A stretch of 64,000 nt of DNA from Lobulomyces angularis (Eukaryota > Chytridiomycota > Chytridiomycetes > Lobulomycetales > Lobulomycetaceae), in assembly GCA_027604685.1 (NCBI GenBank), contig JADHYX010000044.1, positions 3,319-67,318 of the forward strand. Reading direction: 5' to 3'. The notes beneath the pieces are model-generated. The model saw only the letters and a list, made by a program, of their open reading frames with translations. It made no database searches and had not been told where the DNA came from. The stretch's first letter is position 1, and the number at the start of each line of letters is the position of its first letter. Positions 1-64,000 of the stretch are shown here, piece by piece. Both the position numbers and the translations under genes were made by a program.

Positions 1-565
1 TTTTTTTTTGCGGTTTTTATTTTTATTGTTAGATAATAGATGAGAAAAAAGTGTTTACAAAAAAAATTAATAAAAAAAGTTTATTTTTTTTTATGATTAA
101 ATTTAATTTGTTTTTTTCCAGAGAAGGTATATTAATTCAAAAATAAGATACTAAAAACTAGCCTACAAGTGTTTTTGAATCATTTAAAATTGTATTTTCT
201 TAATTTTATTTCTAAACAATTGATGATAAGTTGGCAAGTGTTTGGCAACTATCGACAAACCCAATACTGGCTTTTTAAACGAGAAACATATATAATAGCT
301 TAAGATTTTCAACTCTCATTATCCTATTTTTTTTTTTTTTTTTTCTTAATTTCTTGTAAGTTTTTTATAAATTTTTTTTTCTTTTTCTGTAATTTATTTT
401 TTTTATTTTTTTTTAAGGTTGAAGGCAGTGATTGGTTAGATTGGTTAAGAACATAAAAAATTATTGATATAAAATAATTTTTTTTTTTTTTTTTTTTTGT
501 TGGTTTCAAATAAACTTAAATAAATAAATATATATATATAAATATAGGAAATTTTTTTAGTGTAA
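1..565. other. AT-rich upstream region without a supported gene
   Basis: Very AT-rich sequence with poly-T and poly-A tracts and a short TA dinucleotide run around 527-545. Lysine-rich reverse-strand reading frames here are translations of the homopolymers. A TATATAAT box at about 289-296 could belong to the gene starting at 566, but this is weak. Confidence 0.5.
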
Positions 566-2670
566 ATGGAAATAAAAATTAATGTGTCAAAATCATCATT
601 ATTATATGAAACGATAAAAAAGACAGATTTTAACCAAGATATAGATAAATATTTTGAGATTTCAAACAATGAAGAAGAAAATAATCAAAACGTATTAAAA
701 AAAAATAAAAAAAAAAAAATAAATTTAATAAAAAAAATAGTCATTTGATATAGATGATTTATTAAATAATGGCTATAACGAAGAAGAAACAAATTTAGAA
801 AGTGTGAAGCCAGAAAGTGATATTTCAAACTACTTGAAGTTATCAGAACAATCCAACAAAAAGTTAAGTCAAATGATCTTTTCTTCAGTAAAAAAAGGTA
901 GTCAGAGTAATAAAACTCCCAGCGAAACGACAAACGACACTTCTAGCAAACTATTAAAAAAATCTTTTAAAAACTTGTTAAATTCCAGTAACCCCTCCTC
1001 CTCCTCCCCTTCATTCAAAAGTTTTATTGACCACCAACAAAGTTCAAAAAGTATTGCAAAAAATTTGTTAATACAAGAAAATTTTAATAAAAATAAAATT
1101 GGAGTTTCTAGAGATTTATTAAAAAATGAAATAAATCTCCCATTGATTCACACGGAAAATAAAACCCCAATGAGTGATATTGACAGTTTGCTTTTAATCA
1201 ATCAAAAAAGGATCGTTGCAGATGAATTGCTACTTAAATCTAAATATGATATGTACTCCAGGGACATAGATGTATTAATAATAAAAAATAAAAATAAAAA
1301 AAATAGTATTTTTTTATTTTATTTTATTTTTCGGAAATTTCAGATAGTTTTAAATTCATCAGTTAAAACTGTTCCATTGAATGACAGCAGCAGTAGCCTT
1401 TATTTAATCAAAAAGGATGCAGACTCTAGTACCATGATAGATTCTGGTAAAAAAAAAAACAAAATTTATGGAGTAGGTCACTTTGAAAAAACCGTGAAAG
1501 CAAATGAAATTGATACTCAGGAATGTACACCAAGCTTACTAAAGCAGCGAGTAAGTTATTACGACTCCAGTACCCACGACAAGGTTAACTTTAAAACTGA
1601 GACTCATTCGCAATTACCTCCCCCCATTCTTCAAAAAAATTTCAGATATGATATCGATACCATGTTAATTCAGCAAGAGATATTTTTTTCAGAAAAAAGC
1701 GGTCAAGAAGAAAATACTAACCCACCAAAAATAGCTATTAATGATACCTTAAATACGGATATTTCCAATTTTAACAATTCAAATATTTTAAATACTGTAA
1801 AACAATCTACTATTTCAAGACTTAGACTTTATTCTGATTCATCTCTTTCAACTAAACAAGTATATATATTTATTACATCTTTTTTTTTTTTTTTTATTGA
1901 TATATAAACCTTATAAAATACATATGTATATTTTTTTTTTATTTAATTTTATTTTAATTTTAATTTTATAGTTAGACCATCAAGCAAATTTGGATATTCA
2001 AGATTTTTTTGAAATTGGAAAAAAAGTAGGCAGTTTAGAAGAGTTGGGAAAGTCGAATAAAGAAACGTTTGAAGTTTATGAAAAAAAAAAACAAGATATT
2101 ACAAGTATAATCTTGATAGGAGACTTGATAAGAGAAGAGATAAAAAAGAAAAATTCAGAAAAAAATGTTAGGATATTTAACCTTGATAGAGACATTAACG
2201 AAAAAAATCTCAGTGATGATGATTTAGTAAGGGATAAAAAATTTACACAAAGTGTCCCTAACCTGGTCAGCTTTGTTGGGATTGTAAAGTTTTCCAATCA
2301 TGATATTGTAGATTTATGCTCAATTGGTGATTTGAACTCGATACCCTTGACTACGGGAGATGCTGTAGATGGGGAAGAAAGTGCAAAAAACTGTGAAGGG
2401 TCCACAAAAGATAAGTGGACTAAGACAAACCTACCAAAAAAAAAAAAAGAGGATGTTGTTGCTTCTAGTTGCATTGATTTGAATTATGCGGTAGAGGTGG
2501 ATGTTGGTAAAATAAATAAAAAATAATAAAAACAACAAAAAAAAAATAAAATAAAAAAATTTTTATCTTCTTAAATAACAATAAAAAAAAAAAAAAAAAA
2601 ATAATTAGATGAGTTAACAAGCTGGGGATGTGAATTTGGTAAAAGATTTAACTTAAAAATTAACCAGTGA
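566..2670 (+). CDS. Uncharacterised acidic protein with repeated D-I-D/Q motifs
   Basis: I do not recognise a family. My five-exon model is 566-691, 741-1271, 1344-1859, 1972-2506, 2609-2670 (589 aa). The 1272-1343 intron is 72 nt and keeps the frame open if retained. The last short exon is inferred: it swaps a Lys-rich run-off ending at 2526 for a more complex tail, and TGA 2668-2670 ends it. The protein is hydrophilic, rich in Ser, Asn, Lys and Asp, and predicted disordered, with no signal peptide or membrane helix. A short motif, D-I-[DQ]-x-x-[LF], recurs about six times (DIDKYF, DIDDLL, DIDSLL, DIDIVL, DIDTML, DIQDFF). Regular spacing is not obvious. It precedes another large acidic gene on the same strand. 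The coding call is good; the function is unknown. Confidence 0.6.
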
Positions 2671-3078
2671 TAATAAAAAAAGAGAAAAGAACACAAAATA
2701 TAAAAAAAATAAATTATGTATTGTTTTAATAGATTAAAAGGTTGAAAAAACTAAATATAAATCAAGAGTAAACAAAATAACCAGTAATAATTTAAAACTC
2801 AACCATTAAACCAAATAAGGGAGTGAACTCTACAACCAAATAAAATGTTTACCAAATATATTAACGACAATTGAGTTATTAAAACAATTTAAGTAATATA
2901 TTACTTTTTTTTTTAATTTTGTGGAATAAGTTGATAAAAGCTTGTTAAATAAATCATTGTTATTTTTAACATGAAAATTTTAGTGGATCTTTTTTTCAAA
3001 ACCCGAAAACCCTCCATCCAACTTGATTTAAAATAAATTTTGAAAAACACCTTTTTTTATTCAAAAAAAAAAAATAGG
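2671..3078. other. Intergenic AT-rich spacer
   Basis: Low-complexity A/T sequence between two same-strand genes. I see no open frame, RNA gene or repeat worth naming. Confidence 0.5.
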
Positions 3079-6000
3079 ATGCTAACCACACCTACAAATT
3101 CTCGCAGCTGTAACACTAAAATTAATTCTAACAGTAATAACACTACTTCTAGCAGCAAAATACCAGTACCCAAAAAGGGGACAAAACCTTTAAAGTCACT
3201 TGTATCAACTTCCTTTTCTGAAACTGACATTGCATCGTTGTCCATCGATTCACCTACTACATCATTAAAAAAAGTAGTCCAAAATGAAATATATAACTCA
3301 AAAAATAGAACTGATGATATAATTCATGAGTTTAAAAACTTTTCAAAAATTTTTGAAAAAAAAAATTTACAAAAAGAAACTAAATCGACAACAATTTCTC
3401 AAACTCCTCAAACTATTTTAAAAAAATTGAGTAGAATTGAAGGTGTAAGTTTAACCAAGATAAAAAATAAAAAATAAAAATACTAATAAAAAATAATTTA
3501 ATCATAAACTTTTACTTTTTTTTTTCTTTCAATTAGACAAAGACCAACGAAAGTAGCCAAACAGTTGACCATGGTAAAAATTCTGAGTTATTATTACCCA
3601 ACGAATCAAGTAAAAATACTCCAAATAGAATATTAGCACTGGAGGCAAAAAGAGTTACAAAGTTTTTAAATAAAGATTCAGTCGTATTTGATGAAGTAAA
3701 TTGTTTTTTTAATAAGGAAAATGATAACATTTTGGAAGATTTGATAGATTTAAACGATGTAAATGAAAAGTTTGGTATAAATTAATTAATTTATTTTTTT
3801 TTTATTTTAGTTAATTCTTTTTTTTTGTTGACTTTAATTATAGGTAATAATTTAACCTCATCAATTCAAGAACCAAATATTAGTGAATTTAGCAAAATAT
3901 CAACTGCTAATAGTTTTGATTTGACGCCAGCTCTTAAAAGTGCATTGGAGGCCAAAATTGTTTCAAACTATGGAAATGGGGTTCAAAATCGTAATAAAAC
4001 AACATTTAAGGACCAGAGTACCATTGACGAAAATGAAATTATTTTTGACTTTGAAGAAAATATATACTTGGATGAACATTTAAATTTTAACGTCAAAAGT
4101 TTAATAAAAAAGGAATTAACAGCTGATGTGGAGGAAAATATTGATGTGGAAGGCACTACAGATGAGGGGAAGATTAGCGAAAAAATAGACAGTGTTACAG
4201 CCTCGTCTAACGATAAAATGGTTGATGTAAATTTTAAAAATGAATTTCTTTATAAAACACCAGAAGAACTGAAAAGTGAAGAAATTGAAATAAGTGAGAC
4301 ATCAATGGAAGCAGTTTCTTTTAAATGTGGCATAGATGCCATTACCCCCGAACTTTCAGAATCTCTCTTGAACGAGGAGCAACTGGCGAAATTTTTTGAA
4401 GAAGAACCAAAAGACAGTACAACATCAAAAACTGATGACGTTTTGACTTTAGAAGACTTGAGCCAATCTCATTCCAAGTTTTCTGAAAATGACCAATGTA
4501 GAAATAGTTTTTCTGACCAAGAAAATGTTTTGGAAGGTTCATTTAAAACTCAAAATTTCATTACTGAGGATGCTATCAATAGTGATTACAATCTGGAGAA
4601 TTACAACGCTAAAAACCGAAACCCGGATGAAGATGGCGAAATCGAATTAAGTTTTTTTAAAAATGAATTGAATAACAATGTCCCATTTTCAGCAGTTTCC
4701 GAAAGAACTGAAGAAAACAGTATTTTGAAAAGTGAAGATGAAAAAAAAGAGAGTTCTGACGATAGTGATGACCAAAGTGACTACAATTCACCATCTGAAC
4801 AACGGAGGCTTAGAATGTCAAACTCCCTGCCCCATAAAGAAAAAAATTTGACAGAAGAAAAAATAGACTTAACACAAATCAAAAAATCTATTTATTCACT
4901 ACCAAATAAACATATTGTAGCTGGTGAAACAATGAATTTCGTTCCAAAAGAATGTAACTTGGAAATTAAGAAAGTTCTTAAGTGTGATAAACTGGATGAC
5001 AATTTTAACAAGATTACTTCTTCAATTTGCGAAAATGAACAAAAACTTAATTCTGATCAACCTAAAACCGAAATTGTACATATAAAAAGTGAAGAGACCG
5101 TGTTTTTTAACAAATCAGATGATCAAATTTTGCGTCAAGGTCCAGGAATGCTAGATTCTAATACATTCATGGTAAATTCAAAAATGGAAATTGAGATATC
5201 AAATGAATTGCACAAGTTATCTAAAAAGTCGTTGGTGGATTCTGTAACAAAAACAGGGGGTCTTACTGGAGATTTAATGGAAAAAAAGATATCAGGAAAT
5301 TATTACGGATTCAGTGTATGTGAAAAAATCTGTTAGTTTCTAATTTAATTGTTTTTTAAGAAGGATGAAAAACCTGGCCTTAGCGAAGTTACCAGCACAG
5401 AAAACAACAGTGAATATGATATATTATTAGAAAAAATTGAAGCGGAAAAGTTATACCAAAGGTTTCTAATATGAATACAGTTTTTGTTTATCCACAAAAT
5501 ATTTAGATCCAGATCTGAAGCAGAGCAAAATTCCACGTTGGAAAAAAATGTAAAGTTCATTACGCCCATTAATGGAAACGTTACAAAAAAGGTAAAAAGC
5601 AGCATTTTGAAATTAAGATTTTTATTGTGCAATTTTTTTCAGAACAAATCAAGTGTGTTAGGAAACTATGCATTTTTAGATGCAGATGACCTGGAAAAAA
5701 GTAGAAGTATTATTTTTAAGCGAAACCCTAAACTAGATGTGTTAAATGAAACCAAAGTATATAAATTTTCTTTATATCGGAAGGTATCAAATTATTAACT
5801 ATTTTTTTAGTTTAATAGGAAACTTGAAACAGATGTAGATACTGGACTAACTAAAACGAAAAAAAAAAAAAAAACCATTCTATTTACTTCACTCATAATG
5901 TTCCTTTTACTTATGCTGCTATTTCTGTATAGGTAAAAATATTAATATGATTCAGATTTTATTATCTTAATTTTTTTATTAGAAATGTAGAATTTAAAGA

Positions 6001-6238
6001 CAAAATTGATTTTTATTTCAATTCAAGTTTGATAATTCAATATTTCAAAAGAAACGTTTTGGAAACTTTCAATTATTTTTTTTATGAAAAACCGAAATTT
6101 CAAAAATTTAGTCTAGAAGCTTTACTACTCAGGGCCGAAAAAACTTATCATTATTTATATTCCTTGGTTTCTAGTATGGTATCAAACTTCCTTGAATCTT
6201 TTTTAGGTACTAACGATTTGGACTATATACCTTCATAA
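3079..6238 (+). CDS. Large acidic protein with one C-terminal membrane helix
   Basis: Eight exons give 917 aa: 3079-3444, 3537-3774, 3844-5315, 5361-5461, 5507-5591, 5643-5756, 5811-5932, 5983-6238. I do not recognise a conserved domain. The first ~800 residues are hydrophilic, rich in Glu, Asp, Ser and Asn, and probably disordered. A Lys-rich stop-transfer-like stretch is followed by one hydrophobic helix (TILFTSLIMFLLLMLLFLY) about 105 residues from the end. A final ~85-residue segment rich in Phe, Tyr and Leu looks folded. The layout (long cytosolic part, single helix, short lumenal domain) recalls type II or KASH-like envelope anchors, but no KASH signature is visible. The start is the first ATG after stops. 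The 5592-5642 intron is a multiple of three and stop-free. Confidence 0.65.
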
Positions 6239-6551
6239 AGCCTTTAGTATCTGGAGTGTCTTGTTGTTTTTTAATGTTTTAATGTTTTTTATATAGTTAT
6301 GTTAAATACCATATTTTCTGGAACTAAACGTTGTAATTCTAATAAATATATATCTTACAATGGATTGGTTTAATTGTAATGCAAATCCGGCTAAAAAATT
6401 TGTGCTAAATTTGCTATTGTACTAAAATCGATATTATTTTTTTATGGCACTTGTAACCAATCACCGAAAAATTCGAACTTTGGTTAACCATATATAAGTG
6501 ATAAGAATTATCTTGCCAATGAAAAAATTTTATGACATCTAATTTTAAGAA
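6239..6551. other. Intergenic region and promoter of the receptor gene
   Basis: A 313-bp spacer with no coding signal. It holds a TATA-like element just before the receptor gene. Confidence 0.5.
6491..6498 (+). promoter_or_regulatory. TATA-like box
   Basis: TATATAAG lies about 54 bp upstream of the receptor start codon at 6552. In such AT-rich DNA chance matches are common, so this is only a candidate core promoter. Confidence 0.35.
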
Positions 6552-9500
6552 ATGCTAATCTCAATTTCAACTTACTTTTTAGTGAATTTTATTGTTATTG
6601 CTGCTAATTCGAGTTGCAGAAAGTGCCATAGAAGGTAATTTATTTTAATTTATTTTATTTTTTTTGGTATATTGATATCTAAAATAACTTAAAAAAAAAC
6701 AAAAAAAAAAACACAAAACTGATAGAAATGAAATAAAAATAGCTATGGTGACTCATGGGGATTGGTTTGGTAAAGTAAACCGATTCAAGAAAAAAAAAAA
6801 GTATTAACCCAATTTTTTTTTTAGATGGAGGATTTTGGAGTAGTGCATACCGAGGAATAACTGCAGTCGACCAATATTTAAAATTAAATATTACTGGGTT
6901 GTATCCAAATCAGCTCTCGCAACAAGGTATTGTAAATCTTTATCTACAATGAAACAAATTAGATAGTTTTATTAATTTATTTATGTGCTTTTTTTTGATG
7001 CATACAGCTATCGCAGATATCATTTACGATAGTGCCTTTGGAAACAACTCATATAATCATATCGGCGTAACAGTTTCTTCAGATACAGTTGCAAATGCAG
7101 TGCGAAATGTTTCAAGCCAGTAAAAACGAAAAAATAAAAAAACTTAAAAATATACTTTTTTTTTTTTTTTTTTTTTTTATTAAGCGTTCCAGTCATTGCT
7201 TATAACGCTGGAATTGAATTAGCAGCATCATCAAGTGTTTTAGGAATTGAAACCTTCGTTGGTCAACCTGAGTATGAAGCTGGTTTAAAAGCTGGAAAAA
7301 TATTTTTGGAAAAGGTAAAAGTTTTAAATTTTTTATTTTTTTTTTTTGTAATTAATTTTTTTTTTTTTATTTTTTCTTAAGGGATGTAAAAGTGTTTTGG
7401 GATTAATGCATGAACCAAATCAGTTAAATTCGAAAAGTCGTTTTAAGGGATTTCGCACCGGTTTTGTGATGGAAAACAGTTCAAACGTGTTTTCTGAATT
7501 ATTTGTAGACCTCAAACAGATGTCAAGTGTAGAGGCTAAGATAAAAAATGCTTTGGATACCTTAACCCCTTCTGTGGACTGCATTATCTTTCAGAATACG
7601 GCTCTGACAGCTTCAGTGTATTCTGAACTACAGTCAAGAAACAAAACAGGAGTAATTTATTTTGCTGGATGGGATTTGTCTCCGTTGACAGTGGAAATGT
7701 TGGAAAAAGGATATCAACTTTTTGCTATAGATCAACAGGAATTTGTTCAAGTCTATATTCCTCCGCTACTATTCTTATCAAAATATTACTCATATACAAA
7801 GGTTACATCTCCGATTTTATTTTCTGGACCAGCCTTTGTAACCCCTGAAACGATACAGCTAAAAAAGTGTCAGATTGATGCAACTTTACCAAATTGTGAT
7901 TCATTTTTTACAAATAGAACGTTAAATGTTATATTTTTGACACACGGCGCCTTAGGTAACGACCCATTTTGGACTGACGCGTACAATGGAGCTAACTTTG
8001 CTGCAAAAATTTTTAATCTTACTCTTTCCACTTTGAGTGAAACGGATAGAAAAGGTTACGATTTAAAAAAAGTCGACGCAGTTTTAGAGTCTCTCATTGA
8101 CGAGCCAGGACAAAAAGATGCCATTGTATTATCACTTCCTAACACAGCGGAATTTTCAAAAAGTTTAGCAAAAGCAAAAGCAAAAAATATAACAATCATA
8201 TCTTATGGGGCGGGATATCTACAATCACAAAACTTTGGATCTTCCATCCACGTCGGTGCGAATGAAAGGGAGGTTGGTGAAAAGGCTGGAAAAAATTTTA
8301 TACTATTAGGGGCAAAAAATACTGTTGTTATCAATCATGAATATGGAAATAAAGATTTAGAGGTAAAAAAGTTTTTAAAACAGAAATAAACTTAATGAAA
8401 TTTAGGAAAGAATAAATGCATTTACTTTAGCAGTTATTGAAGGTGGTGGAAAAATTAAAGAAAACAAAGAAGGAAAATTGAATTTTTTTGAAATGTCATC
8501 CAGCGTTTTGGACTATACAGCAATCCAAATTCAAAAGTTACTAGAAGAGGATAGCAGTATTGATTCGATAATTTATTTTAACCCTTCAATTGCAAAAGCA
8601 ATTACAATGGCTCTTAAGAATGTCCCAAGAAAAAACTTTATTGTAGGTGGGGTTGGATTATCAAAATTTGTCTTGGAGGCTATTAAGAGTGGTAGTATTG
8701 CATTTACATTCGACGAACAAGGGTTTCTTCAAGTATGCCACAAAAAACCAAAATAAAAAAAAAATTATTTTATTAATACTTTTAACACAGTCTTACCTTG
8801 CATTATCATTAATTCGATTACAAAAGCAATATGGATATGAATTACAAAACGATTTAATCAGCACTGGTCCAACTTTAATAAATTTATCAAATGTTGAAAA
8901 ATTTATATCTGATTGCCGGGGAGATACATCAATTATTAATGGAGAAGAGTGCTGTAAGAATATAAAGAAAATTATAAATAAAAAAAATTACTTGATTTTA
9001 ATTTTTTTTTTTTTGAAGTGGCTTGCCCAGTTGATGGTTGTGGGAGTGGTGTTTGCATGGATGATGGATCTTGTGTTTGTAACCACGGTTGGAGTGGTGA
9101 AACTTGTTCCATACTTCTTGGTTAGTATATTTTTAAAACTGCTGTAATATTAACAGTGCAACTATAAATTTCTTTTTAGAAACTGATCCAATTTATGTAA
9201 AGTATTCTACTGGACCAATCGTTTTAATGTCAATCGCAGCATTTGGAAATTTGCTTTGTTTTGTTTTTATAGTATTTTTTTATGTAAAAAGAGAAGCACC
9301 TCCAATAAAATCAAGTTCCCCAATCTTCATTGTTTTGATGTTAATTGGTTCAATGTTAATATTTTCAACTATTTTCTTGGAAGTAGGTATTCCTACTGTG
9401 GAAACCTGCACTTTGGAGATGTGGTTTTTTGCTATTGGAATCGGACTATTACTAGGGTATTTTTTAAATAAAAAAATTCAATATTTCTGTAGTAACTAAC

Positions 9501-10763
9501 AAAAAAAATTCTGTATATATTTTTTTTTGCTGTATCAAAGGAATCTCTTGGCTAAGACTTACCGAATTCATAAAATTTTTAATAGAACTTTGTCCACCAC
9601 GGCAGTCAGGGGTATCAAGAATACCTTCGTACTGGCATTTTCAGGGTGCATTTTAATAATTGAAGTGGTAAAAATATTTTTTGATATCAATAGAAAGGAC
9701 TTCAAAATAAGTTTATTTTTAGATAATTACTGGAATTTTAACCATACTTGATCCTCCTCATAAGTTTTTGTTAGACAATGGAAAAGGAAACAGAATTTTT
9801 ATATGTTTACCAAGAAGTGGGTCAGCTTTACCAGCTATAATCGTGTTAATTATTTTTAACGGTTCTTTAATGCTCTTTGCTACATACTTAGCAATTAGAG
9901 TTCGAGGTGTAAGTTTATTAACATATTTTTTTTTATTTTAAAAAATTACATTAGGTTGCAACAGCTTATAATGAATCAAAGCACATTTTAATTTCTGGTA
10001 AAACAATATATTTCACACAGTTTTAATACAAGTCAACCTTTTTTAAAAATAGTTTATAATTTGAACTTTGCAGTGATAATACTCCTAGTTTTGGTTTTTA
10101 CCTCAAGTAGTGTAATTGGGGTAGAGCCTAAATTTTTTTTGAATTCTATTGTAATTTTAATTACAAATCTCAGCATTATCTTAAATTTATTTGTACCCAA
10201 AATCATTTCAGGTATTAATCATTTTGAAAGCTTTATTTTTTTTAATTGGGTTTTTAATTATTAGTTTATCAAAAAACTGACCAAACTAAAACCCAATTTA
10301 GCAGCAGTAAAAGTAATGAACCAAATAATCTAAGCGGTATTGTTAGTTCCACTGTAAAAGGGTCTTCATATAATAAGGTATTTTTCTTACGTCTGAATTT
10401 TCTAACGCTCAATTTAAAAAGAGTGCTGCTGATTTTACTAATATTCAAGCTGTATGGACCAAAGGATCTGTAGTCTCGAATATCACAGCAGAGTGGGAAA
10501 TCATGAACTTCAGCTTCATTGTACTGAAAGAACGAAACTTTTTATGGGTACAATCGCAAAACTCCAACTCCATAGCGAAGAGCTTTATGCTTGACCTAAA
10601 CTTAACCACCGGTATTAGAAAGAAGGATGGGACCCCTGTTCTCATTATACGAGAAAAGAAAAGCAATTCAGAATTGAAGATCAGATTCAACAGTCAACAG
10701 GAATATGACATTTTTGTTGATTTGCTTCCACCGGAAGTTTACCATAAAAGTACTGCAGTTTAA
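6552..10763 (+). CDS. Class C GPCR with two tandem periplasmic-binding-protein domains
   Basis: Sixteen exons give 1096 aa: 6552-6634, 6726-6769, 6825-6926, 7008-7119, 7185-7314, 7382-8362, 8406-8732, 8791-8953, 9019-9120, 9180-9456, 9541-9667, 9723-9908, 9955-9997, 10053-10211, 10265-10377, 10422-10763. Order: signal peptide; a sugar-binding-type PBP1 domain (IKIAMVTHGDWFG start, AIDQQEFVQVY hinge motif like RbsB); a second PBP1 domain (LNVIFLTHGALGNDPFW start, FTFDEQGFLQSY); an EGF-like Cys motif (CPVDGCGSGVCMDDGSCVC); the 7TM_3 domain (IKSSSP after TM1, GNLLAKTYRIHKIF after TM3, AYNESKHIL before TM6); a cytosolic tail ending in a PH-like fold (IRFNSQQEYDIFVDLL). Class C receptors signal through G proteins after the Venus-flytrap domain closes on ligand. 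The likely ligand is a sugar or other small solute from prey, host or debris. The PH-like call is tentative. Confidence 0.9.
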
Positions 10764-11483
10764 AAATTTTATTTTTAAAAATCAACTGGATAACTTTTTA
10801 CTATATATATGATTAGTTTCAATTAATTTTTTCTACCAATTTTTTTTTGTTCATTGTTTTTGTTGGTTTTTTAAATATCTTAAAAAAGAACACATAATGA
10901 ATTGTGTAATCCTATATTTTACAAAATTTTCATTTTTTAAAAAAAGTCAAGTTAATCTTTTATCAGCCGTGTGAAAAAATTCACAATATTTAGCATATCT
11001 TAATCTGTGTCATGATTATTACAATTTCAGGAAGATCCCTTGCATACATAAAAATTTTCAATTTACTTATTAAATATATGAATCAAGTGGAAAAATTTTG
11101 TAAAAACGTGGAATTAGTTGCAACGTTTTTAGATTGGAAAAAAATCATACCGGATACTGGCACAACTATGTACTTGAAGATGGCTTAAATAGTATAGCTC
11201 AAATCAGTTTATCTGAAGAAATAATTTCTGATAAAAGTTACCCAACTTTTAAATTTTAGTAAAAGTTGAATTGCAAGTTGCTATTATTGAGGATGGACCA
11301 ATTTTCTCTCCTCAGTTTTTCTTCTCTTCTACATTCTTTAACCCGCAAAAGAAACTTGAAAAAAGTTAAAGCAAATATGTAAGTAAGACTTTAATAAAAG
11401 GAGTTCTTCATTTTTACACCTTCGGTGTAACATAAAAGGGAGTTTTTATCTTCATATGAAAAACGAATAACTTCTGTTACTTG
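10764..11483. other. Gap with coding-like but frame-broken segments upstream of the CNNM gene
   Basis: No complete gene can be supported. An ORF from ATG 11022 to TAA at about 11189 (55 codons) overlaps a second open frame containing the peptide HNYVLEDGLNSIAQISLSEE. A third frame at about 11255-11370 contains VKVELQVAIIEDGPIFSPQF and ends in TAA. These could be exons or a decayed version of an extracellular N-terminal domain of the CNNM protein, as in animal CNNMs. No consistent splice path was found. Confidence 0.35.
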
Positions 11484-13704
11484 ATGAAAAATCACACTAG
11501 AAGTTCTAAAAAAGTTCCTTTTGAATTGGATCCTGTTGAGTATTATACCATTTTATTTGGTATAATCCCCTTATTGGTTATAATAGGAGGAGTTGTAGCT
11601 GGTTAGTGGTTTATTAATAACAAAATTATAAAATTATACTTAAAATTGAAGAATGTTGGATTCTTTGTTAAAGTTTTAATATTTTGTAAAATTTAAAGGG
11701 TTGACAATCGGTTTGATGTCTTTAGATGAAACAAATTTGGTATTCTGTCCTTTTAAAAAATATGATGGAAAACATTATATAATTTGTAAACTGTTCTTAA
11801 AATTGAATATTATATATTTTTTTTATATAGAATATTTTGAAACGTAGTGGAACTAAAACTGAAAAAATTTACGCAGAAAGAATTACCCCAATAAGAAAAA
11901 ATTCCCATCTGCTGCTGGGTATAAAAAAAAATAAAGTTAACATATTCGCTAATGAAATTAGTGACTCTGCTGCTAACAAATACAGTTGTAAATGAAACTT
12001 TACCAGTCTTATTTCATACATTAAATTTGGATGGATACCAAGCAGTATTTATATCAACTACTTTAATATTAATTTTTGGGGAGTAAGTATGAGCATAAAT
12101 ACATATCTTTATTTACAAATTTAAATAGAATAATTCCCCAAGCTGTATGTGCAAGGTATGGGTTGGCAATAGGTAATTTTAAATATAGACTGAAAAAAAT
12201 ATTAAATTTTATTTTTTCTTGCAGGTGCTTTTTTTGCTTGGCCTGTTAGAATTTTAATAACTTTGCTATGGATTGTAGCATATCCTATTGCTAAATTGTT
12301 GGATTTTATTCTCGGAGAATCCCATGGATTAATATACAGGAAAAGTGAACTGAAAGAATTAGTCGAATTGCATGGGGAAAGGTATGCTGGTATGTTAACT
12401 AACGATGAGGTTGACATTATGAGAGGTAAGAGGAAGAGTTATGTTCCCAAAATTTAATGTTCTAAACTGTAAATAGCGGTATTAGAATTAAGGGAAAAAA
12501 CAGTTTTAAATATTATGACTCCAATTGACCATGTATTTATGTTACCACTTCATACTAAGTTGGATCGCAAAACGATATCCGCCTTACTTACAGCGGGTCA
12601 TAGTCGCGTTCCAGTTTATAATGAGGATAAGCAAAATGTTATAGGTGTATTACTCGGTATGCTTCATGTTATAAAAATATCAAATTTTTTAATGATTTAT
12701 CTTAGTTAAACAGCTGCTTTTACTTGATCCAGATGATGGAACTCCATTAGTTGAAGTTAAAATCCGCAGCTTACCTAGAATCCGTCCAGATACACCACCG
12801 TTTGAAATACTGCGAAAATTTCAAAACGGAGGATCTCATATGGCACTTGTAAACATGATTTGGAAAAACTTAGATTTTTTAAAAAATTTTCTTTTTTACA
12901 GGTTGTAGATGAGGCTAAGTTATCATCCGGTGATGATGCGGATACCTGTGAGTATAAACCTTATTGGTTTGCCAAATCACCATTATTTCCATCTGCAGGA
13001 ATGGAGGCTAAGTAAATTGTTTAATTCTTTACTAATCTGATTGTTTTAAGACCATACAAAGTGTTAGGTATTCTGACGTTAGAGGATGTAATGGAGGAAA
13101 TTCTTGGAAGTGAAATCATCGATGAAACTGATGTGTATATTGTAAGAACACAGTTTCTATTTTTTTTAAATAATTTTTAGGATGTTGTGCAACGAAATCG
13201 AGTAGAGTCAGCAGTCAAACAACTCAAAGGAATGAGTCCACACCTTTCCCCTTCTATCACTTCAGATACGTCGCAACACACTAAATTTAACGAAGGAAGT
13301 GAAATTGACCCGTCCGAAACTTCTTGGCTACTCAGCAAAATTAAACCAAATGCACTTCAACAGCAACAAATTCTACGGCAGTCGAAGCAAAGTGGTCAAG
13401 CTAATTTTAACGAAAAAGCTCCTCCAGATGTGGCTATAAACTTGTATGACACTCCTACTAAAAAGGATATTAATCTGTTAACATCTCCGAAGTTAAGAGC
13501 TTCAAGGAAAGGTGAATTACTGAAAGCGGTAATACATAAATTTTTTTTATGATATTTATTTTATTTTTTCTCATTTAGGGAGATATGGCTTCTAAATTGG
13601 AAACACAACAATTTAAAAAATTGATTAAAAGCCCACTATTTTTGGGTAGTGAGTCAAATAATGAAGATAGTGATACTATGAAGCCATTGGACTTGAACGC
13701 ATAA
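11484..13704 (+). CDS. CNNM/Mam3-type DUF21-CBS membrane protein
   Basis: Twelve exons give 536 aa: 11484-11601, 11699-11739, 11831-11918, 11962-12082, 12129-12172, 12225-12425, 12477-12656, 12706-12848, 12902-13011, 13051-13141, 13181-13528, 13579-13704. The N-terminal DUF21 domain carries the family signature [15 protein letters not shown] and TM segments with [18 protein letters not shown] and [18 protein letters not shown] pair follows ([49 protein letters not shown]). The C-terminus is hydrophilic. Fungal Mam3 acts in vacuolar metal (Mn, Mg, Co) handling, and animal CNNMs are Mg2+ exporters or regulators. The start at 11484 matches fungal proteins, which begin shortly before the first helix, but coding-like sequence upstream leaves a longer N-terminus possible. 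Confidence 0.9.
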
Positions 13705-13721
13705 TTCTTATTGTTTATGAC

Positions 13722-13779
13722 GAAATTGAAATTTGCTTTTTGCTATTATTTAAGAAGAAATTGAAATTTGCTTTTTGCT
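13722..13779. repeat. Direct repeat, two 23-bp copies
   Basis: Two identical 23-bp copies at 13722-13744 and 13757-13779, starting GAAATTGAAATTTGC, separated by 12 bp (period 35 bp). They lie just after the stop codon of the CNNM gene, probably in its 3' UTR. This looks like a local duplication. Confidence 0.8.
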
Positions 13780-14009
13780 TTTTGGAGGAAATTAATTATT
13801 TTATAGTAATTAAATTAAGCAATAGAAAAATAAGATAATTTAATTAACCGTTAAAAAAAAAAATAATTAATATAAGTTCTATTTTTATTTATCAAGGTAT
13901 ATATTAATAATGAATTATAAAAAAAAAAAGGAAAAAAATATTTAAAATTTTGTGAATGTAAAAAAAAGGACTACAATGGATGTTTATTGATTCTAACTTC
14001 TTGAAAAAT

Positions 14010-15004
14010 TTAACTTGAATTGATTTGGTTTACAGACTCATATATTTTTTTTAACAGAATCAGCGAAAAAAAGATGTGAAGAGAAACCAAACTTTGACAT
14101 ATGTTGGTAACATTTAAACTATGGGATGTGGCATATAGAAAAATCGCAATTACATCCAAAGTTGAAGTTAAAATGAATAAAGGCACCAGTCTATTTTTTA
14201 GTTTTTGCAGTTTTATTTGAGTAACATAACCGCGGTTATCCCTTTTTATAAGATTAAACACAGTAGTAATCATTAGAATGTTAAAGATCACGTCAATTAA
14301 AGTAGAATATACGCCTAGTTGGAAATTATAGTATAAAAAGTTAATGAGTATAATGTAAAAACCAAATTTCACAAAATAGGTTACCTAAACATGAATAAGC
14401 AATTATTTCTAACATTCTTTTTGAACGATCTTCCACTGCTATAAAACAAAGCGATACTCTAAAGCCAAAAAAAAAGACACTTAACAATCTCAACAAGTGT
14501 ATAAATATTTTGTTTCCTTTGGATTGATTTAACAATAATTTTTCATATCTATGTAATGTTGCAAGAGTCAATACTAAAATTGAAGCCAAAAAAAAAATCT
14601 AAAATTTTTATTAGAATTTAAAAATTGCATTTAATTGAAAAGGATTTTTTTTTTTAAACAAAAAAATATGCATCATAGCATAATCTATTGATACATACCA
14701 TATCTAATATCCCAAAAGTTTTTATAATATTATTAAACCTTAAAATTTGATTATTGAAAACAAATGTAATCTGTGGATTCTCGTCTTGTATCTTAAAGCT
14801 TTCAAAGTTCAAAAATAGGCTAAAGGTTTGAGACCATATACTCAAAAAACTAGCAAAAAATAAGAAATATTTTTGCTTTTTTGGTTTGTAATTTTCTTTT
14901 AAAAAGTTAAAAAAAAACAAAAACACTACAGAAGTATGCAGAATTAAAGTAAGTACATTAAATGTAATATTTAAATTTCTGAGTTGAGGAAGTTGAGTTG
15001 ACAT
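14010..15004 (-). CDS. Orphan seven-helix membrane protein, GPCR-like
   Basis: Three exons on the minus strand (14699-15004, 14385-14598, 14010-14314) give 274 aa. I count seven hydrophobic segments: ITFNVLTLILHTSVVFLFFF; YFLFFASFLSIWSQTFSLFL; a helix across the first intron ending LATLHRYEKLL; IHLLRLLSVFFFGFRVSLCF; STLIDVIFNILMITTVF; LFILTSTLDVIAIFLYA; ICQSLVSLHIFFSLILL. Basic residues follow TM1, TM3 and TM5, consistent with an extracellular N-terminus. The HRYE after TM3 resembles a DRY-type motif. No family was recognised. Another hydrophobic reverse-strand reading frame (14971-15180) overlaps the 5' end, but no in-phase splice joins it, so I start at ATG 15004. Confidence 0.65.
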
Positions 15005-15778
15005 ATGTTGAGTTGTTTGTTTCTTTTGGAGGTATAAAATTGTAAGTAGAACAAAACAATACCTTCATTTGAAAATGTAAATTTAAACCATATATACAGG
15101 GGCAAAATTATAAAGGGGAAAAAATTGATTTGATTGTAAAAAAATAGAACGAAATAATATTTGCAAATAATTCTGAACATTATATCTTGTAAACGCTTTC
15201 CTTAATAAAAAATAAATAACTTTATATATTAAATTCTTGATTTGAAGCAAAATTTTTCTTAATTTTAGAAAACTTAGTTTAGCCCATCTTGAGATGATGT
15301 AATTTCCTAATTTCAGTAATTTCCTATAATTTCAAGATTTTCATTTAGAAGAAAAAAGGATCTTTCATAATTAATTAATTAATTTTGTTGGGATGAAAAA
15401 ATATACTGACAGCACATCTGAATCATGCTAATAACTGCATCCGAATCACACTAACATTAACTTTACACTTCAATATCAATGGTATATATCAGTAACTTAT
15501 ATGAAAAACAAAATTTACTTCAATAAGGCTTTAAAAAAGTGAGTTCTTATAGGAATAATGGACAGGAAGGAAGATTTTTAGTAAAACGCTCCAAAGACCA
15601 GATTCTGTGATAGTTTCAACGTGAAACCTGAACTTTAAGTTTCTTCATCATTTTCTAAATTTTTAAATTAAGACAATTTGTAATTGTGTAACTCAAGGTG
15701 ATAGTAAACATTAAGTTATTCATATGAAAGAAAGGAAAATTTTTATTTGACAATAAAATAACTTTCTTCAAAAAATTT
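15005..15778. other. Intergenic region
   Basis: About 770 bp between two minus-strand genes. Apart from a short hydrophobic reverse-strand frame at 14971-15180, I find nothing I can support. Confidence 0.4.
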
Positions 15779-16909
15779 TTAACAAAAATCCCATTCCTTT
15801 TCAATTTCCTCCCTTAAATCTGTTTTCAACTTGCTTGAAGAGTTTCTTTTCAAAGCAGTTGCTTCATAGCTTTCACTTGCAAAATTGTTAATTTTTTTCT
15901 GACTGCAAATTATAATTGTTAATTCTAATTTTTTATTTCTTAGTATTACCTGGATATTACTTCATCATCAGAAATGTTCAAGAATTCAAATTCAGATTCA
16001 TCAAATTCAGAATTGCACTCATTACATATCACAGAAACTAAGTAAATATTTGTTAGCATTCATCACTTGTTATTTTAAATATGTACCACTGTTACTGTTC
16101 ATATTGAGTTGCATACTGTCACTAATATCAAATAGTGGCAACAGTTTACCATAAATTAAATTATCATTTTCAGGAAACTTTAATTTATAGTCGCTGGGTA
16201 CTTTTATTTCAGCAATTTTTAATGAATCCTGCCATCCCTTTTTCTCATCAATAGGATAATAATATTTGACCGGCCAAAAAATTCTGCGACTGCCGGAAGA
16301 GGTATTGATATTGCAAAAGGAAAGGTTTTGATCTACTTAATTTTCCAGATTTGAAAACATTTTAGGATAATAAGAATAATATACTCACCTTTCGCTGACC
16401 TAACTTCACTCAAATCTCGAATATTACCCAAGTAGCCTTGAATATCATTAAAAGTTAATATTTTTTGGTTCATTCTAGGGTGAATAATGTTATCAAACTA
16501 AAAAAAAAAATTTAATTTTAATCTTTCTTTCCCTAGTACAAAACTATTTAAATACACACTCACAGTTTTGTCAGTATAGCTTTTAATTAAATCACCTATC
16601 AAATAATCAATATTTTCTAATAAATCGTTTAAAAGTGAAGCATTATTATTCAGCAAAATGTAAAAGACTTGCAGATTTTTTAGTTTTTTTTTTAAAATCA
16701 AATAACAATCTTCATCCTTTACAAAATTCAGTAAATTCTAAAAATACAAATAAAATTAATGTAAATATTAGTGAGCTAATTACAAGATATGAATTAGACT
16801 TGGCCAAATACTGTGGCAAGTTTATTTTTGCTCTTTTAAAATTTAAGGTTAATTTTTTTAGATTTTTAAGAATTTTTGCTAAGGGTTTCTTCAGATTTGA
16901 TTGATCCAT
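15779..16909 (-). CDS. Uncharacterised six-exon protein
   Basis: No long open frame marks this gene; it only appears after splicing. Exons: 16784-16909, 16564-16737, 16389-16497, 16087-16335, 15950-16037, 15779-15902 (289 aa). Donors and acceptors are all GT-AG (GTAATT, GTGAGT, GTGAGT, GTACAT, GTAATA). The N-terminal ~110 residues are helical and rich in Leu, Lys and Asn. The middle has an aromatic, better conserved-looking part (RRIFWPVKYYYPIDEKKGWQ, then EIKVPSDYKLKFPENDNLIY). The C-terminal part has a single CxxC (VICNECNSEF), then an acidic segment and a basic tail. There is no signal peptide or membrane helix. Function unknown. The intact frame over five splice junctions makes it a real gene rather than noise. 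Confidence 0.65.
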
Positions 16910-17047
16910 TGATACCAAAGTTATGAACTGAATTTTTAACAGTGGAAAAAGCTAAAATTAATATTGGTAATTGAAGCAAAAAAATTTGTAAGTCTTTGTA
17001 ATAACGATCAAAAAATTGAGGTTGAAGTAAAAAAATGCTGTAAATAA

Positions 17048-17666
17048 ATCAAACTAGTAAATTTTGGAAAAGTTAATGAAGTTTTAAGATGCCTTGATCG
17101 GAAAAGTAAATGGTGGTTGTACCACATTTGGATTAATAGTGCGTGGCCATTAACTTTCTGAACATCAAAATGCTATGAAATGTAAAGATGATTTTTTGAT
17201 CTAATTATACTTTGATTGTTTAGATAATAAAAACAAAACTTCACATAATTTTGTTTATGGTAAAATGTTTATATGTATAAATTCTAGTAAAGTAACAAAA
17301 TTAAGAAAAAAGATTACTTCAAAGTCTATTAAGAATATGCAAATCCAAATTCACACAACCCATTTTTCAAATTAGTACTTGCCAAATTGTTCTCCTACTG
17401 ATCTAAAACCAATCCACAGCTTTTAAGGTTGCTTCAGACTGAACAAATCCGATAATACAAGAACTCATGATAAAAAAGTTTACGAGATGGAAGAAAACGA
17501 AATTTATGAGCAAATGATGAATGAAAACTTAATAAAAAACATTGGTTTAGATGATGTAGCATCATTTAACTTGAAAGTTGCTGTAGAAAATACTTTACTG
17601 TATAGTTTAGGATCTATTTATTACGTCGATAATTTTTTCCCAAATAGTTTTCCCTTTTTTTTTTAA
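17048..17666 (+). pseudogene. Possible relic of a CCT/TCP-1 chaperonin subunit
   Basis: Broken coding-like pieces in changing frames. Around 17095-17158 one frame reads GKVNGGCTTFGLIVRGH and stops; a neighbouring frame continues LSEHQNAMKCKDDFLI. Eukaryotic CCT subunits have, in the same order, a C-T-I-x-L-R-G strand then a helix of the type ILSEVERNLQDAM. From 17430 to 17666 a frame reads through KKVYEMEENEIYEQMMNENL and KVAVENTLLYSLGSIYYVD, which resembles the CCT C-terminus (KTAVETA...RIDD). In between, another frame has NPIIQEL, like the NPIE.v.ELR segment. Several stops and frame changes separate the pieces. The assignment rests on remembered family patterns, not a search. The alternative is a poorly resolved real gene. 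Confidence 0.35.
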
Positions 17667-17732
17667 TTGATGCTTTCGTATAATTTTGTATAGAGTAAGT
17701 TTAAACATCAATTTTTAAAAGAAAATGTATTT

Positions 17733-19578
17733 TTACCAAAATAAAAAACTATTAAAACAAAAGTCATCTTCAATTAAAGGAATTTGAATGTCATCTTTTA
17801 CCCATGGTTTAACAAAAAAGGATTCCGTTTTGCCATTTTTTTCAGCATTTAAGGATATCAAATTTTCACTACTTGGTTCGTTTTTTTTTCTACTATGTGT
17901 CATTCCTGTTGAGACCAAACAGACACCTCTTATTACTGGTTTGAATAAATCACTCAAACTAAAATTTTGTTCTATCGAATTCTCTTCAAAGTAGTTTTTC
18001 TTATAATATCTTAATATTCCAAAATTTTCTTCCCCAGGTTTAGGTTTACTCTTCCATAGTTTTTCTCCTGCTGGATGATCTACAAACAAAAAATTTGCAT
18101 AATAAATTAATTTTTGTTACAATTCACTATACCCAAACTTAAATACATTTTTTCATTTTTTTTGTACATTTCTTCCTCAAATAAAAAAAAATTTAAATGG
18201 AAGTACTTTTCAGTCAAACCAACATATTTAAAGCTATTAATATTATCTATGTTTTTTTTTTTTCCAGATAGAATTTTTTTATGAGTTACTGATCGAGTGA
18301 GGTCTGGATATAAATTTAAAAAATCCTCCTCCTCATCAAATTTATTCTCAAATTCAAAAGAATTTTTAAAGTTGTTTATTATGAGATTGATGGTATTTCT
18401 TCTTAATTTCACATTGCAACAAAATTCTGGTGAGAAAGTTGACAAATGCAATATCTGTAAGTTTTTTAAATTTTGGTTAATTCGAAGTGCAAAATCATTC
18501 AGAAATTCGTAAAACTCATCTAATAAAAAAATTTAAAAATTTTAACTTATTAAGTATGAATATATTACTTGAATCTAATAACAAAATTAATTTTTTCAAA
18601 TTAGGAACTTTTTTAAACAAATACAAAAAGCTTTCTGGTGACAAACTCTTTTTTTCTAAATTTAGTTCTAAACTACGCAGTTTTTTTAAATTGTTTATTA
18701 AACTCACAAAACCTTGAAATAAGGATAATAGTTAAAAAAAAGGTCAGTCAATATATACCTTTATCAAAGGTTCGGTAAGATGGAGGAAAAGTTGAAAAGT
18801 TTTTGGTAGCTCTGTAGTACAATTGCAAGCTTTCCACATTTTTACACTGTTCTAGTAATCACTGAAGTAAAAAAAAAATTTGAAATGTATTTATTTACTG
18901 ATCACTGATATTTGATAATCATCCAACAACAATCCCAAAAATGAAATACTGGATAAGTTTGGCATATTATCTAATAGTACCTGAACCCAATTCAACCCGA
19001 GATGTTCAACTTTAACAAAAAATTAAATATGTTATCTAGAATCCTTCTTTACTTACTAAAAAATTTCTGGTTATCACTATCCAGAGTTAATTTCTTAACA
19101 TATAGAAATGGGTTTTTAATTTTTGAATTTGTTAAATTTTTTCTATTTTCTTTGAAATTTTTTAAACTTGTTAAAAATTTTTTTATTCTTGAATTTAAAT
19201 AAAAATCAGAAATAGAATTTTGATTTTCTAGTTTTTCAGTGTTTCTTTTCTTAGGCTGATATAAAAAATCCACATTTTGCTCTTCCTCCTCTTCCTCAAT
19301 ATTGGACTCTGCAGAAATTTCCTCCTCTTCATCGAATAGTATGTTATCAATTACTTTAAAAGTTAATTCTTGGTAGACCAGAATTGATAAATTGTTGTAG
19401 AAAAAGGAATTTACCAAAAGTAGGCTATAAATTGCCCTAGGTTCTTGTAGAAAAACTGCAAATAAAATACATATAAATGAGAATTTTTCAAAAATATGCA
19501 ATGCATAATACCAATGTTAAGTATTGCTATCCAAATTTCAGGAGGAATTGAATTTTTAAAATTGCAAGAACCTTTCAT
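17733..19578 (-). CDS. F-box/leucine-rich-repeat-like protein
   Basis: Seven minus-strand exons give 515 aa: 19512-19578, 19057-19455, 18899-19009, 18759-18851, 18569-18712, 18133-18519, 17733-18079. The N-terminus has an F-box-like start (SIPPEIWIAILNIV, then REP/YSLLLVNSFFYNNLSILVYQ), as in SCF ubiquitin-ligase adaptors that bind Skp1. An acidic insert (about residues 75-100) follows. LRR-like stretches come next: HLGLNWVQVLLDNMPNLSSI, QCKNVESLQLYYRA, NNLKKLRSLELNLEKKSLS, KVPNLKKLILLLDS, NLKNLQILHLSTFSPEF. The C-terminal ~200 residues are unassigned. The gene is head-to-head with orotate phosphoribosyltransferase, 122 bp apart. The F-box is degenerate, so the adaptor role is probable, not certain. 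Confidence 0.7.
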
Positions 19579-19700
19579 ATAAAATTTTTTGCAAAACAAG
19601 AAAATTTTAAAAATTTTATTTGACCAACTTAACTTTTACGTACACAACTAAGCAAACTTGAAAAATTTTATAGCGTGCAATTTCGATTTCTTGTTATATT

Positions 19701-20647
<947 letters not shown>

Positions 20648-21056
20648 ATAATTTAAATTGAGTATTAACTTCTAGAATCTTGTGTTAACTATTAATTATG
20701 TATTTGCTATTAATGAAGATATAGAAATTTTATTATTTAATGCTATCATTTTTTTTTGTTTTCTTTCTTCTTTCTCACATCATCGTTCTCATAAAAAAAT
20801 TTGATTAATTAGATAGACTGAAGAAACTCTCAAGTTTTGTACTTAGTTAAATGGCCGATAGAAACCTTTTTAAAGATCGAATTCAACAACCAAAAATGAA
20901 TAAAAATAATTACATAATTTTTTGGAGTTATCATTTTTTGGAATACTTTTTAGGATAGCATCCCATACTTCTCTAAAATAAGTTAAATAATAGGTGTTAT
21001 CATAAATCCTACTTAACTTATTACTCTTATTTAAACACATTTAATCCCACCGCTGG

Positions 21057-21066
21057 TATATAAATA
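21057..21066 (+). promoter_or_regulatory. TATA-like box
   Basis: TATATAAATA, about 94 bp upstream of the 27-codon hydrophobic ORF at 21160 and set in a slightly less AT-rich context (CACCGCTGG before it). A candidate promoter element only. Confidence 0.35.
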
Positions 21067-21159
21067 CTCCATCTAGTAACTATGATTCACTAAAAAAAGC
21101 AATTGATAATTAGACATAAAATATTATAGAGATTATTTCGAGTTTTAATCTTACAATCT

Positions 21160-21243
21160 ATGGTTTATCCATTAGTATCAGTAGTTACTATAATTAACGT
21201 TGGTTTAACTGTTGTTCTGTTATCTACTTTTTATGTTGTATGA
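21160..21243 (+). CDS. Candidate 27-aa hydrophobic microprotein or signal exon
   Basis: ATG to TGA with an almost entirely hydrophobic product (MVYPLVSVVTIINVGLTVV...). It could be a single-helix membrane peptide or the first exon of a longer gene, since GTATGA follows the Val codon near the end. The next plausible exon ends after about nine codons. A TATA-like box lies upstream. There is no family evidence. Confidence 0.3.
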   Translation: MVYPLVSVVTIINVGLTVVLLSTFYVV

Positions 21244-21489
21244 TTTATAAAAAAATATAACGCTCAAAAAGTAACTTACATAATTCGAAAATTAAAAGAG
21301 TATATACTCTAAAATAAAAAATATTTAAAGAAATATATTCAGATAAACAAAATTTTTTAGCAAAAAAATTTTAATATTTCATCTATGAATGTTGACGGAT
21401 TAGCAGAAAACTGGTAGTAAAAAAAAAAATTCCCAAAAAGAAAAAGGTTTCAAGGATAGTATGACTTGAACTACATTCAGAATTTTTCA

Positions 21490-21729
21490 ATGCATGAGAA
21501 TGTACTGCAAGATCCACCAACATTGCCAAGTGGAAAACTCTATTTCCATCAATTTAAACATACTTTGAAGTTTAACATGGGATTAAAAAACGCTGCCTTG
21601 TTTGAATTAAAAGAAAGGAAACTAGGATCGTTAAAAAAAGGAAGCTGTTTATATTTGCTTCATTCCCTTCCAATTTTATTAATATATTTGCAAGTTTCAA
21701 AAATAGGATTCCAATTTTTTTGCTGCTAA
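21490..21729 (+). CDS. Hypothetical small protein (79 aa)
   Basis: ORF from ATG 21490. Composition is more protein-like than the surroundings (MHENVLQDPPTLPSGKLYFH start), and one hydrophobic stretch, CLYLLHSLPILLIYLQ, could span a membrane. It may be one exon of a gene whose other exons I could not join: a GTTTCA donor after LIYLQ and an acceptor before 21790 are possible but give no sensible continuation. Not recognised. Confidence 0.3.
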   Translation: MHENVLQDPPTLPSGKLYFHQFKHTLKFNMGLKNAALFELKERKLGSLKKGSCLYLLHSLPILLIYLQVSKIGFQFFCC

Positions 21730-21769
21730 AAATAGTAAAATCTGAAAAAGATTCATTAAAAAATTAATT

Positions 21770-21901
21770 ATGGAAAAAAAATATTTAGTTATTATTGCAG
21801 TTTTATACCTGGCAATTTATTTCAACAAATACTCTAGACTAAAATCCTGGATTTGGAAGAGTACAGTACAAAAATCGGGTTTTTTAAGTTATAAAAAATA
21901 A
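21770..21901 (+). CDS. Hypothetical small membrane protein (43 aa)
   Basis: ORF ATG 21770 to TAA 21899-21901: a short basic N-terminus, one helix (YLVIIAVLYLAIYF) and a basic, Trp-containing C-terminus. It resembles small organelle or ER single-helix proteins in shape only. Low confidence because short ORFs are common in this DNA. Confidence 0.25.
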   Translation: MEKKYLVIIAVLYLAIYFNKYSRLKSWIWKSTVQKSGFLSYKK

Positions 21902-22093
21902 TGGGACGCTAATGAAGGAAGCTTAGAACCAAAATAACATATTCATGTTGCAATAGAAATTAAACATTGATTTTACATTGTTTGTTGTTCCTTCATCTAC
22001 ATTGTGTTTGGGGAAATCTTCGATTCAAAGTTAGAATTTATTTGGTGTTTCTTCATGTTATAAATTTATAAGCTACAGCTTTTTTTTTACACA

Positions 22094-24161
22094 TTACACA
22101 GTTTTTTCATCGGATTCTTCCATTACAAATTTTTCAGAAGGTTCACGTTGGTATTCAGGAAGATTGTCATTAAAGGAAACTAAAGGAACTAAAGCATCAG
22201 TGATGTTATTTTCCGGATCTCTTTCATTGTTAAAAGAATTTAACAATATTTGATATTTTTCTTCATTACTATTAAAAATTGTATTACCGCCGGTATTATT
22301 GTCGATACTGCGATGGATATTGCTATTTACGACTTCTCTAAAAACTAAATTGTTCGAAACGACATTTATTGCATTTTGCTGTTGATAATTATAAGAATTC
22401 GTAGTAAAAGTGGTTTCATCGTTTCTTTCATTGTTGCTATTTGTTAAACTAATCGTTGAGGTATTGTCTTCGAAAGATGCACTTTTGCTGTTAAAAGCTG
22501 CAGGGTATAGATTCAGTAAATCATTATTCTCACACCTGAAAGCAGCTTCCAAGGTATCAGAGGTGTTCAATGATTTATCAACATTTTTTATAAAGTCAAA
22601 TATTAATTTATTGTTAACAATTTTAAACCTTTCCAAAAATTCCGTAGATAGATTATGATTAGAAAATTTTAAATTTTTCAAAACCAAAATTGGGTAAGTA
22701 TCTAATAGAAAATTTAGGTGAAATTTGTTTAAACCAAATATAAATATATTTTCATTCAGGTTTACTGTCTTAAATTTTTTTAATTTTTCTACTGTTCTCG
22801 ATTCAACTGTGATTTCCAATTTAATTTGATGTTTAAAATTATAAAATTCGGCATTATTTGACATGCTTTGTTGTGTACTAGGAAGAACGCTTCCCCAACT
22901 TCCTGTAGGAGTTGGAGAATTACTTTCATCTGATTCGAATTCAGGAATTTGTAAATGAACTTGTTGTTCCTGCCAAAAATGGCCATTAAACTGCTCTGTT
23001 AACGTTTTTTCTAAAATCACTTTAAATTTTATTGCGGGTTGTTGTTTTAAATTTAAATGAGACCCTGCAACATCAAAATTTTTACTACCATTTTCTAAAT
23101 ATTCTTTTTCCATTGAAGTTTGCATTTCAATCTAAAAAAAGATAGTTTAAATAATGATTTAAATCAACATTATCTTTTTATACCAATTGTATAGAAATAG
23201 ATTTTATTTTTTCACTTTTTGAAGGGATTAATCTAAACTTTAACAAAAAATCTTCACCGAAAATAAATATCTTATTTTCAATTTTTATTTCATATTTCAA
23301 TTTATCTGCATTAGAATTGATATCTGGGGTACTCTTAAATCTAAATTTAAAAGAAGTTACGATAAATAAGGAATGATCGTATGGGAAATTAGTACAAAAT
23401 GCCATTATCCAATACAGGAAAAACAGTATGATCAGATTTTGAAAGTATCTTTGGTAATAACTGGATGGAATTGATTACCGGAAATATTTTAATAAGTTCA
23501 GAATGTATTTCGTCCATGTCGTTAATATGCAAAATTAGCACAAGATATTTGTAAGGACCTAAAATAAAGCAATTATTCAATGATTGTATATATTTAAAAT
23601 TTTGTAATCTTACCGTTGTAATAGTTTTTCAAATCTTTGTACTCTACCAAATCAAATTTAAAGTCGAAAAGGAACCTTGATTTTCCAAACAAGAGAATAC
23701 CCTCCTCATTGCTTTTAGCAACAATTTTTTTCTTTTTTAAATTCATCAAAATTTTCTTAATTACAGGATTTTTTTTTTTTAATTTTTGTTTATCTTTTTC
23801 ATTAATTTTATCTGCTGAACTAGCAGAATCAGCTTGAAGTGAACTATTTACATTATCTTCATTTTCTTTTTCAAATTTCGTTATGTTGCTATTAAGTAAA
23901 TTTACACTAAGTTTAGGTGTTTTCATTGTGTCAAATTTTGATTTTGAATTTAAACATTTTAGATCAAGCGTCAACCTATATGCATTTTTTTTAAATAGAA
24001 AATAAAAATAAAATTAATATTAAAGGAACTGAAAATAAATAAAATAATTTCTACTTTGAAATAGAAACATCAGATTCAGTAGACAAAAAAACTGTCCCTT
24101 TCAACGACAAGTCACTCAAGTTATGAATTCCAGTAAAAAAATATTGAAATTTTGCTTCCAT
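22094..24161 (-). CDS. Arrestin-like trafficking adaptor
   Basis: Five minus-strand exons give 608 aa: 24055-24161, 23614-23975, 23396-23558, 23184-23340, 22094-23131. The N-terminus reads HNLSDLSLKGTVFLSTESDV, then LTLDLKCLNSKSKF, matching the first strands of the arrestin N-domain (G-x-v-x-l ... isl.l.c). The middle carries three similar strands of the form IFIFGxxxFxxxF. The C-terminal ~190 residues are polar, rich in Asn, Ser and Gln, with LPEYQREPSEK near the end, close to the PPxY-type tails of fungal ALY/ART arrestins that recruit Nedd4 ligases, but not a perfect PPxY. The donor of exon 3 (GTACTA at 23395) is my least certain junction; an overlapping open frame (MAFCTNFPYDHS...) offers an alternative. 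The family call is probable. Confidence 0.6.
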
Positions 24162-24926
24162 GATTCAAAGTTTTTTATTCAAAAAATTTTTGGCGGCAAA
24201 TTAAACCATTCAAAAATGCTCTTCAATTATGTGAAAGAACTTTTTAAATGAAATTGAACTTTCAGCTTATAAATAAATTGCTTTGCCAATATGATATAAT
24301 TTAATATCTGGTTAAAGTTTTATTGGCAAAATTTAATCAAAACAAAAAAAATTACTTAATTAGAGTTGTAAGACATTAGTTTTAACACATTGAAAATTTT
24401 GTTTTAAACGTAGTTGAATTGGCTGAATTCATTGATGTTCTGGAGTTGTTATAATTTATTTTTTGGGAAGTTTCGAGTTAATTATGATTGCTGAGATTTA
24501 ATTTTAAAGTTCTTATTATTTAAGATATCTAATGTATAAGGAGATTTTGAAGATACTGGATATGCTTTGAATAAGGTTAAAATAGTAAATAAGTTGGGAG
24601 CTTTCCGTTTGTGAAGAAAACTGAACTTGATATTAAGTTCCGATTAGACTGAAAGATTTATTTTCATAATTGTGTTTTACCATTGAAGAAGTGCTCAACT
24701 CTTAATAGAAATAATTCGCTGTTAAATAGTTTTTTTGCCTTTAAACATGTAAGCAAAATGTAAATACCATTTCAACAGCCATTATACATCCTTATCCATT
24801 AGGATATAGCAATTGTACATTAATAAATTCAATTAATTTGTAGGCAAAATGTTTAAAATAAAAATAAAAAACTAATATAAACAACAACTGAAATTAAGAA
24901 AAACAATTTATATAAAGTTAAAAGAT
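24162..24926. other. Intergenic region
   Basis: About 765 bp between two minus-strand genes. Composition is slightly less AT-skewed at 24400-24700, but no frame stays open for a useful length. Nothing else seen. Confidence 0.45.
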
Positions 24927-26141
24927 TTAATGAAGTGCATCAAAATCACTTAAACTAGCTTCTTCTGCCAGAAAATAGGATTTTTTACTGTCTTTTTTTA
25001 CTTCATAGTCATCATGTTTCTTATTACTTTGATTTTTGCTGGTTCCTCCATACTTGTTGTGTTTATACTTATGATGATGGCGATCATAATGGTTGTTGTA
25101 CCCATATTTTTTATGCTTTTTATAGCCATACCTTTTTACTCTTCCATAGCCACCATGTTTTTTATTTTCATAGCCATAGTTGTCACTGTAGGAACCTTCC
25201 ACATCAAAATTCTGATTGCCGATACCACGTTCATTAAAGTCGTTATTAAAGTCGTCCAATTCTTCATCTGAACTATCACCATCATCATCCAAATTTATGT
25301 AATATTTTTTTTTGTAGTGCTTCTTGTGGTGGTAGTGTTTATTATACTTGCTGTAGCGATTATGATGCTTATATTTTCTGTTTCCATAAGAACTCTAATA
25401 AAAAACGGTAAAAATTATAAAATCTATAGAGGATGTAATTACATAATCCTCTTCATCTGATTCATTATCAAAATACTCAGAATTTAATGATTGTTGTGCA
25501 AGATTACTGGTAGTGGCTTTATAATCAAAATCACTGGAACTCGAAAACAAGTTTGCTTTATTCGTGCCTAACATTTTTAAGCACTACTTAAATTAAATTT
25601 TAAATAACGTACCTTTATTTTCACCATGGTATGAAATAGAGTTGCCATCTTGCTCATCTTCACTGAAAGCCCAAATTAAATCCAATTGACCGCCAGTATA
25701 TTTCAATTCAGATTTTGGTACTGTAAACTCAACAGAAAAACCTAAAATTTCATAAGTTACCAAAAAGAAGTAGCGATACAAACCTGCATCACCTTCATTT
25801 TTTGTGTTGATAGCATTAGCAACGTTTTTTTTAATTTCTGGTTCAGAATGAGAAGAACTGTATCTGGTGGTAAGCTTTACTTTTCCATTTACCACTGAAG
25901 CAGCAAAAATTTTAGCGTCATCCTATTTAAAGGTTATTATTTTATAAAGGAAAAAAAAAAAAACCATGGATCGCCCAAAACCAACAGCTACATATCCAAG
26001 TTTCTGGTTAGCAACGAGCTTAAATCGAACCTGTTGATCTTCTTCCTTTGAAAACAAGCAAAATTCTCTGCTGTCAGAACAGATTGCTTGTGTGGAAACA
26101 AGGGTGAGGAGGAGTAGAAAAGCGAGAACTGATAGGTTCAT
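24927..26141 (-). CDS. Secreted DOMON-domain protein with His/Lys/Tyr-rich tail
   Basis: Five exons give 345 aa: 25965-26141, 25784-25922, 25613-25741, 25443-25567, 24927-25394. A signal peptide (MNLSVLAFLLLLTLVSTQA) leads into a DOMON/CDH-cytochrome-like domain of about 140 residues (FKLVANQKLGYVAVGFGRSM, then DDAKIFAASVV, FSVEFTVPKSEL, LDLIWAFSED). DOMON domains bind haem or sugars. The C-terminal half is low complexity: QSLNS, an acidic stretch, then KYKHHNRYSKYNKHYHHKKH, KKKYY and DDDGDSSDEE, and a second HHHKYKHNKYGG-type run. His, Lys, Tyr and Asp dominate. The same module flanks the repeat protein at 51.5-53.2 kb. The gene is divergent from the tyrosinase, 344 bp between starts. The 42-nt intron 25742-25783 is in frame and stop-free. 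Confidence 0.85.
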
Positions 26142-26485
26142 GTAAATTTAAAAAGAGAAAGCTTCAATCAATACTGTTGAGGCAAGAAGTTGACAGATAT
26201 TTAAATGTTATGAAATCAAATTAAGCAAATTTGTTTATTACACAGCCTTTGTTGTTGAGTGAAATTTGGCTGTACATGCAAATATCTTATTAATCCTTCT
26301 CAACTTATCTTACATATTATTTCACATTACCAATTTTATTTCATCAAAAAGGCCTTTAACTTATCAAAAGAAACTAATTACTTTCAACCACAATTAAGCT
26401 TTTATTTTTTTCAAATTTCTTAGCTTTCTACTTTCTGCAATCCTTGCTATAACTTCAATATTTTCCTACTTTAATAACTCGCAAT
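26142..26485. promoter_or_regulatory. Shared divergent promoter region, DOMON protein and tyrosinase
   Basis: A 344-bp spacer between the start codons of two oppositely oriented genes for secreted proteins. It is CT-rich on the tyrosinase side (TCTTAGCTTTCTACTTTCTG) and lacks open frames. A shared promoter, and so co-expression, is plausible from the arrangement but not shown. Confidence 0.45.
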
Positions 26486-28013
26486 ATGCGCTCGTTGTTG
26501 CTTTTACTTGTGTTTCTCACTTCCTTTGCATTTTCACAGTACCAATACCTCTCCAATAATGAAGTGAAATCAAACCTTAAACACTCCAAAAATAACCTAC
26601 CTGCATATGGTTCTACAACGAAAAAAAAAATTAACCTTCCTGCCTATGGCTCTACAAAAAAAAAAAATGAAAACCATTCTCCTTTGGAAGATGAAAATTT
26701 TGATGACGATGATGACGAGGACACACCTGTGGATCCAAAACATGAAGCTACCGGTTACCATGAAAAATTTAGAAAATATAGTGATCCCCCTTTCACACAT
26801 AATCACTGCAAAGGTATTTCATTATTTTTCAATTTATTAACAATTTTGATTCTAAAAGAAACTACTATTAGAAGAGAATGGAGGCAGTTGACTGAAAAGG
26901 AAAGACAACGATATCTAGAAGCCAATTTATGTCTTTTGAATTCTCCTTCAGAAAGGAAAGGTGGAAAAGGAAGCTTATATGATGGTAAAGGACTTTTTTT
27001 TATTTTATTAATAATTTTAAAAGATTTCGTGTGGCATCACTGGGATATTGCTACTTCTATTCATTTTACTCCACTTTTTTTACCCTTTCATAGAGCTTTT
27101 ATCATCGCATATGAAAATGCGTTAAGAACTTGTGGGGATAATAATGAATTTGACGATGTCAGGGTAAATATATATTTTGTATATATATGATAATAATCTT
27201 AAAAATTAAGTTGACATATTGGGATATCGCTTTAGATAGTTTTGCTCCATCAAGAGCAATAGTCTTTCAAGAAAAGTACTTCGGTGGTAATGGGAATAAA
27301 AATGATGACTATTGTTTACAATCTGGCACCTTTGGTGGAAGGTATAAAAATAAACTTTTTTTTTTATAAATTACCATTAGAATTGCTGAACACCCTAAAA
27401 AGCATTGTTTAAGAAGAAATTTCGATTTAAATCAGATTTATACTAAAGGAAATGCTGAGGCGACGATAGGTGCAATGTTTACAGATGAATTATTAGAAAT
27501 GTCCAAAAAAAATGGAGAAATTCGTCAATTTGATTATTTCAGAAATTTACTGGAAAGTACGATTCATGAAGCTTTACACTTTGGTATTGGTGGCAATAAA
27601 GGTGATATGAGTAAAGCTGATACTGGTATTTAAAAACTTTCCCTTTGAATCTAATTATTTTTAAAGCGCCAAATGATCCCATTTTTTGGTTACATCATGG
27701 AAACATAGATAGAGTTTGGAGTGAATTTCAAAAAGCATTTCCTAAATTGGCTCACACCTATAATGGAAAGAATGAAGATAAAAAAGATGTCAATGAAAAT
27801 GATGAAATCGATCTGGGCCCTCTAAAAAAATATTTACCATACGGTTGGGATAAAAAAATTCTTAGAGTAAAAGACGTTTTTGATATTAAAGAATGGTGTT
27901 ACGATTTTTCAAAGAGTGTTCGATGGGGTGAAGATGGCGAAATCAAAGACAACATTGGCGAAAGTAGAATATATAGAGGATTTTTAGTTGCTAGTCAAGG
28001 TCCTTTTCATTAA
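26486..28013 (+). CDS. Secreted tyrosinase
   Basis: Six exons give 438 aa: 26486-26813, 26859-26984, 27024-27163, 27211-27341, 27381-27625, 27667-28013. A type-3 copper enzyme that oxidises phenols and tyrosyl residues to quinones. The signal peptide is MRSLLLLLVFLTSFAFSQ. A repeated linker (NLPAYGST-T-KKK twice) and an acidic run (DENFDDDDDED) precede the catalytic domain. CuA ligands: His in HNHCK, WHHWD and PFHRAF; CuB: ESTIHEALHFGIGG and APNDPIFWLHHGNIDRVW. The domain matches the short secreted form, without an obvious C-terminal lid beyond ~110 residues. It lies next to the divergent DOMON gene, whose product carries a Tyr-rich tail that could be a substrate (inference). Likely roles are melanin formation or protein crosslinking in walls or adhesives. 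Confidence 0.93.
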
Positions 28014-28231
28014 TGTTTAGTTCTATTTATTTACTTGTACTATATACAAATTCTTCTTTTACAGTTATATGAATAATATAAACTTAAATTACTTCTTTTT
28101 TTATTGAAACATTTTAATATTACAACTACAATAACCCAAAAAAAAAAATAAAAAAACTGAAAATTAACTATTAAATACCTATTAAATTACAAACAAAAAA
28201 ATCTATAAATGCTTTTTTTTTACAAATTATT

Positions 28232-30051
28232 TTATTCTGCTCTAATTTCAATACCAATTGTTGTAAACAATATATCATTTTCAATTAATTTCTTTTCATT
28301 TACACTTACGTATAAAGGTATATCAGCTCTTATTGATTTAAAGTTAAATAATTTCTAAATAAGAAGCAAACAGAAAAGTTAAAATGTTGTTATTTTGTTC
28401 TTATTTCTTACATTATTGAAGTTAAAATTAATATGTAATAAATTAGGATTTCCAATTAACATTTCATCACCAACCTTCAAAGCTTCATATTTAACATTGT
28501 AAACGGTTAAACATATTGTATTAAGTGAATTCAATAAGTCAACACAAATAAAAGATCTAATACAAAAGTTAAATTTTACATCTTCTTAAAACTTCTACCT
28601 GTGGACATTAACAGGTTCACTAAACTCTTTAATTAACTTTAGGGAGATAAATGAGTCAACGTTAATCCCAAGGTCTAAATCGTTAATTTTTTTTAAATTT
28701 TTAAAATTTAAGAAGTTTTTTTTTGTGATTTTATTCAAAGTTGCTTTAAAGTTATCATAATTGATTTCTTTGGATTTTAAATATCCTCGATAAAAATTTT
28801 GTAGATAATTTGATATTGAGTTCAATGAATATCGTGAATTTCCTCCAGGATCTAATTCCAATGAATGTTCTAAATCTTTAAAGCAACTTTCATAATTCTC
28901 CAAATAATGATGTATCTAAATTAAAATATTGTTAAGTTAAATACATATATTTCTTTCTTCATTTCATACTGTTGCTCTATTAATAAATAAATCTGGGTTT
29001 AAACATGTTCCCGGTAAATCATACTAAAATAAAATATCAATAAATATATTGAAATTTGTACTCGAAATATTAAATTTGCAGTTATTTACCGCTTTGTTAT
29101 AGGCAGTCAAAGCTTGCATTAAGTCTTTCGAATTTCTCGTTAGATCAAAAAATTTTTTTAAATAACTGGATCCCAATCCATACCAAGAATTTTTTTCTTC
29201 AATATTCATTTCTACGGCTTCTTTTGACAATGTTAGACTTTTTTCAATTTGACCTTTATACAATTCCACTTTTCCTTTGTTTATCACTCTCAAAATCATT
29301 GCTAAATTTAATAATCCTTCCACTGTTTTTTTCTAATTTTTATATTAAGCACTTAAACCCTGACTTTTAATAAAAAAAAAACTCACTTCTCTTAAACCTC
29401 CTTCAAAGCAAAGCTTTGCATGCTCCAAATCACCTTTTTTCCAATATACTTCACCCATAGAGTTCCATGCATCTAAACGAGAGATTGTAACAAATATAAA
29501 CAAAAAAATTATTTATGAAATTTACCTGTATTCAAAGGATCATATTTTATGGATTTACTCAAATCCAATTCTGCGTTAACGTTATAATCTCCAAAGATAT
29601 TAAATAGTTTTCCTCTAATGTAGTGATAAAAGCTTTTTTGTTTCTGTGACAAAGTTGGATCAAATGAATAAGAATATTGATTATTGGAAAAGTCTTTGAA
29701 CAAAAAGATTTTTTGCAATTAATCACTTTTTAATTGAAACAAGTTACCTAGCTCTCTCTTAACACTCAAATTTCTTTTTTTTGGAGGTGTCGTTAAGACC
29801 AACATTCTATTAAGAATATTTTCCTGTTTTAATTTCAGACATTGAGATTTAATCTGTTCAAAATCCACATTTTGAAGTTGAGAAGTAATTTCTGGTTTTG
29901 TCTGTTTTTTTTTATAATCAATCCAAAAATTATCCCGGAAACAGTACAGTTCATCAACTAAAGCTTTTAACTCTTCCGAATGTGAATCGAAATCGAATGA
30001 AGGTGTAGTGAATAAGGTTCGGGTAAATTCAGTTTCAATACAAGTAGGCAT
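28232..30051 (-). CDS. TTC5: Tetratricopeptide repeat protein 5 (TTC5/STRAP)
   Basis: Eight exons give 479 aa: 29748-30051, 29526-29693, 29387-29472, 29090-29332, 28970-29023, 28599-28915, 28412-28556, 28232-28354. TPR helices include [56 protein letters not shown] and [12 protein letters not shown]. The C-terminus has the TTC5 OB-fold pattern ([20 protein letters not shown], then [13 protein letters not shown]). In animals TTC5 is a p300 cofactor and also recognises nascent tubulin at the ribosome to trigger tubulin mRNA decay. The second role fits a flagellated organism, but is not shown here. The order of TPRs and OB fold, and the length, match the family (about 440 aa). Confidence 0.88.
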
Positions 30052-30187
30052 TTAATTTTTTTTTTTATAAAAAAAAATTTTAACTTCAGAAAACAAGGGT
30101 TTCCTTCAAAAAAATTAAATAAGCTTCGGGAATAAATCTGCAACCACATGATCATAATCCAGTCGTTGTAAATTTAACTACAATTTG

Positions 30188-30400
30188 ATGAGAGTTAATG
30201 TTTTAGTGCAATGGAGTGTGCTAAGAAGTTCAAAAATTTTAATTCTAACTTTTATCAACTTCACAGCAAAAGATAAGTACGGAATTAACAGAAAGCACAA
30301 AAAATTGCCCCAAATGGCAGAATTCAAAAAAATTGTCAATATTATTATTACGAAAATAGAACAGGAATTTATAGTGTTGTTCAGGTCATTTAACTATTAA
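30188..30400 (+). CDS. Hypothetical small basic protein
   Basis: ORF from ATG 30188, opposite and 136 bp from the TTC5 start. A 39-nt in-frame intron is likely at 30228-30266 because TTCTAAC and TCACAG sit at the expected places. Removal leaves 57 aa with a basic middle (KYGINRKHKKLPQMAEFKK) and a hydrophobic end. Not recognised. It could be a small mitochondrial protein or spurious. Confidence 0.3.
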   Translation: MRVNVLVQWSVLRSSKILILTFINFTAKDKYGINRKHKKLPQMAEFKKIVNIIITKIEQEFIVLFRSFNY

Positions 30401-30506
30401 CAAATTTAATTTAGCAAAGGGACGATAATTAAATAAGATATGGAGAAGTTAATAAAGGTATAGATTTTTATTAGAGTAATAAAAAAAAAAAAAAATAGGA
30501 AAATAA

Positions 30507-30985
30507 TTAAAGTGTTTTAGAAGAAAAAAAAGAAAATTTACTGAATCCTACACCAAAATAATCAAACTTTTTTGATTTCGAATAATAATTTTTTTTTGTT
30601 TTTATGGAGCAGTTGTTACTTGCCAACGAATTTTCCATTAATAATCTGTTTGGGCAAGATTTCCATTCACTAGAGAAATAGTTATTTAAGTAAAAGTAGA
30701 TTATATAAAAGACTACCTATTTAATTCCAAACATGGAGGAATCACAGGGCCAAGTGAACACGGGATTCCGGTTAAACAATGACCAAAGTTGAAGGTTTTG
30801 ATTCGTGGATTGTATTCTACTAATTGGTGGCCATAATGAAATGGTGTAAAAGATTCAGTTTCGCAAATATCACTATTCGTGAAGTTTAAATTTTATAAGT
30901 ATATTTATTGTTACTTTCTGTGTGGAGCGATTTTCAATGAATTTGTAATTGTTAATGCAAACAAAGTTAAAAATGCAATCTTCAT
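30507..30985 (-). CDS. Small secreted cysteine-containing protein
   Basis: Three exons give 129 aa: 30915-30985, 30717-30872, 30507-30669. The signal peptide is MKIAFLTLFALTITNS. The mature part starts KIAPHRNDICETESFTPFHY and has Cys in ICETE, GHCLTGIPCSLGPVIPPC, KSCPNR and NNCSI, followed by a Lys/Ser/Phe-rich tail. The first two exons splice cleanly; the 3' end is less sure because the tail is low complexity. Not recognised. Small Cys-rich secreted proteins in zoosporic fungi are often wall or effector-like, but nothing here decides that. Confidence 0.55.
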
Positions 30986-31214
30986 ATTATTATTATTAAA
31001 TTTTTGCTGAGTGAATAATAAAATTCATATAATTGTTGTCCTTAATTTATAAGATTTTTTTTTGTATAATGTAAAAATAGAAAAATCTATTTTTATAATA
31101 GCCACGAAAAATAAAAAAATTATTTTAAGAATATATTTTGGAAATTTAATCATTAGTATCTGTTGCAATTATTAGAATCGTCAATTTTTGAAGCGAAATA
31201 AAACTTTCGTAAAA

Positions 31215-32026
31215 TTATAATTGATGGAAATTATCAAATATATTAAAAATCACATCTACAGGAGCATCAGTAAAAATTGAGCAAGGATAGTTTTTGGTTC
31301 CCCATTGAGGATGCACGATAACTCTGCAACATCCAGCTTGTATGCAGTCATATTTCAATAGTCTCACTGAACCATCTGAATACAAAAAAATAGGTTACAC
31401 TATTTTTGTAAACAATTTTAAATACCAACATCGGGATATAAAGAACAACCTCTATCAGAGTAAACTGGATAACCAGAAGCTGGATCTGTTAAATCCAAAA
31501 AATAATTGTTTAACACTTTTTTTAGTTTCGCAGCAATAGCCAAAATCTAAAAAAAACCCATAAATTTATTACAGATTATTTTATTTAAAAAAAAGCATAC
31601 CTCTTCTAAAAAAAAATTCCTTTCCAAGTTAGACCTTTCATTAACGGCAACTAAATCCACACTTGCTTTAAAAAATATAGGCAATATTTTCAAATTTGAT
31701 AACACTTCTTCACCTATGTTAGGAAAAATTAACTTCAAATCCCTATTTAAAAACTTTCCGGGTCTATGTATAGAAAATTGAAAATTTAAATTTATGTTAT
31801 TGTAATTTTCTTTTGTATAATTTATCACTTTTGGAGGAGATAAGACTTCAGGTCTTTTTGAAATACTAACTACATTTTTTGAATTGTTTTGATTTTGCTG
31901 TTCTTTTTGACAAACTTGAGTTCTATTCTGTTGTTGGCACTGCCGCTGTTGGTTTCGATAAGGAGTAACATCCTTTACTGAGTTTAAATTGTTTAACAAG
32001 TTCTTGTTAGAATGCAGAATTTCCAT
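31215..32026 (-). CDS. MMADHC: MMADHC-like cobalamin trafficking protein
   Basis: Three exons give 235 aa: 31601-32026, 31426-31546, 31215-31375. MMADHC hands cobalamin from MMACHC to methionine synthase or methylmalonyl-CoA mutase. The C-terminal half matches the conserved fold: NYFLDLTDPASGYPVYSDRG, YDCIQAGCCRVIVHPQWGTK and PCSIFTDAP (animal proteins have ...DP-SG..., GCC-VI-H--WGT, SIFT-AP). The N-terminal ~100 residues are rich in Gln and Asn and poorly conserved, as usual in the family. Start chosen at ATG 32026. The frame is open upstream without another ATG, so a mitochondrial presequence would need a further exon. It implies B12 use, which higher fungi have lost but early-diverging ones retain. 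Confidence 0.85.
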
Positions 32027-32368
32027 TTTTTTATTTTTATTAATTACAGTACAAAGATTGCTTATGAAGAAAAGAAATGAATAGTTGAAGAACAATACAG
32101 TTTATAAATTTTTTAATCAAAAAAAAAAATGAAAACAAAAATTTTTATCAGTAGAAATTGCGTAATTAGCAGTTCAAAGAAAAGCCTGCTTTGCTGCCAA
32201 AATTGCCACATTCTCTTGGAAATGGGTGATTAAACTAACTAAACAACACAAATAAATCCAATGATAGGATATTTGAATTTATAATATATGCCATGATATT
32301 GTATTCAAAAAAATTAATGTTTCTTCCCTCTAATATAATTATTATGAAAGTGCAAAATAATTTAATTA

Positions 32369-33613
32369 TTATTTGCCACTATTGCTGGAACTACCACGAA
32401 CCCTCTCAATACTTAAAATATCATCATCTTTATTTTTCACAGATCCCTTGGCATTCACAAACTCATCACACAAATTGTCATATATGCACTGCAGAGAAGT
32501 AGTTCGTTCTGGTAAAATTTGACAAATAGGATTACTGTTTGGATATGATCTAGCTTCGCTTGTAAAGTTGTAAAAAGATTTTTCTTGCTTAAAATTACAG
32601 CCAAGAGAAGTTGTCCTGATGGGACTAAAGGACCGAAAATAATTATTCCTAGTAGATGTTCTTAAAATAGATGGTCGCTGTCTTAGGTGACAATTTAAAC
32701 TAACGTTTCTATTCGAAAGATTTCGAGAATTTTGTGAACAATTTGATTTATCAGAAATTAGAATTGGAGACTTGGGTATGGCAAGCGTCAGTGACGTCGA
32801 TCTTGGGCTCAAATTTTTCAAACGCAGCAATCGATTATTGGTATTTTTATAAAAGGATAATTTCTTTGGAACCGCATGTGAATATAATATTGAAGTGGAT
32901 CTAGGATTCACCATATGACAAATTTTCTCATCCCTTTGCACTTTCAAAGTGTCGTTACTTCCAATTCTTCGAAACTGTACATTCCTTACATGTGCCGATT
33001 TTGCTCTGCGGGGAACTAATGTTTCACTTTTTTTTGACGAACTTCGATTGTTGCAAACTTTAATAAAAAGAAAAAAATTAGCTTCACACTTGAAAAATTG
33101 TTTTGTTTTTCATTCAAAGTTTAAGACAGATACAGTTTAGAAAAAAATTACCATTTTGATGAGATTCTTTAATATGACTCGAAAAAACAGACTTTTTCCC
33201 TACCCATTCGCAATTATTTATTAAACAACTAACTTCTAATTGTGATATTAGCTCAATAATTTTGCTACAAGGTGAAATTCCTGTGTTTTTTAGAGGCGAC
33301 CTGCAATAAACGCAAGAATTTTTTTTAAGTGTCCAAGTCCTAAAAAAATCTTTAAGCAAAAAAAAGTAGAAAGTAAAATTATTACCATAAGCAGGCATCA
33401 CAAATTATTGAATTACAGCAATTTAATTTAAGAGGGAGGTGAGGTACACAAGTGCAAACTAACTGTAAATTTTTAGTTCATTTCCATTGTTAACTTACCT
33501 GGACATAATACTATCTCAGTGGCCTCTTTATTGGTATACGCAAATAGGTCCTTGTTTCTTACAAGGTCTGGAAGCTGGTATAGCGAGGCTGACCTAGGTG
33601 ATAGAAAAACCAT
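32369..33613 (-). CDS. RING / TRAF-type zinc-finger protein with repeated RxxSL motifs
   Basis: Four exons give 354 aa: 33499-33613, 33386-33458, 33152-33339, 32369-33057. After a short N-terminus with SPRSASL, a RING finger reads CPVCTCVPHLPLKLNCCNS, IICDACL and CVYCRSPL. A TRAF-like Cys/His segment follows (CLINNCEWVGKKSVFSSHIK, then ESHQN). This domain order is typical of RING-TRAF E3 ubiquitin ligases. The C-terminal ~220 residues are basic and disordered, with recurring phosphosite-like motifs: NPRSTSI, SPRSTSL, PIRTTSL, PERTTSL. Such R-x-[ST]-x-S/T sites suit basophilic kinases and 14-3-3 binding (inference). The acceptor of exon 2 is the second AG (GTTAG before TTTGC); the first AG breaks the RING frame. 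Confidence 0.75.
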
Positions 33614-34099
33614 AGTAATCAATTTAACTTTTAATGCAATTTTAAAAATATTTTTTTTGGAAATTTTCAAAATTCAAAAAGGAAGGAAACTTAATTGGTG
33701 GTACCTTTGTTTAAAACCAAATCATACTAAAATCTTACTCTTTTTCTAAGGCGTCTCATAGTATATCATAGGATACTATATTTTTTTACCTATTAGATTA
33801 TCGTTACTTATTTTGTAACAGTTGAAATTGTTGAAAATATTTTTTATAAGACTTTAGTATTTCCCTTAAGAAAGAAACCAAAACTAATTACATTTGATTT
33901 TTTCATCATCTTCTTGCGTCTTCTTTCTTTCCCTACTTTCTTAAAGTTTGATGCTTAAAGAATTTTTTTTAAAGAATTTTACAGCATTTCATCTTATAAC
34001 AATTCAAAATTCAAAGAGGTAGGAATCTTTATTATTCAACTTGATTCATTAATTGTGAATCGTTTTCAATTAAAAAGTCATTTCTTGATTATTATACCA
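33614..34099. other. Divergent promoter region, RING gene and NTE1
   Basis: About 490 bp with T-rich and CT-rich stretches (TTCTTGCGTCTTCTTTCTTT near 33908) and no supported gene. Confidence 0.45.
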
Positions 34100-37000
34100 A
34101 TGGATAACATTTTGGAAACTGTTACAACTACCGTTTTAAAGAAAATTAATCCGACAAACTTCATATCACAAGTTGAAGACTCTCATATACATAATATAAA
34201 AAGAAATGATAACTCTTTATTTTCTTATCTGCTATCTCTTTTATTTTCTACAATTACGTTTACCTTTTCAAGTTGGACAATCTTTACTTTAGTACTGCTT
34301 CTCTTTGCTTTAGCATATATTGTGTTTCGATATAGAATATTAACCAGATATAGTAGATTACCAGTGAATGACACGAAAGGAAATTCTATTGGTTATGACG
34401 ACCTACGACCAGATATTGAAAATGTTAACAATGAAAATTCACAATCTTATCAAGTATAATTGGTTTATTTATGTTTTTCTAATAATTTAAAATAATAGGA
34501 CGATTTAATGGGAGCATTTCTTCAATCTATAAAAGGTATAATTATAGAATTTTATTTATCAATTCCCTTTGAATTACTTAAAAAGTTTTTGGTTATTTGG
34601 ATAAACCTGTATTTCATGAGCTTGCCAGACATCTTCAAACAAAGAAACTTAAAAAAGGGTATAAATGCACAATATACAATTTTTTTCATTCTCCAATTAA
34701 GAGAGATTCTATTTGATGGAAGCGAAAAAAATAGGGCAAGTTGTTGACTATTATCTCATTCTTAAATCTTTTACTGCTGTAGGATTTCTTTGTTGTTGCA
34801 GAAGGTGAAATCCAGGTTTTTGTAAAATCAAAAAATCAAGATGACGAGGATGAAGTGGAATTTGACGTAGAATATGATAACAAGCAATGGAGCGGTAAAA
34901 TTTGTTAAAAATATTTTGATTAAAAAATATTTTGATTAAATACTGTTATAGGGCATATCTTGTTAAACGAGGTACAATCTGGCGGTACTGTTAGTAGTTT
35001 GTTTAATATTCTATCTGTATTTACGGATGGATTAAACGCAGAAACTGATCCTTTTGAAGCATCAAGCGGTGCTACGCCTGATGAACAGAACGATCTCTTT
35101 CCAGGTTTACGAAGGAATGAATCTAACGCAGTTCCATCTAATTCAGTTCAAGTGCCTCCTCTTTTGAATAATAATTCCGTAAATCTAAAAATATCTGAGA
35201 CCAATGTTGAAAGCGAGGTTAAAGTAATTTATGAAAGCATAAATGATTCTTCAGATGGCGATAATAATAAAACTGTATTAAGCGAGAAAGAGTCTGAATT
35301 AAAAACCATTAGCGAAAAAAATATTAAATGTGAAGTTAAAGAAAAAAATAAAAGTAATTTTGGGTATAAAAATCTTCACCCAGATATTGTAGCTAGGGCA
35401 TCGAAAGGTTTTTTGCCTTCAAAAAATGTGACTTACTGACTTAATTCAAATAGATGCTACAATGGTAGTAATTCCTGCTGAAGCCTTTAAAAAGTTAGCT
35501 GAAAAATATCCGAGGTTTATTGTTTTTTTCCATTAAAAGTTTAAAAAATAAACAATATTATTAGTGCCGCTGCTGGTATAGTTCAGGTCATTTTAGTTAG
35601 ATTTCAAAGAGTTACCTTTAACACGCTGTATCGTTATCTTGGTTTATCAAAAGAGCTCTTAAAAATTGAAAAGAATGTTAATAAATTCAGTAACGAAGGT
35701 AAGTAATTTGTCAATATAAATTTTATTTTATTAAGGTCTTCCTGTAAATTTTATGGATGGAGACTGGGAAGAATATTTAGAGAGACTTAGAGAGAGATTT
35801 GGATTGCATGGATCTCCTTCAATTTTGCAGAATCACAGTTTATGTAGTAGTCCTAGTAACATATCAAAGCCATTAAAAAAAAATTTTCCATTATTTTCTG
35901 ACACAGAAAGTACATTCCAGCGTCCAGGAAACCCAATTAAGAATTTACATATACAAATTTCACAGAGTAAATCAACTGCAAATAGCAATTCGAAACACAG
36001 TGTTCAAATGAAGGAAAATTACAATAGTGATGCAGATTATGACGATTCAGAGTTTGAGGTAGTCCCGAATAATGGCAAACAGTTTCCTGTTAAATCCAAA
36101 CATTTTTTTTTTGATGATATGGATGAGGGTATTGCTTGCATATTTATCGATTCTAATTAAATTGTAGATGAACTGCGCTTAAAACAGTGTTGCTTTGATT
36201 TAATATCAAAGTTAATTGGCTTTTGTCCAAACATTACAACACCAGTAAATAATTCAAAATCTCATAGTATGAGAGATTTACAACGCGATTTCGAGTTAAA
36301 CAACTACCTGATAAATGATTTATTAAATGGCTACTCCCCAAAAAAATCACAAGCGAAAAGAAGATTAAGTATTGATTCAAACACTGAAGACGACATGGTA
36401 CGTTAAAGGATACATTAGTTACTTATGATTTTAGAGCACTACTAGTAGTATTGGCGCTGGTAGCAATGTCAGTCTTTTGATAGAGCCTGCAAATGATCTT
36501 CAAATTTTACATTATAAACCTGGTAAATTGCTCCGATTTAAATGTTACCATTTTAAAGTATTTTTTTTTTTTTTTCAGGTGACATTCTATGTAAAGAAGG
36601 CGACAGGGTGGAAGGGGTGTATTTAGTAATCGATGGCTATTTAGAGGCTAGCATGAAAAGCAGTATTAATGAAATGGCAAATGCAACTTCTTTTACATCA
36701 TCAAAGGACTTAGATAATGAATACGATAGTAAAAAAGTACGCACTTTAAAAAAAAGTCTTTTTATAATTGGTGAAGGTGGTCTGGCCGGTTACCTCTCTG
36801 CTTTAACTGGTAATTAATGTAATTTAGTATTTTTTAATATTCTTTAGGCCATCCTTCTTTTATTACCTTACTGGCAAAAACCGATGTGTTAGTAGCGTTT
36901 TTGCCTAAATTAGTTTTAGATAAATATGTTGAAAAGAGTCCAAAAATTTTACTTACCCTCGCTGAAAGGCTGATTAATCAGTTATCTCCAGTAGTTTTGC

Positions 37001-39722
37001 ATATCGATATTGCATTAGGTAATTATTTTTATGTAAAAAGTAACTAAATAATCTGAAAAAAAGAATGGGGTCATGTACCAAGTGGCCACATACTTTGCCG
37101 TCAAAACGAAAAAGCTGAAGATATATATGTTGTCTTAAGTGGAAGATTGCGAACAATTCTAGTAACCCTAAAATTTTAATTTTTAATTAGAAATTAATTA
37201 CTATAAAAAAATTTAGGAAGGCAAAAATAATGACAAGTTGGATATTATTCCACCGGAGTCTCCAAAGCTAAAGAAAAAAGGAAATTCCAAAAAAGGTTTT
37301 TTCGATGGTTTTGATGTCAATGATGGAATTGGAACTAGTTTTTTTCCAGTGAAGGGACCGAGTATTGCCACATCTTACTTTGAAATTTTACAGGAACATG
37401 GTCAAGGAGAATCAGTTGGAGAGTTAGAAGCCTTGACTGGCTCTAGAAGGTTATCTTTATTATTACGCACTACTTTAAACTTTATATTTAGACCTGGGAC
37501 TCTTCATGCTATTAGAGATTCTGAAGTAGCGGTAATTCCAAAAAATTTGTTTGTAGCATTGTCTGTGCAGCATCCTGCTATTACAGTTCAAATTTCAAGA
37601 ATTATAGCCAAAAAATCGCAAGCTGATAACCTTTTCAAAAATCCAGATTTTTTACCTGGTGGTTTAGGAAGTTCCTCATCCCCATATAGTTCTAGTTCTA
37701 CATCAGCTACTTTGGCATCCAATAACTGCAACTTAAAAACTGTTGCGATACTTCCAGTTCATGCAAATGTGCCAATAGCCGAGTTTGCAGATAGATTACA
37801 GGAGAGTTTGGTTTTATTGGGGGCTTCCGTTGCTGTACTCAATACTTCTTCCGTGATGGCGAGAATGGGAAAACATGCTTTTTCAAAATTAGGAAGGTTA
37901 TAAAACAATTGTGTATTTTTTTTAAACTTAGTATCTAGATTGAAGTTGACGTCTTGGTTAAATGAAATGGAGGACAGACACAGACTCGTTTTGTATGTAG
38001 CAGACGGTGGTGTAGGATCTCCATGGACACAAAGGTAAATTTGGTAGCTTTTCTTATAAATATTTTTTATAGATGTATTCGTCAAGCTGACTGCTTGATG
38101 CTAATAGGCTTAGGCGACGAAGATCCTTCAATAGGGGAATACGAGCGGTTGCTCATTGGTATGAAAACAACAGCCAGGAAAGAACTAGTAAGATATTCAA
38201 TACATTGCTTAAATTTAATTTTCGAAACTAGGTATTACTGCATAGCGAAAGGCACTGTTTGCCTGGTTCTACTTCCTTATGGCTCAAAAATAGAGGATGG
38301 ATTCATGCACATCATCACGTAATTAGCACGTTAAAAATTCATTTTTTGAGTAATTCTAGGTACAAATGCGTTTAAAAACTGGTAACTCCTATTCTAAAGT
38401 TTCCCAGAGAAATGTTCCAACATTAACATTGTTGCGATCTCAAATATTTGCGAAATATTACACAGCAGATTCTCAGCATATAAAGAAAGCTGGACATTCT
38501 ACAGACGTGCATTCAGGACTACGATCAGATTTTGCTAGGCTCGGAAGAAGATTACTATCAAAGTCTATTGGCTTGGTATTAGGTTTTGTTTGAATAATTT
38601 TGTATAATTTGTTAATTAATTAAACTTATTATAGGAGGTGGAGGTGCTCGTGGTATCGCACATGTTGGGATTATTCAAGCATTTGAGGAAGCTGGAATCC
38701 CTGTTGATATGGTTGGTGGCACCTCCATTGGAAGCTTTGTGGGGGGATTATATGCCAGAGAAAATGACGCAGTTTCAATATATGGCAGAGCCAAGAGTTT
38801 TAGTAATAGGATGTCTTCGCTATGGCGAAAAATTCTAGATATCACTTATCCATTCACTGCGTTATTTACTGGTCATGAGTTCAATCGTGGTATTTGGAAA
38901 GTATTTTTAGATACAAGAATTGAAGATTGCTGGTTACCTTACTTCGCTATTACTACTAATATTACCTGGTCAAGAATGGAAGCGCACAGGTTTGGTTATA
39001 TGTGGCGCTACATAAGAGCATCAATGTCTCTATCTGGGGTATTTAATATATTGAGTTTTTCTTAATATTTGTTCAATATAGTACTTACCACCTCTATGTG
39101 ATAATGGTCATATGGTAAATTTTTATTATATTTTAAAATTACTTCCACAAAATGTTTTAGTTGCTAGATGGAGGTTATTTGAATAATTTACCAGCAGATG
39201 TGATGAAGGTCTTAGGTGCCGATACGGTTATTGCTGTAGACGTAGGCAGTGCAGATGATAATTCTGATGTGAATTATGGTGATTCATTATCTGGTTGGTG
39301 GGTGATGTGGTGTAGAATGAATCCCTTGTAACTTAACAAAATTTTAAATTAAAAACTTTTTATTTCTTAGAGCTGGAATTATTGGGCCAGATGTTAGCAA
39401 AATTCCTGCAATGGCTGAAATACAAAGCAGATTGGCATATGTTAGTTGTGTAAAACAACTTGAAACCGCAAAGTCTATCGATGGGTATTGTACAGCAATT
39501 AATTTATTCATTTTTTTTAGGGTTCTGTATTTGCGGCCGCCTGTTAACCACTATGGAACACTGGAATTTGGAAAATACGATAAAATTTTTCAATGTGGTT
39601 ATGAATACGGAAAAGAAATTGTTGCTAATTGGGAAAGAGATAGCGTTTTAGAAGAGTTATTTGGAATAAAAACTGAAGCAGATGATAAAAAGGGACGGCA
39701 GAATCGAAGAGCTTCTATTTGA
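34100..39722 (+). CDS. NTE1: Lysophospholipase NTE1 (neuropathy target esterase)
   Basis: About 25 short introns. An ER-membrane serine esterase that deacylates phosphatidylcholine to glycerophosphocholine. Order: N-terminal membrane helix ([20 protein letters not shown]); first cyclic-nucleotide-binding-like domain ([42 protein letters not shown]); [12 protein letters not shown]; second cNMP domain ([20 protein letters not shown]); third ([32 protein letters not shown]); Rossmann-like [16 protein letters not shown]; then the patatin domain with GGGGARG, the nucleophile elbow GTSIG and the dyad Asp in [14 protein letters not shown]. The C-terminus [18 protein letters not shown] matches fungal NTE1. 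Start at ATG 34100. One intron (34736-34782) appears to use a GC donor. The second cNMP domain is preceded by an unusually long Asn/Ser-rich linker. Essentially complete. Confidence 0.95.
34736..34782 (+). other. Candidate GC-AG intron in NTE1
   Basis: The exon before ends ...GSEKNR and the next starts [13 protein letters not shown], the expected NTE1 reading. The only donor that keeps this frame is AGG|GCAAGT, the known GC-AG donor consensus, with acceptor CTGTAG. The GT at 34740 shifts the frame into a stop. Confidence 0.6.
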
Positions 39723-40077
39723 ATTTTTTTTTACATTTAGTATTTTATAGTTTGATATTTACTTTTTTAGTCATTATAATTCACGATTATTATTGTAATT
39801 TATTTAAATTTTAAAATACGGTATAACTCACTTCGTAAGCCAAATATTTACCAGAATTTTTTACAAAACTACTCTATTTCTACACAAAATGGGTTACCTT
39901 CAATAAAATATTTTTTTTAAGAAAAATATCAATTTCATTTAACGGATTCCCAGTATTAAAATTTTATTTTATTAATTTGTTTATTTTATTATATTTTATT
40001 TTTTAATGTTTAATTTTTTAATTTTTTTTTTTTTTTTTTAATAGGGGTTATATAATTATTTTTATTATTAAACAAAT
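39723..40077. other. Intergenic AT-rich spacer
   Basis: 355 bp between NTE1 and DBP7, with poly-T tracts; no supported feature. Confidence 0.5.
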
Positions 40078-43000
40078 ATGGAAGATACATTTACTTTGAA
40101 TTTTAGTACGTCGGTTCTACCATTAAAGTCAACCAGTAATCAATTAAAAAGAAAAGCGTCGGAAATAAAAGGAAACTGGAAAAAAAAAAGAAATTTTATA
40201 AAAAACCAGAATGATAGTAAATTTCATTACAGCAATACAAACACTTCTTTAAATGAAAGCAGTTTCGGAAAAAATTCAGAAGAACTGGGAAATAACGGAG
40301 TTAAACTGGATGCTATTAAACATAAATTCGAAAATTCTGCAGTTGTCACTAAACCATCAATAAACCAAAAAAATAATTTATCAGTTCCTCATATTCCAGA
40401 TGCTAAGCCTAGTTATGTTTCTTCTTCAATTTTTACCTCTAATCCAGCAATACCCTCTGTTTCCAAACCAGTTGAAACGGAAAAAAATACACAAAAAACT
40501 GAGGATTTGAGCGTTTTTTCGAAGGTGAATTCCTTTGAAGAGATGAATATCAATCCTTTATTAGTGAAGCATCTTCATTCCAAATTATCCATCAAAAAGC
40601 CAACTAAAATACAATCCTTTGCCTTGCCAGGTTAGTTTTTTGATTCTTCTGAAATTGACCATTAACTTTTCCGCTTCTTATTAGTTTTATTACAAAATTC
40701 CGCTAGAGATATTTTAATAAATGCTCAAACCGGTTCTGGTAAAACTCTTACATTTTTACTTCCTATAATTCACCGGATTTTAAAGGCTGCAGAAGAAATG
40801 GACGATTCCGTTGCCTGTGAAGTAAATTTTAAAATAAAGTAAAGATATTTTAATAAATGTAGGTATTGTGTAGAAAAATTGGATGTTTAGCAATTGTTCT
40901 AGCTCCGACTAGAGAGTTAGCTAGGCAAATATATACAAATTTGAACCTATATCTTCAATTTTCTCATGCAGGTATTAGAAGTACCGAGCGAGACAAAAAG
41001 GACGAATCTTCTGATGATGAAAGCTCTAAACATTCGAATTTACCATCTAATGTACAGGAAAAGAAATTTAAGGCTCATTGGATTGTACCAGGTTTGGTTG
41101 TTGGAGGAGAAAAAAAAAAAAGTGAGAAAGCTAGATTAAGAAAAGGAATAAATATTTTAGTATCGACTCCTGGAAGATTACTGGATCATTTGCAGACTAC
41201 TCAATGTTTTGAGGCTGCCAATTTAAGATGGTTAGTATTTGATGAAGCTGATAGGCTACTTGAGGTAAAATATCTTATTGGTGAAGTTAAATGTAATGTT
41301 TTCCGTTAGCTTGGATTCAAACAACCTTTAACAGAAATTATAGCTATCTTAGACGCAAAACGAAATGAACGGTTAAAAAAAGGTGTTCTTGCTAGTAACC
41401 GCAGATTAAAAATAATAAATTGGCCAAAAGATAGGTTTGCAAATTGTTTGGAAAATTTTATTTATTATTTGTAGACAAATCATACTTTGCTCCGCTACAC
41501 TTGGTGCGGAAGTGCGGCAGCTTGCCGAAACTACTTTAAATGATCCTATTATGATAAATCAAGATAAATTAAATGAAACTAAAAAGAAGGTGGAAAAGAC
41601 CGTCATAAAGGAAAAAGTTGATCAAAAAGCCTTTGTAAATATCCAACCACAATCACAGAACACTGACGATATGGCAGGAAAGGAAATAGTAAATGCTCCT
41701 CTTGAAGCATTACCAAATCCAACTGATAAAACAAAATTTATCAGTAATTCTGTTATACTGGAAAAAGGCGATGATTTTAATACTGCTGATTGCACAAATA
41801 ACGGTGAAGAAAATGGTATTGCTGAAGAGACTAACATACCAAATAAAAATGACAAAGTTAATGTTACTAAATGGGACGACGAAGAGTTACAAACGAATTC
41901 CCAAATCATGGACATTGATGGAAAGACTGTTTCTGAAGCAGCCAAAGTTGAAAATGCGAAATTTAATATTCCTCCACAAATAAAGCAAAGTTATGTTGTT
42001 GTTCCAGCAAAACAAAGACTTGTTGCTATTATTTCCCTTTTAAGACATTTGGCCTGTCAAGAAAAACCTTGCAAAATTATGGTGTTTATATCAAGCTGTG
42101 ATTCAGTTGACTTCTACTATCGCTTGTTTAATGAAGGTGGGAAGAGATTTAAGGCAGTTATTGACGATGAGGATAAATTGAATTTTGACTTTGACAATTT
42201 TAAGAATATCAAAACAGATTTCATTGGAGAAAGTGAAACTGAGGAGGAAGAAGACTTGTATGAGGATGATGATGAAGAGCGACAAAATAATTTTATTATT
42301 GAAAAGAAGAAAGGAGTTGAATCTGGTGGGGAATTGCCACGACCAATTATCCCTTTTGTGCAGATCCTAAAATTGCATGGTGACTTGCCACAAACTGAAA
42401 GAATGAAAGTAACTGAAACCTTTACACGGAGTGAATCTTCCATTTTGCTATGTACAGATGTAGTTGCCAGAGGACTAGGTAAATTTAATCACTGGTATAG
42501 GTAATCTAAAACTTGACTTGATAGATGTTCCTGACGTTACACATATTATTCAGTTTGATCCCCCTACTGATATCAATGATTACGCACATAGAGTTGGCCG
42601 AACCGCCAGATTGGGCAAAGAAGGAGAAGCTCTTATATTTTTATTGCCTAGCGAATTTCCATTCTTAGAGATATTAGCTACGTTTAATGTTAAAAACTTG
42701 AATGCAATAACTGCAGAACAACTTTTTAAGTGGCTCGTCACAGATAAAGAAATGAAAGAGGGAAGAGTTGATAAAAACATTATTGGTGGGCTAAACGGTG
42801 TTATTGAGTTTGACAAGGAAGTTATTGTAAACGGAAAAAAACAGAAAAAAAGAAAGCATGTTGAAGTAGTTGCCACTGATTTGCATATGATGCTAGAACG
42901 TTATGTTTTAAGCCATGAGGATGTAGGGGTTATTTTTTATTATTATTAATTTTTTTAATTACGTTAGATGCATCAGTTGGCAAGATCTGCATACTCTTCG

Positions 43001-43541
43001 TTTGTCAGATCCTATGCTACTCATCAGCAGACTCATAATCAAATTTTTCATTTAAAAAAATTGCATTTGGGACATGTAGCGAAATGTTTTGGGTTAAGGG
43101 AAGCACCTTCAGGTGTAGGATTTGCAAAAACCAAGCAAATTTTGAATGAAAAAAAAAAAATTAAAGCGCAAGAAAAAAAAGATGGACAATTTGGATATGC
43201 GGCTTTCAAAAGAAAGAGTGACATTTTATTGAGCCAAAGTGCTAATGAATTTAGCGATGGCAATGTTAAAAAATTAAATAAAGAAAGAGTTGGATTCGTT
43301 AAAAATCCAGCGACTTCTGTTAAAGTAAAACCAAGTATCGGCGGTTATTCAAATAAAACACTAAAAATTAATCGTGATTTTGGAGAAAGGAGTAAGCACT
43401 CTGAGAGAAAATCTTTTTCCACTGGTTTTTCTAAGGGCGTGGCAGGAAGAGGCATGGCAGGAAGAGGTACATTTTATTTGTTGTCTTTTTTATTTTGTTA
43501 TAGGACGCTCCAATCTCACAAAGAAGATGACTGGTCGATAA
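40078..43541 (+). CDS. DBP7: DEAD-box RNA helicase DBP7/DDX31
   Basis: Eight exons give 1051 aa: 40078-40630, 40685-40821, 40863-41264, 41310-41434, 41475-42478, 42525-42922, 42968-43466, 43504-43541. A nucleolar ATP-dependent helicase for 60S subunit assembly. Motifs in order: Q-motif region [12 protein letters not shown], Walker A AQTGSGKT, Ia [28 protein letters not shown] (II), CSATLG (III), [43 protein letters not shown] (VI). The DBP7-specific C-terminus is [14 protein letters not shown] ... [20 protein letters not shown]. Large acidic inserts sit between helicase domains (residues ~470-570 and ~640-690), which is usual for DDX31/Dbp7. An Arg/Gly-rich basic tail ends at TAA 43539-43541. 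All junctions are in phase. Confidence 0.95.
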
Positions 43542-43680
43542 ATAGTTCTTTACACAGTAGTGTATTTATGTGAGATGATATGTAACATTAATTTATATAT
43601 AAAAATCATAATCATTAATTTATCTTACATTTTAGTACGGCAAATTTTTTAATCTAATAAATTATAGAGCTAAAAATTTA

Positions 43681-46600
43681 TTAAAATTTTAAGGAACTTC
43701 TAACAAATAAATTTTTTTTCAAAGTGTCATTATTTTCAAGCTTGTTATTGAAGTTCTCCGTAGAATTTCTTAGATTGTTAATTGGTGTCCTTGGTAATTT
43801 CGCCCTAGTTGTAAAACCTTTATTAAAATCCTTAATACTTTATAAAGAATGATTATTTAATATTAGTTAAAAAAAAAAAATTTAATTAAATGCAAGTTAC
43901 TCTTGATCGGTAACTACAGTTTTTGGTGGTCGAGGCTTTATTATTAATATTTCCTTAAAAAAAATGTTTATTTTAAGTTCAAATACTATTTTTGATATTC
44001 TAGGTATACTTTATCTTCATTATCACTACCGTCTTCCTTCTTATAATTATGGGTTGCAGCCAACGCAACTTTAGGTAAAATTTTTCGTGGTGTCGGTGTG
44101 TTTGACCGGGAGGTAGGGGTCTGCGGCCTCTTCATTTCTGATAATAACGTTTCCTTCAAGGACAAGGTTGATGAATTTACTATGTTCTTTGTAAAAATTA
44201 TAAAAAAACATTGTAAAGAAATTTTTTTTTATAATTTACTTTCTTGTAGTTTTTATACTGATTTATGCTGCCAGAATTCAATTTTTGATTTTTACAGGTG
44301 TACTTTCTCAGTAATTGTGATCCAAATGTTTCATCTACATTCGCAATAGTTTCTTCAGCTTCATCAGTTTCTTCTATCTCTGCATCAGGGTCCTTAAAAA
44401 CTTTTTTTAGAGCGGTGAAACAGGGTGTAAAATGTACCTCATAATCGTCCACATCGTATTCTTCGCCATCCTCAGAAACACTGTCATTAATATCATGTTC
44501 TGCGTCATCTGTAATGGTTTTTTTAAGGATAGTAAGAATTGAAAATTTATATATACGAAAAAATACCATTTTCAAGCAATTCTAACACGAAGCTACATTG
44601 TCTAAAAAAGCATTCGTCCAAATCATCCTTAACATCTTCTAATACCCTTTCTACACCACAATCCCTACCTAATGTTAAAAATCTATTTTCTAAGAACAAG
44701 TTGTAAAAAATACTCAAACAAAAACTTTTAATTTTATCATTTTCACTGTTTCGCAATAAATTAATCAAAATCTTAATAATCTCTTTCCCTTTTTTTTGGT
44801 TAAATATTGCATCTCTGCCAGCACTTCTCAAATTTAAGTTCATTAACAGCGCCGTACTAAACTCCACAGTGTAGTCACTAAACTGGTGTTCAGAATTTGA
44901 ATATTTCAGGATTTCCATTAAATGTGGAATAACATTGTGTTTTATGATTATTGATTGGGCGAATCGTCTTAAGTTATTTTTTTCAATTAACTAGCACTAA
45001 CTTGTATTGTTACCTTAAACTTAATTTTTGCAACGTTCCTAGAATATTTTGTTTGTAATTGCTGTCTATTAAACCTTCTTCTAGTAGAACATCTATTAGA
45101 CAAGCAACAATTTTTGTAGAAGGATTTTTAACTTTTTGCGAATGATTCGATTGTAAATGACTCAGTACATAAGATCTACCTAAACTTTCCGAAGTAATTA
45201 AGTTTAAAAATTTGGAAAGTTGATATTTTGCAGGAGTAGAGCTTTCAAAAACCTTTTCTACAAAGCTCTAAAAATGGATCAATAATTTTTAAAGTAAAAT
45301 TCAAAACCTACTTTATCAGCATTCAAATTTAACAAGTCAATTTCAACTAAATTTTGAATAAAGCTTTTTCTTTTTTTGTGGGTTGTAATTCCCATATATT
45401 CCTTAAAAAATTGTAGAGTTCAAAACAATGATATATAAACTTTCTTATTACATGTCCCAAAGCTTCTAGTAACAATATGGATGTTCTAGTAATTTCATTA
45501 TTATCGGCAATTTTTTCAAATTCATTTTTGATTAAAGAAAAGTCTATACTGTTTGAAGTTACTGCGTCACTGAAAAAAGTTTATTAAAGAAAATTTATTT
45601 GTTAATTTTATTACGAGTCTGTATTGTTTTGGTTTGGGAATACTGATAAGTTGTTTTCGGTGACTGGGTTGTCATTATCGTTATAGTCTTGCTCTGCCTT
45701 TCGGGAATAGTGTACATGTGGCTGATTACTGTGAGAAGTATCCACTTGTTTATCAGCAATTGGAGTAGATTGTATTTCTGATAAAGAAGTCTTTTCAACA
45801 ATTTGAGACTTTTTAAATGTTGAAAGTCTCTGACAGATACTTTGCAGATAAGAAGGCGTTATCTTAAAATGTAGTTTCAAAAGTTAGAGTTTTGTTCTTG
45901 GATAAATACAGTTACCTGCTCACCATTAATGCAAGATGCCAACGTTTGAACTAGTTCTGACGCAATCATTATCAAATTGTGATAATCATTCTTAAAAAAA
46001 ATAATTTTAACAAATGTTGTAAGTGTTACCTGTAAGGTTCTGTGTTTGCTTATCATATTTCTTTCTTTTTCTTCATATTGCCTTAATGTAGACTTTAAAT
46101 CTCGATTTTGACTCGATAAATCTATTAATTAACCAACAATTAAATTCTTTTTAAAAAATTAGAGATACTTTGATATTCTTCAGAAATATGAACATCCTAA
46201 AAAAAAAATTCTTCGTTAGGCAAAAAAAAATCCATTAAGCGATACTTTTTTATTTAAAAGAGTCAACAGCCTGGGACACTGCTTTTTTCTTAATGCCTGG
46301 GATAAAAAATTCTTTAATCTTTCTTCAATTTCTTCGACCCAACGTTTACTAAACAAATCCTTGAAACTTGGATGTTGAGTAGGATCAGGCACATACGGCA
46401 ATGCATAAAACGATAAAAATTGTGTTGTTTTACAAAGGTCCGATCCTCTGGTGCCCAGATACTCTTTCAAAGTTTGCATGGTATCCTCTATTGAATATTT
46501 CTAAAAAGAAAAATTTTTGGTAAGAAAATTTCCTAATAACATATACTTTTTGTGCTGTAGCTCTGACGGAATTATGTATTGGGAAAATGGCAAAGTAAAT

Positions 46601-47015
46601 ACTGAAAGTAAATTCTAATTTTTGATACACTGGGTCTCTCGATCTAACTTGCGCTGAGAAGGTTTTGTCCCAAAGTGAAAAAAAGGCTTCCCTATCACCC
46701 TCATGAAACGCAATGATAAATCGATTCTAAAAATGTTTATTTTTTTTAAAATTTAATTTTTATATGCTTTTATTGTAATAATTAAAATTAAAAACATATT
46801 TCAAACAAAATTACTTGAATTTCTTGAGTTCTTTCTTCATTAGAATTACTATCTCTTGAAATGTTTTCAACTCTTATTTTTGATGACGAGGTAGGTCTCC
46901 CCTTTAATAGAGCTTCTCTATTGAAAGCGGCATGGGAACTAGGATATTCAGCAAATTCCAGATATTCTATTACTATACCGTTAAGTTCAATTTCACGATC
47001 AGCTTCAAGTAACAT
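43681..47015 (-). CDS. ARMC9: LisH-domain ciliary basal-body protein ARMC9
   Basis: Fifteen exons give 865 aa: 46815-47015, 46547-46726, 46246-46500, 46169-46196, 46030-46121, 45916-45990, 45615-45862, 45452-45569, 45312-45401, 45014-45267, 44567-44967, 44240-44508, 44010-44186, 43901-43953, 43681-43837. ARMC9 is a basal-body and ciliary-tip protein (Joubert syndrome gene in humans). Matching blocks: VIEYLEFAEYPSSHAAFNRE (LisH-like), DPVYQKLEFTFSIYFAIFPI, TTQFLSFYALPYVPDPTQHP, NDYHNLIMIASELVQTL, ITPSYLQSICQRL, DYTVEFSTALLMNLNLRSAG, then an acidic stretch and a TP-rich basic tail. The last two exons are inferred from splice frame. Its presence indicates a flagellated life stage. It replaces a set of short open frames that otherwise look unrelated. 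Confidence 0.9.
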
Positions 47016-47372
47016 TTTTCAACAAAAATTTTTTTCTCAGTAACTTCCTTTTTTTATCTCCGACTTCATAAGTTGGTTTTTCCTTCATTCAAAAATACAG
47101 CATTAAAAAACTGCAAGTTTAATAAATATTTTGAAGATAGCATGAATAATAACAAGTTTAGGCTAATTAAGTTAAAAAGAAAGTTTTTTTTGACGAATTA
47201 TAACTTTGATTTCATTTTTTTTTGTTGTCTCAAAATTGAATCTATTTTGTTAACAACTTTATTGATGAAAAACATTTATAAAAATTTATCATATTTACTT
47301 AAGTACTCTAATTTAAAATTTATTGGAAAAAACATTTAATATTGTAAGCTCGATATTTTAAAGAAAAAGTTG
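47016..47372. other. Intergenic spacer with an unsupported 66-codon ORF
   Basis: Between the ARMC9 start and the stop of the isomerase gene. A plus-strand ORF from ATG at about 47141 encodes a Lys/Phe/Leu-rich peptide typical of AT-rich noise. I do not call it. Confidence 0.4.
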
Positions 47373-48081
47373 TTAAACTTTGAAATTTATAACTGATTTT
47401 TCAATAACTGTTAACTTTTTGAATTGGGAAGTATCTATTTGTGATCTCTCCCTTGCATTTTTCAACTGAGGAATCAAGCAACAATCTAGAAAAAAAAATA
47501 AATTATACTTTTAAGAAAGTGTTGTACCTGCGATCGTTGGATGATCACCAACACAAAATAAGTTACCCTCTTCAATTAAACTCTCTAATACTACAAGTCC
47601 ATCGTATATTACTTTCTTTTTAAATTCATTATAATTGACTTCAAATACTTCACTGTTAGAATCATTTTTGTTAAAATAATCAGACAAAATAGTCTTTAAT
47701 CCACTATTTTGCAATGGCTGTATCCCGCTGTTTATAATTTGACTTAATTGTCTTGCCTTTGCACGATTTCTCAAGTGGACTTTAGGAAGTAGATTTACCC
47801 CTTGGTTTGGAAATTTTTCTTCCAAATACTCTATAATTGCTAAACTTTCTAAAGGAATGTTAATTTAATAAAAAAAAAAAACTCAAACCTGTAATAATAA
47901 ATTCTTCCTCATTTTCTATTACCTTTAACGAAGGAACTTTTCCTGCAATGTTTACATTTGCTTCATAGTCGTCCCACTTGCCATTAAATTCCTCGTAGTC
48001 AATGTTCTTTAATTTTAAGGCAAGTCTTACTCTCGAAGAGCAGCTGCTAGTATAAGAAGCATATAAAATAAGTTTTGGCAT
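47373..48081 (-). CDS. Maleylacetoacetate isomerase / zeta-class glutathione transferase
   Basis: Three exons give 208 aa: 47889-48081, 47528-47848, 47373-47485. The enzyme isomerises maleylacetoacetate to fumarylacetoacetate in tyrosine and phenylalanine breakdown, using glutathione. The N-terminal thioredoxin fold has the zeta signature SSCSSRVRLALKLKNIDYE, then GKVPSLKV and ESLAIIEYLEEKFP. The C-terminal helical domain carries VGDHPTIADCCLIPQLKNAR. The last exon is short, and its end (after ID) is more divergent than usual. Introns are 40 and 42 nt. Start at the ATG of MPKLILY; an upstream hydrophobic extension of the frame has no ATG. Confidence 0.88.
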
Positions 48082-48487
48082 GATAAAATAAAAATGTAAA
48101 TAATTGCAGAAGAGAAAAAAAAAAAAGCAATACAAATTTCATATTGCTAAATCTCTACCAAGAAATATTATGATGGCAGGATTGTGAAGCAAAGAGAGCA
48201 TAGAGATCCTGGTGACCTACTCATTTCTAGATTGACACAACATCCAATGATGTCATTGTTGGTGGCATGAAAGACATTTCCTTTAAAATCTACACGTATT
48301 TAAAAAAAAAAAAAAAAGAAATTCTTAAAATTTATCTGTTTAATTCTACGAAAAGTATAGTATCTAAAATCTGATTTGATCTACATCCCTACTGCTACTA
48401 CTTTTTTTTTAGCTTTTTTTCTTAAAAAAAAGTTAAAAGTTTTGCACTGTTGAAAATCCGTAAAGTTACATTGGACTGAACAGCTTA
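48082..48487. other. Intergenic region with a less AT-rich island
   Basis: About 400 bp. At about 48165-48290 the sequence has normal complexity. The plus strand reads REHRDPGDLLISRL in one frame and DVIVGGMKDISFKIYT in the next. It could be a decayed exon; I cannot assign it. Confidence 0.3.
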
Positions 48488-49749
48488 ATGTCCAGTTTTT
48501 CCAAACATCAGAATGTTACATTGAGTGAAGATTTTACATTTAAGAACCAATTTTTTCTAAAGAATGGTAAGAGTGTCTTCAAAAGTAAATACAAGTACAT
48601 TAATACCCACCAAGAACTGAGTCTCATTAAATTTATTGAAAATCTTACATTAAAGCAGAATACCATTACTGACGTATATGCATATTGTTTTCTCAAATTT
48701 TAATTTTCTTAACTTTTTAGATTTCTATGCCTAAAACTAACTCTGATTACACTATTATTCAGGAAGGTGCTGCTAGAAAAAAAATTTTGAAATGCGAAAA
48801 GTTTTTGAAGAGCTTTCTGAACTCGCTTGCAGTGTCGAGGCAAACCCCACAGAGTTGGTTAACTCCTTTTAACTTTAAAATTACAAAAAAAGCGTAAGAA
48901 TACAAAATTGTACTACTAATAAATAAAAACTTAGTTTTTTTGAGGAACTTAAGTTTAACTCTCAATATGTTAACCTTTGTGTTTCAAATCAAAAGTTTAT
49001 TCCATTACCTCTACTGTTTCCCAACGAGTATGAACTGGATGCAGATGGTGCTTTGACCAGAATTAACCGATCAGTTCTAGTAGTTTTGGGACGTCTAACA
49101 GCACGGGGTAACATAAAAAAAAAACTTCTTTGATTAAATGCTCTTTAGGTATTGCTTTTATTGGAGTGCATTGCTATAAAAAACTAAATGAAATATTTGA
49201 AAATTCAACCATAATTATACCAAATTCCACCCGTGCATCAAATAGGAGTTATTTTGCTAATTATGGAAATTTATACTCATATGACGACAAGGCGACTAAG
49301 ACAGTTAATAATCTTCAGTTGACTAGGACTAACTCTTGGTTTGAAAAAAAACGTTTGGAACAGCACTTGATTTTAAAAAAAAAGAAGAGTAATTTGACAT
49401 TGATGGAAGTTGAAAAACCTTTGGACAATGTAGTTACTTTAAAAGAAACTTTGAATCTTCCAAATATACAAATCAAGGAATTGGAACAAAAAGTGTTAAC
49501 AGAACCTCATATCATTATTACTTCAATTGTTTCCGCTGATTCTGAATTGGATCAAGAATGGCTCAGATTTAAAACGAGAGGAATTGGGATGTCTGAAGAG
49601 TAAAACATGTTATTTTTTAAAAAATACTAACATATATTAGGGTGTTGTGGAATGAATTTATGCGAAAAAAGGAAAGACTTCATATAAAAAAAAGTTCTAC
49701 TAGTCTTCGAAGTATAAACAGTTTAGAAGACTTTGGTTGGGAAATGTAA
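48488..49749 (+). CDS. Uncharacterised five-exon protein
   Basis: Exons 48488-48673, 48721-48893, 48935-49107, 49149-49599, 49641-49749 give 363 aa with all junctions in phase. No family recognised. The N-terminal ~120 residues are basic and polar. A more conserved-looking core follows (FIPLPLLFPNEYELDADGAL, then RINRSVLVVLGRLTARGIAF and IGVHCYKKLNEIF), which looks like alternating strands and helices. The C-terminal part is Lys/Asn-rich, ending with SSTSLRSINSLEDFGWEM. There is no signal peptide or transmembrane helix. It faces the isomerase gene divergently, with 406 bp between the starts. Confidence 0.65.
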
Positions 49750-50033
49750 CAACATTTTTAGTATCTTCTTATACTTTTTTTTAGTATAAATTATGAACAT
49801 TTTTAATGGTTTCTTAGTAGAAATTTTATTGTAAAAATTTTATAATAGTTAAAAAATTAGTATTTTCATTAATAGCCACTAAATATACCATTTTAATTAC
49901 TGACTTATTTTCGGAATGATTTTGAGAATCATGTAAATTGTTGGTTATCCATAGTAGCAAAATTACAATTAAAAAAATTATTACACAAAAAAAAAAATAT
50001 TTTATAGCAAAAAATCAATAATTTAATAAAAAT

Positions 50034-51228
50034 ATGGTAAGTAAATTCATAAAAAAAGTGAAACGAAACAAAATCATAAAATATTTTATTTTTTGTAAAG
50101 TTAAATTTCATACCAGATTATTTAAATTCAAAAAAACAATATAATAAAAAAAAAAAGATTAAATTAAAAAAATAAAATAAGGCACGTAATGAAGAAAAAG
50201 CGCAATCAATGCTGTTCAGGTTTCGAGCCGCAAAGAATGCTGATCTTAATTCCTCAAAAAAGGTGCAACGACCTTTTTACGCTACCGATTGCAATTCAAC
50301 TGTTGAAGCTGAAAACTGGAGAACTCAAGTTTTAAGAGAAATTGCCAAAAAAATTTCGCTTTCCATGAAAGGTAAATTTGTTTTTTTTTGAGTTTTATTC
50401 ATTAATTTTTTTTTTTTTATTCTTCATATTCTTAAAAAGAAACACTCTCTGATCAGCAAATCAGAGATAATAATGATGCAATTAATAAACTTTTAAGAGA
50501 AAAAGATAGATGGGAAGTAAGAATCAAGGAGCTAGGAGGTCCTGATCATAAAGTATTAAACTCGCCATCTACTTTTTAAATTTTTTTTCATTAAAATAGA
50601 AAACTGGAATCAAAACTATAGATCGAGAAGGAAGGGAAGTACCTGGGTCAAAAGGATATAAATATTTCGGGAGAGCAAAAGAATTACCAGGAATCAGAGA
50701 ACTATTTGAAAGTGCTGATGGTGTGAAGAAACACTGAAAAATTAAATTTTGTTTTTTAATCCTTTTTTTTGTTTAGCTGAAATACCTGTTTCAAAATCAA
50801 GAAAAGATTTATACAAAAATGTTGATGCAGACTATTTCGGCTATCGAGATGAAGAAGATCCATTTTTGCTACCTTATGAAGAAAAAATAGAAAAATTAGG
50901 TAACACTGAACTGAAATGTCAAAATTTTGAAATAATATAAAACACACTTTTTTTCTAGAGCTGAAGAATTATGAGCGAGAATTTAAAAAAAAAAAGATTG
51001 AAGAAGAAAAAGAAAAAAAAAATGAAAGCGATGAAGAGTTGGGAAATTTAAAAAGCGAAGACCTGCTGCAACTTCCCAAAGTATATTGTAGTATTCCGAA
51101 TCAGAAGGAAATAGAGGCGTTTTTACTTAGGAGACGGAAACAGGTATTCTATTTTACTTTTTTTGTTTAATTTTTCCATAATTTAAATTCGTGTACAGGC
51201 GTTGTTGAATTTATACGTAGGAAAATAA
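50034..51228 (+). CDS. ISY1: Pre-mRNA splicing factor ISY1
   Basis: Seven exons give 254 aa: 50034-50036, 50182-50371, 50440-50552, 50600-50720, 50777-50899, 50959-51143, 51199-51228. ISY1 is part of the Prp19-associated (NTC) spliceosome complex and stabilises the catalytic core. After the first splice the protein begins MARNEEKAQSMLFRFRAAKN, the exact family start. Then come FYATDCNSTVEAENWRTQVL, INKLLREKDRWEVRIKELGG, PGSKGYKYFGRAKELPGIRE and YGYRDEEDP-type DADYFGYRDEEDPFLLPYE. The whole first exon is the ATG, followed by a 145-nt intron with donor GTAAGT. No other upstream ATG in frame gives the family N-terminus. Length is normal for the short (fungal-type) ISY1. Confidence 0.93.
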
Positions 51229-51526
51229 TGAAACTCATTGTTATAACTATATTAAATAATATATGTAATATAAAAAAAAAAAATCTTTTTAACTTAATTT
51301 TCATAGCTTGTGAAGTTGCATTTTACTTTTTGTATTCAGAAACTAAAAAAAAATATTCACAGAATGCAATTGTAACAAGCAATAAAGATTTAGATCTTAA
51401 CTTACTACTTTTTATTTTATATTCAAAAAATTAGTACATTTTTTAGCAAAATTTGTTACTAAACAAGTAAAAAAAAAGATTTACAATTTAAAATGAAAAA
51501 GCAACTCTGTAATGGTGGATAAATTA

Positions 51527-53220
51527 TTAATATCCATAATCCTTATTATAATAATGTTTTTTGTGCTTTTTATAATGCTTTCTGTAACTATAATGTTTTT
51601 TGCTCCTGTATTTGTTGTAACTATCATAACTTCCATAACTATCTTGAGAATTTAAACTTTGTTCATTTTCATCTCCTTCATCTCCTTCATCGTCGTCCTC
51701 GTCGTCATCATCATCATCTTCAAAATTAACATCATCGTCATCATCGTCAAAATCAGCAGCTAGTTAAATAAAAAGAAAAATTATTAAACTATAAGTTCAG
51801 ACCACTTTCTTTACCTTCAGGTCTCAATGCCACAGCATTTCTTTCCTCCCTCCCGTCTTTGTATGTTATCCATGTCTCAGTGCGATCACCAAAATTTCCC
51901 TCTTGTGGAGATGAAAACACTTCAGTTAATGTACCTTCTGCATCTAAGTTCCATTTATAGTCTCTTGCCCACTCCGGGGCATAGGATGGCCATCCTTTTG
52001 TACCAATATGATGTGGGGGGCCACTAAATATTTTAGTGATATGTAAACAGTAAAAATTGTTAAATTTCTCTTACGGATAAGCTGTAAGTTCTTGCGCATC
52101 AACAGATGATGAAGTCAAGGATTGCTCTGCTTCACTCCCTTCGTTTTTACATAAGATTAACCAACAAAAAAAAATAAAATTTCACCTTCAGCATTTAAAG
52201 CAACGGCACTTTTTTCTTCTCTACCGTCTGCGTAAGTAACCCATGTTTCAGTACGATCACCAAAATTTCCTTTTTGGGGGCCAGTAAAGATTTCAGTTAA
52301 GGTACCCTTTGAATCCAAAGTCCATCTATAACGCCTAGCCCATTTTGGTGCATATTTTGGCCAACCTTTACTTCCTCGTTTGTGTGGCGGTCCGCTGATT
52401 TATAGAAAATCGTTTAATTAATTTTAATATAAATTTTTTAATTACGGATAAACTGTAGCTTGTTGCGAAACCAATGATTGCTCTGATGTTGCATCATCTT
52501 CATTTACATCTAATAAAGATAAAATTGGTATCGTGAACTTTTTAAAATTGCAAACCATCTGCTCTCAAAGCTACGGCACTTTTTTCCTCCCTACCGTCTG
52601 CGTATGTTATCCAAGTTTCTTTACGGTCACCAAAATTGCCCTTTTGAGGTCCAGTGAAAATTTCAGTTAATGTTCCTAGTTGCAAAGATTTATCAAAAAT
52701 TACTCAAATAATTATAATACCTTGCTTATCAATCTTCCATTTATATTTGGTGGCCCACTTAGGCGCATACTTGGGCCAGCCCTTGAACCCTTTATGGTGA
52801 GGTTTTCCACTATAGTTGTAAAGTTAAACAAAACAAATTCAGAAAAAAGTGGAGTTTATAGCTTACGGATAAACTGTTAACGAAGAAGAAGTTAAGCTGG
52901 CAACTTTTGAATCAGCGGTTAAAGACTGATCTTGATCTTCATCATCTTCATCATCTGTAGCATCAGCTGAAAGATAGTATTTTTTTTTGTGGTGTTTATG
53001 GTGTTTTTTATGATGATAACGACTATATCCTTTATGCTAAATATTAAAAATGAGTTTTTTATTTTGTAAAAAATAGCAGTGAATATACCCTGTTGTACTT
53101 ATGTTTATAATGTTGAACATAGTTGTCGTCACCTGCATAATAACTAGAAGGAGCGGAGAGGACTAGTAGTGATGAAGTAGCAATAATAACCAAGGTTGCT
53201 AACGAAGAATTTATTAACAT
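51527..53220 (-). CDS. Secreted three-repeat protein with His/Lys/Tyr-rich and acidic flanks
   Basis: Nine exons give 429 aa: 53089-53220, 52867-53036, 52721-52809, 52556-52675, 52446-52509, 52186-52394, 52075-52138, 51815-52023, 51527-51759. The signal peptide is MLINSSLATLVIIATSSLLV (through SAP). A basic aromatic segment follows (HYKHKYNR, YSRYHHKKHHKHHKKKYYLS), then an acidic run. Three copies of a ~70-residue unit start at YPGK, YPGP and YPGP: GWPKYAPKWAxxYxW, GTLTEIFTGPQKGNFGDR, ETWITYADGREEKSAVAL. They are separated by acidic EQSL(T/V)S linkers. A long Asp/Glu run and a QSLNS...YRKHYKKHKKHYY tail end the protein. I do not recognise the repeat. Intron positions repeat with the units, so the copies arose by internal duplication. 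The flanks match the DOMON protein tail. Confidence 0.88.
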
Positions 53221-53271
53221 TGTTGCTTAAATTTATTGTTGTAAGAAATAAACTTAAGATATTATAAAGGA

Positions 53272-53645
53272 ATGGAGGGCTTTGCTTTTTTGACACAGCC
53301 GAAAAAAATTATTGCTCTTCAGCATCAACCACAACCAGTTTCATTTGGATTTTGGAACCGTTTAAAGGTTGGTAAAACACTATAACAACTCAACTAATTG
53401 GTAGAGAGAAGCTTCTATTGATCATAGTCACAAAAGTAGGAAAAGAAATATTTGGTATGGTAAAAGGTTTTTTGCATTTATAAATTTTTAAACGTATTTT
53501 TGTTTTATTTTTAACTTTTTTACAAGATGTACTTTGTATTTTTTTAATTGGATTTTATATTCATTTCAGATCTATTTGTAACTTTGCAAGTAACATTATT
53601 GTAAACAAATGTGCATTTATTACGAAGAAACAAATTTTCAAGTAA
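53272..53645 (+). CDS. Small single-helix membrane protein
   Basis: Three exons (53272-53367, 53405-53459, 53527-53645) give 89 aa. The N-terminal half is polar (MEGFAFLTQPKKIIALQHQP, then FGFWNRLK and a His/Lys/Arg-rich stretch). One hydrophobic segment follows (VLCIFLIGFYIHF). The shape resembles small inner-membrane or ER proteins; no family is recognised. The start lies only 51 bp from the start of the divergent repeat-protein gene. The first intron is 37 nt. Confidence 0.45.
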
Positions 53646-54007
53646 TAAGAAGGACTACTAAATAACGACCCTTTTTTGTTCCTTTGTAAAATTAACAAAA
53701 TAGGAAATAATAGAGTAGTTACATATCTAATAATCTTTTTCATTTAATTAAACTAAATTAAAAATTTGAAATGAAGATTCAGCCGCGTTACACAGGATGA
53801 ATAAATGTAATGCAAAATTATCACCTTTTTGTATCAAATTGCAAAGACATCAAGACAAATCAATTTTCGGTTTTTGGGATAATGAAATGACCGCAAAGAA
53901 TTATTTTTTCAGATTTTATCATATTAGAATCTATTTTTCACCACTCAAATCAATAAATATACTTTTTTTATTTTATTTTTAAACTTATTTTAAAAACCAA
54001 ATATTGA
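53646..54007. other. Intergenic spacer
   Basis: About 360 bp between two plus-strand genes; short frames on both strands look like noise. Confidence 0.45.
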
Positions 54008-55449
54008 ATGAGTTCACTTAATATATCCAGTAATCCCAATGCTGTAATTGGGACTTCAGTTTCTGCAACTGACAAATCAATGGAAACACTCTTAAATGTT
54101 GCTATTGGCTTAGAAGCATTTAGTATGTTTTGTAGCTTAACAATACCTGTCATGTAAATAATCAATTAGCCTTATTACCTAACCATTATATTGTAAATTT
54201 AGTTTTATTATAGCATGGAAGTATTCAAATGAGCTTACAAAAAGGTATCAAAAAAATTCTAATTCGTTGATTATTCAAAAACATAGAGTGTCATTTCAAC
54301 TAACTGTAACTCTTGCGCTAGTAGAAGCTCTATACGCTGGCGCTCAAATTTTTTCTAATGTATATGTAACAGAAGGATTTTTATGCCAGTTTGGCATCTT
54401 TCTTTATGTGTTCTTTGCATTACTTACAATTGTTTTATCCATGTGCATTGGTAATTAAATAAAATATTTTATGAATGTTCGTTATTTCCTTTCTAATTTT
54501 AATTCTTTGATAATCCTTAGCAATCAATTTACAACTCGTTTTTGTATACAATAAAAGATATGAAAATGCTTTTAGTTGGTACATATTATGTTCTATAATA
54601 GGATGTCTATGTTTGAGTTTACCACCTCTGTTTTTTAATGCATATGGTTCTCACATCTTTATTTGAAATCTGTTCTGATTATTTTCTAGGTTTTGATGAA
54701 ACTTCAAATTCATGTTGGTATACTCGTCAATACGACACCAAAATAGGGAATCTGTACATATCTCCCTTCAAATGGACTATGTTTTATATCCCAGCATTAG
54801 GTATTGTTTTTCACTAAACCCAAAAAATAAAATAATATATATTAACACCATTTTTTTATCTTGAAGTATTTATAAGTTATTCTACTTTTGCATCAATTAG
54901 TGTTATGGTCAAGTTAGCTCGAGCGCAAAAAGAGTCTATGTCATCACTTTCTGACAGTAATAGTAAACAGCAGCAAAAAGCAAAAAAAATCATTACTAAA
55001 CTGGTTTCTCGCTTAATGTTTTATCCACTTATTCCGCTTTTCGCGCAGTTTTTTGTAAAGTTTTGATATATTTTTTGTTTATATTTTGAATAGAACATCT
55101 ATGGGGAGGCTGACTATGCAATTTCTCATGAAAACAAATTTAGTTTGTTAGTAGCCTCTTTTGTGGGAACAAGCATAATGGTATATTGGATATCTGAGTC
55201 ACTAAATATTAATTTTATTTAAAGGGAACTTTAACCACTACCTTGTTTTTTTTAATTGATCCAAGTTGGATGAAGTTGAAAGCTGACATGTATAAAAGAT
55301 GGTTTCCTACTAAAGTTCAAGATGCCGGCTCTTCTACTAAGGAAAGTGATTCAAAAAGTGCGATGCAGTCTGGTACTCTTCGCTTTTCACCTTATAATTC
55401 TCACAATGAGGATGAAAATAGACATAAAAATGTTGCAAAATTTGTTTAA
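54008..55449 (+). CDS. Seven-transmembrane receptor, cAMP-receptor/Git3-like
   Basis: Seven exons give 376 aa: 54008-54153, 54203-54450, 54521-54646, 54690-54800, 54867-55054, 55094-55180, 55225-55449. An N-glycosylation site in the short N-terminus (NISSN) precedes seven hydrophobic segments: VAIGLEAFSMFCSLTIPVIF; LTVTLALVEALYAGAQIF; CQFGIFLYVFFALLTIVLSM; WYILCSIIGCLCLSLPPLFF; FYIPALVFISYSTFASISV; LMFYPLIPLFAQFF; VASFVGTSIMGTLTTTLFFL. The pattern (NLQLVFVYNKRYE after TM3, Cys in the TM3 start and second loop, P-x-x-P in TM6) fits the cAMP-receptor-like/GPR1 group of fungal and amoebozoan GPCRs. A Ser/Thr-rich tail could be phosphorylated. The ligand is unknown. Confidence 0.75.
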
Positions 55450-55705
55450 GCTTAAATTTATTTTCCAATTTCTTTTTCGCAATTTAATTAGCATTTATTT
55501 TATTAAAATTTTATTTAAATTTCCTTTAATCTTATTTATTTTCAAAAATAGAGGATTAAATTGTACTTTTACCAATACTTTTATTTTCATTAAATTAAAA
55601 CAATCTATATAAGTGATTTAAAAATTATCTCACTTAACTTTAATATAATTTTGTACAATAATTACTGATTAAAAAACCTACATCTATAAAATTTATATTT
55701 ATATA

Positions 55706-58700
55706 TTATGGGATAGGGTTAGTAGTGGGTAAAGTGATTTGGTGCCCATTGCTGTTACTGATTGAAACACCTGTTGTTGCTCTTGATGCTACAATATTGG
55801 CTTAGTGAGTTAAAATAAAAAATTTAAATTAACACATACCCTCTTTTTTTAAATTAACATTAATAAGATACTTCATGGTATTTTCAGCAGTAGTTTCCTT
55901 TTGTTGAACATTTTTCAAGTCCTTTCTTAATGTATTAATTTCTTTGATTAAAGTGACATTTTCCTGCATAATTCTCATGTTATCACTTCTGTGCATTCCT
56001 TGGTCTTTTGTTACTTTTTTTCTTAAGGACGATACTGTTTTTTCTAGATATTCTCGTTGTCTAGCATATTCTTGCTGCACATCTACTTCATAGCTTTCTC
56101 CCTCTTTGTCTCCTTCTTTACAGAACTTTTGATAAAGCTTTTTTAAACTTGACTAAAATAAATCATTACAATTATTATGCTGGTTCGATTTAAATTAATA
56201 TTGTTACTTTTAGCATTTTTGGTTCCTGAATATATTGTAAACATTCTATTAAATCAACTTTAAATCTCCAAACATTGGTAGAGAGCACCTTCCACCTTTC
56301 TCTTTCTCTTGTAACTTCACTTTCTGCCGCTTTTAACTGTATTTTAAGATCAGTAATAGCCAGCTCCAATTTAGAATTAGATTTAAAGTATTGATCTAGT
56401 TCAACATCCATATCCTATCAAAAAATATGCTTTTAAAAACTTTTTTTGTAAAACGATTTGAACACCTTTATTTGAGCAGTCATCCCCTGAATATCTTGCT
56501 CTCTAGGTTCTATCTGTCTTTTTAGTTCTTTAATTTTGTAATCTAACACAAATTTAAACTTTTCCAATTCTTGATTTTTCTTTTTTAAGTCATAAATTCT
56601 TTTTTCTGATTTATTAATGATAAGTAATTTTAATAAAATTAATAAAAGCTACCTTTATCCTGTATCGTTTCATCACGTTCTTGTATCTTAAATTTTTATG
56701 AAAATTAATATTGATATTAAAAACTGTAAAGCTACCTCTTTTTTCAGACCAGATATATCTTTTTCTAAACTTTTAATAACAGTATGCAGTTTCTTTTCTT
56801 CGAGATACATTTTATTAATTTCCGCCTTTTGAGCATCGATTTCACTTTGAAGTGTATTGAATTTTTTTCGCATTACTCCATTTTCACCTTTTAGTCTTAG
56901 TCCAACCTCTTTCTCATCTTTCAATTTTCTTTCATATTTGACTTTTAATCCTGCTATCTCAGTGTCCGCATCTTCTTCAGTTTCTCTAGTTGTTTCTTCA
57001 ATTTCAATAAACTGACCTCTCATTTCACTTTTTAACTAAGTATCATAGCATTAATTATAATTTTAAGAAAAAAAAATAGTGCTGTACTTTATCTATTTCA
57101 CTTTGTTTTTCTTTTAACTTTGTCTCAAAATGATTTACTAGATCTGCCATAACTTTTTCTTTAGCAATCTGCATATCTTTCATTTGTCGTTCCCATTGTT
57201 TGCGCAGGTCAGCCGTTTTTAATTGAATTTCTTGATATTTATCATACTCTGCCATTAATTTTGAATTATGGATGGTGTCAAGTTCCTGAAAGAAATTAAA
57301 AATTATTCTACACATTTTTCGAATGTACATACCATGAGCTCCTTAGTATGTCTTTCTTTTTCCTCACTCATTTCCTCATCGTGTCTTACCTCTTCCTTTT
57401 CTTTATCTGTTTTTAACACATTACTTGTAATCTTTAAAGCTTCAATCTCTTGCATAAACTTTTCAGTCACTTCTTTAATTTTTTCACTAAAATTCATGTC
57501 TTTTAATCTAATTTGATACTCATTTTCCATTTTTAGTTCTTCAACTCTAGTTTTTAATTCAGCCATTAAAGAATTTTTTTCCTCTAAATCTGATTTTGTA
57601 ACCAATATCTAATTTTTTTTGAACTTTCAACAAAATTTAAATAAAAAATATTTAACCTCATCCGAGTAAATAATTTCTTTAGAACTTTTGGCACCGCGGG
57701 TATCCTTATCACTTATTTTAAATACATATAGGCATCCATCTTCAGAAGTTGAGAATAAAAACTGATCGTCATAACTGACTCGCAGTTTTGTGATAACACT
57801 TGAATGTCCCTGATGCTCCTGGTAGTCACCCCCACCGTTGAATGCATTAGTTCCTCCACCTCCACTTTCACTCGTTCCCACTTGCATAGCTAAATTTGCT
57901 GATCCCAGGGGAAACCTCATGGATCTGATTTTTCCTGAAGTAGAACCTAAAAACATCATTTTTCCAGAGTGAGAAAGAACCACCTGTGTCAAAACCACAT
58001 CAGATTCTATTAATTAAATGTTAAAAAGTTGCAGCATAATCGTAATAAAAAAATACCAATTTCTCTTACAATTTGTGAATCTACGATTTCCTATTTCAAA
58101 AACATGAAAAGTTAAAATTTGCGAAGGAGTACTTTTAAAACCTTCAAGGATTTATCACTTCCAACAGCATAAATTGATTTACCATCTGGTGATGAAACAG
58201 CACATGTGTAGGAACAACTTTTCAAAATATTTTCTCCTTCTCTTTTAAATGCGGATCCACCGCCGCCATTAACACCTGGCACACTGGTGCTAGCAGTTGC
58301 TAGATCTTTTAACCCCCAATCGTATATAGCTCCATCCATTCCAGAGGATATTATTTTTGAGTCATCAAATGACCAAAATAAACTTCTAACTTTTCCATTA
58401 TGGCCTTTCAAATTTCCCAGATTTTCAAAGTTCCAAGTAGAATATATTTGAATTGTATTTCCATGAACTGCGGCAAAATACTGTCCACCATTACTAAATC
58501 GACACTAGTTGTTTTTAATTTGGTAAATAAATAAGTTTTTTAATTTAAAAAAAACCTCTCTGCATCCTCTAACAGTAAACTCACGAAAGGGTCGTATATC
58601 GTCAATTAATAAATTCATTAATCTTAATTTATCAGAAAATCCAACTAAAATGTAAAGTCCAGAAGGATGTAACGCAACTGAAAAAGCTTCCTCTGGAAAA

Positions 58701-60278
58701 TATTTAACAATTTCTGAAGTTGATTCTGCATAATTCCAAACTCTAATGGATCGGTCAGATGAGCAAGTAACGATCAATGGCTTTCTAATACAAGTATCCA
58801 TCCCCGTAATTTGTCCATGATGGAATGGTTGTGAAAAGATTTCGAATTTTATATCCTCAGGCTGTTCAATTTTTTTTTGATTTACTTCAGTTTACTGAGA
58901 ATTATTGATAACATACCTTTACATCTGCGTTCGCCAATAAAACACTAAAGATTTGATTTTTTTCAGTCGTACAAACTAACATATCTTCACTCTGTGGCAT
59001 TGCTAAATTCACAACTCTAGAAGTTTCATCACTAACGGCAAATTCTTTAGACTTTCTGAACAGCTCTGTTCTTGTTGATGCTGCACCAGCTGATTGATTC
59101 ATCTGTGACGATTCATCTGATCTTTCGTACATAATAGTGGTTCCTGACTCACCACCTGCAACGAACCCCTTTAACATAGGAATCAAACTATGAACTGCTT
59201 TTTTTTGGGAAGTCAATCCGTAAAAATTAGAAATTTCACACTTTAATTCCCCATTTGACTCAAATATAAAAATTTTCCCATCATCCGTTCCAACGGCTAT
59301 TTTTTCATCACCAACCCAGCAATGGGAAAGAAAATTCTACAGTAAATGAAAAGAAAAGGCAATAACAACCATAAATACTTCTATATTTACTTTTTTAATT
59401 ATAATAATACCTTTAATTCAAACTTTTGAATTGCTAATGGCTTCATTACTCCTTCTGAATATCTCAAAAGCTTAAATATTCCATTTCCTATAACACAAAC
59501 CTGTGTATTGTCGTTAGGATTAAAGCTTACTTGGTTGATAACCATTCCAAAATTGGAATTCGAATTTGCACTATTAGAGAGTTGAGAAGCAATATTGGGA
59601 TTCGCTGCAGCTGATTGATTAGATGGTGACGACACATTTTGAGAGATAGGAAAAGTAGTTTTTATTGAAGCCATTAATTTTGTCCTATAATTTTTTAGCA
59701 GGCTCAGGAAATATTTTAAAAATAGTACCTCTCCCAAGACCAGTAGTATAATGTCCAATCTTGCGAGCCTGATTGTGTTAATATATATTTTCCATCACTT
59801 GAAAATGCCATAAATATGAATTCCTAATGGAATTTATATCAAGTTATCAATAAGAAAAAAGTTACCTTGCAATCTGAATCATTGGGAACCATAGTTTTTC
59901 TTCTTCTCATGGAATTGATATCATAAACACATATGGTTGGCTTGTCTCCACCCCTTTCAGCAACTGCAACATATCTCTTATTTGATGATACTACCATGGC
60001 AGTTATTGCTTCACAGTTGTCAGATGCTGGTATAAATTTTTGAGTTTTAGTTTCTGTATTATATAAGATTATATTTGCTCCAGCTGGATATATGACCTAT
60101 TTCAAAATCTTTTTTAACATTTGTGCAAAAAGTATGTAAAATATTACTGTTGTTTCATCTACAAAGGATATGTTATTTGCTACATCCCCTTTTAATCCAA
60201 AAACATGTCTATATTTTGGTAAAATTAAAAATTTTCTTCTAATTAAGTATACCTATGGGCTACTGCTGAAATTGACAT
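55706..60278 (-). CDS. CFAP57: Cilia- and flagella-associated protein CFAP57 (WDR65)
   Basis: About 17-20 exons on the minus strand, from ATG 60278 to TAA 55706. An axonemal protein of the inner-dynein-arm regulatory region. The N-terminal WD40 part begins [20 protein letters not shown], then [97 protein letters not shown] and [20 protein letters not shown], as in animal and algal CFAP57. The C-terminal half (below about 57660) is a long coiled coil with family blocks such as [13 protein letters not shown] and [14 protein letters not shown]. Two Gly/Ser-rich inserts occur within the WD40 region. The last short exon (55706-55800) is inferred. It marks a motile-flagellum lineage. Confidence 0.93.
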
Positions 60279-60659
60279 TTTATTGGTTTTTTTTTTCGAC
60301 GCGTTAATTTCAAACTGAAAGCTAAAAAACAGCAGTTACCAATATGGTTGCTTAAGATAATAATAAATTTACTTATATGGCAAACTCTTCTCAATAGTTG
60401 CTGTTTAAACTATTATGATATCATTTTGAATTAATTCGAATAAAGTAGAATATGGTAACGTTGGAGCATTGTGGTTGGGCAGCAGCTGCTAACTCTGCTG
60501 GTTGGAATGCACTGGCCTTCATCTTAGACTAAATTGCTTGTGTTAGAGCATATCAAACAGAACACTTAAAAGTTACAATAAGTTTGAAGGACGTGGTTTG
60601 AGTGGAGGAAAATTCAGAACCTTATAACCCTTCACTTGAAAAAAAAACTTTAAGAATAA
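60279..60659. other. Divergent promoter region, CFAP57 and DUF2408 gene, with a small ORF
   Basis: 381 bp between the two starts. Most is AT-rich, but 60452-60532 is an ATG-to-TAA frame of 26 codons with an unusual Ala/Gly/Trp-rich product (MVTLEHCGWAAAANSAGWNA start). It may be an upstream ORF in the DUF2408 leader or a relic. Confidence 0.35.
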
Positions 60660-62253
60660 ATGGTTATTACAGCATCAACAACCAGAAACAATCAGGATTT
60701 GCAATCACTATATCAGCTTCAACATGATATACGAGAAGTTGTCAAGGGAAAAACTCCAAAACTAAATGATATTCAAGAACTGGGTGAACGTACCTTTAAG
60801 GCAAACATATTGTACGAGAATACGTTAGCAAAGCTGGAAAGAGAAAAAAGAAAATTAGAATCAGTAATGAAACACATTTGGGATGGCTTTGATAGGGCAG
60901 TATTACCATTATGGAAAGTGGAGTCAGTACAACCATTTTTCTAAAATTTTTCTTTGATACTTAACAAAAATATAGTGACGAATTGATTTCAGTTTATGAT
61001 GATTTGGTTACAGTTATGCGTTCATTGGAAGAATTAAATTCTCAAAAAGACCCTCTTCCAAGCAACTCTTCAAAACTTTTAAAACTACAAGAGGAGCTTC
61101 ATATCATTGAAAACGATCACTGTGTTAATGGACTATACGTTCCGCTAGGGTGGAAGCGAAATGACAGGATTCCGACGGGCCAAAGTATTCTTGCTTTATT
61201 GTTTTCTAGAAATTACAAACTGGTTAGACACATTCAAGAAAAGGAGCCAACAGGTATATTTTTGAACTATCAATTTTGTAATATCTTCTTTTTACAAGTG
61301 TCCTCAAAACTGATCCCACTTGAATTAAGACTGAGAAATATAGTTCATAATCTTCAGATGATTAAAGATAATTATACAGACCCCTTTGAAGACGAATTTG
61401 GGTAAATTTTAGAGATTATCTTTTTCTTAATGTTATGTTTATAAGGCCAATCCCAATTGATCAAATTGAAATTGGTGTTTTGCAAGAACAACTTTCTGCT
61501 ATCGAAAACTTGCAAGTTGATGGAAAATTTGTAGACGATGACGGATCCGTTCCCAGCGGACAAGGAACTTTGCACTCACTATTGGAAGAAGGTTATGATC
61601 TGGTGCATGATTGGTATTCAGTTTCAGTAAATATTCTAAATAATTTTTATTTTAGTTTAATAGCTGCCGAAAATAAAGCAACCAGTGAAAATGACTTATT
61701 GAACGGTGCAATCAATCAAGCACGTCACGTCGCTGATAGTATTTTCAACAACGCAAGTCGTGTTACCAAGGATATGGCAACTGAAGCCCGTTCTGTTTCT
61801 TTGACTACTCTTCACACTTTACAGGCAACCCTTGAGCAGGGTAGCGATATACTAAAAAAAGTAGTGGTAAACCCTGCAGATTCTTTAAAGTCCACGTCCA
61901 AAGTATTGGCATCAAGTACTCGAGGAGCATTAGGATTTTTAAATAAGCTTTACGGCGAATTTGAGCCAGTAGACCCTTCTCTACTTCATACTTACGCGGC
62001 AATAAAAAAAATTAGAAATGACCTGAAACTACTTCGCAATGAAATTGACTTGATAAAATTAAGACCTAATAACAAGGTGGATGAGGTAAACCTTAATAAG
62101 CGATTAAGGATACTGCAGGAGGAATTAGATATCATTGATGGCCAAAAGGTTGACGGAAAATTTTTAAACTCAGACGGTGACATTCCCAGAGGTCAGGCTT
62201 TATTATCGTCGCTTTTAGACGAAAGCTACTGTCTCATTGCTGAAATTATATAA
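60660..62253 (+). CDS. DUF2408-family fungal protein
   Basis: Five exons give 469 aa: 60660-60922, 60976-61253, 61299-61401, 61446-61613, 61656-62253. Fungal-specific family of unknown function. Three related units: LQEELHIIENDHCVNGLYVP...GQSILALLFSRNYKLV; LQEQLSAIENLQVDGKFVDD...SGQGTLHSLLEEGYDLVHD; LQEELDIIDGQKVDGKFLNS...RGQALLSSLLDESYCLI. Between the second and third copies lies a Ser/Thr/Ala-rich amphipathic stretch (about residues 290-340). The first intron's donor (GTCAGT at 60923) and the in-frame 42-nt intron 61614-61655 are inferred. The second unit is better preserved than the first. Likely cytosolic; no catalytic motif seen. Confidence 0.8.
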
Positions 62254-62470
62254 AATATATTTCTATATATTTTCTATACATTTAAATTTAATATGAACAC
62301 TGGTTAGTCTGACAAAAAAAGCCAATTTTTAAGAAAAAATGTAAATTTATTTTTGGTACTTATTTAATAAAGAAATTTTTTTTATCGTCATTCACATAAA
62401 TAAAACTGATAGTTATTAAAAAAGACATTAAAAATAGTCTAAAAAAAAGCTTTTGTTTTTATTCTATTTT

Positions 62471-63999
62471 TTAACTTCTTTCAATAAACTTAATCTTGGC
62501 AGACTGCGGTGCGGTTAAGCATAATGCAGGAGCGTAAGCAACATCCCTTGGAAGGTCAGCAAAAGCAGTGACAAAACTTTCTCTAACACCAATTTTTTTC
62601 TTGCAAATTTTTAATGTACGTTCTTTATCAGTTAACTCTAAAATAAATTTAATTATATCACCATTTTGGAATTGTTGGTAATTCTCAACGACAGCACTAA
62701 AAAAAAATATTATGTTAAGAATCTAGTTATTTAATGTATATTATACTAGTGTTCTGGATTAGCAATAATAGAACCATCCATGCTTCGATAAAAAAAAGAA
62801 TTTGTAGATATAACATTATCTTGCAATTTTCTATAAATATTTGCATCGCAAATTCCAATATCCAGTTCTAATTCAGTTCCATTACGCACACCGGTTTCCA
62901 TAATTTCCAATTCCCAAATTAAAACTCCTGATGTAATGGATTGAGTTGTGAGGTGATGATGCCAGTCTTGATTTGGCGATACTATCAAAGATGATCCAGG
63001 AGTATTTTCCCAGGTTAAATTGAAATTCATTGGTGCCGTTGTTGGTTTTAGTAAGAAAGCTTAATATAAATATTAAAATTTTTTACCCTCAATAAAATTT
63101 TTGCAGTTATTGATACCTTTAAAGATTTCAAACATCTTTAATTTACCAATGGCGCCAAATTCTTCTAATAGAACAAGTTCTTCGTTGGCTACTTTATCAA
63201 ACGAAATGAATGAAAATATTTTGGTTATTTGTTCGTCAGTGCCTTTGTTTTGTTTTGACCATTCAACAGTTGATTTTAAGGTCTGGAAAGCGGATTGGTC
63301 ATGAACAATTTCAAGTACGGTAAGTAAGGTTTCAAAATCTAATAAAAGGAAAAATTTGGAATTTAAGAAAGCACCAGAGTTCTTTTGAAGAAACTTGGCA
63401 ACTTGCTTTCTTAATAGATCATCTCCTTCAACCTAACCAAAGAAAGAATTAATATATTGTTTTCCTAAAAACAAAAGCTTTTTTTTTTTCTCACAAAAGA
63501 ATATTTTAAAGTTTCAACGGAATTTTCAATGGTAATACTAGTGTAAACTTTTTGTTCTGCGTATGCACTTAATTGTGGAGCGTTATATTCCCTGCCAATT
63601 CTGGCCACATTAATATTGAAAGTTTGATTTCCAAAAGGACTGTCGTCAATAACACCAGAAACAAGAAACCTGCATAATACTTTAAATGGTTCAACGGGAG
63701 CGTGTGGTATAGCCATTTCCTTCATACTAGGATCCACATTCATACCATAAAGTAAATCTCCAAAAACACTAGATCTCAAACCAATGATGACTTTTGGAAC
63801 AGGTACCTTAACTTGATTTGGACCCACAATGAAAGTAAAATCACAAAATTTGGAACCAGGGTTGTTTGCAACATCCAGATTCTTTGATAGGGTAGCAAAA
63901 ACATCTGCAGTTGGAATGTGAACCTTAAAAATTGTTTTAGGTACCTGAAACAATATTCCTTACCTCTTGTCCTCTTAATGTATAATTCGACATATCCAT
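62471..63999 (-). CDS. BTB-BACK domain protein
   Basis: Exons 63964-63999, 63495-63944, 63117-63432, 62747-63059, 62471-62696 give 446 aa. The BTB fold is visible at FCDFTFIVGPNQVKVPVPKV, IGLRSSVFGDLLYGM and FKVLCRFLVSGVI. A BACK-type helical region follows (ENSVETLKYSF, DDLLRKQVAKFLQKNSGAFL). The C-terminal ~180 residues form a beta-rich domain (SGVLIWELEIMETGVRNGTE, ELDIGICDANIYRKL, GDIIKFILEL) resembling a PHR/SPRY-type fold. BTB-BACK proteins often link substrates to Cul3 ubiquitin ligases. The first junction is odd: the GTAAGG...TTTCAG piece is only 19 nt, or the true first exon lies beyond the window. For the intron before 63059 I prefer donor GTATCA (57 nt) over a 27-nt alternative. 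Confidence 0.75.
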
Positions 64000-64000
64000 A

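Follow-up and report, generated by a model that had tools for sequence, protein, structure and literature searches.

A divergent tyrosinase and DOMON-tail gene pair in a chytrid: candidate parts of an extracellular coat

In the schistosome eggshell, tanning by tyrosinase is reported to act on Tyr-rich precursor proteins (PMC2758302). A Tyr of the tyrosinase caddie protein is likewise described as being converted by the enzyme to dopaquinone, with aggregation following (PMC6312201). Low-complexity proteins are reported from the abalone shell matrix together with tyrosinase and a DOMON ferric-chelate-reductase-like protein, for which the authors suggested a redox role in cross-linking (PMC6003135). 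His- and Tyr-containing squid-beak proteins are described as condensing (PMC6884462). The diatom Amphora carries Tyr/Lys-rich surface proteins in a species reportedly without DOPA (PMC4220933), a case that cautions against assuming DOPA from Tyr/Lys-rich proteins. Chytrid tyrosinases have been discussed as CBM18 proteins (PMC3569864, PMC5364385) and, in one of these papers, also as melanin enzymes. In the open-licence literature we found no report tying Tyr/His/Lys-rich secreted proteins to a chytrid tyrosinase. Here we describe a chytrid locus at which a tyrosinase gene and a gene for such a protein are neighbors.

The divergent gene pair and a third tail protein

The pair lies in the window, by which we mean the whole 64,000-nucleotide stretch of Lobulomyces angularis DNA that was analyzed, AT-rich (24-34% GC) and part of an 83,815-bp contig (C44) in a 20.76-Mb assembly. 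Our splice model of the DOMON-tail gene was identical to the deposited protein, whereas that of the tyrosinase differed from its deposited counterpart (P0001) by a single leucine at a splice acceptor, a leucine present in the relative P0002, and the third-gene model was one residue apart from its own (Table 1). On record, the DOMON-tail protein is HDU92_005817 (Lobulomyces angularis), the tyrosinase is HK099_000009 (Clydaea vesicula; one splice-site residue apart from our model) and the third protein is HK099_000017 (Clydaea vesicula; 1 of 429 residues apart). Nearly the same sequence is therefore found under two genus names, Lobulomyces and Clydaea, both belonging to the Lobulomycetaceae (Chytridiomycota).

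The first-pass annotation had described a secreted tyrosinase and a secreted DOMON protein encoded divergently 344 bp apart, and this arrangement was borne out by the splice models, Pfam matches and N-termini. Secretion of all the proteins discussed here is read by eye from "signal-peptide-like" N-termini.

Table 1 Positions of the genes and sequence elements discussed, numbered from the first letter of the window.
Feature	Positions	Strand	Details
DOMON-tail gene	24927..26141	-	345 aa; splice model = P0023; Pfam DOMON
DOMON-tail exons	26141-25965, 25922-25784, 25741-25613, 25567-25443, 25394-24927	-	splice model
Signal-peptide-like start and DOMON domain	25613..26141	-	Pfam, alignment
Tail exons 4 and 5	24927..25567	-	alternation of Y/H/K-rich and D/E blocks
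Shared upstream region of the divergent pair	26142..26485	.	344 bp between start codons
Tyrosinase gene	26486..28013	+	438 aa; splice model; Pfam Tyrosinase
Tyrosinase introns	26814-26858, 26985-27023, 27164-27210, 27342-27380, 27626-27666	+	splice model
Tyrosinase N-terminal extension	26537..26809	+	NLPAYGST-KKK unit x2 and D5E block
Third secreted-type protein	51527..53220	-	429 aa; splice model; P0022 one residue apart
Three ~69-aa repeats	51816..52808	-	52722-52808 plus 52557-52673; 52187-52393; 51816-52022

The focal tyrosinase gene has 5 introns of 39-47 nt, and its product begins with a signal-peptide-like stretch. The central domain matches PF00264 (Tyrosinase; E 2.3e-34), the sole Pfam match at E<=1, so that CBM18 is absent at that threshold. 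The copper His residues are at 157, 165, 174, 303, 307 and 333 (P0001 numbering). Among 11 aligned sequences, made up of relatives and paralogues, the CuA residues H157, H165 and H174 are kept in all 11 and the CuB residues H303, H307 and H333 in 10, P0005 stopping short of the CuB site. Glu299, which we take to be the putative water-keeper position, is kept in 10 of the 11. The first CuB His is followed by Glu304, a residue common to P0002 alone, the remaining aligned sequences having Asn, Gly or Ala. The Streptomyces tyrosinase has Asn191 there, and Gly at the corresponding residue reportedly lowers activity (PMC6312201). Since Glu304 replaces the Streptomyces Asn, it is uncertain whether the focal enzyme would show monophenolase action on Tyr, rather than catechol oxidase action alone. 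In a PDB sequence search, the top matches were multi-domain molluscan hemocyanins, the best tyrosinase was 6j2u (E 4.1e-24), and the 1wx2 group of Streptomyces-type tyrosinase entries solved with caddie was also among the matches (E 2.1e-21). An outside search returned 21 matches, own record included; the best non-self match was a JGI-sourced protein (65% identity over 79% of the query) encoded on a 1,237-bp contig, which leaves no space for neighbor genes. The N-terminal extension resembles the tails described below in style, without a clear alignment to them (best z 1.9, against that encoded on contig C151). Domain match and conserved residues support a competent-looking, secreted-type tyrosinase.

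The DOMON-tail gene has 4 introns of 42-48 nt and also encodes a signal-peptide-like start. Its product matches PF03351 (DOMON) with an E of 1.5e-11 and 45.1 bits, against a cut-off of 32.7, and has a weak match to the CDH-cytochrome profile (E 4.3e-5, under that profile's cut-off). Of the six DOMON domains found in the genome, five were aligned, four of them from our own gene models, and all five have Met59 and His144; the sixth (L026, on C53) was left out for its poor gene model. We take these two residues, by analogy with CDH-type cytochromes, to be the axial ligand pair of a haem b. The one DOMON paralogue scanned with profiles carries cytochrome b561, and by eye two further paralogues look like DOMON-cytochrome b561 proteins. 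The focal protein itself looks like a DOMON head that lacks the membrane part and has a 195-aa tail in its place. A single-sequence structure model of it was too poor for use or for a fold search (pLDDT 39.3), and a PDB sequence search at E<=1 gave 0 matches.

This tail, 155 aa of which are in the last exon alone, had been singled out as long and rich in Tyr, His, Lys and Asp, and its composition confirms the description: Y 12.3, H 7.7 (15 residues), K 14.4 and D 10.8%, versus a background of Y 3.1, H 1.8, K 8.7 and D 5.3% over 26 gene models from other contigs, other tyrosinases among them (27,308 residues). The third protein, proposed to have a like tail, proved to have one of the DOMON type at both its ends: three ~69-aa repeats are flanked on each side by a D/E block and, farther out, by a Y/H/K block. 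It matches no Pfam family above cut-off, and a search of the genome with it found its own locus only. Repeats 2 and 3 share 71% identity. The best of five structure models of the repeat (pLDDT 75.8, against 42-56 for the rest) is a four-stranded beta sheet, with no PDB fold match at E<=0.1 (best E 0.15); the repeat domain is an orphan. Outside the genome, the DOMON and third proteins had one match each, in both cases the protein's own or a nearly identical chytrid record from the Lobulomycetaceae, in a search whose candidates share exact words with the query and in which, for one of these two queries, scoring was confined to the best 7,991 of them.

Tail proteins and tyrosinases in the rest of the genome

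The genome encodes at least five tail proteins: the DOMON and third proteins and one each on contigs C520, C151 and C49, the last three found via pattern search. All three are of secreted type. The C520 protein is 264 aa long, encoded in a single exon and made up almost entirely of Y/H/K and D/E blocks; those of C151 and C49 (180 and 179 aa) are near-identical. Searched against the genome, the C520 protein matched its own locus only and the C151 protein matched C151 and C49. As surveys of the genome the tail patterns were weak: YAYYAYAARAARYAYYAY gave 14 matches versus 8 in the reversed control, TAYGGNTAYAARAARNAY 7 versus 7 and YAYAARAARCAYTAYNRN 11 versus 12. Matches to YAYYAYAARAARYAYYAY and TAYGGNTAYAARAARNAY were examined in frame, and of the 11 to YAYAARAARCAYTAYNRN two, on C44, were already known; the family size of five, counted from these, is a lower bound.

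We also scanned 41 gene models (41,701 aa; several models merge genes) from the window, seven tyrosinase neighborhoods and 7.5 kb of C520 minus its tail gene. More than 14 Y/H/K per 30 residues occurred in three models only: the one that contains the third gene (24), the DOMON protein (23) and a tyrosinase on contig C357 (17). At background composition, the binomial probability of at least 17 Y/H/K in 30 is ~4e-8 per stretch. Alignment against local shuffles (12-residue windows, C49 left out) found order shared beyond local composition in 4 of 21 tail pairs at z >=3.0, the best being the DOMON tail versus the N-terminal block of the third protein (z 4.8, 0/300 shuffles). The C357 tail reached a z of at most 0.5 with the other tails and has no clear alignment to them. 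The C151 and C49 duplicates differ at 20 synonymous versus 7 non-synonymous positions (pN/pS 0.08), and the amino-acid make-up of this pair is therefore held by selection. Their introns are 88-95% identical in ungapped columns, and 186 of 282 aligned bases are identical in the 300 bp upstream, so the two are not like alleles with the same flanks. Judged by their sequences, the tails are block polyampholytes, with purifying selection in one duplicate pair.

Tyrosinase matches numbered 18 and, on our reading, group into 9 genes on 8 contigs. The focal gene is the only one of the 9 found adjoining a separate tail gene. We fetched stretches of 15.7-20 kb from each of the seven other tyrosinase contigs (133,575 bases), in which no Y/H/K-rich stretch other than the C357 tail was over threshold. 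Of the other 8 genes, one has an in-frame tail (C357), one has a tail gene ~11 kb off (C151) and six have neither in the stretches fetched. Thus, an expectation that tyrosinase would neighbor such tail proteins elsewhere in the genome met with a mostly negative result (6/8). Among the listed tyrosinase matches, none fell on C49 or on the 11-kb C520. Tyrosinase contigs minus C44 make up 612,836 of 20,758,374 bases, and the chance of at least one of the three other tail genes lying on one of them is ~9%, a figure that treats the three as independent when two are duplicates. We also considered a recurrent tyrosinase-tail or tyrosinase-DOMON pair and rejected it: DOMON domains were found on C5, C44, C53, C186 and C285, of which C44 alone has a tyrosinase.

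According to our gene model, a single exon chain of the C357 tyrosinase encodes the catalytic domain, then a C-terminal region common by eye to other tyrosinases, and then H/K/E/Y repeats. At least three tyrosinases (that of C151, one on C430 and that of C113) have, by eye, a GPI-like hydrophobic C-terminal stretch, which would fit attachment to the wall.

A possible tanned coat and other explanations

A tyrosinase-tail system, as first suggested for this locus, is upheld in part: the enzyme looks competent, the tail family is real and the C357 enzyme is itself tailed, but the gene pair is not recurrent. One genome holds both secreted-type Tyr/Lys/His-rich candidate precursors and a secreted-type phenol oxidase, with secretion read by eye. 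The explanation we prefer, which we hold tentatively and would not yet call probable, is that the tyrosinase and the proteins with Y/H/K and D/E tails are parts of an extracellular coat in which tail Tyr is hardened by the enzyme. Blocks of opposite charge, together with Tyr and His, would make the tail proteins condense at the cell surface, and condensation of this kind was reportedly seen in a study of a mussel-derived peptide. The tyrosinase would then oxidize tail Tyr to DOPA and quinone, and the quinone would couple to Lys and His, hardening a layer that may be the wall of a cyst or sporangium, or a rhizoid holdfast. With both predicted haem ligands in place, the DOMON head would be related to DOMON-cytochrome b561 proteins and act as a b-type cytochrome outside the cell, where its tail would anchor it in the matrix and it could tune the redox state of catechol/quinone or iron. 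Counting against this explanation are the pairing that does not recur, the lack of a promoter motif above chance, Glu304 in the enzyme, the hemocyanins as its top structure matches, the poor alignment of the C357 tail and of the tyrosinase extension with the other tails, and the diatom case. That early-diverging fungi evolved a mussel- or squid-like coat independently, with redox control by a haem DOMON protein and with some tyrosinases carrying tails of their own, seems to us a doubtful extension of this reading.

The tails may instead act without tyrosinase, in a DOPA-free coat or adhesive, through condensation by charge and Tyr/His or through binding of metal (Fe, Cu, Zn) or mineral. We consider this unlikely, although by no means far-fetched: K/H and D/E blocks alternate in the tails, four of the five tail genes do not adjoin a tyrosinase, and complex coacervation has been put forward as another possibility for the Tyr/Lys-rich proteins of Amphora, a species described as lacking DOPA (PMC4220933). 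Yet the divergent pair exists, and the C357 tyrosinase bears an H/K/E/Y tail of its own. This tailed enzyme also speaks against the two focal genes being neighbors by chance, with a tyrosinase that, like those of other fungi, would oxidize phenols for melanin or for other ends and a DOMON-tail gene unrelated to it. So do the products themselves, which are both of secreted type and both with D/E blocks, and the 344 bp that the genes have in common. On the other hand, two of the nine tyrosinase genes adjoin an NRPS gene, and tyrosinases here therefore have several contexts; the pairing does not recur in the genome; and k-mer comparison of the tail-gene promoters found no shared motif above chance. 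One candidate motif, CACAGCC, occurred in 4/5 focal versus 1/24 background promoters but was matched by 56/200 random sets and was rejected. In Batrachochytrium, moreover, tyrosinase-like genes with CBM18 were tied to melanin by the authors (PMC3569864). Taken together, chance proximity is in our view improbable, if still a serious contender.

We give far less credence to a caddie-like role, in which the DOMON-tail protein would load copper into the tyrosinase or shield it and the His-rich tail would be a copper store. To our knowledge the Streptomyces caddie (MelC1) is not a DOMON protein, which counts against such a role, as do the other tail genes, which are not beside tyrosinase, and the other 8 tyrosinase genes, beside which the fetched stretches show no separately encoded tail protein. 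In its favor are the adjacency of the genes, the 15 His of the 195-aa tail and the caddie-solved entries of the 1wx2 group among the structure matches (PMC6312201). Equally hard to credit, and if anything harder, are tails produced by neutral low-complexity drift. The low GC content of the window and the readiness with which repeats expand would suit drift, but AT content does not favor His codons, synonymous codons are mixed in the tails, and pN/pS is 0.08 between C151 and C49.

If the tyrosinase does harden the tail proteins, a chytrid would have a protein-tanning system convergent with those of mussels, squid and flukes. Such a system would provide a testable basis for tough or sticking chytrid cysts and sporangia. 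Work on bio-adhesives would gain short sequences in which charge blocks alternate, and the fusion of DOMON head and tail would point to coats whose redox control can be built into their own matrix.

Comparison with known systems

The schistosome eggshell resembles the proposed coat in combining a secreted phenol oxidase with Tyr-rich precursors and in having Lys as the coupling partner. It differs in being an animal structure whose own precursors often have Tyr then Gly, and a role of tyrosinase is reported there (PMC2758302), one that is proposed here for the chytrid. Mussel foot proteins and the histidine-rich beak proteins of squid are described as secreted chains that, like the tails, are rich in Tyr and also in Lys or His, and as undergoing phase separation. 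The D/E blocks and the DOMON head are extra in the chytrid proteins, and the outside search with the DOMON and third proteins, the two queries used, found no mussel foot or squid beak homologues. The abalone shell matrix is similar in bringing tyrosinase, DOMON and low-complexity components into one extracellular matrix, but there they are reported as separate proteins of a mineralized shell, with no DOMON-Y/H/K tail fusion found in the available text of that source (PMC6003135). The CBM18-tyrosinases of Batrachochytrium are chytrid enzymes too (PMC3569864, PMC5364385), unlike the focal enzyme in their CBM18. Finally, DOMON-cytochrome b561 proteins (CYBDOM) and the CDH cytochrome have the same Met/His pair as the focal DOMON domain, which lacks their membrane b561 or dehydrogenase part and is joined instead to a tail.

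Tail genes, repeat and promoters

The third secreted-type protein encoded in the window carries an orphan repeat that is predicted by structure modelling to form a beta sheet, and for which a Pfam search returned zero families above the cut-off and a PDB fold search zero matches at E<=0.1. Comparison of the regions upstream of the duplicate tail genes on contigs C151 and C49 revealed similarity in the nearest ~90 bp and dissimilarity farther out.

Coordinates of the duplicate tail genes and the repeat
Feature	Location	Strand	Consensus
Y/H/K + poly-Asp secreted-type protein gene, copy	G000:C151:29423-30182		
Y/H/K + poly-Asp secreted-type protein gene, copy	G000:C49:30697-31445		
Orphan ~69-aa repeat, three copies	window 51816-52808	-	GPPHxxGxKGWPxYAPxWAxxYxW...GNFGDRTETWxTYxDGREE

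The k-mer CACAGCC/GGCTGTG was found in 4 of 5 focal promoters (upstream of the DOMON/tyrosinase, third, C520, C151 and C357 tyrosinase genes) versus 1 of 24 background promoters, an enrichment that was not significant, with 56 of 200 random sets equal or better.

Other observations in the window

Proteins near-identical to those at this locus are deposited under two names, Clydaea vesicula (HK099) and Lobulomyces angularis (HDU92), as seen for P0001 (tyrosinase) and P0022 (third protein); one of the two records may be misnamed or mixed. Separately, inspection by eye of ~7100-10800 (+) points to a putative BMP/PnrA-style periplasmic-binding-like domain and, after it, a membrane part of several helices, an arrangement resembling that of class C receptors.

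Tyrosinases

In alignment, residue 304 of P0001, directly after the first CuB histidine, is Glu, as in its 65%-identical relative P0002, whereas the other 8 sequences having the site carry Asn, Gly or Ala. This Glu may affect monophenolase activity.

Elsewhere in the assembly, in the region G000:C430:1-17869, two tyrosinase genes (L029, L030) adjoin a large NRPS gene model of 3,720 aa, in whose first 756 aa a domain scan detected AMP-binding (E 6.2e-67), PP-binding and Condensation domains. This layout is similar to that of a biosynthetic cluster, here in a chytrid.
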